A stretch of DNA of 64,000 nucleotides from NCBI RefSeq assembly GCF_000337835.1, contig NZ_AOLM01000028.1, positions 186,001-250,000 on the forward strand. Direction: 5' to 3'. Made by a program: the position numbers and the translations under genes. Numbering within the stretch: position 1 is the first letter of the stretch; every line of letters begins with the position of its first letter. The DNA comes from Haloferax sulfurifontis ATCC BAA-897 (GTDB taxonomy: Archaea; Halobacteriota; Halobacteria; Halobacteriales; Haloferacaceae). The notes under the pieces were generated by a model that was not told where the DNA came from, ran no database searches, and saw only the letters and a program-made list of their open reading frames with translations. Positions 1-64,000 of the stretch are shown here, one piece after another.

Positions 1-93
1 ATCGACACGGTCGACCGCGACGTGGCCGCCGAACCGTCGGGTGAGGCCGTCTGTGCCTAACGCCGCTTCTTTCGGATCGGTATCTGTCTGCAT
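1..93 (-). CDS. livG: Liv-type ABC transporter ATP-binding protein, N-terminal fragment (cut by left edge)
   Basis: Only the first 31 codons are visible. The ATG is at 91-93 on the minus strand. The residues contain LTRRFGGHVAVDRVD, the pre-Walker A strand found at the start of LivG ATPases of branched-chain amino acid type importers. The Walker motifs lie outside the window. The gene follows the permease gene by 36 bp on the same strand, so it is the expected ATPase of the importer encoded to its right. LivF is probably further left, but this cannot be seen. Confidence 0.75.
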   Translation of the reverse strand, partial: MQTDTDPKEAALGTDGLTRRFGGHVAVDRVD

Positions 94-129
94 AGTTACT
101 GTCTCTCCGGCGGTGTTTCGGAATGCGAC

Positions 130-1257
130 TCAGTCATTGGAACCCCGCTGTCGGAGCGCGTCGATGCCGTTCTGTACGCCGTTCCGGACGTAGCCCCAGA
201 CGCCGTTGCGAGGCGAGAGGAGGATGACGACGACGAAGGCCAACCCGAAGAAAAACCGCCAGTAGCCGAGGACGCCGCTCACTTCGATAGCGCCGACGAC
301 CGGGAGGCCCAGCACCTCGAACGACTGGAGATACTCCTGCACGCCGAACCAGCTGAGCGCGCCGACCAGCGGCCCGAAGAAGAAGTTCGCGCCGCCGAAG
401 ATGGTCATCAAGAGCACCTCCGCGCTGGTCTCCGGGCTGAAGTTCTCGATTGCGGCCCCGTAGTTACTGAGCATGAGCAACGCGCCGGCCAGCGCCGAGA
501 ACGCGCCGGAGATGGTGAACGCCCAGACCTTGTACCGGTTCACCGAGATGCCCATCGCCCGGGCGAGTTCCTCGTTGTCTCGAATCGCTACGAGCGTCTG
601 TCCGAAAGGCGAGCGGATGAGTTGCCAAAGCAGGACCATCGCGACGACGAACACCACGGCCACGAAGTAGTAGTAGTTGGGTTGGAGCCCGAACGCACCG
701 AGCAGGTCTGCGAACCACTGAACGTCGATGACGCGCTGACCTCTGAAACTGCCGATCCATTCGGGCGTCGTGCCCGAACGGAGCCCGTCGGACCCGCCGG
801 TCAGCCCGTACGGGTTGGAGTTCACGATGAAGTGAACGCCCATCGCGAACGCCAGCGTGAGCATCGCGAAGTAAATCTCCCCGTACTGGACGATTATCCG
901 GCAGATTCCGTAGGCGATTGCACCCGAAGCCACGATGGCGACGACCGTCATCAGCGAAAACGGGAGTCCGAACTCGGAGAGGCCGATGGCGGTCACGTAG
1001 ACTCCCGTTCCGAGGAAAATCGCGTGCCCGAACGAGAGGAGTCCGACGTAGCCGAACAGGAGGTTGAACGCCGCGGCGAACAGCATCCAGATGAGGACGG
1101 TCGTCGCGATGTGCGGCGTGCCGAGAACGAGTTCGGAGCCGAGAACCGGGCGAAGCAGGAACGCGACCAACACGATTCCGAGTGGAATCTTGAGGTCGCG
1201 GACCGTGTCCAAACCCACGTCGCTCGTCAGTCGCTTGAGCCGAGCCGTGTAGCTCAT
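130..1257 (-). CDS. livM: Liv-type ABC transporter permease (LivM family)
   Basis: A 375-residue hydrophobic protein with about nine membrane segments and the BPD_transp_2 fold of LivM permeases. The family loop near the C-terminus reads GGANFFFGPLVGA, matching the usual GGxGxxxGPxxGA, and NLLFGYVGLLSFGHA is the conserved early segment. Its ATG overlaps the stop of the upstream livH gene by 4 bp (ATGA), which indicates translational coupling. LivM and LivH together form the channel. The family carries branched-chain amino acids, but also aromatic and other small carboxylates or urea. Neighbouring acyl-CoA genes make a carboxylate substrate more likely here; that is inference. Confidence 0.9.
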   Translation of the reverse strand: MSYTARLKRLTSDVGLDTVRDLKIPLGIVLVAFLLRPVLGSELVLGTPHIATTVLIWMLFAAAFNLLFGYVGLLSFGHAIFLGTGVYVTAIGLSEFGLPFSLMTVVAIVASGAIAYGICRIIVQYGEIYFAMLTLAFAMGVHFIVNSNPYGLTGGSDGLRSGTTPEWIGSFRGQRVIDVQWFADLLGAFGLQPNYYYFVAVVFVVAMVLLWQLIRSPFGQTLVAIRDNEELARAMGISVNRYKVWAFTISGAFSALAGALLMLSNYGAAIENFSPETSAEVLLMTIFGGANFFFGPLVGALSWFGVQEYLQSFEVLGLPVVGAIEVSGVLGYWRFFFGLAFVVVILLSPRNGVWGYVRNGVQNGIDALRQRGSND

Positions 1258-2276
1258 TCGAGTAACCCCTCCTCGCCGAACAGCCCGCGCGGTCGGACCA
1301 AGAGGACGACGAGCATCACGATGTACGGGACGACGCCGCCGATTCCGGCGACGTTGAGCGCGTCAACGCCGGTCACGCTTGCGAGCGCCCGAGCCGTGAC
1401 CGGGAGGATAAACACGCTGACACCGACCAGGAGGCCGCTTACGACGCTCCCAAAGATGCTCCCGACGCCGCCGATGATGACGATGACGAACGCGAGGAGG
1501 ACGAACTCGAATCCCAGCGAGAGGTCCATGCCCGTCTCGGCGCCCCGGAGGACGCCGGCCAGCCCGGCGATGGCGGAGCCGAGAAAGAAGACGATGGTGA
1601 ACCGCATCGGGATGTTGATGCCGATGAACTCGGCCATCTCCCTGTCCTGAAGCCCGGCTCGAATCGTGAGCCCGAAGTCGGTTCGGTACATGAGGCTGTA
1701 GATGCTGACGATGATGAACGCCGCGACGACGACAGTCAGCAGTCGTATCGTCGCAATCTGCCCCACGCCGAGGGGAATCGCGCCCTGTAGCGCCGGCGGG
1801 ATTTCGAACGTGAGCGGCGTTCCGCCCCACCGTGCCCTCGTCGCCTCCTCTATCATCAAGAAGACGCCGAACGTTGCCAGCAGGCCGATAACGGGGTTTT
1901 TCCCGTAGAGTCGTCGGAGGACGCTCACCTCCATCGCGACGCCGAGTACGCCGACGGCAATCGGAACGACGACGAGCGCGGCCCAGAACGACAGCCCCTG
2001 AGTGACGACGATTTCGTAGGCACCGTACGCGCCCAACATGAACAGTCCGCCGTGAGCGAAGTTCACGACGCCGAGGAGACCGAGGATGAGCGCCAGCCCG
2101 AGCGCGATAATCGCCAAGACCATGCCGTAGGCGACGCCCCCGATGAGGTTCTGGACGAACAGGTCGGGGAACACGGCGAAGGTGAGCAAGAACAGCAGGG
2201 CCGACGCGATAACGACACCGACGGCGGGCGTCGAGCGCGACCCGGCTCCGAGTCGCCTGAGTGTAGAGGTAGCCAT
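1254..2276 (-). CDS. livH: Liv-type ABC transporter permease (LivH family)
   Basis: A 340-residue membrane protein of the LivH family. Recognisable segments are the NFAHGGLFMLGAY motif near residues 73-85, and IIGGVGSIFGSVVSG toward the C-terminus, the cytoplasmic loop that contacts the ATPases. It starts 5 bp after the stop of the binding-protein gene and overlaps livM by 4 bp, so binding protein, LivH, LivM and LivG form one operon in the usual order. A short charged N-terminus of about 20 residues precedes the first membrane helix. Confidence 0.9.
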   Translation of the reverse strand: MATSTLRRLGAGSRSTPAVGVVIASALLFLLTFAVFPDLFVQNLIGGVAYGMVLAIIALGLALILGLLGVVNFAHGGLFMLGAYGAYEIVVTQGLSFWAALVVVPIAVGVLGVAMEVSVLRRLYGKNPVIGLLATFGVFLMIEEATRARWGGTPLTFEIPPALQGAIPLGVGQIATIRLLTVVVAAFIIVSIYSLMYRTDFGLTIRAGLQDREMAEFIGINIPMRFTIVFFLGSAIAGLAGVLRGAETGMDLSLGFEFVLLAFVIVIIGGVGSIFGSVVSGLLVGVSVFILPVTARALASVTGVDALNVAGIGGVVPYIVMLVVLLVRPRGLFGEEGLLE

Positions 2277-2281
2277 CTCAG

Positions 2282-3541
2282 TTAGAGCTCACACTCGTCG
2301 CTCGGTTCGGGCGACGCGTCGTCTCCGCTCATCGTGTCCGCGACGTCGAACCAGACCTTGTTCGGGTCGTTCTGCTGTTCTTCGACCGGACGACCGGACG
2401 TCATGTGGGTCGGCTGGACCAACTGGTGGTCGCCCTCGCGCCAGTAGATGGTGTCAGCGGAGGGCTGGAGGTCGTAAATGGTCTGGTTTTCGACCTCGTG
2501 TCCGGAGAGTTCGTCTCGGATGGCCGCGCCTTCGAGAGAGTCCGCGCGAACCGCGGCGCGGACGAGTTGGTCCACGGAGACGTACCCCATGTAGTGACGG
2601 ACGAACGGGTCGTGGTCCGAGATCTCGCCGACCTCTTGGAGCCAGTCTTCCGGGACGTCGAGCGACGGGCTCCAGCCCTGACTGTTCACGTCCAAGAGCG
2701 CCGCGGCCTCCGGGTCGATGCCCCAGAGCCCGACGTCTTCGGTCTGGTGCATCATAAACGAGTAGTCGTCCTGCATCTCGCGGCTGAGTATCTGACTGGT
2801 CGAGGCCCGCTGGTCTAACCCCGCGACGAGTAACGCGATGCCGCCGGCGTCGGAGTTCGCCGCGCTGTTGAGGTAAGGGTTGTACTCCTGTGTGGGGAAC
2901 GGGACTGCCTGACTGCCGACGACGTTGGCCCCCTCGGCTTCGAGCGCCTCGGAGTAGGCCTCGAAGGCCGTCTGCCCCCAGGTGTAGTCCGAGTACAGGA
3001 TGTACCAGTCGTCTTCGAGGTCGGCCATCGCCGGCGCGACCGGCCCCAACTGCATTGTATTCGACATGTACGTGCTGAACATATACGGCGCACACTGCGA
3101 GCCCGTGATATCGTCGGACCCGCCGTGCACGCAGACGGGGACCTGGTTCTCCGACCCCCACGCCCCGACGGCGATGCCGACCGCGGAACTGACGCCGCCG
3201 AACGCCATGTGTGCGCCGTCGTCGACGACCATCCCCTCGATTTGACTCACCGCCTCGTTCGGGTCGGCGGCGGAGTCGCCGGTGATGATCTCGATGGAGA
3301 CGTCGAACTCCTCTTCCAGATGTCGGGCGGCGAGCATCCCCCCGTCTCGTTCCGCCTCCCCATACGGGGCAAACGCCCCGCTCAGCGCCGTCGGACACGC
3401 AATCGTAATCTCCTCGCCGATGCCGCCACCGCCGCCGCCGCCCGAACCGCCGGTGCCGGTACACCCTGCGAGCCCCGAAGACGCGACGGCCGCTCCTGCC
3501 CCGGCTACTTTGACGAACTCCCGTCTGCTAAATGATCTCAT
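2282..3541 (-). CDS. Liv-type substrate-binding lipoprotein (Tat-exported)
   Basis: A 419-residue type-1 periplasmic binding-protein fold (Peripla_BP_6 family). The N-terminus is a Tat signal with twin arginines at residues 6-7 and a lipobox LAGC ending at Cys27, followed by a glycine-rich linker typical of membrane-anchored haloarchaeal binding proteins. The mature part opens with EITIACPTALSGAFAPYGEAERDGGMLAA, the usual LivK/AmiC ligand-domain start. It is the first gene of the liv operon and is transcribed away from the acyl-CoA genes across a 358-bp divergent promoter region. The ligand is not known; AmiC- or LivK-like substrates, short amides or carboxylates are all possible. Confidence 0.88.
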   Translation of the reverse strand: MRSFSRREFVKVAGAGAAVASSGLAGCTGTGGSGGGGGGGIGEEITIACPTALSGAFAPYGEAERDGGMLAARHLEEEFDVSIEIITGDSAADPNEAVSQIEGMVVDDGAHMAFGGVSSAVGIAVGAWGSENQVPVCVHGGSDDITGSQCAPYMFSTYMSNTMQLGPVAPAMADLEDDWYILYSDYTWGQTAFEAYSEALEAEGANVVGSQAVPFPTQEYNPYLNSAANSDAGGIALLVAGLDQRASTSQILSREMQDDYSFMMHQTEDVGLWGIDPEAAALLDVNSQGWSPSLDVPEDWLQEVGEISDHDPFVRHYMGYVSVDQLVRAAVRADSLEGAAIRDELSGHEVENQTIYDLQPSADTIYWREGDHQLVQPTHMTSGRPVEEQQNDPNKVWFDVADTMSGDDASPEPSDECEL

Positions 3542-3567
3542 GGTCCAATCAGTACTTGAATCACGGA

Positions 3568-3576
3568 GTTATATCC
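3568..3576 (-). promoter_or_regulatory. TATA element of the liv operon
   Basis: On the minus strand the sequence GGATATAAC lies 27-35 nt before the ATG at 3541, the spacing expected for a leaderless or nearly leaderless archaeal transcript. An A-rich BRE-like stretch (CGAAAA) precedes it. The rest of the 3542-3899 gap contains no gene. Confidence 0.55.
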
Positions 3577-3796
3577 TTTTCGATGGTTAGGAATATTCGG
3601 ACGAGGTTAACAGTTGAAAGCCTCCTCGGCGTAGACTGTACAGTCGCTCTCGCGCGGACGCGGTGTCGCATCGGAGTCGGGAAGGTTGAGCACGTCGAGG
3701 ACCGACCGTCGCACGACAGTCCGAGATACCGACGGTTTCGGTGGGAGGGCCCGCGGCGAGTGTCCCCGGTTTCGGTAGCTCGATTTCCAATGTGTG

Positions 3797-3815
3797 TTAT
3801 ACATCGCATATTCGC
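3797..3815. promoter_or_regulatory. Possible operator: TATACATC...ATATTCG motif
   Basis: The sequence TTATACATCGCATATTCGC lies about 85-100 bp before the fusion gene at 3900. It resembles the element before the SDR gene at 12443-12465 (TATACATC, then ATATTCG). Shared motifs in front of two genes of the same catabolic set suggest a common regulator. No regulator gene lies next to this cluster inside the window. Confidence 0.3.
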
Positions 3816-3899
3816 ATCTATCGTACTATCGAATCAGAGTAGAGCTAACAGTATGTATTCTTCCCGCAACATTGAATAGGCGGGTTAAGTACAGTATAG

Positions 3900-5849
3900 A
3901 TGATGCACGAGAACGACATAGAGCGAGTCGCAGTCCTCGGAGCCGGCAGTATGGGCCACGGCATCGCAGAGGTGGCCGCGATTGCCGGGTACGAGGTCTC
4001 ACTCCGAGACATCGAACAGGAGTTCGTGGACAACGGACTCGAGAGCATCGAGTGGAGTCTCGAAAAGCTCGCCGAGAAGCGTCAGATAGACGAGTCGGCG
4101 GAGGACGTCTTCTCCCGCGTCAGCGGGTTCGTGGACCTCGAACGCGCGGTCGAGGACGCGGACCTCGTCGTAGAGGCGGTTCCGGAGAAGATGGAGCTGA
4201 AGCGGGACACGTTCTCGGAAGTCGACCGGTACGCGCCCGACCACGCGATTCTCGCGAGCAACACGTCGGGGCTCTCGATAACGGAGATGGCGAACTCCAC
4301 CGACCGACCCGAACAGGTCGTCGGGACTCACTACTTCAACCCGCCGGTGAAGATGTCGCTCGTCGAGGTCGTCCACGGCGAACAGACGAGCGAGGAGACG
4401 GTCGAAGCGATGCACACCTACGTCGAGTCCATCGGGAAGACGCCGATAGACGTCAGGAAAGACGTCCACGGATTCGTCGTGAACAACGTGCTCGTCCCGT
4501 TCATGGGAGAGGCGGCGTGGATGCTCGACGAGGGCGCGTGTACGGTCGAACAGGCGGACGCGGCGATGGTCTTCCAGCGCGGCTATCCGATGGGTCCGTT
4601 CGAACTCAACGATTACAGCGGTATCGACATCGGGTACGACTTCATCGACAGTTCCGCGTTCGACGTGCCCCCGCCGATTGCGGAGATGGTCGAAGGTGAG
4701 ACGCTCGGCCGGAAGACGGGGTCGGGCTTCTACGAGTACGACGACGGCGACGGACCGACGTACGGCCCCGACGACGCCGGCGAGTTCGACACCCTCCGCA
4801 TCGAAGCGCGGATGATAAACGAAGCCGCCAAGTTAGTCGGGGGCGGCGTCGCCACGCCGGAGGACATCGACCTCGGCGTCCGCCTCGGTGGACGGTTCCC
4901 GCTCGGGACCTGCCGTGTCGGCGACAAAATCGGTCTCGACGCCGTGCTCGAAAAGCTCGAATCGCTTCACGAAGCGACCGGAGCGGAGCGGTATCGACCC
5001 GCCGAGCACCTCCGAGAGCTCGTCGAAAACGGCGACACCGGCGAGGTCGCCGGCAAGGGGTTCTACGACTACACGGGGGAGTGGCCGTATCAGTTCCTCA
5101 ACGTCGACCTCGACGAACGGGCCGTGCTCTCCATCGAGTTCGACCGCACCGAGCGCCTGAACTCGTTCTCCGAAGAGATGTTCGCCGAGGTCGACCGCGC
5201 GCTGTCGACCGCGGACACCGACGAGGTCTCGTGCGTGGTGTTCACCGGGGCCGGCGACCGCGCGTTCTCGGCCGGCGCGGACATCACGGGCTTTCTCACC
5301 AACGCCCCGACCGAGATTATGGACGTCGAGCAGTCCATCGAGCGCATCTACAACTTCGACCGACCGACGGTCGCGGCAATCGACGGCTTCTGTCTCGGCG
5401 CCGGCCTCGAACTCATGCTGGCGTGCGACATTCGGATTGCGACCGAGAACTCGACGTTCGGGAGCCCGGAAATCGACCTCGGGTTGATTCCCGGCGGCGG
5501 CGGCACCCAGCGACTCACCCGGCTCGTCGGGGAGCCGCGCGCGAAGGAACTGGTCTTCCGCGGGAACCACATCCCGGCCGAGCAGGCCGCCGACTGGGGG
5601 ATTGTCAACCGGGCCGTCTCGCCCGACGAGTTCGACGACACCGTCGACGCGTTCGTCGACGACATCGCGGCCGGGCCGAAGACGGCGCTCAAGGTCGCAA
5701 AGCAGGTCATAAACGAGGGACAGGACGCCAGCCTCGACGCCGGACTGAAGTTGGAGAGCCAAGGGTTCGGACTCCTCACCAGCACCGACGACGTCGTCGA
5801 GGGCGTCCAGGCGTTCCGAAACGACCGCCAGCCGAACTTCGAGGACTGA
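3900..5849 (+). CDS. 3-hydroxyacyl-CoA dehydrogenase / enoyl-CoA hydratase fusion
   Basis: A 649-residue two-enzyme protein of beta-oxidation. Residues 1-185 are the NAD-binding Rossmann domain (VLGAGSMGHGIAE, residues 12-24), with the catalytic dyad His144 (GTHYFNPP) and Glu156 (LVEVV). Two C-terminal 3HCDH domains follow (about 186-395), ending in the GKGFYDY motif. Residues about 398-649 are a crotonase domain with oxyanion-hole segment FSAGADI and both catalytic glutamates of hydratases, Glu504 (GAGLELM) and Glu524 (SPEIDLG). It hydrates a 2-enoyl-CoA and oxidises the 3-hydroxyacyl-CoA. The dehydrogenase-first order is the archaeal arrangement, reversed relative to E. coli FadB. Two ATGs stand in tandem (3900, 3903). 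The thiolase gene begins 2 bp after the stop. Confidence 0.93.
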   Translation: MMHENDIERVAVLGAGSMGHGIAEVAAIAGYEVSLRDIEQEFVDNGLESIEWSLEKLAEKRQIDESAEDVFSRVSGFVDLERAVEDADLVVEAVPEKMELKRDTFSEVDRYAPDHAILASNTSGLSITEMANSTDRPEQVVGTHYFNPPVKMSLVEVVHGEQTSEETVEAMHTYVESIGKTPIDVRKDVHGFVVNNVLVPFMGEAAWMLDEGACTVEQADAAMVFQRGYPMGPFELNDYSGIDIGYDFIDSSAFDVPPPIAEMVEGETLGRKTGSGFYEYDDGDGPTYGPDDAGEFDTLRIEARMINEAAKLVGGGVATPEDIDLGVRLGGRFPLGTCRVGDKIGLDAVLEKLESLHEATGAERYRPAEHLRELVENGDTGEVAGKGFYDYTGEWPYQFLNVDLDERAVLSIEFDRTERLNSFSEEMFAEVDRALSTADTDEVSCVVFTGAGDRAFSAGADITGFLTNAPTEIMDVEQSIERIYNFDRPTVAAIDGFCLGAGLELMLACDIRIATENSTFGSPEIDLGLIPGGGGTQRLTRLVGEPRAKELVFRGNHIPAEQAADWGIVNRAVSPDEFDDTVDAFVDDIAAGPKTALKVAKQVINEGQDASLDAGLKLESQGFGLLTSTDDVVEGVQAFRNDRQPNFED

Positions 5850-5851
5850 CG

Positions 5852-7048
5852 ATGCCGCAGAACGCGGCCATCGTCGGCGGTGGCACGACCGAGTGGGGCG
5901 CACGCGACGCGACGTGGAAAGACCTCGCGCAGGAGGCCGGCAAGGCGACTTTCGACGATGTCGACGGCATCGAACCGGACGACGTCGAGGGACTGTTCGT
6001 CGGCGCCGTCCAGCCCGAGCGATTCGCGTTCCAGAGCCACGTCGCCCCGCTCACCGCGGAACTGCTGGGCATCAACGCCAACAAGATGATTGCGCGGACG
6101 GAGCTGGCGTGCGCCAGCGGGCAGGCCGCGCTCCGATACGCGTGGCTGGCGATTGCCGCGGGGCAACTGGACGTCGCGCTCGTCCTCGGCGTCGAGAAGA
6201 TGAACCTCGGAAAGGAGTACATGCCCGAGATGCAGTCGAACATGACGAACGTCCTCGACAGGGAGTTCGACGGCGTCAACGGGCTCAACGGGCCGTCCCA
6301 CTTCGCGCAGTTCGCACAGCGGCACATGCACGAACACGGGACGACGCGCGAACAGCTCGCGATGGTGAGCGTCAAGAACAAAAACCACGCCGCCGAGACC
6401 GACTTCGCGCAGTACAGAAAGAGGGTCGATGTCGACGACGTGCTCGATTCGTATCCGATTGCGCCCCCGCTGAACCTGCTCGACTGCAGTGGGATTACCG
6501 ACGGCGCGACCGGACTCCTGCTCGTCAGCGAGGAGAAGGCCGACGAACTCGGGGCCGAGACCGCCGCGTACATCACTGGAAGCGGCCAGTCCTGTATGGC
6601 GGGGAACTCCATCAACAACCTCCCGTCGATGACGACGTGGCCGCAGGCCCGCGAGGCCTCGCAGGAGGCCTACGAACAGGCCGGCATCGACGACCCGCTT
6701 CGGGACATCGACGTCGCGGAAGTCCACGACTGCTTTTCGATTAGCGAGATAATCGAGTACGAACAACTCGGCTTCTGCGAGCCCGGAGAGGGCGGGCAGT
6801 TCGTCGAAGACGGGCGGAGTCAACTGGACGGCGACGTCGCGGTCAACCCCCGCGGCGGACTACTCGGCTGTGGACACCCGCTCGGTGCGACCGGCGTCTC
6901 GCAGGCACTGGAAATCTACCGCCAGTTCGCCGGCGCGGTGCCGTCCGCCCGCGCCGTCGCGGGCGACCCGGAGACGGGGCTGATTCACAACCTCAGCGGG
7001 AGCGGCTCAGTGCACAGCGTCATGACGCTCGCGAGGGACCCACAATGA
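5852..7048 (+). CDS. Thiolase (SCP-x / non-specific lipid-transfer type)
   Basis: A 398-residue thiolase-fold protein. The nucleophile is Cys87 in ELACASGQAAL; His292 (EVHDCFS) and His342 (GCGHPLGATG) are the other catalytic positions. The C-terminal CxGG loop of classical thiolases is replaced by NLSGSGS, as in the SCP-x subgroup. It would cleave a 3-ketoacyl-CoA, possibly branched or bulky, with CoA. The ATG at 5852 directly follows the fusion gene. The stop overlaps the next ATG by 4 bp (ATGA), so it is coupled to the DUF35 protein. Archaeal thiolases of this type usually work in complex with such a DUF35 partner. Confidence 0.9.
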   Translation: MPQNAAIVGGGTTEWGARDATWKDLAQEAGKATFDDVDGIEPDDVEGLFVGAVQPERFAFQSHVAPLTAELLGINANKMIARTELACASGQAALRYAWLAIAAGQLDVALVLGVEKMNLGKEYMPEMQSNMTNVLDREFDGVNGLNGPSHFAQFAQRHMHEHGTTREQLAMVSVKNKNHAAETDFAQYRKRVDVDDVLDSYPIAPPLNLLDCSGITDGATGLLLVSEEKADELGAETAAYITGSGQSCMAGNSINNLPSMTTWPQAREASQEAYEQAGIDDPLRDIDVAEVHDCFSISEIIEYEQLGFCEPGEGGQFVEDGRSQLDGDVAVNPRGGLLGCGHPLGATGVSQALEIYRQFAGAVPSARAVAGDPETGLIHNLSGSGSVHSVMTLARDPQ

Positions 7049-7560
7049 GCGACCACCAATCGAACGACGAGACCGTACTGCCAGACGGCGGCGACGTGCC
7101 GCGGGAGACCGTCTCGATTCCGACCGAAATCGAACTGCCGCGACTCCTCGATTTCTACGAGCTACAGGACCCCGAACACACGCAGATTCACGAGTTCTAC
7201 GAGAACCTCCGCGACGGCCGGTTCACGACCACGGAGTGTCGGGAGTGCGGCGAGCTACACTTCCCGCCGCGTATCGTCTGTCCCGAATGTACGAGCGACG
7301 ACCTCGAATACGTCGACCTCCCGCACGAAGGCGAGATGTACTCCTTTACCGAGGTGCGCGGAACGTCCGCAATCGGGATGAACGGGGACACGCCGTTCGT
7401 CGCCGGCGTCGTCGACCTCGGCCCGATTCGACTCTCGGCGCGGGTCGACGACGCGTCGTACGAGGACCTCGAAATCGGGAGCGCGGTCCGGCTCAAAATC
7501 GTCGAGGTAGACGGCCCGACCGACCAAGACCGGGTCTTCTATCGGTTCACGCCCGTCTAG
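7045..7560 (+). CDS. DUF35 zinc-ribbon / OB-fold protein, thiolase partner
   Basis: A 171-residue protein with a rubredoxin-like zinc ribbon (Cys65, Cys68, Cys79, Cys82) followed by an OB-fold from about residue 90. An N-terminal helical stretch (EHTQIHEFYENLRDG) precedes the ribbon. Family members form complexes with thiolases and HMG-CoA synthases in archaea and are thought to bind or shuttle CoA. It overlaps the thiolase gene by 4 bp, which strongly supports a joint complex. It is the last gene of the 3900-7560 operon. Confidence 0.9.
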   Translation: MSDHQSNDETVLPDGGDVPRETVSIPTEIELPRLLDFYELQDPEHTQIHEFYENLRDGRFTTTECRECGELHFPPRIVCPECTSDDLEYVDLPHEGEMYSFTEVRGTSAIGMNGDTPFVAGVVDLGPIRLSARVDDASYEDLEIGSAVRLKIVEVDGPTDQDRVFYRFTPV

Positions 7561-7691
7561 CGGGCGGTCGGATCTCCCGGTCGTCGGTCGGGACGGTCGG
7601 GGCAGTCGGGGCGACGAAGGTCACGAGGCTTGTTTTAACGCCGAGTTCGACTCGAAGCGTCCCCGCCGGGTCGGTCTCCGTGCAGTCCAGT

Positions 7692-8579
7692 CTACGTTCG
7701 GTCGACGAACGCGACGACGGCGTCGGCGAGTTCCTCGGGGGCGTCTTCCTGAAGGTAGTGTCCGGCGTCGGAGAGCCAGACGTCGGGCTGGCGACCGGCC
7801 GTTGGAAGCAGGTCGCGGAGTTCGTCCCGCGCGTAGTGAGTAATCGGGTCGCCGTCCGAAAAGAGGACGAACGCCGGCTTCCGCCACTCGCTCAGGGCGT
7901 CGCGGGCGGCGGCGGTCAGCGCCGAGCCGTCACCGCCCCCGCGACGAGGGACGAGGTCCGGCCACGCGTAGGCACCCGCCTTCTCGGAATCGCTTCGATA
8001 GGGGGCGTCGTACGCGGCCGCCTCGGCGTCTGAGAGACCGCGTTTCGTGCCGTTCCGAACGAGTCGTCCGACGTCGAGTTCGTCGGTCGATTCGACGAAC
8101 TCGTGAAAGCGGTGCCACTCCGGAGACATCGTCTGGTCACCCGACGGGAGGTCGGTGTTCATCGGAACGAGGCGGGCGAAGCGCTCGGGGTGGTTCGCCG
8201 CGGCGGTCAGCCCGATGGCGCCGCCCCAGTCCTGACAGAGGAGGGTGACGTCGGTGAGGTCGAGCGCTTCGAGAAACGACACGAGCGCGTCGTAGTGGAG
8301 CCGAAAATCGTACTCGTCGCGTTCGGTGTACTTGTCCGACCGGCCGAAGCCGATGGCGTCCGGAACGATGACTCGCCCGCGGTCCGCGAGGCGGTCGACC
8401 AGCCCGCGGTACAGATATCCCCACGTCGGCTCGCCGTGGAGGCAGAGAAACGTCTCCGCCCCGTCGCCGGCGACGTCGACGTAGGCCATCTCGGGGTCGC
8501 CGACCGAGACGCGCCGGACCGGGTAGTCGTACCCCGGAAGGCCGTCGAACCGCGCGTCCGGCGTCGAGACGAGCGGCAC
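7692..8579 (-). CDS. Alpha/beta hydrolase, haloalkane dehalogenase-like
   Basis: A 295-residue alpha/beta hydrolase. Motifs fit haloalkane dehalogenases of the DhlA subgroup: HGEPTWGYLYR oxyanion segment (48-58), nucleophile elbow LLCQDWGG with Asp117 followed by Trp118 (a halide-binding position in dehalogenases), acid Asp244 and base His274 (DAGHYLQED). Esterases have Ser in the elbow, and fluoroacetate dehalogenases and epoxide hydrolases also use Asp, so the halogenated substrate is unproven. The start codon is GTG at 8579, one base after the stop of the acyl-CoA ligase gene, so the two are cotranscribed. The hydrolase may release or prepare the acid that the ligase activates. Confidence 0.8.
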   Translation of the reverse strand: MPLVSTPDARFDGLPGYDYPVRRVSVGDPEMAYVDVAGDGAETFLCLHGEPTWGYLYRGLVDRLADRGRVIVPDAIGFGRSDKYTERDEYDFRLHYDALVSFLEALDLTDVTLLCQDWGGAIGLTAAANHPERFARLVPMNTDLPSGDQTMSPEWHRFHEFVESTDELDVGRLVRNGTKRGLSDAEAAAYDAPYRSDSEKAGAYAWPDLVPRRGGGDGSALTAAARDALSEWRKPAFVLFSDGDPITHYARDELRDLLPTAGRQPDVWLSDAGHYLQEDAPEELADAVVAFVDRT

Positions 8580-8580
8580 G

Positions 8581-10179
8581 TCAGTTCACGCCTCGTTCCT
8601 CCTCCTGCCAGTGTTCCTGTCGAAGCTCGAACTTCTGAATCTTGCCCGTCGACGTCTCCGGAAGGTTGTCTCTGAACTCCACGACGGTCGGGCACTTGTA
8701 GTGCGCCAGTCGCTCGCGACAGAACTCGATGAGGCCCTCTTCGGTCAGGTCCGACCCCTCGCGCGTGACGACGAGCGCCTTCGGCGTCTCGCCCCACTTC
8801 TCGTGCGGAACCGCGATGACCGCGGCGCGAGACACGTCCGGGTGGTCGTAGATGGTGTCCTGCACTTCGATGCTGGAGATGTTCTCGCCGCCGGAGATGA
8901 TGATGTCTTTCTTCCGGTCGACGATCGTAATCATGCGGTTTTCGTCCATCGTCGCGATGTCGCCGGTGTGGAACCAGCCCTCGACGCGGTCGTTGAACGC
9001 CTCGTCGGTGGCGTCGGGCTTGTTCCAGTACCGGTCCAGCACCTGATTGCCGCGAACGACGACCTCACCTTTCGTCCGGTCGTCGAGCGGGACGTCTTGG
9101 CCGTCCGTGTCGACGACCCGAATATCGGTGTTGAGCGTGGCGAAGCCGGGCTTGTTGATGATGCTGTATTTGTCGCCCTTCGCAATCTTGCGTTTCGAGT
9201 TGCTGGTCGTGATGATGGGGCCCGTCTCCGTGGCACCGTAGGCGTGGATGATACGCCAGCCGAGTTCGTCCTCCGTTCGTCGAATCGTCTTTTTCGGCGG
9301 GGGGCTCGCCGCGGTCTCCACGCGGACGGGGAGGTCACCGCGCGTGGGCACGTCGGCGTCTTCGTAGTACTCCAACAGCATGTTGAGCACGGTCGGTGCC
9401 CCACCGAGGAACGAGACGTCGTATTCTTCGATTCGGTCGAAGACTTTGGCGGGGTCGAAGTCGCGGAGGATGACGTGCTTCCCGCCGATGCCGGTCAGCC
9501 CGTAGATGTGACCCCAGCCGTTGATGTGGAACATCGGCGAGGTCCACAGCATCGTGTCGTTGTCTTCGAGTTCCGTGTGGTGGGCGTGGATGAGCGCGTG
9601 ATAGTGCTGTATTCGGTGCGTGTGAACGACGCCTTTCGGGTCACCGGTCGTGCCGCTCGTGTAGAGAATCGTCGCGTCGTCGTCCTCGCGGAGGTCCGGG
9701 GTCGGGGGCTGTTCGGGCGATGCCTCGTCGAGAACCGTCTCGTAGTCGTGCCACTCGCCTTCGACGCTGTCGGCGTCGTACGCCACCCACTGCTCGACGC
9801 TGGTGTCGCCGGCCTCTTTCAGGTGTTGGAGTTTCTCGGCGTAGTCGTAATCGGCGATGAGGACGGTCGGTTCGCAGTCATTGACGAGGTAGTCGTACTC
9901 CTCGGGCTGGAGTCGGAAGTTCAACGGGACGTACAGCGCCCCCAACTGCATCGACGCGTAGAGCGTCTCGATGAAGTAGTGGGAGTTCGGCGACAGGAGG
10001 GCGACGCGGTCGCCTTTCTCGACGCCCCACTCCCGAAGCGCGTTCGAGAGGCGGTTGATGCGCTCACCGAGTTCGGCGTACGTGAACTCTGTCCCGTCGT
10101 CGGCGACCACACCGACCTCGTCCCCGTATAGTTTGACAGCCCGTTCCAAGAAGTCCGTAGTGAGTAGTGGTTTTTGCAT
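8581..10179 (-). CDS. Acyl-CoA synthetase (AMP-forming, fatty-acid/aryl type)
   Basis: A 532-residue ANL-superfamily ligase. The AMP-binding loop YTSGTTGDPKGVVHTH is at residues 173-188, the GATETGP motif at 315-321, WFHTGD at 402-407, the hinge DRKKDIIISGGENIS at 421-435, and the catalytic lysine Lys513 in STGKIQ. It activates a carboxylic acid to its CoA thioester in two steps through an acyl-adenylate. The frame stays open upstream to 10347, but homology-like sequence begins at MQKPLLTTDF, so the ATG at 10179 was chosen. The long open 5' stretch looks non-coding. The gene is first in an operon with the dehalogenase-like hydrolase. Confidence 0.9.
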   Translation of the reverse strand: MQKPLLTTDFLERAVKLYGDEVGVVADDGTEFTYAELGERINRLSNALREWGVEKGDRVALLSPNSHYFIETLYASMQLGALYVPLNFRLQPEEYDYLVNDCEPTVLIADYDYAEKLQHLKEAGDTSVEQWVAYDADSVEGEWHDYETVLDEASPEQPPTPDLREDDDATILYTSGTTGDPKGVVHTHRIQHYHALIHAHHTELEDNDTMLWTSPMFHINGWGHIYGLTGIGGKHVILRDFDPAKVFDRIEEYDVSFLGGAPTVLNMLLEYYEDADVPTRGDLPVRVETAASPPPKKTIRRTEDELGWRIIHAYGATETGPIITTSNSKRKIAKGDKYSIINKPGFATLNTDIRVVDTDGQDVPLDDRTKGEVVVRGNQVLDRYWNKPDATDEAFNDRVEGWFHTGDIATMDENRMITIVDRKKDIIISGGENISSIEVQDTIYDHPDVSRAAVIAVPHEKWGETPKALVVTREGSDLTEEGLIEFCRERLAHYKCPTVVEFRDNLPETSTGKIQKFELRQEHWQEEERGVN

Positions 10180-10299
10180 ATGTCTGGTGCGCACCGATTG
10201 CGAGTTCGTACGCGGTCGACGCGGCGTCGAGAGGGCCGTGGCCCGCGGACGTCCGAATTCGTGTGTGCTATCTCTTGTTACGCCTACAGATAGTAATTC

Positions 10300-10318
10300 T
10301 ACACAATTTAAATTAATC
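10300..10318 (-). promoter_or_regulatory. Likely TATA region of the acyl-CoA ligase gene
   Basis: The only AT-rich patch upstream (AATTTAAATTGTG on the minus strand) lies 120-140 nt before the ATG at 10179. If used, it gives a leader of roughly 100 nt, longer than the leaderless pattern elsewhere in the window. Confidence 0.35.
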
Positions 10319-10412
10319 TTCCGGTTGTTGTTACCAGTGTGTCCCATTCGGTGAGCGAAACCGCTCGCCGGCGCGGTGGTCTCGCCGACTGGGTCCGCGA
10401 AGTGAGCGTCGG

Positions 10413-10898
10413 TCAGTCTTCGTCGGAAGCGCTGAGTCGGGAGCCGGCAACGAACAGCTCTTCCGGGGGGTGCGGACGGTTACGCTCGTAGGCGTCGTGG
10501 TACTCCATGAGTTGGAACAGAGTTCCCGTCGGGTTCCGAGGCGAGACGAACGCCTCGGACCACTCGTCGCGGCGCTCGTAATCGACGACTGAGAACCCGT
10601 TCGCCTCCATCGCTTCGACGACGGCCCCGATGTCCGCGACTTCCAAGGTCACGTGGTGGAGGCCCGGACCGTTGGCGTCGAGATAGTTCGTGAGAAACGA
10701 GTCCGCTCCGGTCGGTTCGATCAGTTCGAGACGGGAGCCGTCCCCGAGTCGGTAGTACGCCCACCGGAACTGGTCGTCGACCGTGTCGTCGAGCAGTTTC
10801 TGACAGCCGAGCGCGACGAGAACCGGTTCCACGTCTCGGACCGATTCGACGGCGATGCCCACGTGTTCGACGTGTATCGGCGTGTTATGGTGCTTCAC
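10413..10898 (-). CDS. VOC-family protein, methylmalonyl-CoA epimerase-like
   Basis: A 161-residue vicinal-oxygen-chelate protein with two beta-alpha-beta-beta-beta modules. Candidate metal ligands are His12 (HVEHVGIAV), His82 (GLHHVTLEV) and Glu132 (LFQLMEY), the pattern of methylmalonyl-CoA epimerase, which moves the alpha proton of a 2-methyl-acyl-CoA. It is longer than usual archaeal epimerases (about 130 residues) because of an about 25-residue C-terminal tail. The start is GTG at 10898; it is divergent from the acyl-CoA dehydrogenase gene across 118 bp. In this context it could epimerise a branched acyl-CoA intermediate, but a dioxygenase-type role cannot be excluded. Confidence 0.75.
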   Translation of the reverse strand: MKHHNTPIHVEHVGIAVESVRDVEPVLVALGCQKLLDDTVDDQFRWAYYRLGDGSRLELIEPTGADSFLTNYLDANGPGLHHVTLEVADIGAVVEAMEANGFSVVDYERRDEWSEAFVSPRNPTGTLFQLMEYHDAYERNRPHPPEELFVAGSRLSASDED

Positions 10899-10983
10899 AC
10901 GACACTCAGTCGCACGCGGCGGGTAAAATCTCTCCGGTCAGTCCAGCGGCAAAAAGTATTAACGTTGTCAGAGAATTGTCGAA

Positions 10984-11003
10984 GAATACTTACCACTGTA
11001 TTC
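10984..11003. promoter_or_regulatory. Inverted repeat over the acyl-CoA dehydrogenase TATA region
   Basis: GAATAC-N8-GTATTC is a perfect 6-bp inverted repeat. Its left arm lies 28-33 bp before the ATG at 11017, at the expected TATA position, so a bound protein would block transcription. The half-site resembles the GTATAC elements found after this gene. Confidence 0.4.
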
Positions 11004-11016
11004 TAAAATTGAGATA

Positions 11017-12153
11017 ATGGCTTACGAATTGACCGAGTCGAACGACGAGATTCGAGAACGCGTGCGCGCGTTCGGCGAAGAAGCGATTGCGCCCGTCGCA
11101 CGGGAGTACGACCGAACCGCCGAGTATCCGGACGACATCATCGCCGAGGCGGCCAAATCGGGACTCGTCGGGGCGAACGTCCCCTCGGAGTACGGCGGGC
11201 TCGGCCTCGACCCGCTGGAGATGGCGATTTACACAGAGGAGCTCTGGCGGGCGGACCCCGGTATCGGACTGGCGATTCAGGCGCGAAGCTTCGGCTCGAC
11301 GCTCCTGTTGGACCAAGCCGACGAACAGCTGTGCGAAACGTGGCTCCCGCGGATAACCGCCGGCGAAGTCGGAACGTGCATGGCGCTTACCGAACCGGAC
11401 TACGGCTCCGACATGGCGGGCATTCAAACCCGCGCCGAGCGCGACGGCGACGAGTGGACGCTCACCGGGAAGAAAAAGTGGATTACCGGCGCGTCCGTCG
11501 CCGACGTCGCGATCATCATCGCTCGGACGACCCAAGACGCCGAGCATCGGGGGTTGACCGCGTTCCTCGTGCCGACGGACCGTGACGGGTTCGAGGCGAC
11601 ACCCATCACCGGCAAGTTGGGGATTCGCGCGGCGGACGTCGCGGGAATCGAGCTCGACGACGTCCGGATTCCGAAGGAGAACGTCGTCGGAGAGGTCGAC
11701 CGGGGCTTCTATCACCTGCTCGAGTTCTTCGAGACCGAGCGGGTCAACGTGGCCGCACAGGCGGTCGGAGTCGCGCAGGCGGCCCTCGATGCGGCGACCG
11801 ACTACGCGAACTCGCGCACGCAGGGTGAAAAACCGATTAAGGAGTATCAAGCCATCCAACACAAGATTGCGGAGATGGGCTCTGCGGTCGAGGCCGCTCG
11901 GTCGCTGACCTATCGCGCCGCCTCCGCGGGCGACCGCGGGGACGACGACGCGATGAAGCTCGCGAGTATGGCGAAGCAGTTCGCCAGCGAACGGGCCGTC
12001 GAGGTCGCTGACGAAGCCGTTCAGGTACACGGCGGACCGGGATACGTCGAGGACAACTTAGTCGAGAAGTACTACCGTGACGCCCGCATCACGAAGATAT
12101 ACGAGGGCACGAACGAGATACAGAAGAACATCATCGCCCGCGAACTCCTCTGA
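11017..12153 (+). CDS. Acyl-CoA dehydrogenase
   Basis: A 378-residue FAD-dependent acyl-CoA dehydrogenase of standard length. The FAD/substrate loop ALTEPDYGSDMAG is at residues 123-135, KKKWITGA at 152-159, and the catalytic base is Glu363 in IYEGTNEIQ, the position used by short- and medium-chain enzymes. The C-terminal helical domain carries QVHGGPGYVED. It introduces the 2,3 double bond that the hydratase domain of the fusion at 3900 would then hydrate. It is transcribed alone; the SDR gene lies 440 bp downstream behind its own promoter. Confidence 0.92.
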   Translation: MAYELTESNDEIRERVRAFGEEAIAPVAREYDRTAEYPDDIIAEAAKSGLVGANVPSEYGGLGLDPLEMAIYTEELWRADPGIGLAIQARSFGSTLLLDQADEQLCETWLPRITAGEVGTCMALTEPDYGSDMAGIQTRAERDGDEWTLTGKKKWITGASVADVAIIIARTTQDAEHRGLTAFLVPTDRDGFEATPITGKLGIRAADVAGIELDDVRIPKENVVGEVDRGFYHLLEFFETERVNVAAQAVGVAQAALDAATDYANSRTQGEKPIKEYQAIQHKIAEMGSAVEAARSLTYRAASAGDRGDDDAMKLASMAKQFASERAVEVADEAVQVHGGPGYVEDNLVEKYYRDARITKIYEGTNEIQKNIIARELL

Positions 12154-12316
12154 CGGAGCGCCGCCGTACTCACGGCCGCCCCGCATTCCACCGTCCCGCC
12201 GTCACGCCGTCGGCGAGGACTGTGGGAATTGGTGTGTGCCGACCGATAGCATCGCATAGACTGTTCTCGGTGCCCGCTTCCTGCCCTACTGAGCCGGAAC
12301 ACCGCGAATCGAGTGA

Positions 12317-12334
12317 GTATACACAAACGTATAC
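12317..12334. promoter_or_regulatory. GTATAC-N6-GTATAC element, copy 1
   Basis: Two self-palindromic GTATAC hexamers separated by six bases (ACAAAC) make a symmetric 18-mer. A second copy with the same spacing is 127 bp downstream. Both lie in the 440-bp gap between the acyl-CoA dehydrogenase and SDR genes, which has no coding sequence. Confidence 0.4.
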
Positions 12335-12443
12335 AGTCGCAATAACAGACAGATTCTGACACACACCATTACAACGCTATGCACGTAACGGACATAGACA
12401 GTAACGAACATACACGAAGGTTCATATTGAATAATTATATAAT

Positions 12444-12461
12444 GTATACATCAATGTATAT
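12444..12461. promoter_or_regulatory. GTATAC-N6-GTATAT element, copy 2
   Basis: This has the same architecture as the element at 12317, with one changed base in the right half. It sits in an AT-rich tract (12420-12465) about 100 bp before the SDR TATA box and overlaps the TATACATC..ATATTCG motif shared with the promoter region of the gene at 3900. Confidence 0.4.
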
Positions 12462-12560
12462 TCGTTTGGGTCGAGACGCGAGATACCCAGTCGCGTTCGC
12501 GGTCGCACCCAACGCCCGAGAGGCAACGACGGGTCGAAAGCGGGGCGAGACACCCGTATA

Positions 12561-12570
12561 TCTTATAAGG
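12561..12570 (+). promoter_or_regulatory. TATA element of the SDR gene
   Basis: TCTTATAAGG has its TTATAA core 26-31 bp before the ATG at 12594, the spacing of a leaderless haloarchaeal transcript. Confidence 0.65.
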
Positions 12571-12593
12571 GTCGATAGTACAGAACAGTACGA

Positions 12594-13463
12594 ATGACGA
12601 ACCTTCTCGACGGAAACGTGTACGTCGTCGCCGGCGGTGGCGGCGACCTCGGTCGAGCCACTGCTGAGGAGTTGGCCGCGAACGGTGCGACAGTCGTCGT
12701 CACCGACCTCGGAACGTCGCTCGCGGGCGAGGGCACCGCGGAAGACCCAGCCGCGACGACCGCCGAAGCAATCGAAGCCGACGGCGGCGAGGCGATGGCG
12801 CACGTCGGCGACATAACCAGCCTGGAGTACACGGAGACCCTCATCGAGGACACCCTCGAAGCGTACGGGCGAATCGACGGGGCGGTCAACTACGCCGGCA
12901 TCCTCCGCGACTCGTATCTCACGAACATGACGGGTGAGGAGTGGGACGCCGTGATTCACGTTCATCTGCGCGGCCACTTCTCGCTCCTCCGGAACCTCGC
13001 TCGCCACTGGCGCGACCGCGACGAGGAGACCGAAGGCGGGCTCGCGTCGGAGCGGTCCTTCGTGAGCGTCACGAGTCCGTCGGCGCTCGGAAACGTCGGA
13101 CAGGCGAACTACGGAGCGGCGAAGGCGGGCATCCTCGGACTCACGCGGACGGCGGCACGGGAACTCGCCGCGTCGAACGTCAGAGTGAACGCCCTGTTGC
13201 CCATCGCGTACACGCGGATGACCGAGGGTCTCCTCGACGACGAGTCGAAGTCGGCGGAGAAAATCGCGCCGGTCGTCGCCGCGCTGATGAGCGACGACGC
13301 GGCCGGTATCACCGGCCGGACGATACGCGCCGTCGGCGACTCCGTCAGCGTCCTCTCGGAGCCCGAGATCGAGCGAACCGCGATAAACGAAAACGGCTGG
13401 ACGGTCGACCGCCTCACGTCGGTATTCCACGACGAACTGGGGCTCGGTGACGGCTCGGGGTAG
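12594..13463 (+). CDS. SDR-family 3-hydroxyacyl-CoA dehydrogenase-like oxidoreductase
   Basis: A 289-residue short-chain dehydrogenase. The cofactor loop is AGGGGDLG (residues 13-20), the NNAG equivalent is NYAG (99-102), and the catalytic Ser near 161-163, Tyr173 and Lys177 are present (YGAAK). A long insertion after beta-2 (GTSLAGEGTAEDPAATTAEA, starting at residue 40) resembles the SDR domain of peroxisomal multifunctional enzyme 2, which oxidises (3R)-hydroxyacyl-CoA. No MaoC hydratase lies nearby. It could act on an intermediate of opposite stereochemistry to the fusion enzyme, or on a steroid- or isoprenoid-like substrate. About 35 C-terminal residues beyond the core are unusual and may form an oligomer contact. 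Confidence 0.85.
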   Translation: MTNLLDGNVYVVAGGGGDLGRATAEELAANGATVVVTDLGTSLAGEGTAEDPAATTAEAIEADGGEAMAHVGDITSLEYTETLIEDTLEAYGRIDGAVNYAGILRDSYLTNMTGEEWDAVIHVHLRGHFSLLRNLARHWRDRDEETEGGLASERSFVSVTSPSALGNVGQANYGAAKAGILGLTRTAARELAASNVRVNALLPIAYTRMTEGLLDDESKSAEKIAPVVAALMSDDAAGITGRTIRAVGDSVSVLSEPEIERTAINENGWTVDRLTSVFHDELGLGDGSG

Positions 13464-13767
13464 CCGTCGGTCGAGACGCCACCGTTCGGACTGGGGAGGA
13501 ATCGAGCACTTCGCCGGAGTCTCGCCTTCGAACGGGGGGATTCGACTCGCAATTAGCCTAGCCTCCGATGCCCGGGAGCCACCCGTGTCGAAGATTCTAT
13601 ATAGCGACATAAGGTTTGCCTGTTTGATTCTCCGTTTTCGTCAGATACCGCTTAAACTCATTGTCCATGCACGACAACGAGCTAATCAAAAATTCAGGGA
13701 ATGTTTCATATCTGCGCTAACTACGAACAACCCAGTCCTTAGAATCAGCCTTCACGAAGCCGCTTAG

Positions 13768-14325
13768 TTGGGACGTGTCCCACAATTCCTAACAGCGTCG
13801 AAAGACACGCTAACTGGATCGAATCTCCGGCAGGCAGTTCACCAAGGCGCGGCCAACGACCAAGCACGCTACAATATGTGTTTCGCCGCGGCGACGCTCG
13901 CGGGTCAGGCGTTCGTAAATTCAGGCCTCGGCGCGGTTCACGCGTTGACCTATCCACTCGTCGTCGAACACGGTATCGGCCGCGGGTTAGCAAATGCGGT
14001 ACTCCTCCCTCACGTTATGGAGTATGACGTTCCGTCTGAACCCGACCGGTTCGCCGAAATTGCGACCCTCCTCGGCCAGCGCGAGGGACCCCCCGGCGAC
14101 ACGACGCTAGACCTCGCGTACGAGAGCGTGGATGCGGTGAAACAGCTCAACGAAGACACCGGGACGTTGACGTTGTTGTCCGGATTCCGAAGCGAACCGA
14201 TACTGTGGTATCTCCACATGGCCAGAACTCTATACATGTTTGTTCACTATCGTTGCACAAAAATCGATTCGGCTCAATTAGAATTACACAATTATGCTTG
14301 TAATTCTATGTTCGATACAATCTGA
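13768..14325 (+). pseudogene. Iron-containing alcohol dehydrogenase remnant (middle part only)
   Basis: The translated frame from about 13780 to 14210 matches the second half of Fe-dependent alcohol dehydrogenases: ARYNMCFAAATLAGQAFVNS, GLGAVHALTYPL, then RGLANAVLLPHVMEYD. The N-terminal NAD-binding half is absent and the C-terminus dissolves after TLTLLSGF into unrelated residues. The usual PHG metal-binding histidine is Arg (GIGRGLAN). There is no good start codon. It is best read as a fragment left by deletion. It marks the left part of the lower-GC accessory region. The 300 bp between it and the SDR gene hold nothing recognisable. Confidence 0.75.
14279..14308. repeat. Perfect 10-bp inverted repeat containing a TTACAC..TGTAA palindrome
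   Basis: TAGAATTACA, ten bases, then TGTAATTCTA. The core TTACACAATTATGCTTGTAA (14284-14303) shares 14 of 20 positions with cores at 37513-37532 and 43803-43822. It lies just after the Fe-ADH remnant with no gene start close by. Confidence 0.5.
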
Positions 14326-14773
14326 ACTATCGCAAACTCGTTCACTCGTGTCGCACACTGAGTTTTTTGGAGCGTTTCTGCCTTCGCCAGATTGCAGTTC
14401 AGAAAATCCGTCACTCTGTCCTTCGAGACCGTTGTTCTACGAGGTGGTGACTTGTCTCCAATCTGCATCCACCCTCACGACCTTCCGACTCATTCGGTGA
14501 TGACACTAACTTAGGGATTGTCATTCTTTAGAAACTCCGAAACGATTTGCAGAGAATGAGCCGCTCCGTCGACGCCCGTTCTGGTGCGATAATCTCTGGG
14601 ATAGTCTTACAGAAACGAAACTCTACTCAGGGTCGGTCACTACCACGGCGCGCCTTCGTGCTCACCGAAACGCGTTCCTATTGGTATCCGGATACAAACA
14701 TATCAATCCTTATACACTCCCGAAAGATTCAAACTCGTACGGGGTATCTCATCCGAACGAGTCGATTCTAGCT
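14326..14773. other. Gene-free stretch before the UlaG-like gene
   Basis: Short open frames exist on the plus strand, but none resembles a protein family and codon use is not haloarchaeal. A TTATAC box at 14710-14715 could serve the gene starting at 14774 with a leader of about 35 nt. Mobile-element debris is possible but was not recognised. Confidence 0.4.
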
Positions 14774-15637
14774 ATGACAGAAGACACGATACATTCGACG
14801 TGGGGCGACTGGCTCGTCAGCGAAATCGAACAGACTTCCCCAGATGGCGTCTCGATATGGTACCTCGGTTGCAACGGCTTCGTCGTTCGTTCTGCGACGA
14901 CTACACTCTACATCGACCCTTATTTCGCTGATGCCAGCCCACCGGGGCTCGTTCGGATGATTCCGGTACCCATGAACCCTATCGACGCAACGGAGTGTGA
15001 CGGTGTCCTCACTACACATGAACACATCGACCATATGCACCCACCATCTTACGGCCCGTTGCTCGACGATGGCGGGATGCTCTACGCGCCAAGTGCTTGC
15101 TACGAGTCAGCCGACTACCATGGCGACCTGCGTGTCAACGAAGACCAGCGGGAGGTTATTGCCGCGGGTGACTCATTCACAGTTGGTGATTTTAAAGTGC
15201 ACGTCCGTGGTGCTAACGACAGTGACGCCATCGAACCCGTATCATACGTCATCGAGCACGACACGGGAACATTCTTCCACGGCGGTGATAGCAAACCAGC
15301 TGCTGAATTCGAGGCTATCGGCGACGAGTTCGATATCGACCTCGGCGTTCTCGCGATTGGTACGGTTGGGCGGGTCTACCACGAGGCTGAAAACGAAACC
15401 CGTTCCACGAAGTGGTACATGACGACGAGCGAGTCTGTCGAGGCGGCGAACGCGCTCCAACTTGACCGCTTCCTGCCTTCTCACTACGATATGTGGAAAG
15501 GCGTGCTCGACGACCCGAAGTCCCTACACGAAGACGCGGCATCTTTCGAGTACCCCCGCAGTCTCGAAATTGTGCGTATCGGTGACCGTGTCGATCTGGA
15601 TTCAACCGGTGTCGTTCCACCATCGTCCCATCGTTGA
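14774..15637 (+). CDS. MBL-fold metallo-hydrolase, UlaG-like lactonase family
   Basis: A 287-residue metallo-beta-lactamase fold protein. The metal motif is HEHIDH (His82, His84, Asp86, His87), with further ligands at Asp172 (HGGDSKP) and His237 (PSHYD), and the early strand IWYLGCNGFVVRS is typical of UlaG (L-ascorbate-6-phosphate lactonase) relatives. It probably hydrolyses a lactone, cyclic phosphodiester or related ring. The frame is open upstream to 14681, but the upstream residues are not family-like, so ATG 14774 is preferred. Codon use is less GC-biased than in the first 13 kb. Its neighbours are ring-opening and amide-cleaving enzymes of the same island. Confidence 0.8.
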   Translation: MTEDTIHSTWGDWLVSEIEQTSPDGVSIWYLGCNGFVVRSATTTLYIDPYFADASPPGLVRMIPVPMNPIDATECDGVLTTHEHIDHMHPPSYGPLLDDGGMLYAPSACYESADYHGDLRVNEDQREVIAAGDSFTVGDFKVHVRGANDSDAIEPVSYVIEHDTGTFFHGGDSKPAAEFEAIGDEFDIDLGVLAIGTVGRVYHEAENETRSTKWYMTTSESVEAANALQLDRFLPSHYDMWKGVLDDPKSLHEDAASFEYPRSLEIVRIGDRVDLDSTGVVPPSSHR

Positions 15638-15892
15638 AATTACAACTGGCAACTCGCTTCTGGTCGGCCGAGTTCGGCGAAAGGCACGGATTCGGCGGTT
15701 AATAACTCGAACTCCGTCCAACTGTGCAGGGTACTAACGATGTTAACATCGGTCGAGAGCAAGACGACCCCCACACCCGACGGGACTCAAACCTGCGTGC
15801 ACGCGTGAAGAATACGAGAGTTGAGTACGGCGTCTAGACTGTCGTCCACTATAGACGTCATGGAGAGGACGTGGCATCAATTATTGCCAAGC

Positions 15893-16294
15893 TCAGCCCG
15901 TGGGCGACTCGACGAGTTCGATTCGTGTATTATCGGGACCACTGCAGAAGGCGTACCGTGTTTCATCGAGTTCGAATGGCTCCATGAGAATCTCGTCGTC
16001 ATTCCAGTCCTCGAGTGCGGTATCTATGTTGTCGACCTCGACTCCGTAGTGAGCAATACCGGGTTCGAGAGGTTCGACAAGTCCTGCGGCCTCGTAGGGT
16101 GTGGGGTGAACGACGAAAACTGTCTTGTCGGCGAGTTCGAGAGCAGCGTACTGAACATCACGTTCCCAGTCACCCTTTTTGATTCGACCCTGGTCCATGA
16201 CGTTGACCCCTAAGAGGTCTTCTAGGGAAGCAACTGTGTTAGCGACATCAACCGTACGGAGACCGATGTGCGAGAACGTTTCTGGAACTACCAT
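15893..16294 (-). CDS. VOC-family protein (glyoxalase/epimerase-like)
   Basis: A 133-residue VOC protein. Likely metal ligands are His9 (FSHIGL), His82 (GIAHYGV) and Glu126 (NTRIELVES). Length fits the epimerase/glyoxalase size class. The ATG at 16294 is preferred over an in-frame ATG at 16339 because the family sequence starts at VPETFSHIGLRT. It is divergent from the ribose-type binding-protein gene over 153 bp, so both probably share regulation. The substrate is unknown. Confidence 0.75.
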   Translation of the reverse strand: MVVPETFSHIGLRTVDVANTVASLEDLLGVNVMDQGRIKKGDWERDVQYAALELADKTVFVVHPTPYEAAGLVEPLEPGIAHYGVEVDNIDTALEDWNDDEILMEPFELDETRYAFCSGPDNTRIELVESPTG

Positions 16295-16386
16295 ACGTTG
16301 TAGTGGACGACGAGGGACGAAAACGTTACTCAAATGCAACGGTGTGCGAATAGCCCCACTTCATCAGATGTCTCACACTCACTATC

Positions 16387-16397
16387 GTGTAATATAA
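16387..16397 (+). promoter_or_regulatory. TATA-like element before the ribose-type importer
   Basis: GTGTAATATAATC lies 51-62 bp before ATG 16448, which would give a leader of about 25-30 nt. It is the only AT-rich promoter-like patch in the divergent gap. Confidence 0.4.
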
Positions 16398-16447
16398 TCA
16401 ACAACCATAAGGCTTTTGTGAGGTGGATACAAACCGAATTCTTGCAT

Positions 16448-17836
16448 ATGGCAAACCATAGCAGAGTCGAGGGAACCAACCAACAACGTCGCCGATACCT
16501 GAAGGCTGTCGGTGGGGTGGTTGGCGCGACAACGATAACTTCTCTCGCTGGGTGTACTGGCGGCTCTGACAACGGGGCAGGTAACGGTGGAACCGATACA
16601 CCAACAGAATCAACGGCAGAAAGTGGGGACGACAACGGCTACAGTGAGACGATAGACAAGGCGTTCATGTCCCCTGACAGTCTCAAGATAGACCTCTGGA
16701 AGGCATTCCTCAACGGGATGAAGGAGGCGGCCGAGGACTTCGGCCTTTCTGCGAGCGCACAGGACCATGGTGGTCAACTGAGCAAGCAGATATCACAGAT
16801 TGAAGGAGCGATTACCAGCGGCGCGGATATGATAGCCGCCACCGCACCGAGTGACTCGGGTGTTCGATCGCTCGCGGAGACTGCTGTGGACAACGGCGTC
16901 CCATTCTTTGAGTATTGGTCGATGGGCAAATGGCTGGTGCCATCTTCTGTGGGTCCGGAATTCGTCCAGTACCAGATTCCGGAGACGTTCCACGCCGGAG
17001 CGATTCCCGCCAAAATCCTTTTCGAGGAGATGGGTGGCTCGGGGAACGTCGTCGTCATCCTCGGCCCGAAGGGACACATCGGGTCCTATCGCTACGAGGG
17101 GTTCAAGCAGGCCGCAGAAGAATATCCCGATATCAACGTCCTCGCCCACCAGTACTCCGGTGGGTGGACCCGCAAGAAAGGACGCGAAGTGATGTCAGCG
17201 TTCGTCTCGAACTACGGCGACGACATCGACGGCGTCTACTGCAACAACGGCACACTCGGTCTCGGTGCGGCGTCGATTCTCTCCGAGAACGACATGGCGA
17301 TTCCGTTCACCGGGTTCGATGGCGCGCTCTCGAACATCGAGTACATCCGCAATAACGGGCCGGACTCCGGTGAACCATACCAGGTCCAAGAGCAAGCAGC
17401 ACCCCCGTTCTGGCAGGGCGGTTGGGCTGTCGCCAAGGCGTGGGACTGGCTCCACGGCTGGCGGCCCAAGGTTCCGGAGCGTATGCTGTGGGTGCGGACA
17501 TTGACAGTTCTCAACCCGGAACTGGACCAGTCGAAGTTCAGTGACCTCGACACCCGCTTTGCCACGCCGGAGAAGTACATGTCCGTCGCTTACAGCGACG
17601 GGCACTCCCCGTACGACTGGAAGGCGATGTCCGTCCACGAAAGTGGGGACGACTGGGACCCCCAGCACCGCATTGTCCCCATTCGGAAGTCCGAGTGGGA
17701 GCAACTCAAGTGGACGGAGGACAACAAGCCTAGCAACCTGCAGATTCCGGATGCCTACGACGACGAGGCCCTCTTCAACCAAGTTGACGAGGACTACAAG
17801 CAACGAAATCAGAATGGGAAAAATCCGTACCTATAA
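16448..17836 (+). CDS. Ribose-type ABC transporter substrate-binding lipoprotein
   Basis: A 462-residue type-1 binding protein (Peripla_BP_4, RbsB-like). The Tat signal has arginines 14-16 (RRRYLKAVGG) and a lipobox SLAGC ending at Cys36, then a Gly/Thr/Asp-rich linker. The ligand domain begins near EAFLNGMKEAAEDFG-like sequence (residues about 88-105) and contains GADMIAATAPSDSG, the usual loop between subdomains. It is about 130 residues longer than bacterial RbsB, with an extended C-terminal part rich in aromatic residues. ATG 16448 directly precedes the signal; the open frame to 16334 is not signal-like. It leads an operon with the ATPase and permease genes. Confidence 0.85.
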   Translation: MANHSRVEGTNQQRRRYLKAVGGVVGATTITSLAGCTGGSDNGAGNGGTDTPTESTAESGDDNGYSETIDKAFMSPDSLKIDLWKAFLNGMKEAAEDFGLSASAQDHGGQLSKQISQIEGAITSGADMIAATAPSDSGVRSLAETAVDNGVPFFEYWSMGKWLVPSSVGPEFVQYQIPETFHAGAIPAKILFEEMGGSGNVVVILGPKGHIGSYRYEGFKQAAEEYPDINVLAHQYSGGWTRKKGREVMSAFVSNYGDDIDGVYCNNGTLGLGAASILSENDMAIPFTGFDGALSNIEYIRNNGPDSGEPYQVQEQAAPPFWQGGWAVAKAWDWLHGWRPKVPERMLWVRTLTVLNPELDQSKFSDLDTRFATPEKYMSVAYSDGHSPYDWKAMSVHESGDDWDPQHRIVPIRKSEWEQLKWTEDNKPSNLQIPDAYDDEALFNQVDEDYKQRNQNGKNPYL

Positions 17837-17917
17837 CCCTACTGTCACCAGTGACATCGAACAAAGAATGAACACCGCACAATCAACGTCCAAAGCCGGG
17901 GCGCTCAGAGTCATTCG

Positions 17918-19507
17918 ATGAGTTCAAACGTCGATTCAGTCGAGCACGCCGCGCAAAATTCGGACTCGATGGTCCGTTTCCGAGTCGAAAACATCCGGAA
18001 AGAGTTCACCAACGTCGTCGCACTGGACAACGTCAACCTCGAGTTACGGACCGGTGAAGTAGTAGGACTCGTGGGTGAGAACGGCGCGGGTAAAAGCACC
18101 CTGCTGAACATCCTCAGTGGAATCTACCAGCAAGACCAGGGCCACATCTACGTCGACGGGGACAGAGTGTCAATCACGAACCCTCGGATGGCATCCCATC
18201 AGGGCGTCGCTATCGTCCACCAGGAACACAACGTCATCCCGAACCTATCAGGCTACGAGAACCTGTTCCTGGAGCAATTCCCGGACTACTCGACCGCTGG
18301 CGTCCTCGATTCTGACACCCTCAAACGCGAGGGTGCAGAGATTTTGAACTCACTCGGTATCGATCTGGACCTCGAGAAACGTGTCGCGAACTACTCGTTC
18401 AGCGACCGGCAGATGCTGAGCATCGCGAAGGCGTTCACCGAGACGGTCCACACCGACCACCCGATAATACTGCTTGACGAGCCGACTGCGGGCCTCGAGG
18501 AGGACGGCCGTGACCTGTTGTTCGACCGTATCGAGGACCTCCGAGACCAGGCCTCGTTCGTGTTCGTATCTCACGAACTCGACGAAGTCCTCGAGATCAG
18601 CGACCGCATCTACGTCCTTCGAGACGGCAAAATCGTCAACCATTTCGAGCAGGAAAACGCCACTGAGGACAAGCTCCAACAGAGCATGGTCGGCCGCGAG
18701 GTTTCGGAAGAGTACTACCAGGCCTCCGACCAGCGCGACGTCGAGAACAGCGAAGTAGCCCTCACAGTGTCGAATCTCGGCAACGAGGGACACTTCGAGG
18801 ACGTCTCTTTCGACGTCCGCGAGGGCGAGATATTCGGGATCTGTGGCGTGATGGGAAGCGGGAAGAGCGCCCTCGGCCGCGTGCTCAGCGGGGTAGACGC
18901 CGCGGACACGGGCGAACTCGCCATCGACGGTACCACCGTCGAGACGGGTTCCGTCCACCGGATGGTCAACCAGGGTATCGGCTACGTCCCTAAAGAACGC
19001 CAGTCTGAGGGAACGTTGCTCTACCAGCCGTTGCGAGTCAACGTTTCGTTGCCGAGTATCGGTACTGACCTCGTCGCCGATCACGTGCCTGGGTTGGGAA
19101 CTGTCCCTTGGCTCATCGACTTTGAGAAGGAAGATGAGATGGCAGAGGACATCGTTGAGCGGCTCAACGTCAAGACGCCCAGCATTGAGTCACCGCTCAT
19201 CAATCTCAGCGGCGGCAACCAGCAGAAAGTTGTCCTCGGAAAGAACCTCCAACGCGAGGTTTCGGTCCTCGTGATGGACAACGTGACACGCGGTATCGAC
19301 GTCGGCGCCAAAGAGGAGGTGTACCGCATACTCCGCCAACTCGCCGACGACGGTGTCTCGATGGTCTTCATCGCGGACGAACTCCCCGAACTCATCGGGA
19401 TGAGCAACCGCATTGGCGTGATGCACGAGGGCGAGTTGGTCGACGTCGTCGACTCACCACCCGGAGATAAACCGATGGAGTCGGAACTAATCAGAAAAAT
19501 GATCTAA
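17918..19507 (+). CDS. Ribose-type ABC transporter ATPase (two-domain, RbsA-like)
   Basis: A 529-residue protein with two fused nucleotide-binding domains. Domain 1 has Walker A GENGAGKS (53-60), a weak signature YSFSDRQ (159-165) and an intact Walker B LLDEP (Asp187, Glu188) with switch His219. Domain 2 has Walker A GVMGSGKS (310-317) and a canonical signature LSGGNQQ (430-436), but its Walker B reads LVMDNV, so the catalytic Glu is Asn455, and the switch His is replaced. Thus only the site formed by Walker motifs 1 and signature 2 looks hydrolytic. It starts 81 bp after the binding-protein gene and ends 1 bp before the permease gene. Confidence 0.9.
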   Translation: MSSNVDSVEHAAQNSDSMVRFRVENIRKEFTNVVALDNVNLELRTGEVVGLVGENGAGKSTLLNILSGIYQQDQGHIYVDGDRVSITNPRMASHQGVAIVHQEHNVIPNLSGYENLFLEQFPDYSTAGVLDSDTLKREGAEILNSLGIDLDLEKRVANYSFSDRQMLSIAKAFTETVHTDHPIILLDEPTAGLEEDGRDLLFDRIEDLRDQASFVFVSHELDEVLEISDRIYVLRDGKIVNHFEQENATEDKLQQSMVGREVSEEYYQASDQRDVENSEVALTVSNLGNEGHFEDVSFDVREGEIFGICGVMGSGKSALGRVLSGVDAADTGELAIDGTTVETGSVHRMVNQGIGYVPKERQSEGTLLYQPLRVNVSLPSIGTDLVADHVPGLGTVPWLIDFEKEDEMAEDIVERLNVKTPSIESPLINLSGGNQQKVVLGKNLQREVSVLVMDNVTRGIDVGAKEEVYRILRQLADDGVSMVFIADELPELIGMSNRIGVMHEGELVDVVDSPPGDKPMESELIRKMI

Positions 19508-19508
19508 A

Positions 19509-20516
19509 ATGACAGAAGAAACCTCAGGCAATCCAGTTGCCGATTGGCTCGGAGAGTATCGAAAGAACCGCTCGGCCACAGACCTCCTCGTAGACTTGGG
19601 TCCGTTCCTGATGCTATTGATATTGATAGCAATCTTCACGGCCACGTCAGAAGTGTTTCTGACCTACGACAACCTGGTCGGGAACGTGATGATGAACAGC
19701 ATGATTCTGCTGTTCGTCGCCTTGGCCGGTACCTTCCCCATCCTCCAGCAGAGCATCGACCTGTCGGTCGAATCGATCGTCTCGCTGTCGGGTGTCATCA
19801 CGGCGATACTTATCAACGACTACCAACTCGGTATGCTCGCTCTCCTGCTTGGCGTCCTCGCAGGCACGGGCGTCGGCGTGCTGAACGGCGTCGTGTTCGC
19901 GAAGGGGAAGATTCCCTCTTTCCTCGTAACGCTCGGTTCGCTATCCATCTTCAGTGGGTCGGCCCTGTTGATGACCGGCGGCTACTCGGTGCCATTTAAC
20001 GCGTCCGGCATCCGGCAGATTGCCATCGGCAACACCATCCCACAGGTTCCGAACCTCGTCGTCTGGGGCCTGCTCGTTTACGTGTTGGTGTCGCTGATGG
20101 CGTGGAAGACGACATTCGGGCGCTACACGTACGCCCTCGGAGAGAACGAACGGGTCGCTGACTTCTCGGGCGTGAATGTCGACCGGTACAAGATCGGCGC
20201 GTTCGTCGTCTCCGGGACGCTCTGTGGCCTTGCTGGTGTCCTGCTGACCGCACGCATCTCCTCGGCGACACCGGGCATGGGCAGCGGTCTGCTCCTACAG
20301 TCCATCGCGGCCATCGTGATGGGCGGTACCGCGCTGACCGGCGGCGTCGGCGGTCCGCACAGGACAATTCTCGGCGTCCTCGTCATCGGCGTACTGACGA
20401 ACGGCATGAACCTCCTTGGTATCCAGTCGTTCGTTCAGGAGATCATCCTCGGGTTCGTCGTCATCCTCGCTGTCGCGATGTCGATGGACCGTGACAAGAT
20501 CGACATCGTGAAATAA
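19509..20516 (+). CDS. Ribose-type ABC transporter permease (RbsC-like)
   Basis: A 335-residue BPD_transp_2 permease with about eight to nine membrane helices. Family landmarks are LAGTFPILQQSIDLSVESIVSLSG (residues about 74-97), GVLNGVVFAKGKIPSFLVTLGSL, and MGGTALTGGVGGPHRTILGVLVIG near the C-terminus. Only one permease gene is present, so the channel would be a homodimer, as in RbsC systems. It begins one base after the ATPase stop. The system imports a sugar, nucleoside or another ring compound; the linked ring-opening enzymes suggest the substrate may not be a plain sugar. Confidence 0.9.
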   Translation: MTEETSGNPVADWLGEYRKNRSATDLLVDLGPFLMLLILIAIFTATSEVFLTYDNLVGNVMMNSMILLFVALAGTFPILQQSIDLSVESIVSLSGVITAILINDYQLGMLALLLGVLAGTGVGVLNGVVFAKGKIPSFLVTLGSLSIFSGSALLMTGGYSVPFNASGIRQIAIGNTIPQVPNLVVWGLLVYVLVSLMAWKTTFGRYTYALGENERVADFSGVNVDRYKIGAFVVSGTLCGLAGVLLTARISSATPGMGSGLLLQSIAAIVMGGTALTGGVGGPHRTILGVLVIGVLTNGMNLLGIQSFVQEIILGFVVILAVAMSMDRDKIDIVK

Positions 20517-20614
20517 TCCATCAAGCATCCTCCCGACCGGTCGGACGCGGCACGCCCGACCAATCGGGGACACTTCGAACCAGAGATAGCGTACTAACAA
20601 CCGGACGAAACCAA

Positions 20615-20634
20615 TGACACAGCTATTTACACAA
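20615..20634. promoter_or_regulatory. Partial copy of the TTACACAGCTA palindrome before the cyclase gene
   Basis: TGACACAGCTATTTACACAA matches the first half of the palindrome at 37513 (ACACAGCTATT identical), while the right arm is changed. It sits 51-70 bp before the cyclase ATG in a 168-bp gap, a plausible operator position. Confidence 0.3.
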
Positions 20635-20684
20635 CACACTGAACCGAATAGAAAACGAACCGTACACTCGAATGGGGGACGACG

Positions 20685-21404
20685 ATGAGCTACGAAGACG
20701 GACCGGTGGACGCGCTCAGCGCGCTTGCAGATGGTGAAGTCATTGACCTCTCCCAAACGCTCGAAGAAGGAATGCCCGTCGTTCCTACCCACGCGCGTTA
20801 CAGTCACACACTCTATGAGTCCTACGAACGGGGGGATGTCGCCTGCCATTACCGATTGACACTCGGTGAACACACCGGAACGCACATCGACGCACCGCTC
20901 CACTTCATCGCAGAGGGCGACGCACACTGCGATATCGCGTCCATCGAACTGGAAAAATTAATCGGTCGAGCGGCCACAATCGACGTCGCCGATATTGAGC
21001 GAAATACCACAGTCCCTGTCGAACGCATCAAACAATGGGAAGCAGAACATGGGGACCTCAGGGAGGGTGACCGCGTCCTCTTCCGGTTTAACTGGGACCG
21101 CCACTGGGCTCCTGGCTCTGCCGGCACCCAGTACATGGCCGACTGGCCAGGACTCTCCGGAGAAGCAGCGGAATATCTCACTGACACTGGCGTCGCCCTC
21201 GTCGGCTGTGATACCGCCGCAATCGACGTGGCACACGACGAGTCGTTCCCGGCACACTACGAACTACTGGGGAACGAGACGTACATCGTAGAAAACCTCA
21301 CGGCCCTAGACGCACTGCCACCGTTTTCCCTGTTGATTACCCTTCCTCTCAAAATCGAGGATGGCTCCGGATCGCCTATCCGCGCCGTCGCCATCGTCGA
21401 CTGA
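20685..21404 (+). CDS. Cyclase-family metal hydrolase (kynurenine formamidase / isatin hydrolase fold)
   Basis: A 239-residue member of the Cyclase family. The metal motif HTGTHIDAPLHF (residues 63-74) supplies His, Asp and His ligands; IDLSQTLEEGMPV at the N-terminus and VALVGCDTAAID in the C-terminal half are family strands. Members include kynurenine formamidase, isatin hydrolase and polyketide cyclases, which open or close amide or lactone rings. It follows the ribose-type transporter on the same strand and faces an amidase gene, fitting hydrolysis of a cyclic or aryl amide followed by a second amide cleavage. The precise substrate is not readable. Confidence 0.85.
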   Translation: MSYEDGPVDALSALADGEVIDLSQTLEEGMPVVPTHARYSHTLYESYERGDVACHYRLTLGEHTGTHIDAPLHFIAEGDAHCDIASIELEKLIGRAATIDVADIERNTTVPVERIKQWEAEHGDLREGDRVLFRFNWDRHWAPGSAGTQYMADWPGLSGEAAEYLTDTGVALVGCDTAAIDVAHDESFPAHYELLGNETYIVENLTALDALPPFSLLITLPLKIEDGSGSPIRAVAIVD

Positions 21405-21653
21405 CCAGCCATCGTCCGCGGTAGATGGATCCGACGTTCACTTGTTCGACGGAACCGCCGAATCTGCCGACTACCTAAACTAAAGCAGCGAACCGCGACT
21501 CGGTTTCTTCGCTTCCGCGATGTTACTGTTTCGACGATGGATCCACCCGAGTTGGGTTTCCCAATCACCGAAGCCAGTCGGAAGCTCACTCGGAAGACAG
21601 TGTAACATTACTGCCACTGTTTGATTTTGTACCCCCACCACCAGTCCAGTCAG

Positions 21654-21803
21654 CTACTCTGGAATCCCATACACCTCCCGAGACCAGTCTCGTTCGAGTG
21701 TGTCGTAGACAGGTTGTTTCCGGTCGAGTTCGTCGATACGCCGTTGGTCTTCCGTCTCGAGTTCGATGCCGACGGGCAGTTCGTGACGGCTATCGAAACG
21801 TAA
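21654..21803 (-). pseudogene. Orphan C-terminal coding fragment of unknown family
   Basis: About 49 codons on the minus strand read LRFDSRHELPVGIELE..., then ERDWSREVYGIPE and stop. The composition is protein-like, unlike the surrounding frames, but an in-frame TGA lies immediately upstream and there is no start codon. It looks like the tail of a gene whose body was lost between the cyclase and amidase genes. The family was not recognised. The remaining 21405-21653 gap shows nothing. Confidence 0.3.
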
Positions 21804-21842
21804 TCATACCACACGTCGTCCAAAGTGGATGGGGACGTCCGC

Positions 21843-23297
21843 TTACGCGTCTCGTATCTTCTCGAACGAACGAGCGACGCGGAGGAGGTGAGCATCCTCG
21901 TACCGTCCGGCCAGGAACTGGACACCAACCGGGAGTCCATCGGAACCGTCTGGGACCGTCACAGCCGGGACGCCCGCGAGATTCGCTGGACGTGTGTTGT
22001 AGGCGAGCGGGACATCGAGTCCGTCGTCCGAGTCGTAACTATGTGGTTTGCGTTCGCCAATTTTCGGTGCGACGACCGGCATCGTCGGTGCGACGAGAGC
22101 GTCGTGGCCGTAGAGCGCGTCAGCGAACTCGTCGGCGAGAGTCGAACAGACGTTCCGCGCGCGGATGTAGTGGCGGCCGTCGTACCTGTCGAGAAGGACC
22201 GCACCGACCAGTGCACGTTCTCGGACGATGTCGCCGAATCCGACGCCACCAGTAGCTTGTCTCCCAGCGGCTGCGTCGAGTCGAGAGAGGTCGAACGGCC
22301 CAGGCCGTTCGAGTGGGAGTCCCGTTCGGCGCAGTGCCGCAGCAAACTCGACGTTGGTCACAGCATTCCAGACGAACACGGCATCGTCGACGGTCGGCAA
22401 TCGGACTGACTCGACCGTTGCACCCGAGCTCTCCAGCGTCGCAATCGTCTCTTCGAATCGTTCTCTGACGTGGTCTGATACGTGTGTACTCAGGAGTTCG
22501 GCAGGCACCCCGAACGAGAGCTCCTCGGGGTCGGGAACGTCGGTCAGTCCGTCTGCACACGAGCCGACTGGAATATCTCGTGCGAGTGCCGAAGACGGGT
22601 CCCGGGCGTCGTAGCCACCGATTACATCGAACCCGAGAGCAGTCGTCTCGACGTCGGGTGCGAGGGTCCCGATGTGGTCGAGCGTAGGTGCTAAATCAAC
22701 GAACCCGTCTCGCGGAACTGCCCCCCATGAAGGTTTGAAGCCGACCACGCCACAGAACGACGCGGGAATACGGACGGACCCACCGGTGTCGCTTCCGATG
22801 GCGAGGTTTGCCGAGCCTTCGGCGACGGCAGCAGCGCTCCCCGAAGACGACCCGCCCGCAACCCGTTCGTCGTCTGCCGGGTTCGTTACGACACCAAACG
22901 CGCTCGTTTCGCTCGTCGGGCCGTAGGCGAGTTCGTCCATGTTCGTCTTGCCCACGAGTCGAGCACCAGCATCTACGAGACGGGCGACGACGGTCGCATT
23001 GCGACGGGGGACGACGCCTTCGAAGACTCGTGACCCGCACGTCATCGGCACTCCAGCGACGGCGAGGTTGTCCTTGACGGCGACGTCTACGCCTCGTAGG
23101 GGGCCGTCGCCACCCTCGGTGGTGAAACTGGTGATGTAGGCGTTGTGTGGGTCGTCGTGCTCGTCGACATCGCGTATCGAGAGTGATTCGTCCGCGTCGG
23201 GTTTGGAGAGGGTGTCTAACGTCTCGTACCCATGGATCTCGTCGGATATCCTCTGAGCGAATCGCTCGGCATCGGCCTCAGAGAGGTCGAAGTCCAT
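21843..23297 (-). CDS. Amidase (amidase-signature family)
   Basis: A 484-residue amidase-signature hydrolase. The Ser-cisSer-Lys triad is present: Lys75 (VAVKDNLAV), cis-Ser in GGSSSGSAAAVA (about 150-152) and nucleophile Ser174 (SDTGGSVRIPAS). FCGVVGFKPSWG follows as in all members. ATG 23297 gives the usual length; an open frame extends to 23414, but its residues are not family-like. It would hydrolyse an amide to acid and ammonia in the cytoplasm; GatA of tRNA amidation is less likely because no GatB or GatC neighbour is present. It converges on the cyclase gene and probably acts in the same pathway. Confidence 0.87.
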   Translation of the reverse strand: MDFDLSEADAERFAQRISDEIHGYETLDTLSKPDADESLSIRDVDEHDDPHNAYITSFTTEGGDGPLRGVDVAVKDNLAVAGVPMTCGSRVFEGVVPRRNATVVARLVDAGARLVGKTNMDELAYGPTSETSAFGVVTNPADDERVAGGSSSGSAAAVAEGSANLAIGSDTGGSVRIPASFCGVVGFKPSWGAVPRDGFVDLAPTLDHIGTLAPDVETTALGFDVIGGYDARDPSSALARDIPVGSCADGLTDVPDPEELSFGVPAELLSTHVSDHVRERFEETIATLESSGATVESVRLPTVDDAVFVWNAVTNVEFAAALRRTGLPLERPGPFDLSRLDAAAGRQATGGVGFGDIVRERALVGAVLLDRYDGRHYIRARNVCSTLADEFADALYGHDALVAPTMPVVAPKIGERKPHSYDSDDGLDVPLAYNTRPANLAGVPAVTVPDGSDGLPVGVQFLAGRYEDAHLLRVARSFEKIRDA

Positions 23298-23414
23298 CGT
23301 CGTCCCAGCCTCGAGGATCCACCTCGCAGACACAGATGAGAGAGGCATCGGCATTACAGACACTTCCGGAGAAGGCGCCCTTGTGAGTGAGTAGAAGTCG
23401 TCATGTGTCTCCAA

Positions 23415-23809
23415 ACCACGAGGGTGACGAGCATAATAGTTCGGTTAGCGAGCGTTTCCGTCCGAAAACAACGTCTACCAGAGTGGACAGACCACGATTA
23501 GAGGGGTTCCTCGGTACGCTGAGACGGGAGAGGGTTCGAGAGAGATAGTTCCGTGATTCTCAGATAGTTCTCGGGAGACTTCCTCGCATACGACGTCGCC
23601 ACGAATATAAATTCGATTCGATAAGATAGAGATGATATAATTTAAATGTCAAATCACACTCTAACAGAAAATACATAATATACCAATAATCTGAAATAAT
23701 ATCCCATAATTCTCTAGCTATATCAAGAAAATTTTGATATATTAGTAATTATTTAACCATAGTAGATGAAGAAAAATTAATAGTATAATAACTATCGACA
23801 TTCACTACA
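23415..23809. other. Very AT-rich non-coding tract
   Basis: From about 23595 to 23795 the sequence is strikingly AT-rich, in sharp contrast to the GC-rich surroundings. No reading frame is supported. It includes the inverted repeat at 23719-23741. It may contain the amidase promoter, an island junction or a silenced insertion. Confidence 0.5.
23719..23741. repeat. 8-bp perfect inverted repeat in the AT-rich tract
   Basis: TATATCAA, seven bases, TTGATATA. It could be an operator or a hairpin. The loop and stem are AT-rich, so a strong terminator is unlikely. Confidence 0.4.
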
Positions 23810-23992
23810 TCATGCCTTTCTGGTATCACTCGCGGCCGCAACACGCGACTGTGTGAGTTTCCAGTCCCTCTCAGCCGTAGCGGTGTACAAACGCGATGCA
23901 GCGACTGCATGCGGATCCGCGCCACGGTGATCCCACTCGTCGCTTGATTCCTCAGCCAACGACCGTGCTCGTCGCCGAATCTGGTCCGTCAC
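23810..23992 (-). CDS. Small hypothetical protein coupled to a SWIM zinc-finger gene
   Basis: A 60-residue basic protein (starts MTDQIRRRARSLAEE) with a GTG start whose last bases overlap the TGA of the SWIM gene (GTGA). No known domain was recognised; it is predicted mainly helical. The overlap suggests the two are made together. It could alternatively be the C-terminal half of one SWIM protein split by a frameshift, since the combined length is near that of longer haloarchaeal SWIM proteins. Confidence 0.45.
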   Translation of the reverse strand: MTDQIRRRARSLAEESSDEWDHRGADPHAVAASRLYTATAERDWKLTQSRVAAASDTRKA

Positions 23993-24213
23993 GTCAAGCC
24001 CATCTGCACGGCGAGTTCGAGTATTCGTGGGCGAATCGCGACCACAACCCGATGTTTACACGGACCGTCACCGCTCGCATCGGCGGGGCACGAACACGAA
24101 TCGGGCTCGTCATTCCGAATTCGAACGCGGTACTCGTGCGCGGTCGGGTCGGCATAGCTCTCGTTGCGAACACGGACATCGCCGTCGAGGATTCGAACGC
24201 GAACGACTCGCAC
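23989..24213 (-). CDS. SWIM zinc-finger protein
   Basis: A short protein with the SWIM motif CSCP-x7-CKH: two Cys two residues apart, then Cys and His two residues apart, within HEYRVRIRNDEPDSCSCP and GDGPCKHRVVVAI. SWIM fingers bind DNA or protein partners. A GTG at 24213 (74 residues) is preferred because RVRILDGDVRVRNESYADP looks like the real N-terminus; an in-frame ATG at 24294 would add 27 unlikely residues across an AT-rich, promoter-like stretch (AGTAATACT). It overlaps the 60-residue gene downstream. Confidence 0.6.
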   Translation of the reverse strand: MRVVRVRILDGDVRVRNESYADPTAHEYRVRIRNDEPDSCSCPADASGDGPCKHRVVVAIRPRILELAVQMGLT

Positions 24214-24442
24214 TGCGCCCGCTTGAGGACGCGTGCAGATGGGTCGGACTCTAGTATTACTGGAGTAATGATAGCTAGCGCGCACTGCGCGCACCGCTTC
24301 GGCGCATGAAAAACTACGCTGCCGAACAGAGTGACAGGTAAGACGAACTCAAGTAGGATTCTTTTCAGCAGCCCTGTCCTGATAGTCCTGCAGTCAATAC
24401 AGGTGCTACACCGACCAAGCGAGTTGCGACTGAAAGACGTAG

Positions 24443-25054
24443 TCAGAGTTGGCAGGTTCGCCCGAGTTCCCGTTCGTACCGCGATTTAATTTGCTCGAAC
24501 AAGTCCTGGCCGAGCTCTGTCCGGAAGCGGGGCGCGGCGGTAGCAAAGAACTCGTCCAGGTTCTCGAACTCGGCAAAGTGGTCGTTCGCCTCGGCTTCGT
24601 CGTACCGGCCTTGGCGCTCGTACTTGAGCGCCTGGAGACAGTTATCGATCAGATCCATGTCTTTGACGAACTGTGCCGTCGGGGTGTCACGGGCTTCGTA
24701 CTCTTCCCAGAGCGACAGCAGTTCGGTGTCCGTGAACGGTCCGACGAGATCGGTTACTGCGCTCCGTTCAGCCGCCTCCTTCTCGGACGTGGGGATGGTC
24801 TGGCGTCCGTCCTCCGCACGGGTTGCGATATCGCCCGTTCGAGCTTCGCCGAGGTCGTGAATGAGTGCCATCGTCACTGCTTTCTGAGGGTCAACGTCTT
24901 CCTGCTCGGCATAGAGCAGACAAAGCGACGCTGTCCCCCACGTGTGGGCTGCGACCGATTCAGGCGAGTCGATATTCCGAAGCACCCATCCCGTCCGAAG
25001 TTCGTCCTTCAACTCGAACCATTCGAGCAAGGAGTCGAGTTCGTCGGTCATCAT
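24443..25054 (-). CDS. HD-domain phosphohydrolase (HDDC2 / 5'-deoxynucleotidase-like)
   Basis: A 203-residue HD-superfamily protein. Metal ligands are His37 (SVAAHTWG), the His66-Asp67 doublet (ALIHDLGE) and Asp134 (KDMDLIDN), the order seen in YfbR/HDDC2 5'-deoxyribonucleotidases. EARTGDIATR after the HD doublet is a family signature. It probably removes phosphate from deoxynucleoside monophosphates. It stands alone, with 250 bp of unassigned sequence upstream. Two ATGs occur in tandem-like order (MMTDEL), and the first is used here. Confidence 0.82.
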   Translation of the reverse strand: MMTDELDSLLEWFELKDELRTGWVLRNIDSPESVAAHTWGTASLCLLYAEQEDVDPQKAVTMALIHDLGEARTGDIATRAEDGRQTIPTSEKEAAERSAVTDLVGPFTDTELLSLWEEYEARDTPTAQFVKDMDLIDNCLQALKYERQGRYDEAEANDHFAEFENLDEFFATAAPRFRTELGQDLFEQIKSRYERELGRTCQL

Positions 25055-25309
25055 ATCGGAGAGAAGGGAAGTGGCCAGTTCAAATTATCGAGACCATTCC
25101 GCGGGGTCGTCGACATTCAGGCAATAAATCCGCAGGAACAATGTACCAAGTATTCACCGCTGAGCCTGCGAAAACAACACCCCATAGAGCGTTCCATGAC
25201 TCCCTCTGTTATAGACCAAATACATCTGACAAAGAGGCCTCACCGAAACCGCGACAGCCGAACCACAGATGAGAGACCTCAGGCCTCGTCGAGTGTCGAG
25301 AGAATCTCT

Positions 25310-25557
25310 ATGACCTCCACTTCCAGTACATCAGACGACGCTCTCCCGTTTGGGTTGACTGAACGGCAATATGAGGCGTTGACGCTCGCGTTGTCTCGTG
25401 GCTACTACGAGAGCCCACGCCAGACATCGACGGAGGAGCTTGCCGAGGAGCTTGGTATCCCCCAACCTCGCTATCGAGACTCCTCAGGCGAGGTGAGCGT
25501 CAACTTCTCTCTTCGGCGCTCCGCTCACAGGGGCACTTAAACACGGTTTCCAATTAG
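25310..25557 (+). pseudogene. Frameshifted HTH_10 (bacterio-opsin activator type) DNA-binding protein
   Basis: The plus-strand ATG at 25310 opens MTSTSSTSDDALPFGLTERQ, then YEALTLALSRGYYESPR and TSTEELAEELGIPQ, the first half of the HTH_10 domain of Bat-like regulators. After the Gln near 25462 the match moves to another frame: SLSRLLRRGERQLLSSAL, ending at TAG 25555-25557. Adding one base there restores the normal domain. As sequenced, the product stops at 25540 after 76 residues with the recognition helix lost. No sensor domain precedes it, so it was either a stand-alone HTH protein or is already the tail of a larger gene. Confidence 0.65.
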
Positions 25558-25588
25558 CATCGTCCCTATCTCGCTGTAGTCCCTCTGA

Positions 25589-26400
<812 letters not shown>

Positions 26401-26610
26401 GGGCGCTGGCCTGCCCGGACATCAGTCGTGCGCGTCCTCGTATGACCGTCGAAGGGACGCGCGAAACAGCTGTAAGCGGGGGCTCGTGGCCGGGAGAACG
26501 CGACGCTCGCCGCCTGAGCGCGCCTGACCGCACCCAGACGTCGAATCGGCGACCCGCCGCGGACGGGCAAAACACACATACCGACTCGCTCCGAATCGCG
26601 GCTCGGAATC

Positions 26611-27207
26611 GTGGGACACGAAGACGGGAGTCAGAGCGCGTACGACGCCGTCGAGACCGGCGACGAGTTGGTGAGTTGGTCGCGGGCGTACTGCCGCCGC
26701 GCGGCGAGCGACTACGACTTCGACGTGGACCTACACCGGGTCGAGTGGGAAGTGTCTACCCGCGCGAAGCGTCGAGCGGCCGCGGTGAAGACACCGACCG
26801 TCGACGACGCGACGGTCGGCGAGCCGAAGCAGTGGGACAGCGCGTCGTCGCATTCGAACCGGCTCGGCGGCCCGCCGACGTGCACCATGTCGCTGTCGTG
26901 GCGGGCGTTCGAGTCGTTCGACCGCGGGGAGTGGGCGGCGACGCTCCGACACGAGCTCGTCCACGTCGAGCAGTTTCAGGCGTTCGGCGCGACCGACCAC
27001 GGGCCGGCGTTCAAGCGCCGCGCCGAGGCGGTCGACGCGCCGGTTCGCGTCCGTCGGTTCGCAGAGCCGAAGTACGTCCTCACCTGCGAGGACTGCGGCG
27101 CGGACGTGGCCTATCGGTACCGCGAGTGCAAACTGGTTCGCGAGTCGGCGGCCTATCGCTCCGCGTGTTGCGAAGCGCCGCTCGACTGCCGAAAACAGGA
27201 GGGATAG
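26611..27207 (+). CDS. SprT-like zinc metalloprotease-fold protein
   Basis: A 198-residue SprT-family protein. The zinc site HELVHVEQF (His114, Glu115, His118) with a downstream His130 (ATDHGPAF) fits the HExxH...H pattern, and a C-terminal zinc ribbon is suggested by CEDCG (Cys159, Cys162) and CC at 186-187. Eukaryotic Spartan relatives degrade DNA-protein crosslinks; the archaeal role is not established. The GTG start at 26611 gives a sensible N-terminus (GHEDGSQSAYDAVE). GC content returns to the haloarchaeal norm here, marking the right end of the accessory region. Confidence 0.85.
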   Translation: MGHEDGSQSAYDAVETGDELVSWSRAYCRRAASDYDFDVDLHRVEWEVSTRAKRRAAAVKTPTVDDATVGEPKQWDSASSHSNRLGGPPTCTMSLSWRAFESFDRGEWAATLRHELVHVEQFQAFGATDHGPAFKRRAEAVDAPVRVRRFAEPKYVLTCEDCGADVAYRYRECKLVRESAAYRSACCEAPLDCRKQEG

Positions 27208-27228
27208 CGGGCGAAAGGGAGCGCCCGC
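27207..27228. terminator. GC-rich hairpin between converging genes
   Basis: GCGGGCG, eight bases, CGCCCGC. The stem begins at the last base of the SprT stop codon. On the minus strand it is preceded by TTTTGG, so it could end transcripts from either side of this convergent pair. Confidence 0.4.
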
Positions 27229-27239
27229 GCCAAAACGGA

Positions 27240-27434
27240 CTATCGACTCGGCGGGTGCGCCCGCGCCTCTCGAATCGCCACGACGGCGATGACGAGGACG
27301 AACACGAGCGCGAGGAAGAACTCGACGCCGGGGACGGACCCGGCGACGGCCCAAACGTACACGTCCTCCGCTCCGAGGATGACGAACAACACGACGAGAA
27401 TCGCCACGCCGGTTCGACCGATACCGAGTCTCAT
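27240..27434 (-). CDS. Small two-helix membrane protein
   Basis: A 64-residue protein with two predicted membrane helices (GVAILVVLFVILGAEDVYVW and EFFLALVFVLVIAVVAI) and a basic C-terminus. ATG 27434 (MRLGIGRTG) is preferred over an in-frame GTG further upstream. The family was not recognised; such short membrane proteins are common in haloarchaea. Converges with the SprT gene. Confidence 0.6.
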   Translation of the reverse strand: MRLGIGRTGVAILVVLFVILGAEDVYVWAVAGSVPGVEFFLALVFVLVIAVVAIREARAHPPSR

Positions 27435-27808
27435 ATCTCGATTTTGCCACCGCGACACCATAAGCCTTGGAGGCGACTACCGCCGGACGGAACGCACCAG
27501 TATTGCTCACTATCTCGAATACTATACTGTCGGAGAACGCCGCACGGGTTAGGTTTTGGCTTCAGGTCGAATATAGGATGACAATGAACTGATTGTACAC
27601 TGATTCTAAAACATGCAGAGACGACAGCTCGATAAATAAGATAGTATCGCAGACAATAATGTTACACATATACAATAGTGTTGGGAATTGAGATCGGGGG
27701 CGAGTGCGGACGCAGAACCCCACGAGCTGAGCTGTCACACCTCCCGTCGCGGCCCGCGAGAGGAGAGTATTTACCGTGCGAGCGTGACCAAAACGCAGTA
27801 ACGAACCC
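27435..27808. other. Non-coding gap before the DUF1028 gene
   Basis: An AT-rich segment (about 27560-27680) contains GTTACACATATAC but no supported gene. A weak TATA (AGTATTTACC, about 27766-27775) lies some 35-43 bp before the DUF1028 ATG. Confidence 0.4.
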
Positions 27809-28498
27809 ATGCGACACGTTCCAGGAACCTTCTCGATAGCGGCGCGCGACCCGGAGGCGAACGTCTACGGCGCGGCGGTGACGACCGGCACCGTCGCCGT
27901 CGGCGCGACCTGTCCCTACGTGAGCGCCGGCGGCGCGGCGGTCACGCAGTCGTACACGAAGCCCGAACACGGCCGCGACGCGGTCGCCCGCGCGGAGGCC
28001 GGCGAGCGCATCGACGACGCTTTCGAGGCGCTTCTCGCCGCCGACGATCACGCCGCCTACCGGCAGGTCCACGGCGTCGGCGCGGGCGGCGAGTTCGCCT
28101 TCACCGGCGGCGAGTGCGTCTCGTGGGCCGGCCACCGCGCCGGCGACGACTACACCGTCGCGGGCAACATGCTCGCCGGCGAGGGGGTCGTCGAGGCGAC
28201 CGCCGAGGCCTACGAATCCACCGACGGCGACATGGCCGACCGGCTCGTCTCGGCGCTCGAAGCCGGCGAGGCGGCGGGCGGCGACGACCGCGGCGAGCTG
28301 AGCGCCGCGGTGCTCGTCCACGCGCCGACGCCGGAGTTCTACCACAACCTCCGCGTCGACCTCTCCGACGAGCCGGTTGCCGACCTGCGCGACCTGCTCG
28401 CGGAGGCGCGGCGCGCGAAAGCACAGATTCGACGGGAGACGGACGCGCAGTTCGGCGACTATCCGGACGAGATTCTCGACTTCGGCGTCAAGTACTGA
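27809..28498 (+). CDS. DUF1028 family protein
   Basis: A 229-residue DUF1028 protein. The family start TFSIAARDPEANVYGAAVTT and the GGAAVTQSYTKPEHG segment are clear, with a gap-free core to about residue 190 followed by a charged C-terminal helix. The family is related in fold to Ntn hydrolases and is often found beside peptide transporters and gamma-glutamyl- or isoaspartyl-peptidases, so a role in peptide or amino-acid-derivative hydrolysis is plausible but not shown. It converges with the dpp operon, 40 bp away, and probably belongs to the same functional module. Confidence 0.88.
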   Translation: MRHVPGTFSIAARDPEANVYGAAVTTGTVAVGATCPYVSAGGAAVTQSYTKPEHGRDAVARAEAGERIDDAFEALLAADDHAAYRQVHGVGAGGEFAFTGGECVSWAGHRAGDDYTVAGNMLAGEGVVEATAEAYESTDGDMADRLVSALEAGEAAGGDDRGELSAAVLVHAPTPEFYHNLRVDLSDEPVADLRDLLAEARRAKAQIRRETDAQFGDYPDEILDFGVKY

Positions 28499-28518
28499 AC
28501 CGGCTTCGGCGTCAAAAA

Positions 28519-28530
28519 AAGAGACCGCGC
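28519..28530 (-). terminator. T-run terminator of the dpp operon
   Basis: A run of seven A on the plus strand is a T7 tract on the minus strand, just past the stop of the fused ATPase gene. Haloarchaeal transcripts often end at such T-runs. Confidence 0.45.
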
Positions 28531-28538
28531 GGACGGCG

Positions 28539-30692
28539 TCAGTCCGAGTCGGCCGGACTGGTCTCCGCGCGCTTCGACGGCGTGATAAACGAGTCGCGCT
28601 GGCTCATCTCCTCCTCGGAGAGATGACAGGAGATGTAGTGGTCGCCGCCGTCGACGGCTTCGAGTTCCGGGAGGTCCTGCTCGCAGACGTCGCCGATTTT
28701 CTTCGGACAGCGCGTCTGGAACGGACAGCCCGACGGCGGGTTGATGGGACTCGGGACGCTCCCCTCGAGGAGGATGCGGTCCGTCTCGCGGTTCGGGTTC
28801 GCGTGGGGGACCGCGGACAGGAGGCTCTCCGTGTAGGGGTGGAACGGTGCCGAGAACACCTGCTCGATGCTCCCGAACTCCGCGATTTTCCCGAGGTACA
28901 TCACGGCCACGCGGTCGCAGATGTGCCGGATGACGCCGATGTTGTGCGAGATGAACAGGAACGAGATGTTCTCGTCGTCCTGAATCTCGTTCAGGAGGTT
29001 GAGAATCTGCGCCTGCACGCTCACGTCGAGCGCCGACACCGGCTCGTCGCAGACGATGAGCTTCGGTTCGACCGCGAGCGCGTGCGCGATGGCGACGCGC
29101 TGTTGTTGGCCCCCGGAGAACTCGTGGGGGTACTTGCTCGCGGCGGCCCGCGAGAGGCCGACGCGTTCGAGCAGGTCGCCCACGCGCTCGCGCTTTTCCT
29201 CGCCGGTGGCGATGCCGTGTTTCTCCATCGCGCGGCCGACGATTTGGCCGACGGTCTTCCGCGGGTTGAGCGAGCTCTGGGGGTCCTGGAATATCATCTG
29301 CATCTCGCGGCGCAGACTCCGAATCTCCGAGGAGCCGAGCTCGTGGAGCGGCTGACCCTCGAAGTACACCTCGCCGTCGGTCGGTTCGAGGAGGCGGAGC
29401 GCGGTGCGAGCGACCGTGGACTTGCCACAGCCGGACTCGCCGACGAGCCCGACGGTCTCGCCGGGGTAGACGTCGAAGCTCACGTCGTCGACGGCCTTGA
29501 CGTGCCGCCGCTCGACGGTCGGCAGGCCGCCGCCCGACCACGAGAGGTGGACGTTACCGAAGACGCCCTCGCCGGCGTTGAAGTACTTCTTCAGGTTCCG
29601 CACCTCGAACAGCGGCTCGCCGGTGCGGTCGATGTCGCGGCGACCGGCCCCGGCTTCGGAGACCGTGCTCTCCGAGAGGTCGAGGTCGTCGGCGTGGAGA
29701 CACGCCGCGCGTGAGGAGCCGTCGCCGACGGCGTCAAGTGACGGGTCGCCGCCGGTCCGACACGCCTCGGTGGCGTGGGGACACCGCGGCGCGAAGTTAC
29801 AGCCGCTCGGGAGGTCCCCGAGGTCGGGCATCGCGCCGTCGAGCGTCGGCAGTTCGTCGTAGTCGGTGTCGACCTCCGGGATGGAGTCGATGAGAGAGCG
29901 GGTGTAGGGGTGTCGCGGGCGGTCGAACAGGTCGCCGAGCTCGGCCGTCTCCACGAGGTTGCCGGCGTACATGACGCCGACGTGGTCGCACGTCTGGGCG
30001 ACGACGCCGAGGTTGTGGGTGATCATCAGCACGGCCGTCCCCTCGCGCTCCTGCATCTCGTTGAGCAGGTCGAGAATCTTCGCCTGCGTCGTCACGTCGA
30101 GCGCGGTGGTCGGCTCGTCGGCGATGATGAGGTCCGGCTCGCAGGAGAAGCCGATGGCGACGAGGACGCGCTGGCGCATCCCCCCGGAGAACTCGTGGGG
30201 GTAGTCGTCGATGCGTTCTTCGGCGTCCGGGATGCCGACGTCGTCCATCGACTCGACGGCGAGCCGACGGGCCTCCGACTTCGAGACGTCCTGATGGCGA
30301 CGAATCGTCTCCGTAATCTGCTCGCCGACGGTCATCACCGGGTTGAGCGACGACATCGGGTCCTGCGGAATCATGGCGATGCGGTTGCCGCGGATGTCGC
30401 GCATCTCGGCTTCCGTCTTCTGCAGGAGGTCTTCGCCGTCGAAGACGACCTGCCCGCCCGTGATTTCGCCGGGCGAGTCGATGAGGCGCATGAGCGACCG
30501 CGCCGTCACGGACTTGCCCGCGCCCGACTCGCCGACGAGACCCATGGTCTCGCCGCGGTCGAGCGAGAACGACACCTCGTTGGAGGCGACGATGGGGCCG
30601 CCCTCGGTGCGGAACTCGGTTCTGAGTCCGCGAACGTCGAGGAGCGGGCCGTCGTCGGCCTCGCGGTCGGTCGTGGTGGTGGATGCGCTCAT
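28539..30692 (-). CDS. Dipeptide/oligopeptide ABC transporter ATPase, DppD-DppF fusion
   Basis: A 717-residue fusion of two complete ATPases. Half 1 has Walker [12 protein letters not shown], signature EFSGGMRQR and Walker [12 protein letters not shown]; half 2 has [20 protein letters not shown] and [11 protein letters not shown]. Each half ends with an oligo_HPY extension whose cysteines ([17 protein letters not shown], and [18 protein letters not shown]) match the pattern proposed to hold an iron-sulphur cluster in DppD/F and OppD/F. Both sites look active, unlike the ribose-type ATPase. It overlaps the upstream permease gene by 4 bp (ATGA) and powers import by the DppBC channel. Confidence 0.93.
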
Positions 30693-31588
30693 TCTATCGC
30701 CTCCACTTTGGGGTCGAGCACGTCACGCAGTCCGTCGCCGAGCATGTTGAACCCGACGACGGCGATGCCGATAGCCAGCGCGGGGAACAGCAACATCCAC
30801 GGCGCGGTCTCCATGAAGCCGCGACCGGTGTTAATCATCAGCCCCCACGACGGCCGCGGGGGTTGCGCGCCGAGGCCGAGGAACGACAGGCTCGCCTCCG
30901 CGAGGATGGCAAAGGAGACGTTCAGCGACCCCTGCACCAGCATGGGAGCCATGCAGTTCGGGAACACCTCGCTGAAGACGATGCGCGAGTCGCTCTCGCC
31001 GCGGGCGATGGCGGCCTCGACGTACGCCTCGTTGCGTTCGGCCAGCGCCGCGCTCCGCGAGACGCGGGCGATGTACGGCGTGTAGACGAACGCCAGCGCG
31101 ATGATGACGTTACTCAAGTCCGGGCCGAGGACGACCAGAAGCGTGAGCGCGAGCAACACCGGCGGGAACGCCATCGCGGCGTCCATGACGCGCATCAGTA
31201 TCTCGTCGGTCAGGCCGCCGGCGTAACCGGCGACGACGCCGACGACGGCTCCGACCGCGAGCGCGCCGGAGATAGCGCCGAAGCCGACGTACAGCGAGAT
31301 GCGGCTCCCCATGACGACGCGGCTGAAGATGTCGCGGCCGAGGTCGTCGGTGCCGAACGGGTGTTCGACCGACGGGGCCTGCGAGCGGTCTTCGATGTTC
31401 GTCTGCTCGATGGGGTACGGCGCGATGAGCGGCGCGAAGACGGCGACGAGCACGAGCATCACCACGATGGAAAAGCCGAGCATCGCCTTCGTGTTGCTTC
31501 GGAACTTCCGGACGAACCGGGCGATGCGGTCGCGCTGTGACTGCGTGATGGTGAACCGACCGCGGTCGGTCTCCTGTTCGGTCGCCAT
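30689..31588 (-). CDS. dppC: Dipeptide/oligopeptide ABC transporter permease (DppC family)
   Basis: A 299-residue permease with a cytoplasmic N-terminus, the OppC_N segment ([21 protein letters not shown]) and a BPD_transp_1 domain with the EAA loop near [39 protein letters not shown] is the DppC hallmark. It overlaps dppB by one base (TGATG) and the ATPase gene by 4 bp, so the operon is tightly coupled. Confidence 0.93.
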
Positions 31589-32547
31589 CAGTCGTCACCT
31601 CCGTAGCGGATACGGGGGTCGAAGTACGCGTACAGCAGGTCTGCGGCGAAGTTCGAGAACATGTAGATGAGTGCGACCACGAGGATGCACCCCTGAATCA
31701 GGGGGATGTCGCGGCTCTGAATCGCGGTCAGCGTCAGCCGACCGATGCCGGGCCAGAAGAACACCTCTTCGAGCACGACGACCCCGCCGAACGCGTAGCT
31801 GAACTGGAACGCGATGACCGTGATGACGGGGATGATTGCGTTCTTGAGCGCGTGTCTGAGGACGATGACCCGCTGGCTCATCCCCTTCGCACGCGCGAGG
31901 TTGATGTACTCCTCGCTGAGCACCTCCAGCATCGACGACCGGGTCATCCGCATGATGTAGGCGGTGAGCGCGAAGCCCATCGCCCCCGTGGGGAGGACGA
32001 GTCGCGTGAGCGACCCGACGAGGTCCTCGCTCGGGGAGACGTACCCCCCGGTCGGAAAGAGGTTCAGCCAGACGGCGAACACCAAAATGAACACCAGTCC
32101 CCACAGGAAGATGGGCATCGAGATGCCGACGAAGGCGAACATCGAGGCGCTCACGTCCGGCGCTTCGTTCTGGTTGATGGCGGCGTAGACGCCGAGCGGA
32201 ACCGACAGCACGACGGCGACGAGCGTCGCGGCGACCGCGAGCATCATCGACCGGGGAAGCCGCTCGGCGATGAGCTGTGCCACGGGCTCGCCGAACCGGA
32301 GCGATTCGCCCATGTTCCCCTGGAGGAGCCCGACGACCCAGTCGATGTACTGCACGTACAGCGGGCGGTTGAGTCCCAGTTGGGTTTGGAGCGCTTCGAG
32401 CGATTGGTCGGTCGCGTTGGGGCCCAAGATGAGCAGGGCCACGTCACCGGGCAGGATGTTGGTGACGGCGAAGGCGATGAGCGTGACGAAAAACAGCGTC
32501 ACCGCCATGAACCCGACGCGCCGAACGACGTAGTTGTACATCGACAT
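31588..32547 (-). CDS. dppB: Dipeptide/oligopeptide ABC transporter permease (DppB family)
   Basis: A 319-residue permease of the DppB family with six predicted helices. The N-terminus YNYVVRRVGFMAVTLFFVTLI, the periplasmic segment GLNRPLYVQYIDWVVGLLQG, and the EAA loop YINLARAKGMSQRVIVLRHALKN are typical. It begins 15 bp after the binding-protein stop. With DppC it forms the channel for a short peptide or related substrate. Confidence 0.93.
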   Translation of the reverse strand: MSMYNYVVRRVGFMAVTLFFVTLIAFAVTNILPGDVALLILGPNATDQSLEALQTQLGLNRPLYVQYIDWVVGLLQGNMGESLRFGEPVAQLIAERLPRSMMLAVAATLVAVVLSVPLGVYAAINQNEAPDVSASMFAFVGISMPIFLWGLVFILVFAVWLNLFPTGGYVSPSEDLVGSLTRLVLPTGAMGFALTAYIMRMTRSSMLEVLSEEYINLARAKGMSQRVIVLRHALKNAIIPVITVIAFQFSYAFGGVVVLEEVFFWPGIGRLTLTAIQSRDIPLIQGCILVVALIYMFSNFAADLLYAYFDPRIRYGGDD

Positions 32548-32562
32548 TGTGTGGAATCTGTG

Positions 32563-34236
32563 TTAGCGGTCGAGCCAGTTGTCGGCGAACTGGAGCGTCG
32601 ACCCGTCGGGCGCGCCGATGTCGCCTTTGTACTGCGAGGCGGCCCCGTAGAGGCTCGGTTGCCACCACAGGAAGAGGTGACCGGCGCGGTCCTCGTGGAG
32701 AATCTCCGTCGCCTGGTGGTAGAGGTCGGCGCGCTCGTCTTCGTCGTAGATGGTGCGCGCCTCCTCGACGAGCGCGTTGTAGTCCTCGTTCACCCAGTTG
32801 GTGAAGAAGAACGCCCCGTTTGGGTGCAGGAACTTGTAGAACGACACGTCGGGGTACCAGAGCGCGAGGTAGGAGCTCGTCGTCGCCTGGAAGTCGCGGT
32901 TGGAGTAGACGTCCGAGAGCCACGTGCTCCACGTGATCTGCTGGATTTCGAGGTTGATGCCGACCTCGGCGGCGTCGGCGGCGATGACCTCCGCGGCCTG
33001 CACCTGCGTCGGGTAGGACTGCGGAATCTTGAACGTCGCCGTGAAGCCGTCGGACATGCCGGCGGCGTCGAGGTGTTCCTGCGCCTTTTCGAGGTCGCGT
33101 GGGCGCGGTTCGACGTCCGGGTTGACCCACGGACTGCCGGGCGTCGCCGGGGTCGCGGTGGTCTGGCCGGTGCCGTAGAGGGCCGCTTCGGCGACCTTCT
33201 CCTTGTCGATGGTGTAGTCGAGCGCGAGGCGGGCGTCCTTGTTGTCGAAGGGAGCCACGTCGCAGTTCAGGCCGAGGTAGACGAGCGATTTCGGGAACTG
33301 CTTTTCGAACCGGACGTCGGGGGCCTGCTCGACGCGGGAGACGTCCTTCGGCGCGATGCCGTTGATGAAATCGTACTCGTCGGCGAGGAACGACTGGAGG
33401 CGAACGCTCGGGTCGGGCACCTCGCTCTTGACGATGGTGTCGATGAACGGGCCGTCCTCGTCGGACGCGCCCCAGTAGTCCTCGTTGCGCGTCATCGTGA
33501 ACGAGGTCTCGATTTCGCGGCTCTCGAACACGTACGGGCCGGTCCCGATGGGTTCTTCGACCATGTCCTTCTCGGCGTTCTCGGCGGGCATGACCGACAG
33601 TTCCGCCGTCGCCATCTTCGCGAGGAACGGCGCGAAGGGCTCGGTGAGCTGGACTTCGAAGGTGTAGTCGTCGGGGGCGCGAAGCTCCTCGACGTAGTCG
33701 AAAAAGCCGGTGGCGAGGTAGTCGCCGTTCTGGACGCGCTCGTAGCTCGCAAGCACGTCTTCGGAGGTCATCTCCTCGCCGTTGTGGAAGGTGACGCCCT
33801 CCCGGAGGTTGAACGTCAAGAGCGTGTTGTCGTCGGACTGCTCCATCGACTCGGCGAGATGCGGCTGGATGGAGTAGTCGTCCTGTAGCGCGACGACCTC
33901 CTCGTAGATGTTCTCCAGAACGCGCTTGGAGGCCGCGGAGGTGTCGATGTGCGGGTCGAGCCCCTGCACCGGCACCGCGCCGCCCCACTGGAGCGTGCCG
34001 CCCTGCTTCCCGCCGCTCGCGGCGGTCGTCTCGGTGCTTTCCGTGCCGTCACTGCCGCCGGAGGACCCCGACGCTTCGGTCGTGCCGTCGTCTGCGCCGC
34101 CGCCCGTACACCCTGCGAACGCCGCGGCGCCGGTCGCCGCCGCCGCCCCGAGGAACGTGCGGCGGTCGAAGCGACCGCGACGCGTCCCGTCGGCGGTGCT
34201 ATCGGGAGAGTCGCTCTCCTTGCCATTCTCTTGCAT
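32563..34236 (-). CDS. Peptide ABC transporter substrate-binding lipoprotein (SBP_bac_5)
   Basis: A 557-residue type-5 binding protein. The N-terminal Tat signal has arginines 25-26 (RRTFLGAAAA) and a lipobox FAGC ending at Cys43; a Ser/Gly/Thr-rich linker follows. The mature part contains LQWGGAVPVQGLDPHIDTSA, and LAESMEQSDDNTLLTFNLREGV followed by TFHNGEEMTSEDV, the class signature of DppA/OppA proteins. ATG 34236 precedes the signal. It is the first gene of the dpp operon with a TATA box 27-34 bp upstream. The ligand could be a peptide, an opine or an N-substituted amino acid; the divergent M20 amidohydrolase supports the last option. Confidence 0.9.
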   Translation of the reverse strand: MQENGKESDSPDSTADGTRRGRFDRRTFLGAAAATGAAAFAGCTGGGADDGTTEASGSSGGSDGTESTETTAASGGKQGGTLQWGGAVPVQGLDPHIDTSAASKRVLENIYEEVVALQDDYSIQPHLAESMEQSDDNTLLTFNLREGVTFHNGEEMTSEDVLASYERVQNGDYLATGFFDYVEELRAPDDYTFEVQLTEPFAPFLAKMATAELSVMPAENAEKDMVEEPIGTGPYVFESREIETSFTMTRNEDYWGASDEDGPFIDTIVKSEVPDPSVRLQSFLADEYDFINGIAPKDVSRVEQAPDVRFEKQFPKSLVYLGLNCDVAPFDNKDARLALDYTIDKEKVAEAALYGTGQTTATPATPGSPWVNPDVEPRPRDLEKAQEHLDAAGMSDGFTATFKIPQSYPTQVQAAEVIAADAAEVGINLEIQQITWSTWLSDVYSNRDFQATTSSYLALWYPDVSFYKFLHPNGAFFFTNWVNEDYNALVEEARTIYDEDERADLYHQATEILHEDRAGHLFLWWQPSLYGAASQYKGDIGAPDGSTLQFADNWLDR

Positions 34237-34262
34237 ACAGACCCTCAAATCCGCTACTGTGT

Positions 34263-34270
34263 GATAAAAA
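34263..34270 (-). promoter_or_regulatory. TATA element of the dpp operon
   Basis: TTTTTATC on the minus strand lies 27-34 bp before ATG 34236. It faces the promoter of the M20 gene across a 329-bp divergent region that shows no gene. Confidence 0.55.
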
Positions 34271-34531
34271 TTGTGGTTGTGTGTGTACAATCACCATATC
34301 GAGACGGGGAAAAATGTCATACTGACTACGTATTCGGGCACCGAGCGCGGGAGAAGTTTCGGATGGCCACTTTCACGCCAATCGAATCGGAATTACTTCG
34401 AGAATGTCAACCGCGGGTCGGTCGGCGTTCCCGGCCGACCCGGCGTCGGCGGCGAAGCGCGGCGCGACGAACTCCCCCGCGTTCTCGCTTCATCCGTCAG
34501 CCAGTACTGTCACGTGTGACCGGATTCCAAA

Positions 34532-34541
34532 CAATAAAATA
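34532..34541 (+). promoter_or_regulatory. TATA element of the M20 amidohydrolase gene
   Basis: CAATAAAATA lies 25-34 bp before ATG 34566, supporting that start over the open frame that extends to 34404. Confidence 0.55.
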
Positions 34542-34565
34542 GGGTTAGTCACGAATCCGGGAACC

Positions 34566-35813
34566 ATGCGAGTCAACCAGCAGCGACTCCGCAGTGACAT
34601 CGAGTCGAACGCGGAGTTCGGGGCCGTCCCGACGGACGAGGGTCGGGGGCGGACGGTCCTGACCGGCAGTGAGGCGGACCGGCGGGCGAGAGAGTTCTTC
34701 TGCGAGCGCCTCCGGGACGCCGGTCTCTCCATCACCATCGACGAGGTCGGCAACATCGTCGGGCGATGGGAGCCAGAGAGCGCGGACCCAGACGCGGCCC
34801 CGGTCGCGACGGGGAGCCACCTCGATTCGGTCCCCGAGGGCGGCATCTTCGACGGCCCGCTCGGCGTCTACGCGGGGCTGGAGAGCGTCCGCGCGATGCA
34901 GGACGCCGGCGTCGAACCGGTCCGCCCCGTCGAGGTCGTCAACTTCACCGAGGAGGAGGGCCAGCGGTTCGGCGGCGGCCTCATCGGGTCGGCGGTCGCC
35001 GTCGGCGAACTGGGCGTCGCGGAGGCGCTCGACATCGAGGACGCCGACGGGATTCCGCTCGGCGACGCCCTCGCGGACATCGGCTATCGAGGAGACGGGC
35101 GCGTCGACGCCGCGGACTGGAACGCGTGGATAGAGCTCCACATCGAGCAGTCAGAGCGCCTCGAAGACGCGGCGGTCCCGGCCGGCGTCGTCACGAGCAT
35201 CGTCGGTCTCTCGCGCTGTGCCGTCGAAATCACGGGTGAGGCCGACCACGCCGGGTCGACGCTCATGGACGACCGCTCGGACGCGCTCGCCGCCGCCAGC
35301 GAGTTCGTCCTCGACGTGGAGCGAGCGACGAACGAGCGCGGCGAGGTCTCGGAGACCGCGGTCGGCACCGTCGGCAAACTCGAAGTCTCGCCGAACGCGC
35401 CCAACGTCATCGCAGGGAAAGTAGACCTGACAGTCGACGTCCGCGACGTGGCGTACGACTCCATCGAGTACGTCATCGACGAGGCGGAAGCGAGCCTCGA
35501 CCGCATCGAGGCCGAGCGCCCGGTCGAGACCGCGCTCTCGCACCCGTGGGACCGCAAGCCCGTCGAGATGAGCGAGCGGTGCCGCGCCGCGCTCCACGAC
35601 GCCGGGGGCGACGCCGACCTCGAAACCCTCGACCTCCACTCCGGCGCCGGCCACGACACCATGCACGTCGCGGCCGTCACTGACGCCGCGTTGCTCTTTG
35701 CCCCCTCCCGCAACGGCATCTCGCACAACCCCCGCGAGTGGACCGACTGGGCGGACTGCGCCGACGCGACCCGCGTGCTCGCCGGCGCGCTCGCCGACCT
35801 GGCGACCGAGTGA
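34566..35813 (+). CDS. M20-family amidohydrolase (N-carbamoyl-amino-acid hydrolase / allantoate amidohydrolase type)
   Basis: A 415-residue M20 peptidase-fold enzyme. Metal and catalytic residues are His85 (GSHLDSVPEGG), Asp96 (GIFDGPLG), Glu130-131 (FTEEEGQRF) and the C-terminal HSGAGHD motif; the dimerisation domain contains WIELHIEQS and GEADHAGST. This set is typical of N-carbamoyl-L-amino-acid hydrolases, ureidoglycine/allantoate amidohydrolases and beta-ureidopropionase. It cleaves an N-substituted amino acid to the free acid. It is divergent from the dpp operon and followed by an IclR regulator gene, which suggests that imported N-carbamoyl or acyl amino acids are processed here. Confidence 0.87.
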   Translation: MRVNQQRLRSDIESNAEFGAVPTDEGRGRTVLTGSEADRRAREFFCERLRDAGLSITIDEVGNIVGRWEPESADPDAAPVATGSHLDSVPEGGIFDGPLGVYAGLESVRAMQDAGVEPVRPVEVVNFTEEEGQRFGGGLIGSAVAVGELGVAEALDIEDADGIPLGDALADIGYRGDGRVDAADWNAWIELHIEQSERLEDAAVPAGVVTSIVGLSRCAVEITGEADHAGSTLMDDRSDALAAASEFVLDVERATNERGEVSETAVGTVGKLEVSPNAPNVIAGKVDLTVDVRDVAYDSIEYVIDEAEASLDRIEAERPVETALSHPWDRKPVEMSERCRAALHDAGGDADLETLDLHSGAGHDTMHVAAVTDAALLFAPSRNGISHNPREWTDWADCADATRVLAGALADLATE

Positions 35814-36245
35814 CGAGACCGACACACTGACCAGACCGTCGCACTGACGACTGCCGTTCTCGTTTTCGTCCGCACCCGGGCCGTTCTCTCGTGGGTCGAG
35901 CCGACCAGCGCCCGCGTCACTGCGGCGACCGCGACGACCGCGACGACCGCGTAGTCGAACCGCTCGCTACCACCGGTCTCGGATCACCGGTTTGAGACGC
36001 TGAAGCTGTTGTTTATCGCGGTCCAGTTCGTATGCGCTCGCTCGAAACGCCGAATCGTTTGTACAATGAGAACGTAGTCACTCACAGAAGATTCCACCGG
36101 TATCACCACTTCAGAAGACAATATTCGGGAGAACTACCCCTCAGACCACGGAGTGTCGCGGCAATTCGTGCGATTACCGGTCCGTGTCAGAACTGAGCGT
36201 TTGTCAAATACAAACACCTATGCCGCGGGAGCTTCGAACTGGACT
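35814..36245. other. Gap between the M20 and IclR genes
   Basis: No gene is supported. A short 9-bp tandem (GACCGCGAC, about 2.6 copies near 35930) and the palindrome at 36199-36215 are the only structures noticed. Confidence 0.4.
36199..36215. promoter_or_regulatory. Palindrome before the IclR gene, probable operator
   Basis: GTTTGTCAAATACAAAC is a 6-bp perfect inverted repeat around five bases, 31-47 bp upstream of ATG 36246, where it would overlap the BRE/TATA region. Size and position fit an IclR autoregulation site. Confidence 0.5.
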
Positions 36246-37061
36246 ATGGCAGACGAACCCACGACCGGCTCGCCGCGGACCCTGAAAACGGTGTCGCGCG
36301 CGTTCGACGTCGTTCGTGCGCTCGAAGAGTTAGACGGCGCGCGGGTGACGGAGCTGGCGAACCACCTCGACCTCTCGAAGAGCGTCGTCTACAACTACCT
36401 GAGCACGCTTCGGGCCGAGAAGTTCGTCGTGAAGGAAGGAGACACCTACCAGCTGTCACTGCAGTTCCTCCTCGTGGGCGAGTACGTCCGGTACCAGAAC
36501 ATCCTCTACCGCATCGGCAAGCCCGAAATCGAGGAACTCGCGGAGAAGACCGGCGAGTACGCCCATTTGGCGACCGAACAGCACGGGCTGGGGGTCAACC
36601 TCTACAAGGTGAGCGGCGAGAAGGCCGTCGGGAGCGACTACCAGGTGAACAAACTCCAGCGCGCCGACTACCTCCACTTCTCGGCGACGGGGAAGGCAAT
36701 TCTCGCGCACCTCCCGAGAGAGCGCGTCGAGTGGATTATCGACCAGTACGGCCTGCCGGGCAAGACCGAGGCGACCATCACGACCCGCGAGGAGCTCTTC
36801 GAGGAGTTGGAGACGATTCGCGACCGGGGTTACTCGCTCAACGACGAAGAGGAGATAAAGGGCCTGCAGGCCATCGGCGCGCCGGTGACGAACCGGCACG
36901 GCCGCGTCCTCGGCTCCATCAGCGTCTCCGGGCCCGTCCGCCGGATGAAACAGCCGGAGTACCACGAACAGCTCATCGAGAACGTCGTCAACACCGCCAA
37001 CGTCATCGAAGTGAACGTCAACATGGAGGAGTCCGACGACGACTTTCCGACGTTCAGCTAG
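36246..37061 (+). CDS. IclR-family transcriptional regulator
   Basis: A 271-residue regulator. Residues 12-70 form the winged HTH (TLKTVSRAFDVVRALEEL, VTELANHLDLSKSVVYNYLSTL) and residues about 75-260 form the GAF-like effector domain (YHLSATGKAILAHLP-type segment at DYLHFSATGKAILAHLPRE, and GAPVTNRHGRVLGSISVSGP). IclR proteins sense a small organic acid. ATG 36246 was chosen over an in-frame start at 36153. The gene sits at the end of the DUF1028-dpp-M20 block and is the best candidate for its regulator. Confidence 0.9.
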   Translation: MADEPTTGSPRTLKTVSRAFDVVRALEELDGARVTELANHLDLSKSVVYNYLSTLRAEKFVVKEGDTYQLSLQFLLVGEYVRYQNILYRIGKPEIEELAEKTGEYAHLATEQHGLGVNLYKVSGEKAVGSDYQVNKLQRADYLHFSATGKAILAHLPRERVEWIIDQYGLPGKTEATITTREELFEELETIRDRGYSLNDEEEIKGLQAIGAPVTNRHGRVLGSISVSGPVRRMKQPEYHEQLIENVVNTANVIEVNVNMEESDDDFPTFS

Positions 37062-37963
37062 TCGGCCGCGTCGTCGCCGGGCATCACGCCAGAATCGTCG
37101 TCACGTCGACAGCACCCACTCGGTTCACAAACGGAGAACCGGCGGTCTCGGTCGGACCGCTTCGAGTCGGAGCCCCAATCGCCGCGAGCGCGCGACCGAA
37201 CGACCCACATCCCCCAAACGTCGTTATCGCGGTTCCGAAGCCGCCTCCGGGTCGTATTCTGTCCGCCAATCGAGCCGAACGTCGGGGCGTCGCGCGCCCA
37301 GCGACGGCGTGAGACCGGACCACCAGAGAGCCGACAGACGACAACGACGACCCCAGATGGTTGACTAAATAAGAACACTGACCGATTTTCATCCGCCGAA
37401 CGTCCAGCTATTCGACAGATTCTGCCGAGTCTATTTAGTTCATAATCTGTCGACGGAACGTCTGACCAACTGCGGCCAGCGACTGACACCTCCCGGACGG
37501 GTGTCGATTCCATTACACAGCTATTGGTGTAATTGGGTTGGCGGTCACGAATTGAATTGGCTGTCACGGTTCGACCGTCAGTCACGCGGGACTTGGGACC
37601 GAAACCGCGTCGACGAGCGGACACATCCGATTGACTGGGCGAGTCCAGACGGGAGTGTCCCCCTCCGAAAACGCGGTTTCGAGGCTATCCAATAGTGCGA
37701 TTAAAAAGCAATATCGTCTCGGTTCGAACTGGTTTCCGATAGCATCCGGGAATTTCGAATAGACCGAATGACTCTGATATCCACAAGACAAGTGGTGATA
37801 CGGATTTTTCAGCGCTTATCAGTTCACAATTTGTAAAATTTGAAGAAAGTGTGCCCAGTGTGAAAGTCGCCGGTCACGCTGTGTCCGAGGTTCGCACCAC
37901 CTTTGTTGTTCTAAATACACAATAATATCGGACTCAATAGAGCGGGGCGAAGGCGAAGCGGCC
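37062..37963. other. 900-bp gene-free stretch with a palindrome
   Basis: No convincing gene on either strand. The stretch contains ATTACAC-N8-GTGTAAT (37512-37533), and immediately after it a near direct repeat (TTGGCGGTCACG / TTGGCTGTCACG). A minus-strand frame with an ATG right at the palindrome edge (about 37514 leftward) is Arg/Ser-rich and looks spurious. The right part (37790-37930) is AT-rich. Confidence 0.4.
37512..37533. repeat. Palindrome ATTACAC-N8-GTGTAAT
   Basis: Seven-base arms are perfectly complementary. The core TTACACAGCTATTGGTGTAA belongs to the same family as those at 14284 and 43803. Confidence 0.5.
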
Positions 37964-38728
37964 TCACCCGGAGTCGTCGGTGTCGGCGTCGGCGTCGTCA
38001 GCCTCGGGGTCGAGCGGTCGCCGGACCACGAGCACCGGGCCGACCGTCTGCTCGGCGACGCGGTCGGAGGTCTCGCCGAACAGTCGGCCGCGGAGCGTGG
38101 GTTTCTCCTCCCCCATCACGACGACGTCGTGGTCGGCCGCGCCTTCGATGAGCGCCTGAAGCGGGTTCTGGGCGACGACGACGACGCGCGAGACGTGTTC
38201 GCGACAGACCCCGAGGACGGCCAGTTCGTTGGCGACCTCGTCGAGGAGTCGTTCGCCCTCGGCGACCGCGTCGTCCTCCTCGGCGGCGTGAAACAGCGTG
38301 AGTTCGATGTCCTCGCGTCTCCCGACGGCCGCGGCGACCTTGGTAATCGTTTCGAGGTTGATGTCCTCCTTTATCGGGACGATGACGCGGGCGATGGTCG
38401 GCGCGGGATTCGAGAGCAACACCGCGTCGCAGTCCGCCTCGGTGGCGATGCGCTCTGTCGTCTGGTCGGCGTCGTGGGTGAACACGAGTCGCGTCTCGAC
38501 TGTCGCGCCCGCGGCTTCGAACGCCGAGACGAGCTCGTCGAGTTCGTCGCGGACCTTCGGTTCGAACTGTTCTCTGGCCTGTTCGGGAGCCGTCTGCTCG
38601 GGTATCTCGTGGTACGCGAGGAGGACGACCGTCGTCTCCGAGAGCAGGCGGGTCAGTTGGTCGGGTATCACCTGTCCTTCGAGCACCGCGACGGGGACGA
38701 GCACGCGAACGTCGTCGGGATTACGCAT
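37964..38728 (-). CDS. Universal stress protein, tandem UspA-like domains
   Basis: A 254-residue cytoplasmic protein of two alpha/beta UspA-like halves. The C-terminal half carries a nucleotide-binding-like loop, [26 protein letters not shown], close to the G-x2-G-x9-G pattern but with the first Gly altered. Its start lies inside the 3' end of the APC permease gene (8-bp overlap), so translation is coupled. UspA proteins fused or linked to permeases are thought to modulate transport. An acidic tail ([10 protein letters not shown]) ends the protein. Confidence 0.82.
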
Positions 38729-40190
38729 CAGAGCTCACCCCCTTCAGGCGCACGTCTCTGGCGTAGACGAAGTACCACGCCAGCGCCGCGAGCGCGACGA
38801 CGACGCCGACAGCCTGCGAGAGCGGTTGCATGAACGCGACGAGACTGAAACTCGCCACCGCCCCGAGCACCGGGACGACCGGGTAACCGGGGACGCGGAA
38901 CGACGGGTCGTACCACGCGGGGTTCGACCGGCGGAGCGCGACGAGCGCCACGCAGATGAGCCCGTAGGTGACGAGGTGCAGGAACGACGCGACCTCGGCG
39001 AGCACCTCCGTCCGGCCGACGGCGACGAGGACGACCGTCGGCCCGCCGACGAGCGCGAGCGCGACGTGGGGCGTCCCGTACCGGAGATTGATTCGCGCGA
39101 GTTGCGGCGGGACCAGCGCGTCGCGGCTGAGCGCGTAGAGCGCGCGCGACGAGCTGAGAATCGAGGCGTTCGCGCTCGACACCGTCGCGAAGAGCCCGGC
39201 GACGAGGATGGCGACCGCGCCGGGGAAGCCGAGGTACGAGCGGGCGACCTCGACGATTGCCGTCTCGCCGAAGGAGGCGAGTCGGGCGCTCCCGAACGCG
39301 CCGGTCGAGACGAGAATCGTCACGACGTACAGCACGCCGACGACGACCACGGAGCCGACCATCGCAAGCGGGAGGTTCCGCCCGGGTTTCGTTATCTCGC
39401 CGGCGACCGTCGCCACCTGCGCGAACCCGAGATACGAGGTGAACACGAGCGCCGCCGTGGTGAAGATGCTGAGCGTCCCGAAGGGCATGAACTCCTCGGG
39501 GACCGTCTGGCGGCCGAACAGCCCGAGCGTGTCGAGCGAGCCGTAGACGAGAAAGACGAGGAGGATGCCGAGGAGAAGGCTCACGATGCCGTTCTGGAGC
39601 TTCGTCGCGTTCTCGGTCCCGAACATGCTGAGCGCCGTCAACGCGAGGCCGAAGCCGACGCCGAGCGTCGCCACGAGCGGCAGGTCGGCGACCATCGACG
39701 CCGCGCCCAACTCCGCCAGCACGGCGATGGCGTACTGCGCGAAGCCGACGAGGTAGAACGCCGAGGCGAAGACGAGCCCCAGCCAGAGCCCGATGCCGAC
39801 GACCGCGCCGAACGCCGACCCCATCCCGCGGGAGATGAAGTAGTACGCGCCGCCGCTTTTCGGCATCGCCGTCGCCAACTCGGAGGTCGGGAGCGCGACC
39901 AACAGCGCGATGACCGCACCGAGCGCGAACGAGAGCGCGGCCGCGGGGCCCGCCTGCCCGGCGGCGAGGCCGGGGAAGACGAAGATACCCGCGCCGACCA
40001 TCGTCCCGATACCGATTGCCAACCCACCGCGGAGGCCGATTGTCCGCTCTAACTCGGTCCCGCTTTCGAGGACCGTCACCTCGTCGGCCGCCTCCCCGAC
40101 GTCGACCGCCGGATCCGACGAGCCGACCACTGCCCCGTCGCCGGGGGGGTCGACCCCGAGCACCGAACCGCCGTCGTTTCCGTCTGCCAT
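38721..40190 (-). CDS. APC-family amino acid permease
   Basis: A 489-residue permease with about 12 membrane helices. An acidic 45-residue N-terminus precedes [25 protein letters not shown], the classic APC first helix with its unwound GAGIF motif. [24 protein letters not shown] is the second signature. Amino acids or polyamines are the usual substrates. It is followed by the coupled UspA-domain gene. The family often carries a UspA tail in archaea; here the domain is a separate gene. Confidence 0.9.
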
Positions 40191-40311
40191 TGTACTGCCC
40201 TGTTATCGCGTCTCCCAGATATATCTAGCACCCGTCATATAGAGGGTGCCGGGGCGGCCGGTGGACGCGCCCCCGGCGGCCCGCCACCGACCACCGGCGA
40301 CGAGAGAAAGC

Positions 40312-40317
40312 GTTAAT
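40312..40317 (+). promoter_or_regulatory. TATA-like element before the recombinase gene
   Basis: GTTAAT lies 31-36 bp before the ATG of the small ORF at 40348, implying a transcript that begins near that ATG. Confidence 0.35.
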
Positions 40318-40347
40318 CCGTCCGCGGCACGCCCTGCATACGGAACG

Positions 40348-40401
40348 ATGGCGCACGGAACGCGACGCGGCGGGCAGGTCGGGCGGGGGGAGCCGCGGTG
40401 A
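40348..40401 (+). CDS. Seventeen-codon upstream ORF overlapping the recombinase start
   Basis: ATG 40348 opens MAHGTRRGGQVGRGEPR and stops at TGA 40399-40401, which overlaps the GTG start of the recombinase gene (GTGA). GGGGAG near 40387-40391 can act as a Shine-Dalgarno for the GTG. The position fits a leaderless small ORF with translational coupling. It may simply be fortuitous. Confidence 0.35.
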   Translation: MAHGTRRGGQVGRGEPR

Positions 40402-41648
40402 ACTGGTCGCGGAAGTCGCTCGACGAGCTCGAAGCGTTCTACTGGGAGACGATAGCGCCCGCGATGGACCGCGACGGGATGGACCCGACGCGGGACGTGC
40501 CGACCTACGCGTGGCTGACCGAACGCGGCTGGTCGGGCATCGCCTACGCGCTCCGCGAGAAGCACGGCCTCACGCCGCGGCAGTTCTTCGTCGAGGTCGT
40601 CGGCCTCGGCGACGACGACGCCGACGGGGGCTACGACTGGGGCATCGACGACGACCGCACCGTCGAGGCGTTCGAGTCCTACCTCGACATGCTCGAATCG
40701 CGGCGCGGCCTCGCGGACTCGACACTGCCGACCCGCCGGACCCACCTCGCTCGGTTCGCCCGAATCTACCGCGACCGATACGGCTCGGCGGACCTGCTTT
40801 CCCGACTCGACGACCGCGACGCCGAGCCCGACGAGATAGACCGCTGTCTCGCTGTCCTCGACGAGTTCGACGCCGAACTCGCCACCGACGGGACGAAGCT
40901 CAAATACCTCCAGACGGTCCGGTCGTTCTACGAGTACCTCGTCGACTTCCGGCGCGCGCGGTACAACCCCGTCGAGAACGCGGCGAAGCAGTTCCGCTGG
41001 GAGCAGGGCCAACCCGACAACCGCACGATGACGGCCGACCAGGTCGGAGACGTGTACGCCGTCGCCGACGACCTCGAAGACCGGCTTCTCGTCCTCGGGC
41101 TCGCCGGGTGGGGGCTCCGCCCGAACGAGCTCGCGTCGCTCCGCGCCTCCCAGCTCGTCCTCACCGGCGACGACCCCCACATCGAGTTCGAGGAGCGCAA
41201 AAACGGGCCGGGGACCGTCGCGCTCCTCTACGGCGTCGACGCCGTCGCCGCGCGCATCGACGCGCTCGCCGCGGACGACGACTGGAACGGCGCGCTGTTT
41301 CCCTCCTCGCGGGCCGCCTCGGGACACATCGCCCGCGAGACGGTCAACCGCCGGTTCAAGCGCCTCGCCGACGAGGCCGGCGTGACCGTCGACGGCGAGG
41401 TCCCGACCGCGAAGCTCTGTCGGCGCTTCTGGTACACCGCATATCAGGAAGCGGTCGACGAGATGCTCGCCCAGTTGGAGGGCGTCGCCGCCGACCAAGG
41501 GTCGAAAAGCGCCGGCGTCGTCATGTCGAACTACCTCTCCGAGGAGCGCCGCCGGTCGTTCCGCCGGCAGGCGATGCGCGAGACGCTGGCTGGGGTGTTC
41601 GAGTCCGCCGACGAGCCCGCGACCGTCGAGACGCAGATGCCGCAGTGA
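40398..41648 (+). CDS. Tyrosine recombinase/integrase-like protein
   Basis: A 416-residue protein. The N-terminal region (to about 85) resembles a haloarchaeal extension, residues about 85-190 a SAM-like core-binding domain, and about 205-395 the catalytic domain. Catalytic candidates are Arg241 (GLRPNELASL), Lys268 (ERKNG), Arg342 in box II (KLCRRFWYT) and Tyr379 (MSNYLSEERRR). The box II His is Lys339, so activity may be altered. GTG 40398 is used. No attachment site, tRNA or phage gene is adjacent, so this looks like a resident chromosomal recombinase rather than an island integrase. Confidence 0.8.
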   Translation: MNWSRKSLDELEAFYWETIAPAMDRDGMDPTRDVPTYAWLTERGWSGIAYALREKHGLTPRQFFVEVVGLGDDDADGGYDWGIDDDRTVEAFESYLDMLESRRGLADSTLPTRRTHLARFARIYRDRYGSADLLSRLDDRDAEPDEIDRCLAVLDEFDAELATDGTKLKYLQTVRSFYEYLVDFRRARYNPVENAAKQFRWEQGQPDNRTMTADQVGDVYAVADDLEDRLLVLGLAGWGLRPNELASLRASQLVLTGDDPHIEFEERKNGPGTVALLYGVDAVAARIDALAADDDWNGALFPSSRAASGHIARETVNRRFKRLADEAGVTVDGEVPTAKLCRRFWYTAYQEAVDEMLAQLEGVAADQGSKSAGVVMSNYLSEERRRSFRRQAMRETLAGVFESADEPATVETQMPQ

Positions 41649-41717
41649 CTGTACCCGCCGGCGTCGCCCCGGTCCGTGCTCCGCGAGGCGAGCGCGTCTC
41701 CGACATCGGTCGTCGTG

Positions 41718-41726
41718 ACTTTTACC
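41718..41726 (+). promoter_or_regulatory. TATA element of the 107-residue protein gene
   Basis: ACTTTTACC lies 25-33 bp before ATG 41751. Confidence 0.5.
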
Positions 41727-41750
41727 CGTGTCGAGGAGTGACCGTCGGGC

Positions 41751-42074
41751 ATGGATCTTCAGGTTACCGGCCTGAACGGTCTCGAAGAACGGGTCGAGAG
41801 CGCGTTGAACCGACTCGGCGAACTGCAAGCGGGCACGCGAGTGCAGTCGGACGCGTTCTTCTCACAGCCGTTCATGAGCGACCACACCGAGTTCGATTCG
41901 TTTGCCGCGTTCTGCGAACAGAGCCCGTGGTCCCTCGACGACGTCAGCGACGTGCAGGGCGTCTCTCGTGACCGACTCAACGGATACGTCGACGCGACGA
42001 CCGACTTCGAGACGTGGGAGCAGATGAAGACCCGGGCCGCGGAAGAAGAGCTCATCGACCAGATCGTCCCCTGA
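41751..42074 (+). CDS. Conserved-looking hypothetical protein, 107 residues
   Basis: A soluble, acidic, mostly helical protein without recognised domain. The first 30 residues (LEERVESALNRLGELQAG) look like an amphipathic helix; the second half has WSLDDVSDVQGVSRDRLNGYV, loosely like a small helix-turn-helix. It has its own promoter and ends exactly where the converging phosphate transporter gene ends. Confidence 0.65.
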   Translation: MDLQVTGLNGLEERVESALNRLGELQAGTRVQSDAFFSQPFMSDHTEFDSFAAFCEQSPWSLDDVSDVQGVSRDRLNGYVDATTDFETWEQMKTRAAEEELIDQIVP

Positions 42075-43298
42075 CTAGCCGACGGTGGGAATCGCGGTCA
42101 AGACGTGATACAGGCCGTAGCTGATGAGGCCCGCGCCGAGCATCGAGCCGACCCACGAACCGAGGGTAATGCCGACTTTCCGCGGCGAGACGCCGCTCTC
42201 GCCGGACGAACTCGCCGCGAGCCCACTGCCGACGATGCTCGCGATCATCACTTTGTTGAACGAGATGGGGATTCCCAGTACGATTGCGAGCTGAGCGATG
42301 AGAAAGGCGGGAATCAGGGCGGCTATCGACCGCCGTGGGCCGAGCGAGGCGTACTCGTTCGAGACGGCTTGCACGAGTCGCGGCCCTCGAATCCACGCGC
42401 CGAGGAGAATCCCGCCGCCGCCGAGCGCAAGCAGGTAGATAGACGGGAGTTGGAGGTCCGTCTCGAACACCGCTTCCAGTGGGCCGGTCGCCAGCCCGAC
42501 CTGCGAGCCACCGCTCGTGAACACGACGATGAGTCCTAGCACGACCAGAAACTGATTGATGCCCGCGGTCTCGTCGCGTCGGAGCAACCCGCGCGTCCCG
42601 ACGAGCGCAACGAGCCCGCAGAGCGCGCTCACGACCACCATGCCGAGGGTGTACGAGCCGCCGACGACCGTCGGAAGAAGCTGGGACGTCGTGGCGAGGT
42701 ATCGAGCGACCGACCCCTGTGCGCCGCTCGCGGTCGGGATGACCGTGAGTTGGATGTTGGCCAGCGCATAGCCGACTGCGCCGCCGAGGACGGGGATGCC
42801 GACGGTTTCGGGGATGGCGTCGCTTCGAAGCCCGCGCGCGAGGCCGTACGCGAGGACGGCCTCAACGATGGGAATCGCGAACCAGAATCCGAGGATGACG
42901 ACGTACTCGTCGACGGCGAAGCCGCCGCCGAGGGCGATACCGGACCCGATCATCGCTCCAGTGACGGTGAACGCCGACGGTATCGGATAGCCGTAGGTGT
43001 TCCCAATCGTGATGAGGGTCGCGGCGGTCAACAGGGCCGCCGCCGCCGCTATCGGCGTGATTGCCACGCCGGTCACGAGGTCTTTACCGATGGTCTCGGA
43101 GATACTTCCCCCCTGGAGAATCGCCCCGAGCCCGGCGACGATGCCGACGAGCAGGGCGGCTCGAAGAACCGACAGCGCGTTGGCTCCGACGGCGGGCGCG
43201 ACGGGGGCCGAGTTACTGTTCGCTCCGACGGTGAACGACATGAACAGGGCCGCCAAGAGCGCAATCGAGAGCACGAGCAGGACTGACGCCATGCTCAC
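42075..43298 (-). CDS. PiT-family inorganic phosphate transporter
   Basis: A 407-residue membrane protein with about ten helices and two inverted repeats. The N-terminal repeat contains VGANSNSAPVAPAVGANALS, the PiT motif region, and the C-terminal repeat SIVGSGLAASSSGESGVSPRKVGITLGSW is its counterpart. PiT carriers take up phosphate with a cation, probably Na+ in a haloarchaeon. It is monocistronic; upstream is an 820-bp gap. Confidence 0.87.
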   Translation of the reverse strand: MSMASVLLVLSIALLAALFMSFTVGANSNSAPVAPAVGANALSVLRAALLVGIVAGLGAILQGGSISETIGKDLVTGVAITPIAAAAALLTAATLITIGNTYGYPIPSAFTVTGAMIGSGIALGGGFAVDEYVVILGFWFAIPIVEAVLAYGLARGLRSDAIPETVGIPVLGGAVGYALANIQLTVIPTASGAQGSVARYLATTSQLLPTVVGGSYTLGMVVVSALCGLVALVGTRGLLRRDETAGINQFLVVLGLIVVFTSGGSQVGLATGPLEAVFETDLQLPSIYLLALGGGGILLGAWIRGPRLVQAVSNEYASLGPRRSIAALIPAFLIAQLAIVLGIPISFNKVMIASIVGSGLAASSSGESGVSPRKVGITLGSWVGSMLGAGLISYGLYHVLTAIPTVG

Positions 43299-44117
43299 CT
43301 CACCCGACGCGGTCTCCGGTGGTGTGGCGTCCGGAACGGTCGACGACGGCTACAGAGCCTCATTTGAATGAAAACCGGCCCACGAGACTGATGAACCCAT
43401 CGAAATCACGTATATCGGCTGATAGTGAGCCAATCGTCTCCATAAGTAATGCGATGCATACGAGTGCCGAATCCCGCTGATGGTGACGCGGGGTTTAGCG
43501 AGTCGCGGGTGACGCGCGAGGGCCCGAAACTCGAAAGCGGTCCGTTTCATCGAGATAGGCGTCTCGACGTTCAGAGGATATCGGAGCCGATAAATCGTAT
43601 AGCGCGATACGTAACTGAATCACGGCGGACCAAATTCGAGCGCACCACGACCCCGAAACACGTGAGTGGGAACCCCGCCGGTGTTCGACGGCACAGTCCA
43701 TCGAGACGGACAATTTGCCCGTCAGAGCCGGGAGAATCCGACGGACCGGTCGGTCCATCGGGGACTCGTACGCCCAATAATGACGACGGGTCGACGTTTT
43801 TGTTACACAGCTACCCTTGTAAAGTATAGTGACGTTCGTTTCGGCGAACAAGAGACTGTGGAACGTTGAAACGCCGTCCAAGACTCTTCAGACGGGCCTC
43901 TCCTGTGACGAACCCGTGTTAAATCGGGCGGGCACAACAGATTCAATCAGCCGAGACTGTGGCGAACCGACCGATGCGCCCGGTTTCCCACAGCCCGACG
44001 CCTCCGCCTCGCCGCAGACGGGACCGCGTCGCGCCTCGCCTCCGAATTGGACTCGATGTGGCCACTGTCACGCCCGGACAGACGCGATGGCGTCGTTCGT
44101 TCCGAGCTAACCCTAAC
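43299..44117. other. 820-bp gene-free stretch with a palindrome
   Basis: Several frames stay open on both strands, but composition (Arg/Ser-rich, low Asp/Glu) argues against coding. TTACACAGCTACCCTTGTAA sits at 43803-43822. Control sites for the PiT gene may lie at the left end; no clear TATA box was seen. Confidence 0.4.
43803..43822. repeat. TTACACAGCTACCCTTGTAA palindrome copy
   Basis: Five-base inverted arms around ten bases; shares its first 11 bases (TTACACAGCTA) and last four (GTAA, with the TGTAA arm) with the copy at 37513. On the minus strand TCGAC.CCCGTC follows both copies at nearly the same distance, hinting at longer relatedness. Confidence 0.5.
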
Positions 44118-44615
44118 CTATCCCGCGATTTCCTCGGCGGCGAACGCCTCGCGGAGCCGGTCTTCGTCTTCGGGCGAGAGGTTCGTCTCGATAATCTCGA
44201 ACTCGTCGCCCGACAGCTCCTCCTTGATTCGGTCCATCTGCGCGCCGCGGGACAGGAGGAACAGCGCCGAGTTCCCGGGTTCGACCGTGTTCGCGACCTC
44301 TTTGATGAACGCGTCGTCGATGCCGATGTCGGTGAACTTCCCGCTGAGCGCGCCCGTCACCGCCCCGACGGCCATCCCGAGCCACGGCATCCAGAAGATA
44401 ACGCCGATGAGGAGTCCCCAGAACGACCCCCCGAGCGCGCCCACGCCGACGAGACTCTGTGCCTGCTTGACCTTCACCTGCCCGTTTTCTTTTCGGACGG
44501 CGATGGCGGCGTCCTCTATCGTTATCAGTTCGCGCCGCTGGAGGTGGTACAGCTTCTCCCGCATGTTCTCCGCACCGTCCATCGTATCGAACGCGAGTAC
44601 GACTAGTGAACTCAT
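44118..44615 (-). CDS. DUF1269 family membrane-associated protein
   Basis: A 165-residue DUF1269 protein. The N-terminal part is soluble (VVLAFDTMDGAENMREKLYHL), then a Gly-rich hydrophobic stretch (GVGALGGSFWGLLIGVIFWMPWLGMAVGAVTGALSG) forms one or two helices with glycine-zipper spacing, followed by a soluble C-terminus (ALFLLSRGAQMDRI). Function is unknown; stress or membrane roles have been suggested for the family. It is divergent from the next gene over about 200 bp, with TTTATTATGG 36-45 bp upstream. Confidence 0.85.
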   Translation of the reverse strand: MSSLVVLAFDTMDGAENMREKLYHLQRRELITIEDAAIAVRKENGQVKVKQAQSLVGVGALGGSFWGLLIGVIFWMPWLGMAVGAVTGALSGKFTDIGIDDAFIKEVANTVEPGNSALFLLSRGAQMDRIKEELSGDEFEIIETNLSPEDEDRLREAFAAEEIAG

Positions 44616-44790
44616 CTCATCAACTCACACACACGTAAGCAGGAAACCATAATAAACTGCGTTTACCGCGTCGCTGACTGTCTCGGAGCCAGTAATTCGT
44701 CGCGTACGAAACGGTCAGCCAAGTCCCTCGAACGAGTGTCCACTGGCGAGGTCCGAACGCGGCCTCGTTCACCCGCGGCGACCTGCGCCT

Positions 44791-44798
44791 CTATATTC
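44791..44798 (+). promoter_or_regulatory. TATA element of the gene at 44820
   Basis: CTATATTC lies 22-29 bp before ATG 44820 and supports that start over the in-frame ATG at 44736. Confidence 0.5.
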
Positions 44799-44819
44799 GT
44801 CGCCCGCCAATCGTTCGGT

Positions 44820-45323
44820 ATGACTGACCGGAAGGCGTTCACGCCCGAGGAGTGGCGGACGCTCGCGCAGACGCCGGTCGAGGTGATGTACGGCGTCGTC
44901 GTCGCCTCGAACGGTGGCCTGCGACGAGAGCTCAAAACGATTCGTCGGACCCTCCGGCACACGGACGAGTTCGAACCGGAGTCGGAACTCGTCACGCACC
45001 TCGCCGGGTTCGTCCGGGTGAACGCCGACCGGGTGCGACGCGACGCGGAGACGCACGATTTCACTCGCGCGGTGGCAATCGCTCGCGCGCACGACTACTG
45101 TCGGGAGGCGTCGGGAATCGTCCGAGCGCGAGCGACCGCGGCGGAACGGGCCGAGTACGCGCAGTTCGTCCGTTGGTGCGCTGAACGGGTCGCAGACGCC
45201 GGCGTCGAGGGCGGGCTACTGGGGTTGGGCGGCCGGCGAATCAGCCCGGCCGAGCGGGAATTCATCGACGCGATCGGGGAGACGCTCGCAATCGCCGACG
45301 GGGAACGCGAGACAAGCGAGTAA
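44820..45323 (+). CDS. Haloarchaeal hypothetical protein, 167 residues
   Basis: A soluble, mainly helical protein (TPEEWRTLAQTPVEVMYGVVVASN at the N-terminus, RAHDYCREASGIVRARATAAERAEYAQFVRWCAERVADAG in the middle). The domain was not recognised with certainty. It has its own TATA box. It ends 54 bp before the DUF389 gene on the same strand and may be cotranscribed with it. Confidence 0.7.
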   Translation: MTDRKAFTPEEWRTLAQTPVEVMYGVVVASNGGLRRELKTIRRTLRHTDEFEPESELVTHLAGFVRVNADRVRRDAETHDFTRAVAIARAHDYCREASGIVRARATAAERAEYAQFVRWCAERVADAGVEGGLLGLGGRRISPAEREFIDAIGETLAIADGERETSE

Positions 45324-45377
45324 GCTATCCTATCAGAGCACTCATGCTTTTTGCACTCTCGCGACGTTGTAGTTCGT

Positions 45378-46799
45378 ATGCGACTCGTTCAGGTGTTGAT
45401 ACCGCAGGGGAGTCGAGAGAGCGTCCTTGAGTCGCTCGACCGACAGGGCATCGACTACGCCGTCTTCGAGGAGGTCGGACGCGGCGAGTTCGAGGCGATG
45501 GTGCAGTTTCCGGTCCCGCCCAGCGGCGTCGAGACGGTGATAGAAGAACTGACGACCGCCGGCGTCCGAGACGACAGTTACACCATCGTACTCCCCACGG
45601 AGACGGTCGTCTCACAGCGCCTCTCGGCCCTGAAAGAGCGCTTTCCCGGACTCCGAATCTCCCGCGAGGAACTCCACGCGAGGGCGGAGGACCTCGCGCC
45701 GGCGAACTCGACGTTCTTCAGCTTCCTGATTCTCAGCACGGTCATCGCGGCAACGGGCCTGCTCCTCGACTCCGCGGCGACGATTATCGGGGCGATGGTC
45801 GTCGCCCCCCTGATGGGGCCGGCGGTTTCGGCGTCCGTCGGGGCGATACTGGCCGACAGGCGGATGGCGTCTCGCGGCGTCGTCCTGCAGGTGACGGGCC
45901 TCGCGGCGGCCATCGCGACGGCCGCCCTCCTCGGAGTGATACTCCAGCAGACGATACTCATTCCGCCGGGCGTCGACATACAGGCGATACCGCAGGTCGC
46001 AGAGCGCACCAGTCCGAACGTCCTGTCGCTGTTCCTCGCGTTGGGGTCGGGTATCGCGGGGGCGATAAGCATCATGCGCGGGTCCGGGTCGACGCTCGTC
46101 GGCGTCGCCATCGCCGTCGCGCTCGTCCCGCCGGCGGCGACGTCGGGGCTGGGGCTCGCGTTCGGACTCCCCGCGGTCGCCGTCGCGGGCGCGGTGCTCG
46201 TCGTCGTCAACCTCCTCGCCATCAACCTCTCGGCGCTGATTCTGTTCTATCTGTCGGGTTTCACGCCGCTGGACGCCGACGAGCGGGAGGGCGTCAGAGC
46301 GTCCGTCGCCTCCCGAATCGCCGTCCTCGGCGTTGCTATCGCCGTCCTCTCGCTCGTCCTCGCCGGCGTGACGTACGCGTCGTTCCAGACCGCGTCGTTC
46401 GAGCAACAGACGCAGGCCGAACTCCAGCGACAGTTCGACGAGGCGGACATCGAGGGCGTCGAACTCGTCAGCGTCACGGTCGACTACAGGCCCGTCGACT
46501 ACCTCCTCGGGAATCAACCGCGGGTCGACGTGCTCGTGGGGATTCCGCGCGACCTGCAAGCGCCCCCCGACCTCGCACAGCGATTCGACGACCAACTGAC
46601 TGAAGGGTTAGACCGGGACGTGGTCGTGAGAGTCGGCTTCGTCGAGGCGCAGGTCTCCGACGACGCGGCGACGAGAGCTTCGACCGCCGGGCTCGCTCCC
46701 GCGGGTACTCCTCTCGACCGACCCTCAGTCCCCCTCAACCGCGTTTCAGTCGTCCTCGACCGACCACCATTCCTCCACGCTCCGGAGGGTCGGCCGTGA
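45378..46799 (+). CDS. DUF389 / TIGR00341 family membrane protein
   Basis: A 473-residue protein. The N-terminal 80 residues form an ACT-like soluble domain (MRLVQVLIPQGSRESVLESL), then a hydrophobic domain of about six helices with the family core LDSAATIIGAMVVAPLMGPAVSAS, and a C-terminal soluble part. Function is unknown; fusions with potassium-channel domains are known for relatives. The ATG at 45378 matches the family start. Its stop overlaps the GTG of the phosphoesterase gene. Confidence 0.88.
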   Translation: MRLVQVLIPQGSRESVLESLDRQGIDYAVFEEVGRGEFEAMVQFPVPPSGVETVIEELTTAGVRDDSYTIVLPTETVVSQRLSALKERFPGLRISREELHARAEDLAPANSTFFSFLILSTVIAATGLLLDSAATIIGAMVVAPLMGPAVSASVGAILADRRMASRGVVLQVTGLAAAIATAALLGVILQQTILIPPGVDIQAIPQVAERTSPNVLSLFLALGSGIAGAISIMRGSGSTLVGVAIAVALVPPAATSGLGLAFGLPAVAVAGAVLVVVNLLAINLSALILFYLSGFTPLDADEREGVRASVASRIAVLGVAIAVLSLVLAGVTYASFQTASFEQQTQAELQRQFDEADIEGVELVSVTVDYRPVDYLLGNQPRVDVLVGIPRDLQAPPDLAQRFDDQLTEGLDRDVVVRVGFVEAQVSDDAATRASTAGLAPAGTPLDRPSVPLNRVSVVLDRPPFLHAPEGRP

Positions 46800-48130
46800 C
46801 CGACGCGTACTACTTCATCAGCGACCTCCACATCGGCGGCGACGAGCAACTGGGGAAGGTCGATTTCCTCGACGAGCTACTGACGTTCCTTCGGACGCTC
46901 GAAGCGACCGACGAGGACGCCGAGCTAATCATCAACGGCGACGCGTTCGGGCTGTGGGAGTTCACCGGCGTCGACGGACTCGACAAGTTCGACGCGCTCG
47001 TCGACCTCTATCCGGAGCTGTTCGACCAGTTCGAAGCGACGGGCGCGCGAACCCCCATCACGCTCATCCCCGGGAACCACGACTACGAACTCGCGGCCTA
47101 CCCGGAGTACGTCGACCGACTGGCCGAGTTCAACCTCACGCTCCGACAGGAGGTCTCGATAACCCGGCGCGTCGGCGACGCCGTCGTCTACGTCGAACAC
47201 GGGATGCAACGGGACCCGAACAACCGGATTCCGGACTTCGGAAACCCCTACGCGAACCCGCCGGGCTACTTCGTCAACAGGCAGGTCACGAGTCGCGCCG
47301 GCCGGCTCTCCGAGCGGGGGAAGTTCAACTGGCTCAAAGACGTACAGGCGGTGACGCCGATGACGCAGATTCCGGCGTGGATGCTTTCGAACTACTTCTA
47401 CCGGGAGATGAGCCCGTGGCTCAGATACGTCTCCGCCCCGTTTCTCCTCCTGTTCAACGTCGGGTTCCTCTACGTGCTCGCGTTCGCGCTCGACGCCGCC
47501 GGTCTCTGGTCGCTCCCGATGGACCTCATCGAACGGTTCCTCGGGCTGTTCGGCCCGGTCGGGACGCTGGTCGACCTGCTTTTGACCGCGAACCTCGCCG
47601 TCACGCTGTTGTTGCTACTGGTCGCGATACCGCTTTTCGTCCTCGCGCGAGACGTTCGAAAGACGCTTCGGCGGTTCGGCATCGACCGACCGGAGGAACG
47701 GGAGTCGTCGGCGGACACCTATCTGACGGCCGCCAGAGAGCTGTTCGCGTCCGACCCGACGGTTGCGGTGTTCGTCTACGGCCACACCCACCGGCCCGCA
47801 GTCACCGAAATCGAAGGCGGGGTCGTCGTCAACACGGGGACGTGGCTGAAGCGACTGCGACGCGTCGAGTCCGCGTTCGGCGTCCTCCCGCCCGTGTTCT
47901 ACTCGTGGTATCAACTCAACTACGTGCGCGTGTCGGCGACGGACGACGGCGGGGTCGCCGTCGACTACGAACTCGTGGAGAAGCCCGCGCCGAACGAGGA
48001 GACGTGGTTCCAACGACTCGTCACGTCGACACCGAAGCGAGGGACCGCGATTCCGTCGCGGACGGTCGTCCGGCCGACGACCGAGGCGAGCGAGTCGGTT
48101 GCGGCGGAGACCGACGCGAGCGACCGCTGA
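46796..48130 (+). CDS. Metallophosphoesterase with internal membrane helices
   Basis: A 444-residue calcineurin-type phosphoesterase. Metal motifs in order: FISDLHIGG, INGDAFG, LIPGNHDYEL and VFVYGHTHRP. Between the third and last motifs a 150-residue insertion holds two hydrophobic helices (YVSAPFLLLFNVGFLYVLAFALD and LVDLLLTANLAVTLLLLLVAIPLFVLA), so the catalytic domain is membrane-tethered. It resembles UDP-2,3-diacylglucosamine pyrophosphatases only in its motifs; the archaeal substrate is unknown. The start is GTG 46796 overlapping the DUF389 stop. Probably one operon with its neighbours. Confidence 0.85.
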   Translation: MTDAYYFISDLHIGGDEQLGKVDFLDELLTFLRTLEATDEDAELIINGDAFGLWEFTGVDGLDKFDALVDLYPELFDQFEATGARTPITLIPGNHDYELAAYPEYVDRLAEFNLTLRQEVSITRRVGDAVVYVEHGMQRDPNNRIPDFGNPYANPPGYFVNRQVTSRAGRLSERGKFNWLKDVQAVTPMTQIPAWMLSNYFYREMSPWLRYVSAPFLLLFNVGFLYVLAFALDAAGLWSLPMDLIERFLGLFGPVGTLVDLLLTANLAVTLLLLLVAIPLFVLARDVRKTLRRFGIDRPEERESSADTYLTAARELFASDPTVAVFVYGHTHRPAVTEIEGGVVVNTGTWLKRLRRVESAFGVLPPVFYSWYQLNYVRVSATDDGGVAVDYELVEKPAPNEETWFQRLVTSTPKRGTAIPSRTVVRPTTEASESVAAETDASDR

Positions 48131-48164
48131 CGGTCCGGACCGCTCTGTCGAGGGGTAACGACAT

Positions 48165-49052
48165 ATGGCTCGGCGGCGATGGTTGGACATGACGCAAACG
48201 CCCAGAGACCAGGTGTGGACGGTGGTCGACCCGGATTCCGAGAACCGCTGGGGCGAACGATTCGAACGCCTCGTGTTCGTCCTCGCGTCGGCGAACGTCG
48301 CCGCCGTCGTCCTCTCGACGGTCGAGTCGCTGTACGAACGGTTCGGAGCCTACTTCGAGGGCCTGCTCGTCGCGTCCATCGCGCTGTTCACGTGCCTGTA
48401 CGTCGTCCGGCTCTGGGCCGCCGGCTCGGCCGCTCCCGACGCCGGACGGAGTCGGTTCGCGTTCGTCCGCGACCCCATCTCGGTCGTCGACTGCTTCGTC
48501 ATCGCGACGTTCTGGACCGGGCTCCTCTTCGAGATACGGCTGTTCGAGTCGGGGCTGTTCCGCGTCTTCTGGCTGGCGCGCGTGCTGAACCTCTCGTGGT
48601 TCAGACGCTCCCGGCGGCGGTTCAAGCGCGTCCTCGACGCACAGCGCTCCGACCTCGGGGTCGCGTTCACCGGGGCCGGGATGTTGGTCCTCGTCTCGTC
48701 GACGCTCATGTACTTCGTCGAGGGAAGCGTTCAACCGGACGCGTTCTCGTCGATTCCGGAGACGCTCTGGTGGGGGGTCGTGACGCTCACCACGGTCGGC
48801 TACGGCGACGTCGTGCCCGTCACGCCGCTCGGGCGCCTCCTCGGCGCGGCAACCATGCTCGGCGGCGTCGCCTTCTTCGCGCTCCCGTCGAGCATCTTGG
48901 CCGCGGGGTTCTTCGCGGAGCGGACGGGAGAGCAGGCGCGGACCGGCGACGGAGCGCAGACGGGGACACAGACGCAGACGGCCGGGAGACCGAACGTCCA
49001 GTGGTGTCCGCACTGCGGCGAGTCGCTCGGCTCGGAGTCGTCTCACGGCTGA
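48165..49052 (+). CDS. Voltage-gated potassium channel-like protein
   Basis: A 295-residue six-helix cation channel. The selectivity filter TTVGYGDVV is at residues 209-217, the preceding pore helix ETLWWGVVTL is intact, and S4 is suggested by arginine-rich RVFWLARVLNLSWFRRSRRR (133-152). After S6 the tail carries a Gln/Thr-rich linker and CPHCG (Cys281, Cys284), half of a zinc ribbon. A second possible start is ATG 48189 (MTQTPRDQ). It follows the phosphoesterase by 34 bp. Confidence 0.87.
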   Translation: MARRRWLDMTQTPRDQVWTVVDPDSENRWGERFERLVFVLASANVAAVVLSTVESLYERFGAYFEGLLVASIALFTCLYVVRLWAAGSAAPDAGRSRFAFVRDPISVVDCFVIATFWTGLLFEIRLFESGLFRVFWLARVLNLSWFRRSRRRFKRVLDAQRSDLGVAFTGAGMLVLVSSTLMYFVEGSVQPDAFSSIPETLWWGVVTLTTVGYGDVVPVTPLGRLLGAATMLGGVAFFALPSSILAAGFFAERTGEQARTGDGAQTGTQTQTAGRPNVQWCPHCGESLGSESSHG

Positions 49053-49095
49053 CCCGAGCCGACCGGGAGACGGGCCACACCCGCCGTCAGCAGGG

Positions 49096-49101
49096 TTTAT
49101 C
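49096..49101 (+). promoter_or_regulatory. TATA element of the MFS gene
   Basis: TTTATC lies 25-30 bp before ATG 49126. It supports ATG 49126 as start rather than the in-frame GTG at 49111, and suggests the MFS gene can be transcribed independently of the genes before it. Confidence 0.5.
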
Positions 49102-49125
49102 GAACGGGACGTGGTAACAACAGGG

Positions 49126-50793
49126 ATGGACGCAGACGCGAACGCCCACGGTCTCGAAGCGGGCACGGTGGCGACCGACTCGGCGAGCGGGCTGGCGTAC
49201 TGGGGGCCGGCCGTGGCGGTGAGCCTCGCGATGTTCATCGGGGTCATCGACTCGACGCTGATGAACGTCGCGATTCCGTCTATCGTCGCCGACCTCGACA
49301 CGACCGTCACGGTCGTCCAGGGCGCGATTTCGTTCTACGCGATGGTCATGGCGGCGCTGATTCTCCCCGGCGGCAAGCTGTCGTCGATGTACGGGGTTCG
49401 ACGGCTGATGACCGCGACGCTCCTCGTGTACGGGGTCGGGACGACGCTGGCGGCGCTGAGTTGGAACGTCGCCGTGCTCTACGTCGGCTGGTCGGTCGTA
49501 GAGGGGGCCGCCGCCGCCGTGTTGCTCCCGCTTACGTTCACCGTCCTCCTCGTCAGCTACGAGGGCGCAGACCGGGCGAAAGCCCTCGGTATCCTCGCCG
49601 GCGTGAACGCCGCGGGTGCCGCGTTCGGACCGCTGCTCGGCGGCGCGGTCACGACGTTCGCGAGCTGGCGATGGGGGTTCGGCATCGAGGTGCTAATCGT
49701 CCTCGTCGCGCTCGCGTTCGTCAGGTATCTCCCCGAGGAGCCCCTGAGCGAGACGCCGACGAAACTGGACGTCGGCGGCACGCTCCTCTCGGTGGTGGGG
49801 ACGACCGCCCTCGTCGCCGGCGTCCTCTTGGCCGGGCGGTACGGCTGGCTGTTGGCCCGCCGACCATTCGTCGTCGGCGACGTGCAGTTGGACCTGCTCG
49901 GCGCGTCTCCGACCCTCTGGCTCGTCGGCTTCGGGGCCGTCGTCTTCGCGGGCTTCGTCCAGTACGAGCGCCGCGTCGAGCGCGAGGGCGGGTCGCCGCT
50001 CGTCCCGGTCCGGCTCCTGTCGAACGGGCAGTTCACCGCCGGCGTCGTCACGAACGCCGCGCGGTCGTTGGTCCTCGCGGGCTTCATCTTCGTCGTCCCG
50101 GTCTTCCTCCAGTCCGGGGCCGGCTACACCGCGTTCGAGACCGGCGTCGCGATGCTTCCGTTCTCCCTCGCGACGTTCGTCGCGTCCATCTTCACGACCG
50201 GCTGGCGGCGGTTCGTCGCGCCGAAACTGCTGATTCAGGGCGGCATCGTCCTCACGGGACTCGGCGTGCTCGCGCTCGCGTCGCAGACGGCGCTGGACGC
50301 GACGGTCGCACAGCTCGCCGCGCCGATGGCGCTCATCGGTCTCGGACTCGGCCTCGTGATGGCACAGCTCATCGACATGACGCTCTCGGCCGTCGAACGG
50401 CGGGACTCGGCGGCGGCGTCCGGCCTGTTGAACGCGACGATGATGCTCGGCTACTCGTTCGGGACCGCCATCGTGGGCGCGTACCTGCTCGGGCGCTTTT
50501 ACGGCGGCGTCGTCGACGGCGTGTTGACCGCCATCGACGCGGGCGTGTCGGCGAGCGAGCGAGGGGCGCTCGTCCTCGCGCTGGAAAACGCCGCCGAGAC
50601 GGCGACCGAAGAGACCCAACGGGCGTTTCTCGCCGGCCTCACACCGGCGCAACGAGAACTGCTGGCCGACGTGTTCGACGCCGCGATAGTGCAGGCACAG
50701 CGGGAGACGCTGTTTCTCCTCGCGCTTTTCGTGTTGCTCGTGCTCCTCGTTTCGACGCTCCTACCGGACGAAGGGACCAGCGGCGACCCGTGA
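49126..50793 (+). CDS. MFS transporter, DHA2 (14-helix drug:H+ antiporter) family
   Basis: A 555-residue exporter with about 14 membrane helices. The first helix carries FIGVIDSTLMNVAIPSIVADL and the loop 2-3 motif is GGKLSSMYGVRRLM, both typical of DHA2 exporters. The motif-C-like segment GILAGVNAAGAAFGPLLGG follows. It pumps drugs, osmolytes or other small compounds out. A low-complexity loop (AENAAETATEETQRAF type) lies before the last helix. Confidence 0.87.
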   Translation: MDADANAHGLEAGTVATDSASGLAYWGPAVAVSLAMFIGVIDSTLMNVAIPSIVADLDTTVTVVQGAISFYAMVMAALILPGGKLSSMYGVRRLMTATLLVYGVGTTLAALSWNVAVLYVGWSVVEGAAAAVLLPLTFTVLLVSYEGADRAKALGILAGVNAAGAAFGPLLGGAVTTFASWRWGFGIEVLIVLVALAFVRYLPEEPLSETPTKLDVGGTLLSVVGTTALVAGVLLAGRYGWLLARRPFVVGDVQLDLLGASPTLWLVGFGAVVFAGFVQYERRVEREGGSPLVPVRLLSNGQFTAGVVTNAARSLVLAGFIFVVPVFLQSGAGYTAFETGVAMLPFSLATFVASIFTTGWRRFVAPKLLIQGGIVLTGLGVLALASQTALDATVAQLAAPMALIGLGLGLVMAQLIDMTLSAVERRDSAAASGLLNATMMLGYSFGTAIVGAYLLGRFYGGVVDGVLTAIDAGVSASERGALVLALENAAETATEETQRAFLAGLTPAQRELLADVFDAAIVQAQRETLFLLALFVLLVLLVSTLLPDEGTSGDP

Positions 50794-51253
50794 GCCGTGA
50801 GCACAGCGTCGTTCGCTGTCGCCGCTCTCATCGCTGTCGTCGTCTCAACAAACAATGCGTTGAGTGAGCAGACTGACGTGAGTCCACCATCCAAAATATT
50901 TGTTTTGATAACATCCTCACCAGTAAGTATTGAATGGAAATAGCAATATTGAATTTAGAGGCGACTGAGAAGATTTATCTAAATACCCCGAATCAACCCT
51001 CAAAGCCACAAATTCTAGAATTTGTGAAATTTTTTCACATATAGTCGAGTGAGTATTTAACACAACAAAATTGGATTCGAAACTATAGTTTAAAATATTT
51101 GTATTCAGAAGTCAGATTTTATTCGGCATCGTTATACAATATCCCCGTTAGTCTGTATCGACCAATTATCGGACGTGAATCCGTATTTGGCAGTAATATG
51201 GAATTTAAGGGACTCAGGGGCCACAGCAGGACGGACGGAGAGGCGAACAGTCG
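50794..51253. other. AT-rich gap before the giant secreted protein gene
   Basis: Holds a perfect 20-bp palindrome at 51007-51026, two copies of AAAATATTTGT (50893, 51091), and a TTTAAGG box at about 51202-51209 that could be the TATA element for the gene at 51254. No gene. Confidence 0.45.
51007..51026. repeat. Perfect 20-bp palindrome CACAAATTC-TA-GAATTTGTG
   Basis: All 20 bases are self-complementary with no loop, which suits a dimeric protein site better than a hairpin terminator. It is 227 bp before the beta-propeller/PKD gene. Confidence 0.55.
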
Positions 51254-53007
51254 ATGACGGGAAGGCGCGGAATAACGCGACAGCGGGTGAGCACACTCGT
51301 GTTGGCGTTGATGACGGTGATTTCGCTCGTCGCGTGGGTGCCGGTCGGCGCGGCGGCGGTCACGAACGGCGCGGACATCGCGCATTCGAATCTCTCGGTG
51401 ACGCCGACGACGCTCTACGAGGGAAGCGCCGTCACCGTGAACGTCACCGTCGAAAACACCGGGGCGTCACAGCAACCGTACAACACGACGCTCACCGTCG
51501 ACGGCGCAGTCGTGGCGTATCAAACCGGGACGCTGAACGCGAGCGAAAGCCAACAGCTCACGTTCACGAAGACGCTCTGGGGGGCGGGGACCTACGACGT
51601 CGCCGCCGGCGGGCTCGCCGCACAGACCGTGACCGTCGAGGCGGCCAACGCGAAGTTCCACGGCGGACCGGGCAACCTCGGGTACTACCCGAATCAGGAG
51701 GGCCCGCTCACGGAGCCCACCGAGGCGTGGAACATCACCGACTCGAGTCCGCAGGTGATGCAACCGACCATCGTCGGCGACACGCTTTACACCGCGTTCC
51801 ACAACGGCGGCAGTCTGTACGCGTTAGACCCCGAGACGGGCGCGGAGAAATGGAACGCGACGCCCGGCGGCCTCGACGGGTCGACGTGGACCACACCGGC
51901 CTACGCCAACGGCGTCCTCTACCTCGGAAGCAACGACTACAAGCTACACGCGATAAACGCGACCGACGGCACCGAAATCTGGAACTACCAGACGCAGACG
52001 AACGTCCGGTCGGCCCCCGCGGTCGTCGACGGCGTCGTCTACTTCGGAAGCAACGACGGGAACCTGACCGCGGTCGACGCCGACACCGGCGAAGAGCTCT
52101 GGTACTACACGATGTACCAGCCGGTGCTGGTGGAGTCGAACCCCGCGGTCGTCGACGGCGTCGTCTACGTCTCGGCCGACGACGATAACCTGACCGCGCT
52201 GAACGCCACCACCGGGGCGAAACTCTGGAACTACACGCTCCGCGACGAGAGCCAGTCGGACCCGACGGTCGCGAACGACACGGTGTTCGTCGGGAGCGAC
52301 AGCACGATGGGCGAAACAAGCGGGAACGGAAGCGTGTACGCCATCAACGCGACCGACGGCACCAAGCGCTGGAACTACTCGATGACGGGCGACGTGGATT
52401 CGAGTCAGGTGTACGCCGACGGCGTCGTCTACGCCGGGAGCCGCGGGGGCGACCTCGTCGCGCTCGACGCCGCCGACGGAAGCAGACTCTGGAACGCGTC
52501 CGGAAACAGCTTCCGCGGCGCGCCGGTCGTCGCGGGCGACGTGCTCTACATCTCGGATTTCGGTGACGACACCGTCCACGCGTTCAACGCGACCGACGGG
52601 ACGGAGCTGTGGTCGTACGACTCGCCGACGAGCACCCTCTACCCCACGCCGCTCGCGTGGAACGGCTACCTCTACTACGGGAGCGGCAGTCAGTTCCACG
52701 CGCTCGCGGAACCGGCACCCGCCGTCTCCGCGGTCAACGCGACGAGCCCCTCGGGGCAGAACCTCTCCGTGTCGTTCGACTCGTCGCAGGCCCTGACGAA
52801 CGTCTCCGTCTCGGTCTCCGGCCCGAGTTCGACGACGTTCACCGAGGCCGACTTCGCGGAATCGGGGAGCGGGCCGTACACGTACGCGCTCGCGTCGCCG
52901 TACGAGACCGGGAGCGACGGTACCTACACCGTCACGGTCGAGACCGCCAAGAACGCCGACGGGCAGGACGGGGCCGCAAGCGAGTCCGACAGCGTCACTA
53001 TCGACAC

Positions 53008-54282
53008 GGTCGCGCCCGTCGTCGACGCGGGAGCGAACGCGACCGTCGACGAGGACGTCGCGCTCGACTTCAACGCGACGGCGACCGACGCCGTCGGCGT
53101 CACGAGCACCTCGTGGGACTTCGGCGACGGCTCCGCGAACGCGACCGGCAAAAACGCCACGCACACGTTCGCCGACCCCGGCACCTACACGGCGACGTTC
53201 ACCGCCACCGACGCCGCGGGAAACGAGGAAACCGACTCGCTGGTCGTGACCGTCAACGACACGACCGCACCCACCGCAGACGCGGGCGCGAATCAAACCG
53301 CCGACGAGGACACCGCCGTCGACTTCGACGGCTCCGCCTCGACCGACAACGGCGTCATCGACAGCTACGAGTGGGACTTCGACGACGGCTCCGCGAACGC
53401 GACCGGAGCGACTCCGAGCCACACGTTCGCCGACCCCGGTACCTACAACGTCACGCTGAACGTGACCGACGGCGGCGGTAACGCCGACGCCGACACGCTC
53501 GTCGTGACGGTCGACGACGCGACCGCACCGGCCGCAGACGCGGCGCGGACCAGACCGTCGACGAGGACGCCACCGCCGAGTTCAACGCGACGGCGACCGA
53601 CGCCTCGGGAGTCGCGACCTACGAGTGGGACTTCGGCGACAGCGCGAACGCGACCGGCGAGAACGCCACCCACGCGTTCGCCGACCCCGGCACCTACACC
53701 GTCACGCTGAACGTGACCGACACCGTCGGCAACAGCGCGTTCGACACGCTCACCGCGACGGTCAACGACACGACCGCGCCGACCGCCGACGCCGGGATCA
53801 ACCAGACCGTCGACGAGGACACCGACGTCGACTTCGACGGCTCCGAGTCGACCGACAACGGTGCCATCGACAGCTACGAATGGGACTTCGGCGACAGCGC
53901 GAACGCGACCGGGGCGACGCCGAACCACACGTTCGCCGACCCCGGCACGTACGACGTGGTGCTGACGGTGACCGACGGCGGCGGCAACGCCGATTCCGAC
54001 TCGCTGGTCGTGACCGTCAACGACACGACCGCACCCACCGCCGACGCCGGCGACAACGTGTCGGTCACGGAGGGGACCGCAGTCGAGTTCAACGCCAGCG
54101 GGTCGACCGACAACGGCGTCCTCGACAGCTACGAGTGGGACTTCGGTGACGGCGCGAACGCGACGAACGCCACCGAGACGCACAGCTACGACTCGACCGG
54201 CACCTACACCGTCACCCTGAACGTGACTGACGCCGCCGGCAACGTCGATTCGGACACGATGACCGTCACCGTGACCGAAGAA
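53008..54282 (+). repeat. Five tandem PKD-domain repeats
   Basis: Each unit is about 84-86 codons with the hallmark DSYEWDFGD..ANATG..HTFADPGTY.VTLNVTD. Units begin near 53008, 53261, 53519, 53770 and 54025. DNA identity between units is high, a good substrate for recombination. The missing base is in unit 3. Confidence 0.75.
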
Positions 54283-54336
54283 TCGTCGTCATCGTCGTCC
54301 TCCTCGTCGTCGTCATCCTCGTCCTCGTCTTCGTCG
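54283..54336 (+). repeat. TCN microsatellite encoding 18 serines
   Basis: Eighteen consecutive Ser codons (TCG, TCC, TCA, TCT mixed) form a hinge between the PKD block and the C-terminal domains. Confidence 0.8.
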
Positions 54337-55469
54337 GGGACGACCGAGGAGACGGGCGACGACGCGGAGGTCGTCGTCGAGACGGCGAGCGAAGGGACGA
54401 CAAAGCGGTCGGACGTGGCGGTGACGAACATCGACACGAGCCGCCCCGTCGTCATCCCGCTCGAACCGCCGGCGGGCGACACCGAAACCGGCGGGGCCGA
54501 GACCGACGACTCCGGGACCGCCGGCGACTCGTCGTCGTCAACCGACGAGACCGTCTCGGTCGCACAGCTCTCGATGAACGTGAGAAACGGGGACGACTTC
54601 TCGCTGGACGTCACGACGTACGAGGCGTCCGAGGACGAAGCCACGAGCGAGCGCTTCCAGCGCGAGACGGGAGCGAGGCCGGCGGGCTACGTCGTTGTCG
54701 GCCACACCATACACGACGACGACATCGAGGACGTGACGTTCACGTTCAACGTGCGGAAGCGCTACTTCGAGGAGACGAACACCGGACCGGAGTCGGTCGC
54801 GCTCTACCGCGACGAACAGACGCAGTGGCGCAGACTCGACGCCAGTCTCGTCGATGAGTCCGAGATGCGCTACGTCTTCGAGGCGACCTCGCCCGGCCTG
54901 TCGCGGTTCAGTATCGGCTCGACCGTCCCCGTCTTCGAGACGACCGCCGCCGATATCACCGAGACGACCGTGTCGGTCGGAGAGGAAGTCGAACTCTCGG
55001 TCGACGTGGCGAACCGCGGCGGCGCGGGGGGGTCCCACGAACTCGACTTACTGGTCGACGGCGAGCGCGTCGCCGGCCAGACCGTGGGGCTCGGCGCGTT
55101 CGAGAACGGGACGGCCACGCTCAGCTACGCCTTCGACGAGGCCGGAACGTACGAACTCGCGGTCGGCGACCGGGTCGTCGGCAGTGTCACCGTCGAGGAC
55201 CCAGGCGAGACCGAGACGGCGGCGTCGGTCGACGACTCGACCGCCGGGGCTGACGGCGGCGAGACCGATGGCGGTGCGGCCGACGGCGACGAGACCGGCG
55301 ACGACGGCGGCAACGCCACCGGATGGACGCTGGCCGTCGTCGCCGTGCTACTCGCCGCCGGTCTGGGCATCGCCTACCGGCGGCGAGAGCGCGACGAGTA
55401 GCCCCGAAGCGTCCCGATTTTTCGGCGGCTCGTGAACAGAGCTATTAGCTGGGAGACACGAACAGACGT

Positions 55470-55913
55470 ATGACCGGATTTCGCCCGCCGACCGGCCTCT
55501 CGTGGCGACGGCGGTACAGCCTCGTCGGCGGCCTCGTCGCGGCGGCGCTCGTCTCGTGGAGCTATCTGGACGGGCGGTCGGCGATGTCGCTGACCGCGGT
55601 GTTCTTCGCCGGCCTCGTCGTCGGCGCGGTGGCGAAGCGACGGCACGGAACGGCGACCGGCGTCGGCGTCCAGACGGGGCTCGTCGGCGGCCTCCCCATC
55701 CTGTGGGTGCTGTTCGACGTGCTCGCGTTCGCAAGCGGGCTGTCCGGCCCGACGTGGTTCGTCGTCGCGGGCTGGCTGATGGTGCTCGGCGGGGTCGCCG
55801 CGGTCGGCCTGCTCGGGTTCGGTCTGTCGGCGCTCCTCGGCGGCGCGGGCGCGAAGGTCGGCGCGGCGTTGACGGCGTCCGACCCGCCGTCACCGACGGC
55901 GACGAGCGAGTGA
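55470..55913 (+). CDS. Small four-helix membrane protein (DUF5518-like)
   Basis: A 147-residue protein with about four membrane helices (YSLVGGLVAAALVSW, MSLTAVFFAGLVVGAVA, GVQTGLVGGLPILWVLFDVLAFASG, WFVVAGWLMVLGGVAAVGLLGFGLSALLGG). It resembles haloarchaeal DUF5518 proteins by length and Gly-rich helices, but assignment is tentative. AGCTATTAGCT about 20-30 bp upstream may be its TATA region. Confidence 0.65.
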   Translation: MTGFRPPTGLSWRRRYSLVGGLVAAALVSWSYLDGRSAMSLTAVFFAGLVVGAVAKRRHGTATGVGVQTGLVGGLPILWVLFDVLAFASGLSGPTWFVVAGWLMVLGGVAAVGLLGFGLSALLGGAGAKVGAALTASDPPSPTATSE

Positions 55914-55950
55914 GGGCGCAGGCGGTGCCGACCTAAAGAAGAACCCGACG

Positions 55951-56166
55951 TCAGCGCTGTTCGCGCGCGGCTTCGACCGACGCGAAGAAGCCGAAGTACG
56001 CGACGACGCCCGCACCCATACAGAGGTAAAAGGCCCACTGCGGCCCGTCGAGAACGTCGAACAGGACCGAAACGACCGTCACCCACACGAGGGCGAAAAG
56101 CAGGTCGGTCAGCATACCCGAGCGGTGTTCGCGCACGTGGGTTCGAATCGTCTCCGCGAGGCTCAT
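55951..56166 (-). CDS. Small two-helix membrane protein, 71 residues
   Basis: Helices LTDLLFALVWVTVVSVLFDVL and WAFYLCMGAGVVAYFGFFASV follow a polar N-terminus. ATG 56166 (MSLAETIRTHV) is preferred over 56211. The family was not recognised. It is 68 bp downstream of the UspA gene on the same strand and may be the last gene of the acetate operon. Confidence 0.65.
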   Translation of the reverse strand: MSLAETIRTHVREHRSGMLTDLLFALVWVTVVSVLFDVLDGPQWAFYLCMGAGVVAYFGFFASVEAAREQR

Positions 56167-56234
56167 CGTCGGTCCACCCCGTCGGGAGCCGCGAGTGGCG
56201 CGTTCGTCCACGCGTGGGTCGTGTCGTACATGGG

Positions 56235-56723
56235 TTACGCTTCTGCTTCCGCGTCTGTTTCCGCGTCCTTTTCGTGGACGTCGACGACGAGCACCGGGAG
56301 CCGCGTCCGCCGCAGGACGCGTTCGGTCACGCTCCCGAGGACGACCCGGGAGAGACCGGAGCGACCGTGCGAGCCCATCACGACGAGGTCGATGTCGTTG
56401 TCGTCGACGAACTTCCTGATGGCGCGCGCCGGTTCGCCCGCGACGACGTGCTCGCGGACGGCCAGTCCATGTTCGGCCGCGGCGTCGGCGACGTAGCCCG
56501 TGGCCTTGTCGGCCGCCTGCTTCACTTCGGGCATGTCGTCGAGGCGGCCCTGCCGGATGCGGTCGACCTGCTCTGTCCCAAGCGAGTAGCTGGTGGCGTC
56601 GACGTCGACGACGTACAGCGCGTGGACCGTCGCGCCGTACTTCGAGGCGAGGTCGACCGCCTGTTCGACGGCGTACTCCGCCGCGTCGCTTCCGTCAGTC
56701 GGAACGAGGATGTGTTCGTACAT
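56235..56723 (-). CDS. Universal stress protein (UspA family)
   Basis: A 162-residue single UspA domain. The start MYEHILVPTDGSDAAEYAVEQAV and the ATP loop VVMGSHGRSGLSRVVLGSVTERVLRRT (G-x2-G-x9-GS) are complete, so nucleotide binding is expected. A short acidic tail follows. It starts 3 bp after the symporter stop and is thus in the acetate uptake operon, where it may adjust transport to energy state. Confidence 0.92.
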   Translation of the reverse strand: MYEHILVPTDGSDAAEYAVEQAVDLASKYGATVHALYVVDVDATSYSLGTEQVDRIRQGRLDDMPEVKQAADKATGYVADAAAEHGLAVREHVVAGEPARAIRKFVDDNDIDLVVMGSHGRSGLSRVVLGSVTERVLRRTRLPVLVVDVHEKDAETDAEAEA

Positions 56724-56726
56724 TGG

Positions 56727-58376
56727 TTAGTCGTCCGCGGGGGACTGGCCCCCGTCGGCGCTCATGACGACGTCTTCTGCGGACTGTTGCTGGCCCATCG
56801 GTTCCGGGCTGTGACACTGCCTGACCATCTTCTTGATTCGCTCGGGCGGTTCGTCCGTCGCCATCGAGACGGCGATGGTGACGACGAACACGAGCGGCGT
56901 GCCGACGAGCGCCGCGCCGATGGCCGGCACGAACTCGGCGAAGGCGTCGCTGAAGTGGAAGATGAGGTCGTTGACCACCGCGGCGACCCAGAGCGTGAGG
57001 CCGACGCTCATGCCCGCGAGCGCGCCCTGACGGTTGGTGTTCTCCCACCAGAGACCGAGGAAGAACATCGGGAACAGCACGATGGCCGCGAGCGAGAACG
57101 CGAGCGCGACCAGTTCGCCGACGAGCGCCGGCGGGTCGAACGCGGTCACCGTCACGATGATACCGAGCGCGACAATGGTCGCCCGACCGACGAACACCTG
57201 CTGGCGCTGGGTCGCGTCGGGGTTGATGATGTTCGTGTAGATGTCGTGGGAGACGGCGGACGAGGCGGTGATGAACAGCCCCGCCGTCGTCGCGATGGCG
57301 GCGGCGATGCCGCCGGCGGCCACGAGGCCGACGAACCACGTCGGCAGGTTCGAAAGCTGTGCCGCGAGCACCACGATGAGGTCGCCCTCGCCGCCGCTCA
57401 TGCCGCCGTTGGCCGCGAACGTCGGGCCGTACTGGGAGGCGTCGTAGAGGTCGACGCCGAACGCCGCCAGCGCCGGGGCGCTCCAGTACAGGAGCAGGAT
57501 GAAAAACAGCCCCCAGACGGTCGACTGCCGCGCCGTCTTCTCGTTTTCGACCGTGTAGAACCGCACCAACACGTGCGGGAGGCCGCACGTCCCGAAGATG
57601 AGCGAGAACGCCGTGGCAATCCAGAGGTAGAACCCCGCGTTGGCGAACGGTTCGGAGAACTCCGCGGACAGTTCGCCGATGAGTCGGCCGTACTCGATCT
57701 GCGGGAGGACGGTCGAGTAGCCGCCGATGAACCCGACGACGTAGACGGCCGTCAGGAACGCGACGATGAGGATGACGTACTGGACGGCCATGTTCTTGGT
57801 CGCGCCCATCATGCCGGAGATGGTCAGGTAGCCGACCGTAATCGCCATCATGACGACGACCATCGTGACGTAGTCGGTCCCGAAGACGTACAGTCCGACG
57901 AGGCCCATCCCGCGGGCCTGTCCGACCGAGTAGACGAACCCGATGAGGATGGTCGTCAGCGCGCCGATCGCCCGCGCCGTGTCGGAGTTGAACCGGTCGC
58001 CGACGAAGTCGGGGGCCGTGTACTTCCCGAACCGACGCATCTGCGCGGCCAGGAAGATGAGGAGGACGAAGTAGCCGGCGGTCCAGCCGATGATGAACGC
58101 GAGCCCGTAGAAGCCCGCGAGAGCGACGAGCCCCGCCAGTCCGAGGTACGAAGCCGCCGACATCCAGTTCGCGCCGATAGCCATCCCGTTTTCGATGTTG
58201 CCAATCGACCGACCGGCGACCCACATCCCCTCGGTGTCGGCGACTTTGAACACGTAGCCGATGGCGAGAAGCAGGGCCAACATCCCGACGACCATGACGG
58301 CCGGCACGAGTTTGAACGAGATGTTGAGCGCCTCGGGAAGCAGGTCGCCCGACTGGAGGAACACGCTCGGCGTCAT
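56727..58376 (-). CDS. Sodium:solute symporter, large subunit (acetate/lactate type)
   Basis: A 549-residue SSS-family carrier with about 13 helices. Landmarks: ADTEGMWVAGRSIGNIENGMAIGANWMSAASYLGLAG, and GFVYSVGQARGMGLVG. It overlaps the DUF4212 gene by 4 bp, and this pair is the known two-subunit symporter (VC_2705 type large subunit with a small subunit). With acetyl-CoA synthetase upstream, acetate or a close short carboxylate is the likely substrate. Confidence 0.9.
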   Translation of the reverse strand: MTPSVFLQSGDLLPEALNISFKLVPAVMVVGMLALLLAIGYVFKVADTEGMWVAGRSIGNIENGMAIGANWMSAASYLGLAGLVALAGFYGLAFIIGWTAGYFVLLIFLAAQMRRFGKYTAPDFVGDRFNSDTARAIGALTTILIGFVYSVGQARGMGLVGLYVFGTDYVTMVVVMMAITVGYLTISGMMGATKNMAVQYVILIVAFLTAVYVVGFIGGYSTVLPQIEYGRLIGELSAEFSEPFANAGFYLWIATAFSLIFGTCGLPHVLVRFYTVENEKTARQSTVWGLFFILLLYWSAPALAAFGVDLYDASQYGPTFAANGGMSGGEGDLIVVLAAQLSNLPTWFVGLVAAGGIAAAIATTAGLFITASSAVSHDIYTNIINPDATQRQQVFVGRATIVALGIIVTVTAFDPPALVGELVALAFSLAAIVLFPMFFLGLWWENTNRQGALAGMSVGLTLWVAAVVNDLIFHFSDAFAEFVPAIGAALVGTPLVFVVTIAVSMATDEPPERIKKMVRQCHSPEPMGQQQSAEDVVMSADGGQSPADD

Positions 58377-58810
58377 TCGACGCGTCCCCCGTCGGCGACG
58401 GCGGCCTCACCCTCTCCCGTCGAGCGCGGCGTCGACGCCGCGTGGTCGATGCCGTAGCGCTTGTCGAGCTGGTCGCGCTTGCGCGAGTAGACGAACGCGA
58501 GGACGAGCGAACTCGTCGGCGACAACACGGCGACGAGGAAGTAGTGCGCCGGGAAGCCGATGACCGGAAGCTCCGCGGTCATCGTCGCCGGTGCGAAGTA
58601 GGTGAGAACCGGCGGGCCGAACGTGAGAAGCGCCCACGCGACGAAACCGGTCCAGATTACTTTCAGGTGGTCTCGCATGAACGGGGTACTCGGTTTCAGC
58701 AGGTTCACCTCCCGCGAGAGGTAGTCTATCTCCTCGTGGTCGGAAGCTGTGCTCCGGTCGGCGTTCGGTGCGTGTGAGTCGATTTCTGACTCGGTGGTTT
58801 GGCTTGACAT
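58373..58810 (-). CDS. DUF4212 symporter small subunit
   Basis: A 145-residue protein with two membrane helices (LKVIWTGFVAWALLTFGPPVLTYF and FPAHYFLVAVLSPTSSLVLAFVYSRKRDQLD), the DUF4212 pattern of small subunits paired with SSS symporters. The N-terminus is acidic and polar, about 45 residues. It is coupled to the large subunit by a 4-bp overlap and follows the acs gene by 51 bp. Confidence 0.9.
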   Translation of the reverse strand: MSSQTTESEIDSHAPNADRSTASDHEEIDYLSREVNLLKPSTPFMRDHLKVIWTGFVAWALLTFGPPVLTYFAPATMTAELPVIGFPAHYFLVAVLSPTSSLVLAFVYSRKRDQLDKRYGIDHAASTPRSTGEGEAAVADGGRVE

Positions 58811-58861
58811 AGATTCGCTGGCTGATGATTACACTCGATACGCTCGGCCGGTGAGGGCCGT

Positions 58862-60823
58862 TCAGTCGCTCTGTGCGCGGACCTTCGCCGCGATTTCCTC
58901 GACGACCGCCGGGTTCCGGAGCGTCGAGGTGTCACCCAGTTCCGCCCCGTTCGCCACGTCTTCGAGCAGGCGGCGCATGATTTTGCCCGAGCGCGTCTTC
59001 GGCAGTTCGGGCGTGAACACGACCTGTTCGGGGCGAGCGATGGGACCGATGGCGTCCTCGACGCCCTCGATGATTCGCGCCCGGAGGTCTTCGCCCTCCT
59101 CGTACCCGTCTTCGGTGATGACGTAGGCGTAGACGGCCTCGCCTTTCACCTCGTGGTTCCCGCCGACGACAGCGGCCTCGGCGACGCCCTCGACGCCGAC
59201 GATGGCCGATTCGATCTCCATCGTCCCGAGGCGGTGGCCCGAGACGTTGATGACGTCGTCGACGCGCCCGAGCACGGTGACGTAGCCGTCGTCGTCGACT
59301 TTCGCGCCGTCGCCGGTGAAGTAGTGCCACCCGTCCACGTCGAACTTCGCCGCGTCCTCACCCCACCGGTGGCCGCGTCGCAGTGCGAGCGGCATGCCGG
59401 GCCACGGGCGCGTGAGGACGAGATACCCGGCCTCGTTCGCGGGCACTTCCTCGCCGCGGCCGTCGACGACCCGAGCGCCGACGCCGGGGAGCGGCGGGCC
59501 GGCGGAACCGGGTTTCATCTTCTTGACGCCCGGCAGGGTCGTTATCATCATCCCGCCGGTCTCGGTCTGCCACCACGTGTCCACGACCGGGCAGGTCCCG
59601 TTGCCGACGTGTTCGTAGTACCACTTCCACGCCCGCGGGTCGATGGGCTCGCCGACCGTCCCGAGCAGGCGGAGACTCGACAGGTCCCGCGACTCGGGGA
59701 GCGACGTGTCCCACTTCATGAACGACCGAATCGCCGTCGGCGCGGTGTAGAACACGTCGACTGCGTTCTCCTCGATGAGGTCCCAGATGCGGTCGCGCTC
59801 CGGGTAGTTCGGCGTCCCCTCGTACATCACCGCCGTCGTCCCGAGCGCCAGCGGCCCGTAGACCACGTAGGAGTGGCCGCTAATCCAGCCGATGTTCGCC
59901 GTACAGAGATACGTGTCCTCCGGCTTGAGGTCCAACACCGCCTGCGACGTCCACGTGACGTGGGCGAGGTAGCCGCCGGTGACGTGTTCGACGCGCTTCG
60001 GTTCGCCCGTGGTCCCCGACGTGTGGATGAGAAACAGCACGTCGTCGGCCGCCCGCTCGACCGGGGCGACCTCCGCGCCGGCGTGAGCCTCCACCAGTTC
60101 GTCGTAGGTGTGCTGTCCCGCGCCGAGGTGTCCGGTCTCGCCGAGGTGCTCGACGACGACCATCTCTTCGAGGTCGTGAGCGGCCTTGAGGCGGGCGTCG
60201 TCGGCCTTGCTCTTCAGGAAGATGGCGCTCCCTCGCCGGTAGTAGCCGTCGCAGGTGACGAGGAACCGGGAGTCCGCGCTCTCCAGCCGCGTCGCCAGCG
60301 CGTCGGCCGACAGCCCCGCGAAGACGACGTTGTGGGGCGCGCCGATGCGGGCGCACGCGAGCATGGCGATGGGAAGCTCCGGAATCATCGGCATGTAGAG
60401 CGTGACCACGTCGTCCTCCTCGACGCCCTGCGCGCGGAGCGCGGCCGCGAACTCGTTGACCTCGCGGTAGAGGTCCTGATACGTGTACGTCCGCGTCTCG
60501 CCGAGGTGGCTCTCCCACTTGATGGCGACGCGGTTTTTCGCCCCGGCTTCGACGTGGCGGTCCACGCAGTTGTAACAGGCGTTCAGCGTCCCGCCGGCGA
60601 ACCACTCGAACGGAGGTTCGTCGTCCGGGAGGACCGACTCGTACGGGTCGAACCAGTCGAGCGTCGCCGCCGCTCGGTCCCAGCAGTCGGGCCAGTTCAC
60701 CTCGAACTCGTCGTAGACCGAGTCGTCGGTGACGGTGGCCTGGTCGACGAACTGCGGCGGAGGCGGAATCTCCTCGTCTCCGGCCATCCTCGTTTCGAAG
60801 TCCGGCCCGCGACGGTTCGACAT
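58862..60823 (-). CDS. acs: Acetyl-CoA synthetase (AMP-forming)
   Basis: A 653-residue acetate-CoA ligase of normal length. The P-loop LIHTSGTTGEPKRVEHVTGGY, the active-site WWQTETGG, YFTGDGAKVDDDGY, the hinge GRVDDVINVSGHRLGTMEIESA, and catalytic Lys614 (KTRSGKIMRR) are present. It makes acetyl-CoA from acetate, ATP and CoA. It heads the operon acs-DUF4212-SSS-UspA, a complete acetate uptake and activation unit. TTTTAAT lies 26-32 bp before ATG 60823. Confidence 0.94.
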   Translation of the reverse strand: MSNRRGPDFETRMAGDEEIPPPPQFVDQATVTDDSVYDEFEVNWPDCWDRAAATLDWFDPYESVLPDDEPPFEWFAGGTLNACYNCVDRHVEAGAKNRVAIKWESHLGETRTYTYQDLYREVNEFAAALRAQGVEEDDVVTLYMPMIPELPIAMLACARIGAPHNVVFAGLSADALATRLESADSRFLVTCDGYYRRGSAIFLKSKADDARLKAAHDLEEMVVVEHLGETGHLGAGQHTYDELVEAHAGAEVAPVERAADDVLFLIHTSGTTGEPKRVEHVTGGYLAHVTWTSQAVLDLKPEDTYLCTANIGWISGHSYVVYGPLALGTTAVMYEGTPNYPERDRIWDLIEENAVDVFYTAPTAIRSFMKWDTSLPESRDLSSLRLLGTVGEPIDPRAWKWYYEHVGNGTCPVVDTWWQTETGGMMITTLPGVKKMKPGSAGPPLPGVGARVVDGRGEEVPANEAGYLVLTRPWPGMPLALRRGHRWGEDAAKFDVDGWHYFTGDGAKVDDDGYVTVLGRVDDVINVSGHRLGTMEIESAIVGVEGVAEAAVVGGNHEVKGEAVYAYVITEDGYEEGEDLRARIIEGVEDAIGPIARPEQVVFTPELPKTRSGKIMRRLLEDVANGAELGDTSTLRNPAVVEEIAAKVRAQSD

Positions 60824-60848
60824 ACAGGTGGTACGTCGGCCTCATCGC

Positions 60849-60855
60849 ATTAAAA
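60849..60855 (-). promoter_or_regulatory. TATA element of the acs operon
   Basis: TTTTAAT on the minus strand, 26-32 bp before the ATG. The gap to the divergent aminotransferase gene is only 113 bp. Confidence 0.55.
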
Positions 60856-60936
60856 CGTTCGTCGGGAGAGGCGACCCGGGGCGTCGCGTCGAGCGCGTCC
60901 GCCAAGCTTCTTGTGTCAGCCAGTCCCAGCCCACGT

Positions 60937-62100
60937 ATGCCGACACCGTCCCCCTTTTCCCGACGCATCGGGAGCGAGCGCGTCGCGGGAACCCGCGAGT
61001 CCGTCATCCGGGAGATGACCCGCGAGGCGCACGAACACGACGCCATCAACCTCTCGCAGGGGATTCCCGACGAGGACGAGACCCCGGCGAGCGTGAAGCG
61101 CGCGGCGAAAGACGCCATCGACACGTCGAGCCAGTACACCATCACGTGGGGCCTGCCGGAACTCCGCGAGGCGGTCTCGGAGCGCTACGCTGAGTGGAAG
61201 GGCGTCCGCTACGACCCCGAAACTGAGGTCACCGTCACCACCGGGACGAGCGAGGCCGTCGTCTCGACGCTCCTCGCGCTCTGCGACCCCGGCGACGGCG
61301 TCATCTACTTCGAGCCGACCTACGAGAGCTACATCCCGGCCGTCCAGTTCGCCGGGGGCGAGCCGATGCCGCTCGACATCACAGACGGCCTCGAACTCGA
61401 CGCCGACGCGCTGTGGGACGCCGCCGAAGAGGCGTCCATGCTGATTCTCAACCACCCGCACAACCCGACGGGCACCGTCTTTTCGCCCGCCGAACTCGAA
61501 CTCGTCGCGGCGGTCGCCGCCGAGGAGGACCTCGTCGTCGTCACCGACGAGATATACGAGCATATCGTCTACGCGGACGACTACGTCAGCCCGGTCGAAA
61601 TCGACGGCCTCGCCGGGCGGACCGTCGTCTGCACGGGGCTGTCGAAGACGTACTCCGTGACGGGCTGGCGCGTCGGGTTCGCGCTCGCGCCCGAACCGCT
61701 TTCGGCCGAGTTGCGGAAGGTCCACGACTACACGAGCATCTGCGCGCCGACGCCGTTCCAGCGGGCGGGCGTCGAGGCGCTGTCGCTCCCGGCGGACTAC
61801 TACGACGACCTCTCGGACTCCTACGAGCGCCGCGGGGAACTGCTGTACGACGGCCTCCGCGAAGTCGGCCTCGACCCCGTGAAACCGGACGGTGCGTACT
61901 ACATGCTGACGCGCTATCCGGGCGACGCCGACGACACCGAGTTCGCCCACAGGCTCGTCCGCGAGGCCGGCGTCGCCGTCGTCCCCGGGAGCAGTTTCTA
62001 CACCGAGGGCTCCGCCGACTGGGTCCGCTTTACGTTCTCCCGCAACGAGGCGACCGTCGAGGAGGCGCTCCGACGACTCGACGAGAACCGGTTTTGGTAG
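60937..62100 (+). CDS. PLP-dependent aminotransferase (class I/II)
   Basis: A 387-residue fold-type I aminotransferase. The PLP lysine is Lys237 in GLSKTYSVTGWRVG; NPHNPTG-like HPHNPTGTVFS (173-183) and VVTDEIYEHIVY (201-212) are the cofactor-binding segments. Substrates may be aspartate, aromatic amino acids or kynurenine-type compounds. ATG 60937 was chosen; an upstream in-frame GTG at 60913 is less likely. It is divergent from acs. Confidence 0.9.
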   Translation: MPTPSPFSRRIGSERVAGTRESVIREMTREAHEHDAINLSQGIPDEDETPASVKRAAKDAIDTSSQYTITWGLPELREAVSERYAEWKGVRYDPETEVTVTTGTSEAVVSTLLALCDPGDGVIYFEPTYESYIPAVQFAGGEPMPLDITDGLELDADALWDAAEEASMLILNHPHNPTGTVFSPAELELVAAVAAEEDLVVVTDEIYEHIVYADDYVSPVEIDGLAGRTVVCTGLSKTYSVTGWRVGFALAPEPLSAELRKVHDYTSICAPTPFQRAGVEALSLPADYYDDLSDSYERRGELLYDGLREVGLDPVKPDGAYYMLTRYPGDADDTEFAHRLVREAGVAVVPGSSFYTEGSADWVRFTFSRNEATVEEALRRLDENRFW

Positions 62101-62136
62101 CTGGCGGCGGTCCAGTCGCGGCGTGGTCGACCGTCG

Positions 62137-64000
62137 TCAGGCATCGTCCGACGACGCCGCGTCCGCCTCCTGTGCCGAATCCTCGGCGCGCCCGACGCCG
62201 CGAACCACGAACCGCGCGCCGGCGTCCGGGGCGTCCTCGTAGCCGACTGACCAGCCGTGGGCCTCGGCGATGGACTCGACGATGGCGAGGCCGAAGCCGG
62301 TGCCGTCGTCGGCCGTGGTGAAGCCGGACTCGAAGAGCTTCGGGCGGTCGGCCGGCGGCACGCCGGGGCCGTCGTCCGCGACGAAAAAGCCGTCGCGGGT
62401 CGCGCCGACCGTGACCGTCACGCCGTCACCGACGTGTTCGACCGAGTTGCGAAACAGGTTCTCGAACAGTTGGAGGAGCCGGGTCCGGTCCGCGGCGAAC
62501 GACGCGCTCCCCGCGGTATCGAGCGTGGCGGTGCCGGTTTCGACGTTCGTCCACGCCTCCGCCGCGACGGCGTCGAGCGAGACCGTCTCGCGCTCGTCGA
62601 CCGTCCCGCCGCGGGCGAGCGCGAGCACGTCGGCGATGATTTCGCCCATGCGCTCGTGGGCCGCCTCGATTCGCTCGACGTGGTCCGGGTCCGGTCGGTC
62701 GGCCTCCTTCACCAGTTCGAGGTAGCCCTCCGCCACGTTCAGCGGGTTACGCAGGTCGTGAGAGACGACGTTGGCGAACGTTTCGAGCTGTTGTTCGTGC
62801 TTCCGTCGGTCGGTCACGTCCTGGGCGTTGACGACGACGCCGCCGACGACGGGGTCGTCGAGGAGGTTCCGACACCGCACGCTGAAGACGCGCCACCCGC
62901 GGGTCGAACTGCGGAACCGGAGTTCGGCGGTGGCGTCCTCGTCGGGGCGCTTCATCGACTCCCGGAACGTCTCGACTGCGGCGTCCTCGTCGTCCGGGTG
63001 GAGGAACCGCGCCAGCGACCCCACCTCGCTCGGGTCCTCGTCGGCCCCGAGCGTCTGGGCGGCCGAGTCGCTCAGGTAGGTGACCGAGCCGTCGGCGTCG
63101 AGGACGAAGATGAGGTCGGAGGCGTTCTCCGTGAGCGCGCGAAACCACCGCTCGCGGACGCGGCGCTCGGTGATGTCGTGGAGGATGTGCAGGTGTCCGC
63201 GCACCGCGTCTCGGCCGTCGGTCACGGCCGACCGGTCGACCTCGAAGTGCCGCGCCTCGCCGTTGTCGTCGACGACCCGCAGTTCCCCGCCGGCTTCGAG
63301 CGCCGACGCGGTCTCGGCGCCGAACACGTCGGCGACGGGGGAGCCAAGCGACGAGGGAGAGCCGTCGAAAAGCGCCCTCGCCGCCGGGTTGCTGTCGGCC
63401 AGTCTGCCCTTTCTGTCGACGACGACGACGGGGTCGGCCATCCGTTCGATGACGAGGTCGCGCGCGATGGGGCTGATGTCGAGGATGCGGTACCGCGAGA
63501 GGCCGACCGCGAAGAGCGACGACGTGACGGCGAACGAGACGGCGATGGGGTTGGCGGGCATAAACGGGCTCAGGAGATAGGCCGAGCCGACGACGGCGGG
63601 AGTGAGGATTGCGACGAACAGGACGAGCGCCTGTTTCCTGTATATCTGTCGGCTCCGGAGACAGTGGATGCCGAGGACGACGAGCGCGGCTCCGATTGCG
63701 ACGTAGCTGTAGGCCACGTCGACCCAGAACAGCGGCCCGGGAACGACCTCGGTCGCGGTGATTCCGCCGACGGTCGCAAACGACAGCGACTCCCACAGGA
63801 GCGCGTGGACTCCGAGGGCGTTCGTCGCCACTCCCGTGATAACCAGCACGGGCCACACGGCGAGAAGCGCGGCGGTCCACCGCGAGACCCACCGCTCGTA
63901 GCCCGCGGTTTCGAGGGCGAAAAGCAGGGTGAAAAACACCGACCACTCCGCGGGAACCGACTCCAAAACGAACCACAGGAACCGGGCGTCCGGCGAGTCG
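62137..64000 (-). CDS. PAS-domain sensor histidine kinase with 7TM input domain (5' end cut by right edge)
   Basis: The frame runs off the window: DSPDARFLWFVLESVPAEWSVFFTLLFALE is in frame before the TTG at 63966, so the true start is outside. Visible order: membrane helices of a 7TM histidine-kinase N-domain (to about 63490), a first PAS (VVDRKGRLADSNPAARALF), a second PAS (ENASDLIFVLDADGSVTYLS), HisKA with phospho-His in VVSHDLRNPLN (near 62758), and HATPase with N box LFRNSVEH, G1 DDGPGVPP and G2 GTGFGLAIVES. It autophosphorylates in response to a membrane or redox signal; no response regulator is seen. Confidence 0.88.
   Translation of the reverse strand, partial: DSPDARFLWFVLESVPAEWSVFFTLLFALETAGYERWVSRWTAALLAVWPVLVITGVATNALGVHALLWESLSFATVGGITATEVVPGPLFWVDVAYSYVAIGAALVVLGIHCLRSRQIYRKQALVLFVAILTPAVVGSAYLLSPFMPANPIAVSFAVTSSLFAVGLSRYRILDISPIARDLVIERMADPVVVVDRKGRLADSNPAARALFDGSPSSLGSPVADVFGAETASALEAGGELRVVDDNGEARHFEVDRSAVTDGRDAVRGHLHILHDITERRVRERWFRALTENASDLIFVLDADGSVTYLSDSAAQTLGADEDPSEVGSLARFLHPDDEDAAVETFRESMKRPDEDATAELRFRSSTRGWRVFSVRCRNLLDDPVVGGVVVNAQDVTDRRKHEQQLETFANVVSHDLRNPLNVAEGYLELVKEADRPDPDHVERIEAAHERMGEIIADVLALARGGTVDERETVSLDAVAAEAWTNVETGTATLDTAGSASFAADRTRLLQLFENLFRNSVEHVGDGVTVTVGATRDGFFVADDGPGVPPADRPKLFESGFTTADDGTGFGLAIVESIAEAHGWSVGYEDAPDAGARFVVRGVGRAEDSAQEADAASSDDA

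Follow-up and report, generated by a model that had tools for sequence, protein, structure and literature searches.

Upstream of an SDR-family oxidoreductase gene, the Haloferax DNA window analyzed here carries a composite element built of two motifs, A (GTWWAC-N6/7-GTWWAC, with mostly GTATAC half-sites) and B (TTACA-N4-TA-N4-TGTAA), arranged in the order A-B-A. The window is a 64,000 bp stretch, C28:186001-250000, of a genome of 3,812,428 bp in 29 contigs. From sequence comparisons, motif A is close to certain to be a real regulatory site tied to its gene cluster. We consider it probable that A is the operator of the P0001 protein family, and that P0001 is a ribbon-helix-helix (RHH) regulator of a PaaA-like/UbiD cluster and of the SDR gene.

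The composite element upstream of the SDR gene

Two 18-mers with the same half-site spacing lie in the intergenic region between the acyl-CoA dehydrogenase (ACAD) and SDR genes, their starts 127 bp apart, as the original prediction had it (Table 1). A third element, B', overlooked in that prediction, is located between them. Measured from the likely SDR TATA region, the A-B'-A unit lies ~95-250 bp upstream, and its order matches that found in homologous gaps of other genomes (see below). In the same-species genome G324 the half-sites of A site 1 and the defining letters of B' are kept, and A site 2 with its near flanks is identical.

The score of A site 2 is within the maxima of shuffled DNA, making this site weak alone; an unrelated place in the same genome (C28:151027) scores higher, at 14.7. 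The A site preceding P0001 has a score of 12.3. The case for A site 2 is made because it is accompanied by A site 1 and B'. Counted in the window only, at up to two mismatches, there are four strand-matches (two places, both strands) against a shuffle mean of 0.83, and 2 of 100 shuffles were as high, so that the excess of 18-mers is slight and mildly unusual.

Two further places had been proposed as relatives of these 18-mers. The sequence GAATAC-N8-GTATTC is present at 10984-11003, before the ACAD gene, but an N8 spacing does not occur in the 37 homologous gaps under any of the three definitions of a half-site applied, and the best matrix score around 10984 is −4.5; no A site was found at the ACAD promoter. 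The words TATACATC...ATATTCG do occur at 3798, before a fusion gene, and at 12445, but their starts are 10 bp apart at one place and 13 bp at the other, and the 3797 place scores −7.3. On spacing and matrix score, both places were rejected as members of the regulon. The element before the SDR gene is a composite A-B-A with two different motifs.

Table 1. Coordinates of the composite elements, neighboring genes and candidate regulator (window positions, or contig C28 where marked)
Feature	Position	Strand	Remarks
A site 1, GTATAC-N6-GTATAC	12317..12334		GTATACACAAACGTATAC; matrix score 26.4, outside training set
B-like central palindrome (B'), TTACA-N4-TA-N4-CGTAA	12369..12388		TTACAACGCTATGCACGTAA; 1 mismatch vs TTACA-N4-TA-N4-TGTAA
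A site 2, GTATAC-N6-GTATAT	12444..12461		GTATACATCAATGTATAT; 1 mismatch vs palindromic consensus; matrix score 13.9
Likely TATA region of SDR gene	12556..12570	+	by eye; start site inferred near start codon
SDR-family oxidoreductase gene, proposed target	12594..13463	+	Pfam adh_short_C2 7.4e-33
Acyl-CoA dehydrogenase gene, upstream of element	11017..12153	+	Pfam
A sites in ECH-ferredoxin gap	C28:164511-164528, 164744-164761		
B palindromes between those A sites	C28:164582-164601, 164671-164690		
A site before P0001	C28:174641-174658		59 bp upstream of P0001 ORF
P0001, 188-aa ORF	C28:174016-174582	minus	11.4 kb left of window; first gene of UbiD operon

Motif A in the Haloferax genome

The pattern GTATAC-N6-GTATAY occurs at five places genome-wide, all of them within 34 kb (C28:164511-198461), compared to none for a reversed-pattern control. 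When up to two mismatches to GTATAC-N6-GTATAC were allowed, 35 places were found in this genome versus 12 for the control. All five places are in a catabolic region, near ECH, P0001-UbiD and SDR genes, and none precedes the ACAD or HADH/ECH fusion genes of the window.

To the left of the window, at C28:160-175 kb, lies a cluster whose PaaA-like protein matches Pfam PaaA_PaaC at 3.2e-62 and stays under the cut-off of the NCBIfam PaaA model. Other products of the cluster are PaaC- and PaaD-like proteins, a ferredoxin of the 2Fe-2S type, GNAT, AMP-ligase, ECH, SDR and acyl-CoA dehydrogenase proteins, a protein with a metallo-beta-lactamase fold, and a UbiD decarboxylase with a UbiD-like partner. 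Because of these enzyme families, the substrates of the cluster are probably aromatic acids. A composite element with two B palindromes (C28:164511-164761) fills the ECH-ferredoxin gap of the cluster, facing the ECH gene. The 18-mers had been taken for operators of a beta-oxidation regulon; a tie to acyl-CoA-type catabolism is supported, but the center is the PaaA-like/UbiD cluster, with the SDR gene outlying, and not general beta-oxidation.

Motif A in homologous gaps of other genomes

We surveyed 392 genomes of the order. Relatives of P0001 were found in 81 of them, and the exact GTATAC-N6-GTATAC sequence at 76 sites in 54 genomes, against 11 sites for the reversed control (hand count). The 21 genomes with both P0001 and the exact N6 site contain 40 such sites, 32 of which are no more than 25 kb from P0001 (hand count). 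Among the 311 genomes without P0001, 36 exact N6 sites are spread over 33 genomes, mostly as singles (G220 has three, G203 two). G220 has no match to P0001, and its three copies (G220:C4:42860-43129; L094 8860-9129), which follow each other at exact 126-bp intervals, are probably a different repeated element. When GTATAC pairs at spacings N0-N20 were counted in 15 genomes chosen for having sites, 53 were found (reversed control, 12), with 29 at N6, 11 at N7 and 13 at the rest.

PaaA-like proteins at 71% identity or more are encoded in 39 of the 392 genomes, and all 39 loci were examined. All 38 examined loci from P0001-bearing genomes have an exact A pair in the ferredoxin-side gap, and none of the four examined PaaA loci that lack an intact P0001 has one: in G160 P0001 is fragmentary and the gap is 103 bp, while G316, G231 and G190 have PaaA at ~60% identity and no P0001. 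Placement was not random, a possibility raised with the original prediction: the homologous gaps, 24,466 bp in all, contain 66 A pairs, compared to five in the remaining 482,414 bp of the fetched regions. Three of those five are themselves proposed A sites, namely the G174 site described below and the copies that precede P0001 in the two Haloferax genomes.

In 37 gaps (23,939 bp) GTATAC pairs are spaced by N6 in 29 cases and by N7 in 25, while other spacings up to N30 together account for 11; dinucleotide shuffling of the same gaps gave a mean of 0.005 N6 and N7 pairs. Half-sites vary between GTATAC, GTTTAC and GTAAAC. With GTATAC half-sites and no more than one mismatch for A and B, the order of elements in these gaps is ABBA in 10, ABA in 8 and ABB in 3; another 10 contain A only, 4 BB only and 2 neither. 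Two A thus flank one or two B in 18 of the 37 gaps, about half. The A-B-B-A gap is present in at least four haloarchaeal families and A alone in seven.

At 29 of the 39 loci the gap is bordered by the converging 3′ ends of the ferredoxin and ligase genes. In six loci (two Haloferax, three Halobellus-type and G177) it adjoins the start of an ECH gene or a related one. Its neighbor is an IclR-like gene in G079 and G039 and an MBL gene in G298, with the 3′ end toward the gap in all three; in G014 the genes are in tandem. The nearest A pair is 916-1978 bp from the start of the PaaA match (37 loci).

Motif A at the paaA-like promoter and in UbiD operons without PaaA

In 24 of 39 loci, the promoter of the paaA-like gene has GTATAC immediately before AGRAAACAATTATA (up to three mismatches); a second, weaker half lies another 13 bp outward. 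This box is missing in the other 15 loci, which include Haloferax, the Halobellus-type genomes, G177 and nine others.

A second type of cluster is represented by 14 P0001 loci without PaaA, 13 of which have the arrangement P0001-UbiD-UbiD2. The gap after UbiD2 contains GTWWAC-N6-GTWWAC exactly in 7 of the 13 and with at most one mismatch in 12 of the 13 (shuffle mean, 0.11). Exact pairs after UbiD2 are also found in G320 and G174, further P0001-UbiD loci without PaaA. Around the P0001 copy of the fourteenth locus (G282, L179), the sole mapped one without UbiD, no A pair was detected within 6 kb, even at one mismatch. In a set of 30 named P0001 loci from Haloferax, Halobellus, Halorubrum, Haladaptatus, Natrinema and others, 25 pairs were counted versus one for a reversed-letter control; 15 of the 30 loci carry a pair, the 10-kb flank being often short of the gap and many of these genomes overlapping the other sets.

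Motif B

TTACA-Nk-TGTAA has k=10 in 28 of the 30 cases found in the 37 gaps at k up to 25 (shuffle mean, 0.01), and all 28 TTACA-N10-TGTAA sequences have a central TA that the pattern did not require. The Haloferax genome has 13 exact copies of TTACA-N4-TA-N4-TGTAA and, when one mismatch is tolerated, 26, compared to one for the control. Three of ten scanned genes beside B sites code for IclR regulators, and B may be an IclR-type operator. Like operators of the IclR family, B is a palindromic 20-bp element with several copies near IclR genes; none of the matches listed in our literature search reported a haloarchaeal motif equal to it.

At one mismatch, B is absent from 12 of 38 gaps, and inspection by eye revealed other palindromes in its place in some gaps, for example TAACACG...GTGTTA. 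In G079 and G039 (L091 1895-2785, L141) an IclR-like gene borders a gap with a palindrome of this type instead of B, which suggests that the central operator may be exchanged together with its regulator.

P0001, a candidate regulator

The expectation that the regulator is encoded outside the window was supported, since the likely regulator is P0001. Comparison with relatives indicates that its true start is probably ~60 bp further in than that of the ORF in Table 1. P0001 heads a UbiD-UbiD2 operon in all mapped loci that reach it except G282 and G160; the mapping covered 55 of the 81 P0001-bearing genomes.

The C-terminus of P0001 reads as strand-helix-helix, with an invariant Arg123 column in an alignment of 23 members. 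Weak profile matches to RHH families were obtained among these members (ParD in 8, CdrS in 4, NikR in 1); the same scan also produced weak non-RHH matches, and an unrelated AAA-ATPase model was better for two members (7.9e-5). P0001 itself matches CdrS with an E-value of 0.0043 (17 bits; cut-off 100) and ParD with 0.065 (13.3 bits; cut-off 46.2); it did not reach the cut-off of any curated RHH model and has no Pfam family, hence no Pfam RHH assignment. A profile search against PDB sequences placed PDCD5 (0.033) above ParD (0.21).

The AlphaFold model of P0001 (pLDDT 77, pTM 0.46) contains a five-strand N-terminal domain and helices at 125-136 and 143-158; the stretch 118-123 that precedes them is not called strand in the monomer model. 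ParD-type antitoxin chains hold structural ranks 1-3, with Z of 5.6, 5.1 and 4.2, below the guide value of 8 for this tool, rmsd of 5.2, 5.5 and 10.0 Å and 55, 51 and 66 aligned positions. When the whole model was compared to the PDB with Foldseek, nothing reached E ≤ 0.001; the chains listed, mainly kinase, sortase and LOV, had low TM-scores and were set aside as noise. We regard the C-terminus of P0001 as a probable RHH domain.

No other DNA-binding family is present among the families recurring in at least four loci, except IclR near five loci. A PaaX or PaaR (TetR) regulator is absent from these recurring families and from the scanned Haloferax cluster proteins, a subset of the ORFs of the region. 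The unlabeled recurring proteins that were scanned turned out to be CoA-transferase subunits, PaaB and GNAT and were rejected as regulators; IclR was rejected as the A-binder, since a search of the cluster regions turned up IclR-like genes in just five. P0001 is the best candidate binder and likely the reader of A.

Proposed mechanism and alternatives

Given the observed sites, their spacing, order, conservation and association with P0001, we propose the following. The five-strand N-terminal domain of P0001 is presumed to sense a pathway metabolite. One RHH dimer would bind each six-base half via its beta-ribbon, with the invariant Arg123 and Asn/Thr121 facing the DNA, and cooperative binding would join adjacent dimers, spaced by 12-13 bp, in some cases into arrays of three or four. 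In the 24 of 39 loci with an A box at the paaA-like promoter, the box lies right beside the BRE/TATA and would control the paaA-like gene directly. The further element beside the ferredoxin gene, A-B-(B)-A in its fullest form, would combine P0001 with an IclR-type regulator that probably reads B. In Haloferax the A site before P0001 would mediate autoregulation, and the A-B-A copy in the window would put the SDR gene under the same control as the PaaA-like/UbiD cluster, which may illustrate how a neighboring gene comes under such control. Repression is slightly favored over activation, because A at paaA touches the BRE.

Several observations count against this model, among them the lack of an A pair around P0001 in G282, the exact N6 sites in genomes without P0001, the gaps lacking B, the paaA box missing from 15 of 39 loci, the score at C28:151027 and the RHH scores far below curated cut-offs. 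Half-sites vary with no obvious matching change in the P0001 strand; a by-eye comparison of half-site type with strand residues found no correlation. P0001 also heads UbiD operons nearly everywhere mapped, so that it could be a UbiD partner instead of a regulator. Multi-subunit UbiD-family carboxylases exist, and P0001 might be an accessory subunit of such a complex, using its C-terminal helices for protein contacts, while an unlinked regulator binds A as a real cluster operator. The weak sequence evidence for an RHH domain fits this reading. We nevertheless consider it rather unlikely: A pairs follow P0001 into clusters that, among the proteins compared, have in common with the PaaA cluster only UbiD, UbiD2 and distant ligase/ACAD relatives, A precedes P0001 in Haloferax, and the structural list is topped by ParD-type antitoxin chains. 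A low probability is also assigned to A-B-A being a single operator at which the subunits of one IclR-type tetramer contact A and B together. Such a tetramer would explain the A-B-(B)-A order and the IclR genes found beside B sites and at the gap border in G079 and G039, but B does not accompany A upstream of P0001, at the paaA promoter or, at one mismatch, in 12 of 38 gaps, many B sites of C8 and C18 have no A beside them, and IclR-like genes are as rare in the cluster regions as stated above.

In most loci the gap separates converging genes, a place with no obvious target for an operator. This position would be accounted for if the gap encoded a small RNA or a small protein with A and B as its promoter elements. 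This is very unlikely, since an Rfam search of five loci yielded no match to a known RNA, no further conserved stretch was noticed when 19 gaps were compared by eye, and in several genomes as little as ~50-90 bp lies outside the A sites, which is scant room for a small gene. Some long gaps do contain another gene, for example a GNAT-type gene in G224 and G226. Chance AT-rich repeats in an intergenic region would be compatible with the small excess in the window alone and with the score of A site 2 but are hardly credible in view of the genome-wide clustering, the spacing compared to shuffles, the density in gaps, the conservation in a second type of cluster and the retention of the window sites in G324, one other same-species genome.

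Returning to P0001 as the reader of A, a conserved composite between converging genes, with no obvious promoter to act on, raises the question of control at a distance in archaea. We tentatively suggest, as a possibility that remains doubtful, that the A-B-B-A gap is an archaeal distal control element which loops to the A box of the paaA-like gene and joins RHH and IclR-type regulators. It would be a platform of ~150-300 bp beside the ferredoxin gene, 0.9-2.0 kb from the paaA-like gene and mostly between converging ends.

Relation to known systems

RHH repressors such as Arc, MetJ, CopG/ParD and NikR recognize short palindromic boxes, one per dimer, at fixed short spacing, through a beta-ribbon with Asn-x-Arg, and have a site before the regulator's own gene. 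Repeated short boxes, an Asn-x-Arg ribbon and, in Haloferax, an own-gene site are features that the P0001/A system would share; it differs in its 12-13 bp spacing, an added N-terminal domain, UbiD/PaaA-type targets and a second motif. CdrS, a haloarchaeal RHH protein, is described as a regulator of ftsZ2 and cell division, and the word "motif" is absent from the main text of that report (PMC7439475). P0001 is likewise haloarchaeal and has the weak NCBIfam CdrS match given above, but it comprises 188 residues, compared to 61 positions in the CdrS model.

Bacterial phenylacetate degradation is controlled by PaaX and PaaR, the latter a TetR-family protein, and most phenylacetate-type clusters of Halobacteria are without local transcriptional regulators, according to a 2026 survey (PMC13186573). 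PaaX/PaaR resemble what is proposed for P0001/A in the local control of a PaaA-type epoxidase cluster; PaaR differs in being TetR-family. Our proposal would supply a local regulator and an operator, with a defined half-site and spacing, for clusters reported to be mostly without one. Motifs A and B were absent among the matches listed in searches on phenylacetate in haloarchaea, IclR operators, RHH proteins, distal control or looping, and Haloferax paaA. The haloarchaeal search for GTATAC returned a halovirus paper only, that for TTACA palindromes returned papers unrelated by title, and none was found that joins phenylacetic acid, UbiD and haloarchaea.

Other features of the window and of contig C8

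Third-position GC of called genes changes from ~0.80-0.87 on the left to ~0.61-0.80 on the right at about position 13700 of the window, which may mark a boundary in composition next to the SDR gene. An ORF of 185 aa at 13768-14325 matches positions 37-151 of the 194 in the Fe-alcohol dehydrogenase C-terminal model and is possibly a gene remnant. Exact B palindromes are found elsewhere in the window at 14284-14303, inside this ORF, at 37513-37532, 452 bp after an IclR-like gene (36153-37061), and at 43803-43822. Contig C8 contains seven exact B sites (L161-L167); the neighbors scanned there include three IclR regulators, an FAA hydrolase, a GDSL lipase, a cupin and a mandelate-racemase-type gene, and these sites are perhaps part of a wider B regulon for sugar-acid catabolism.
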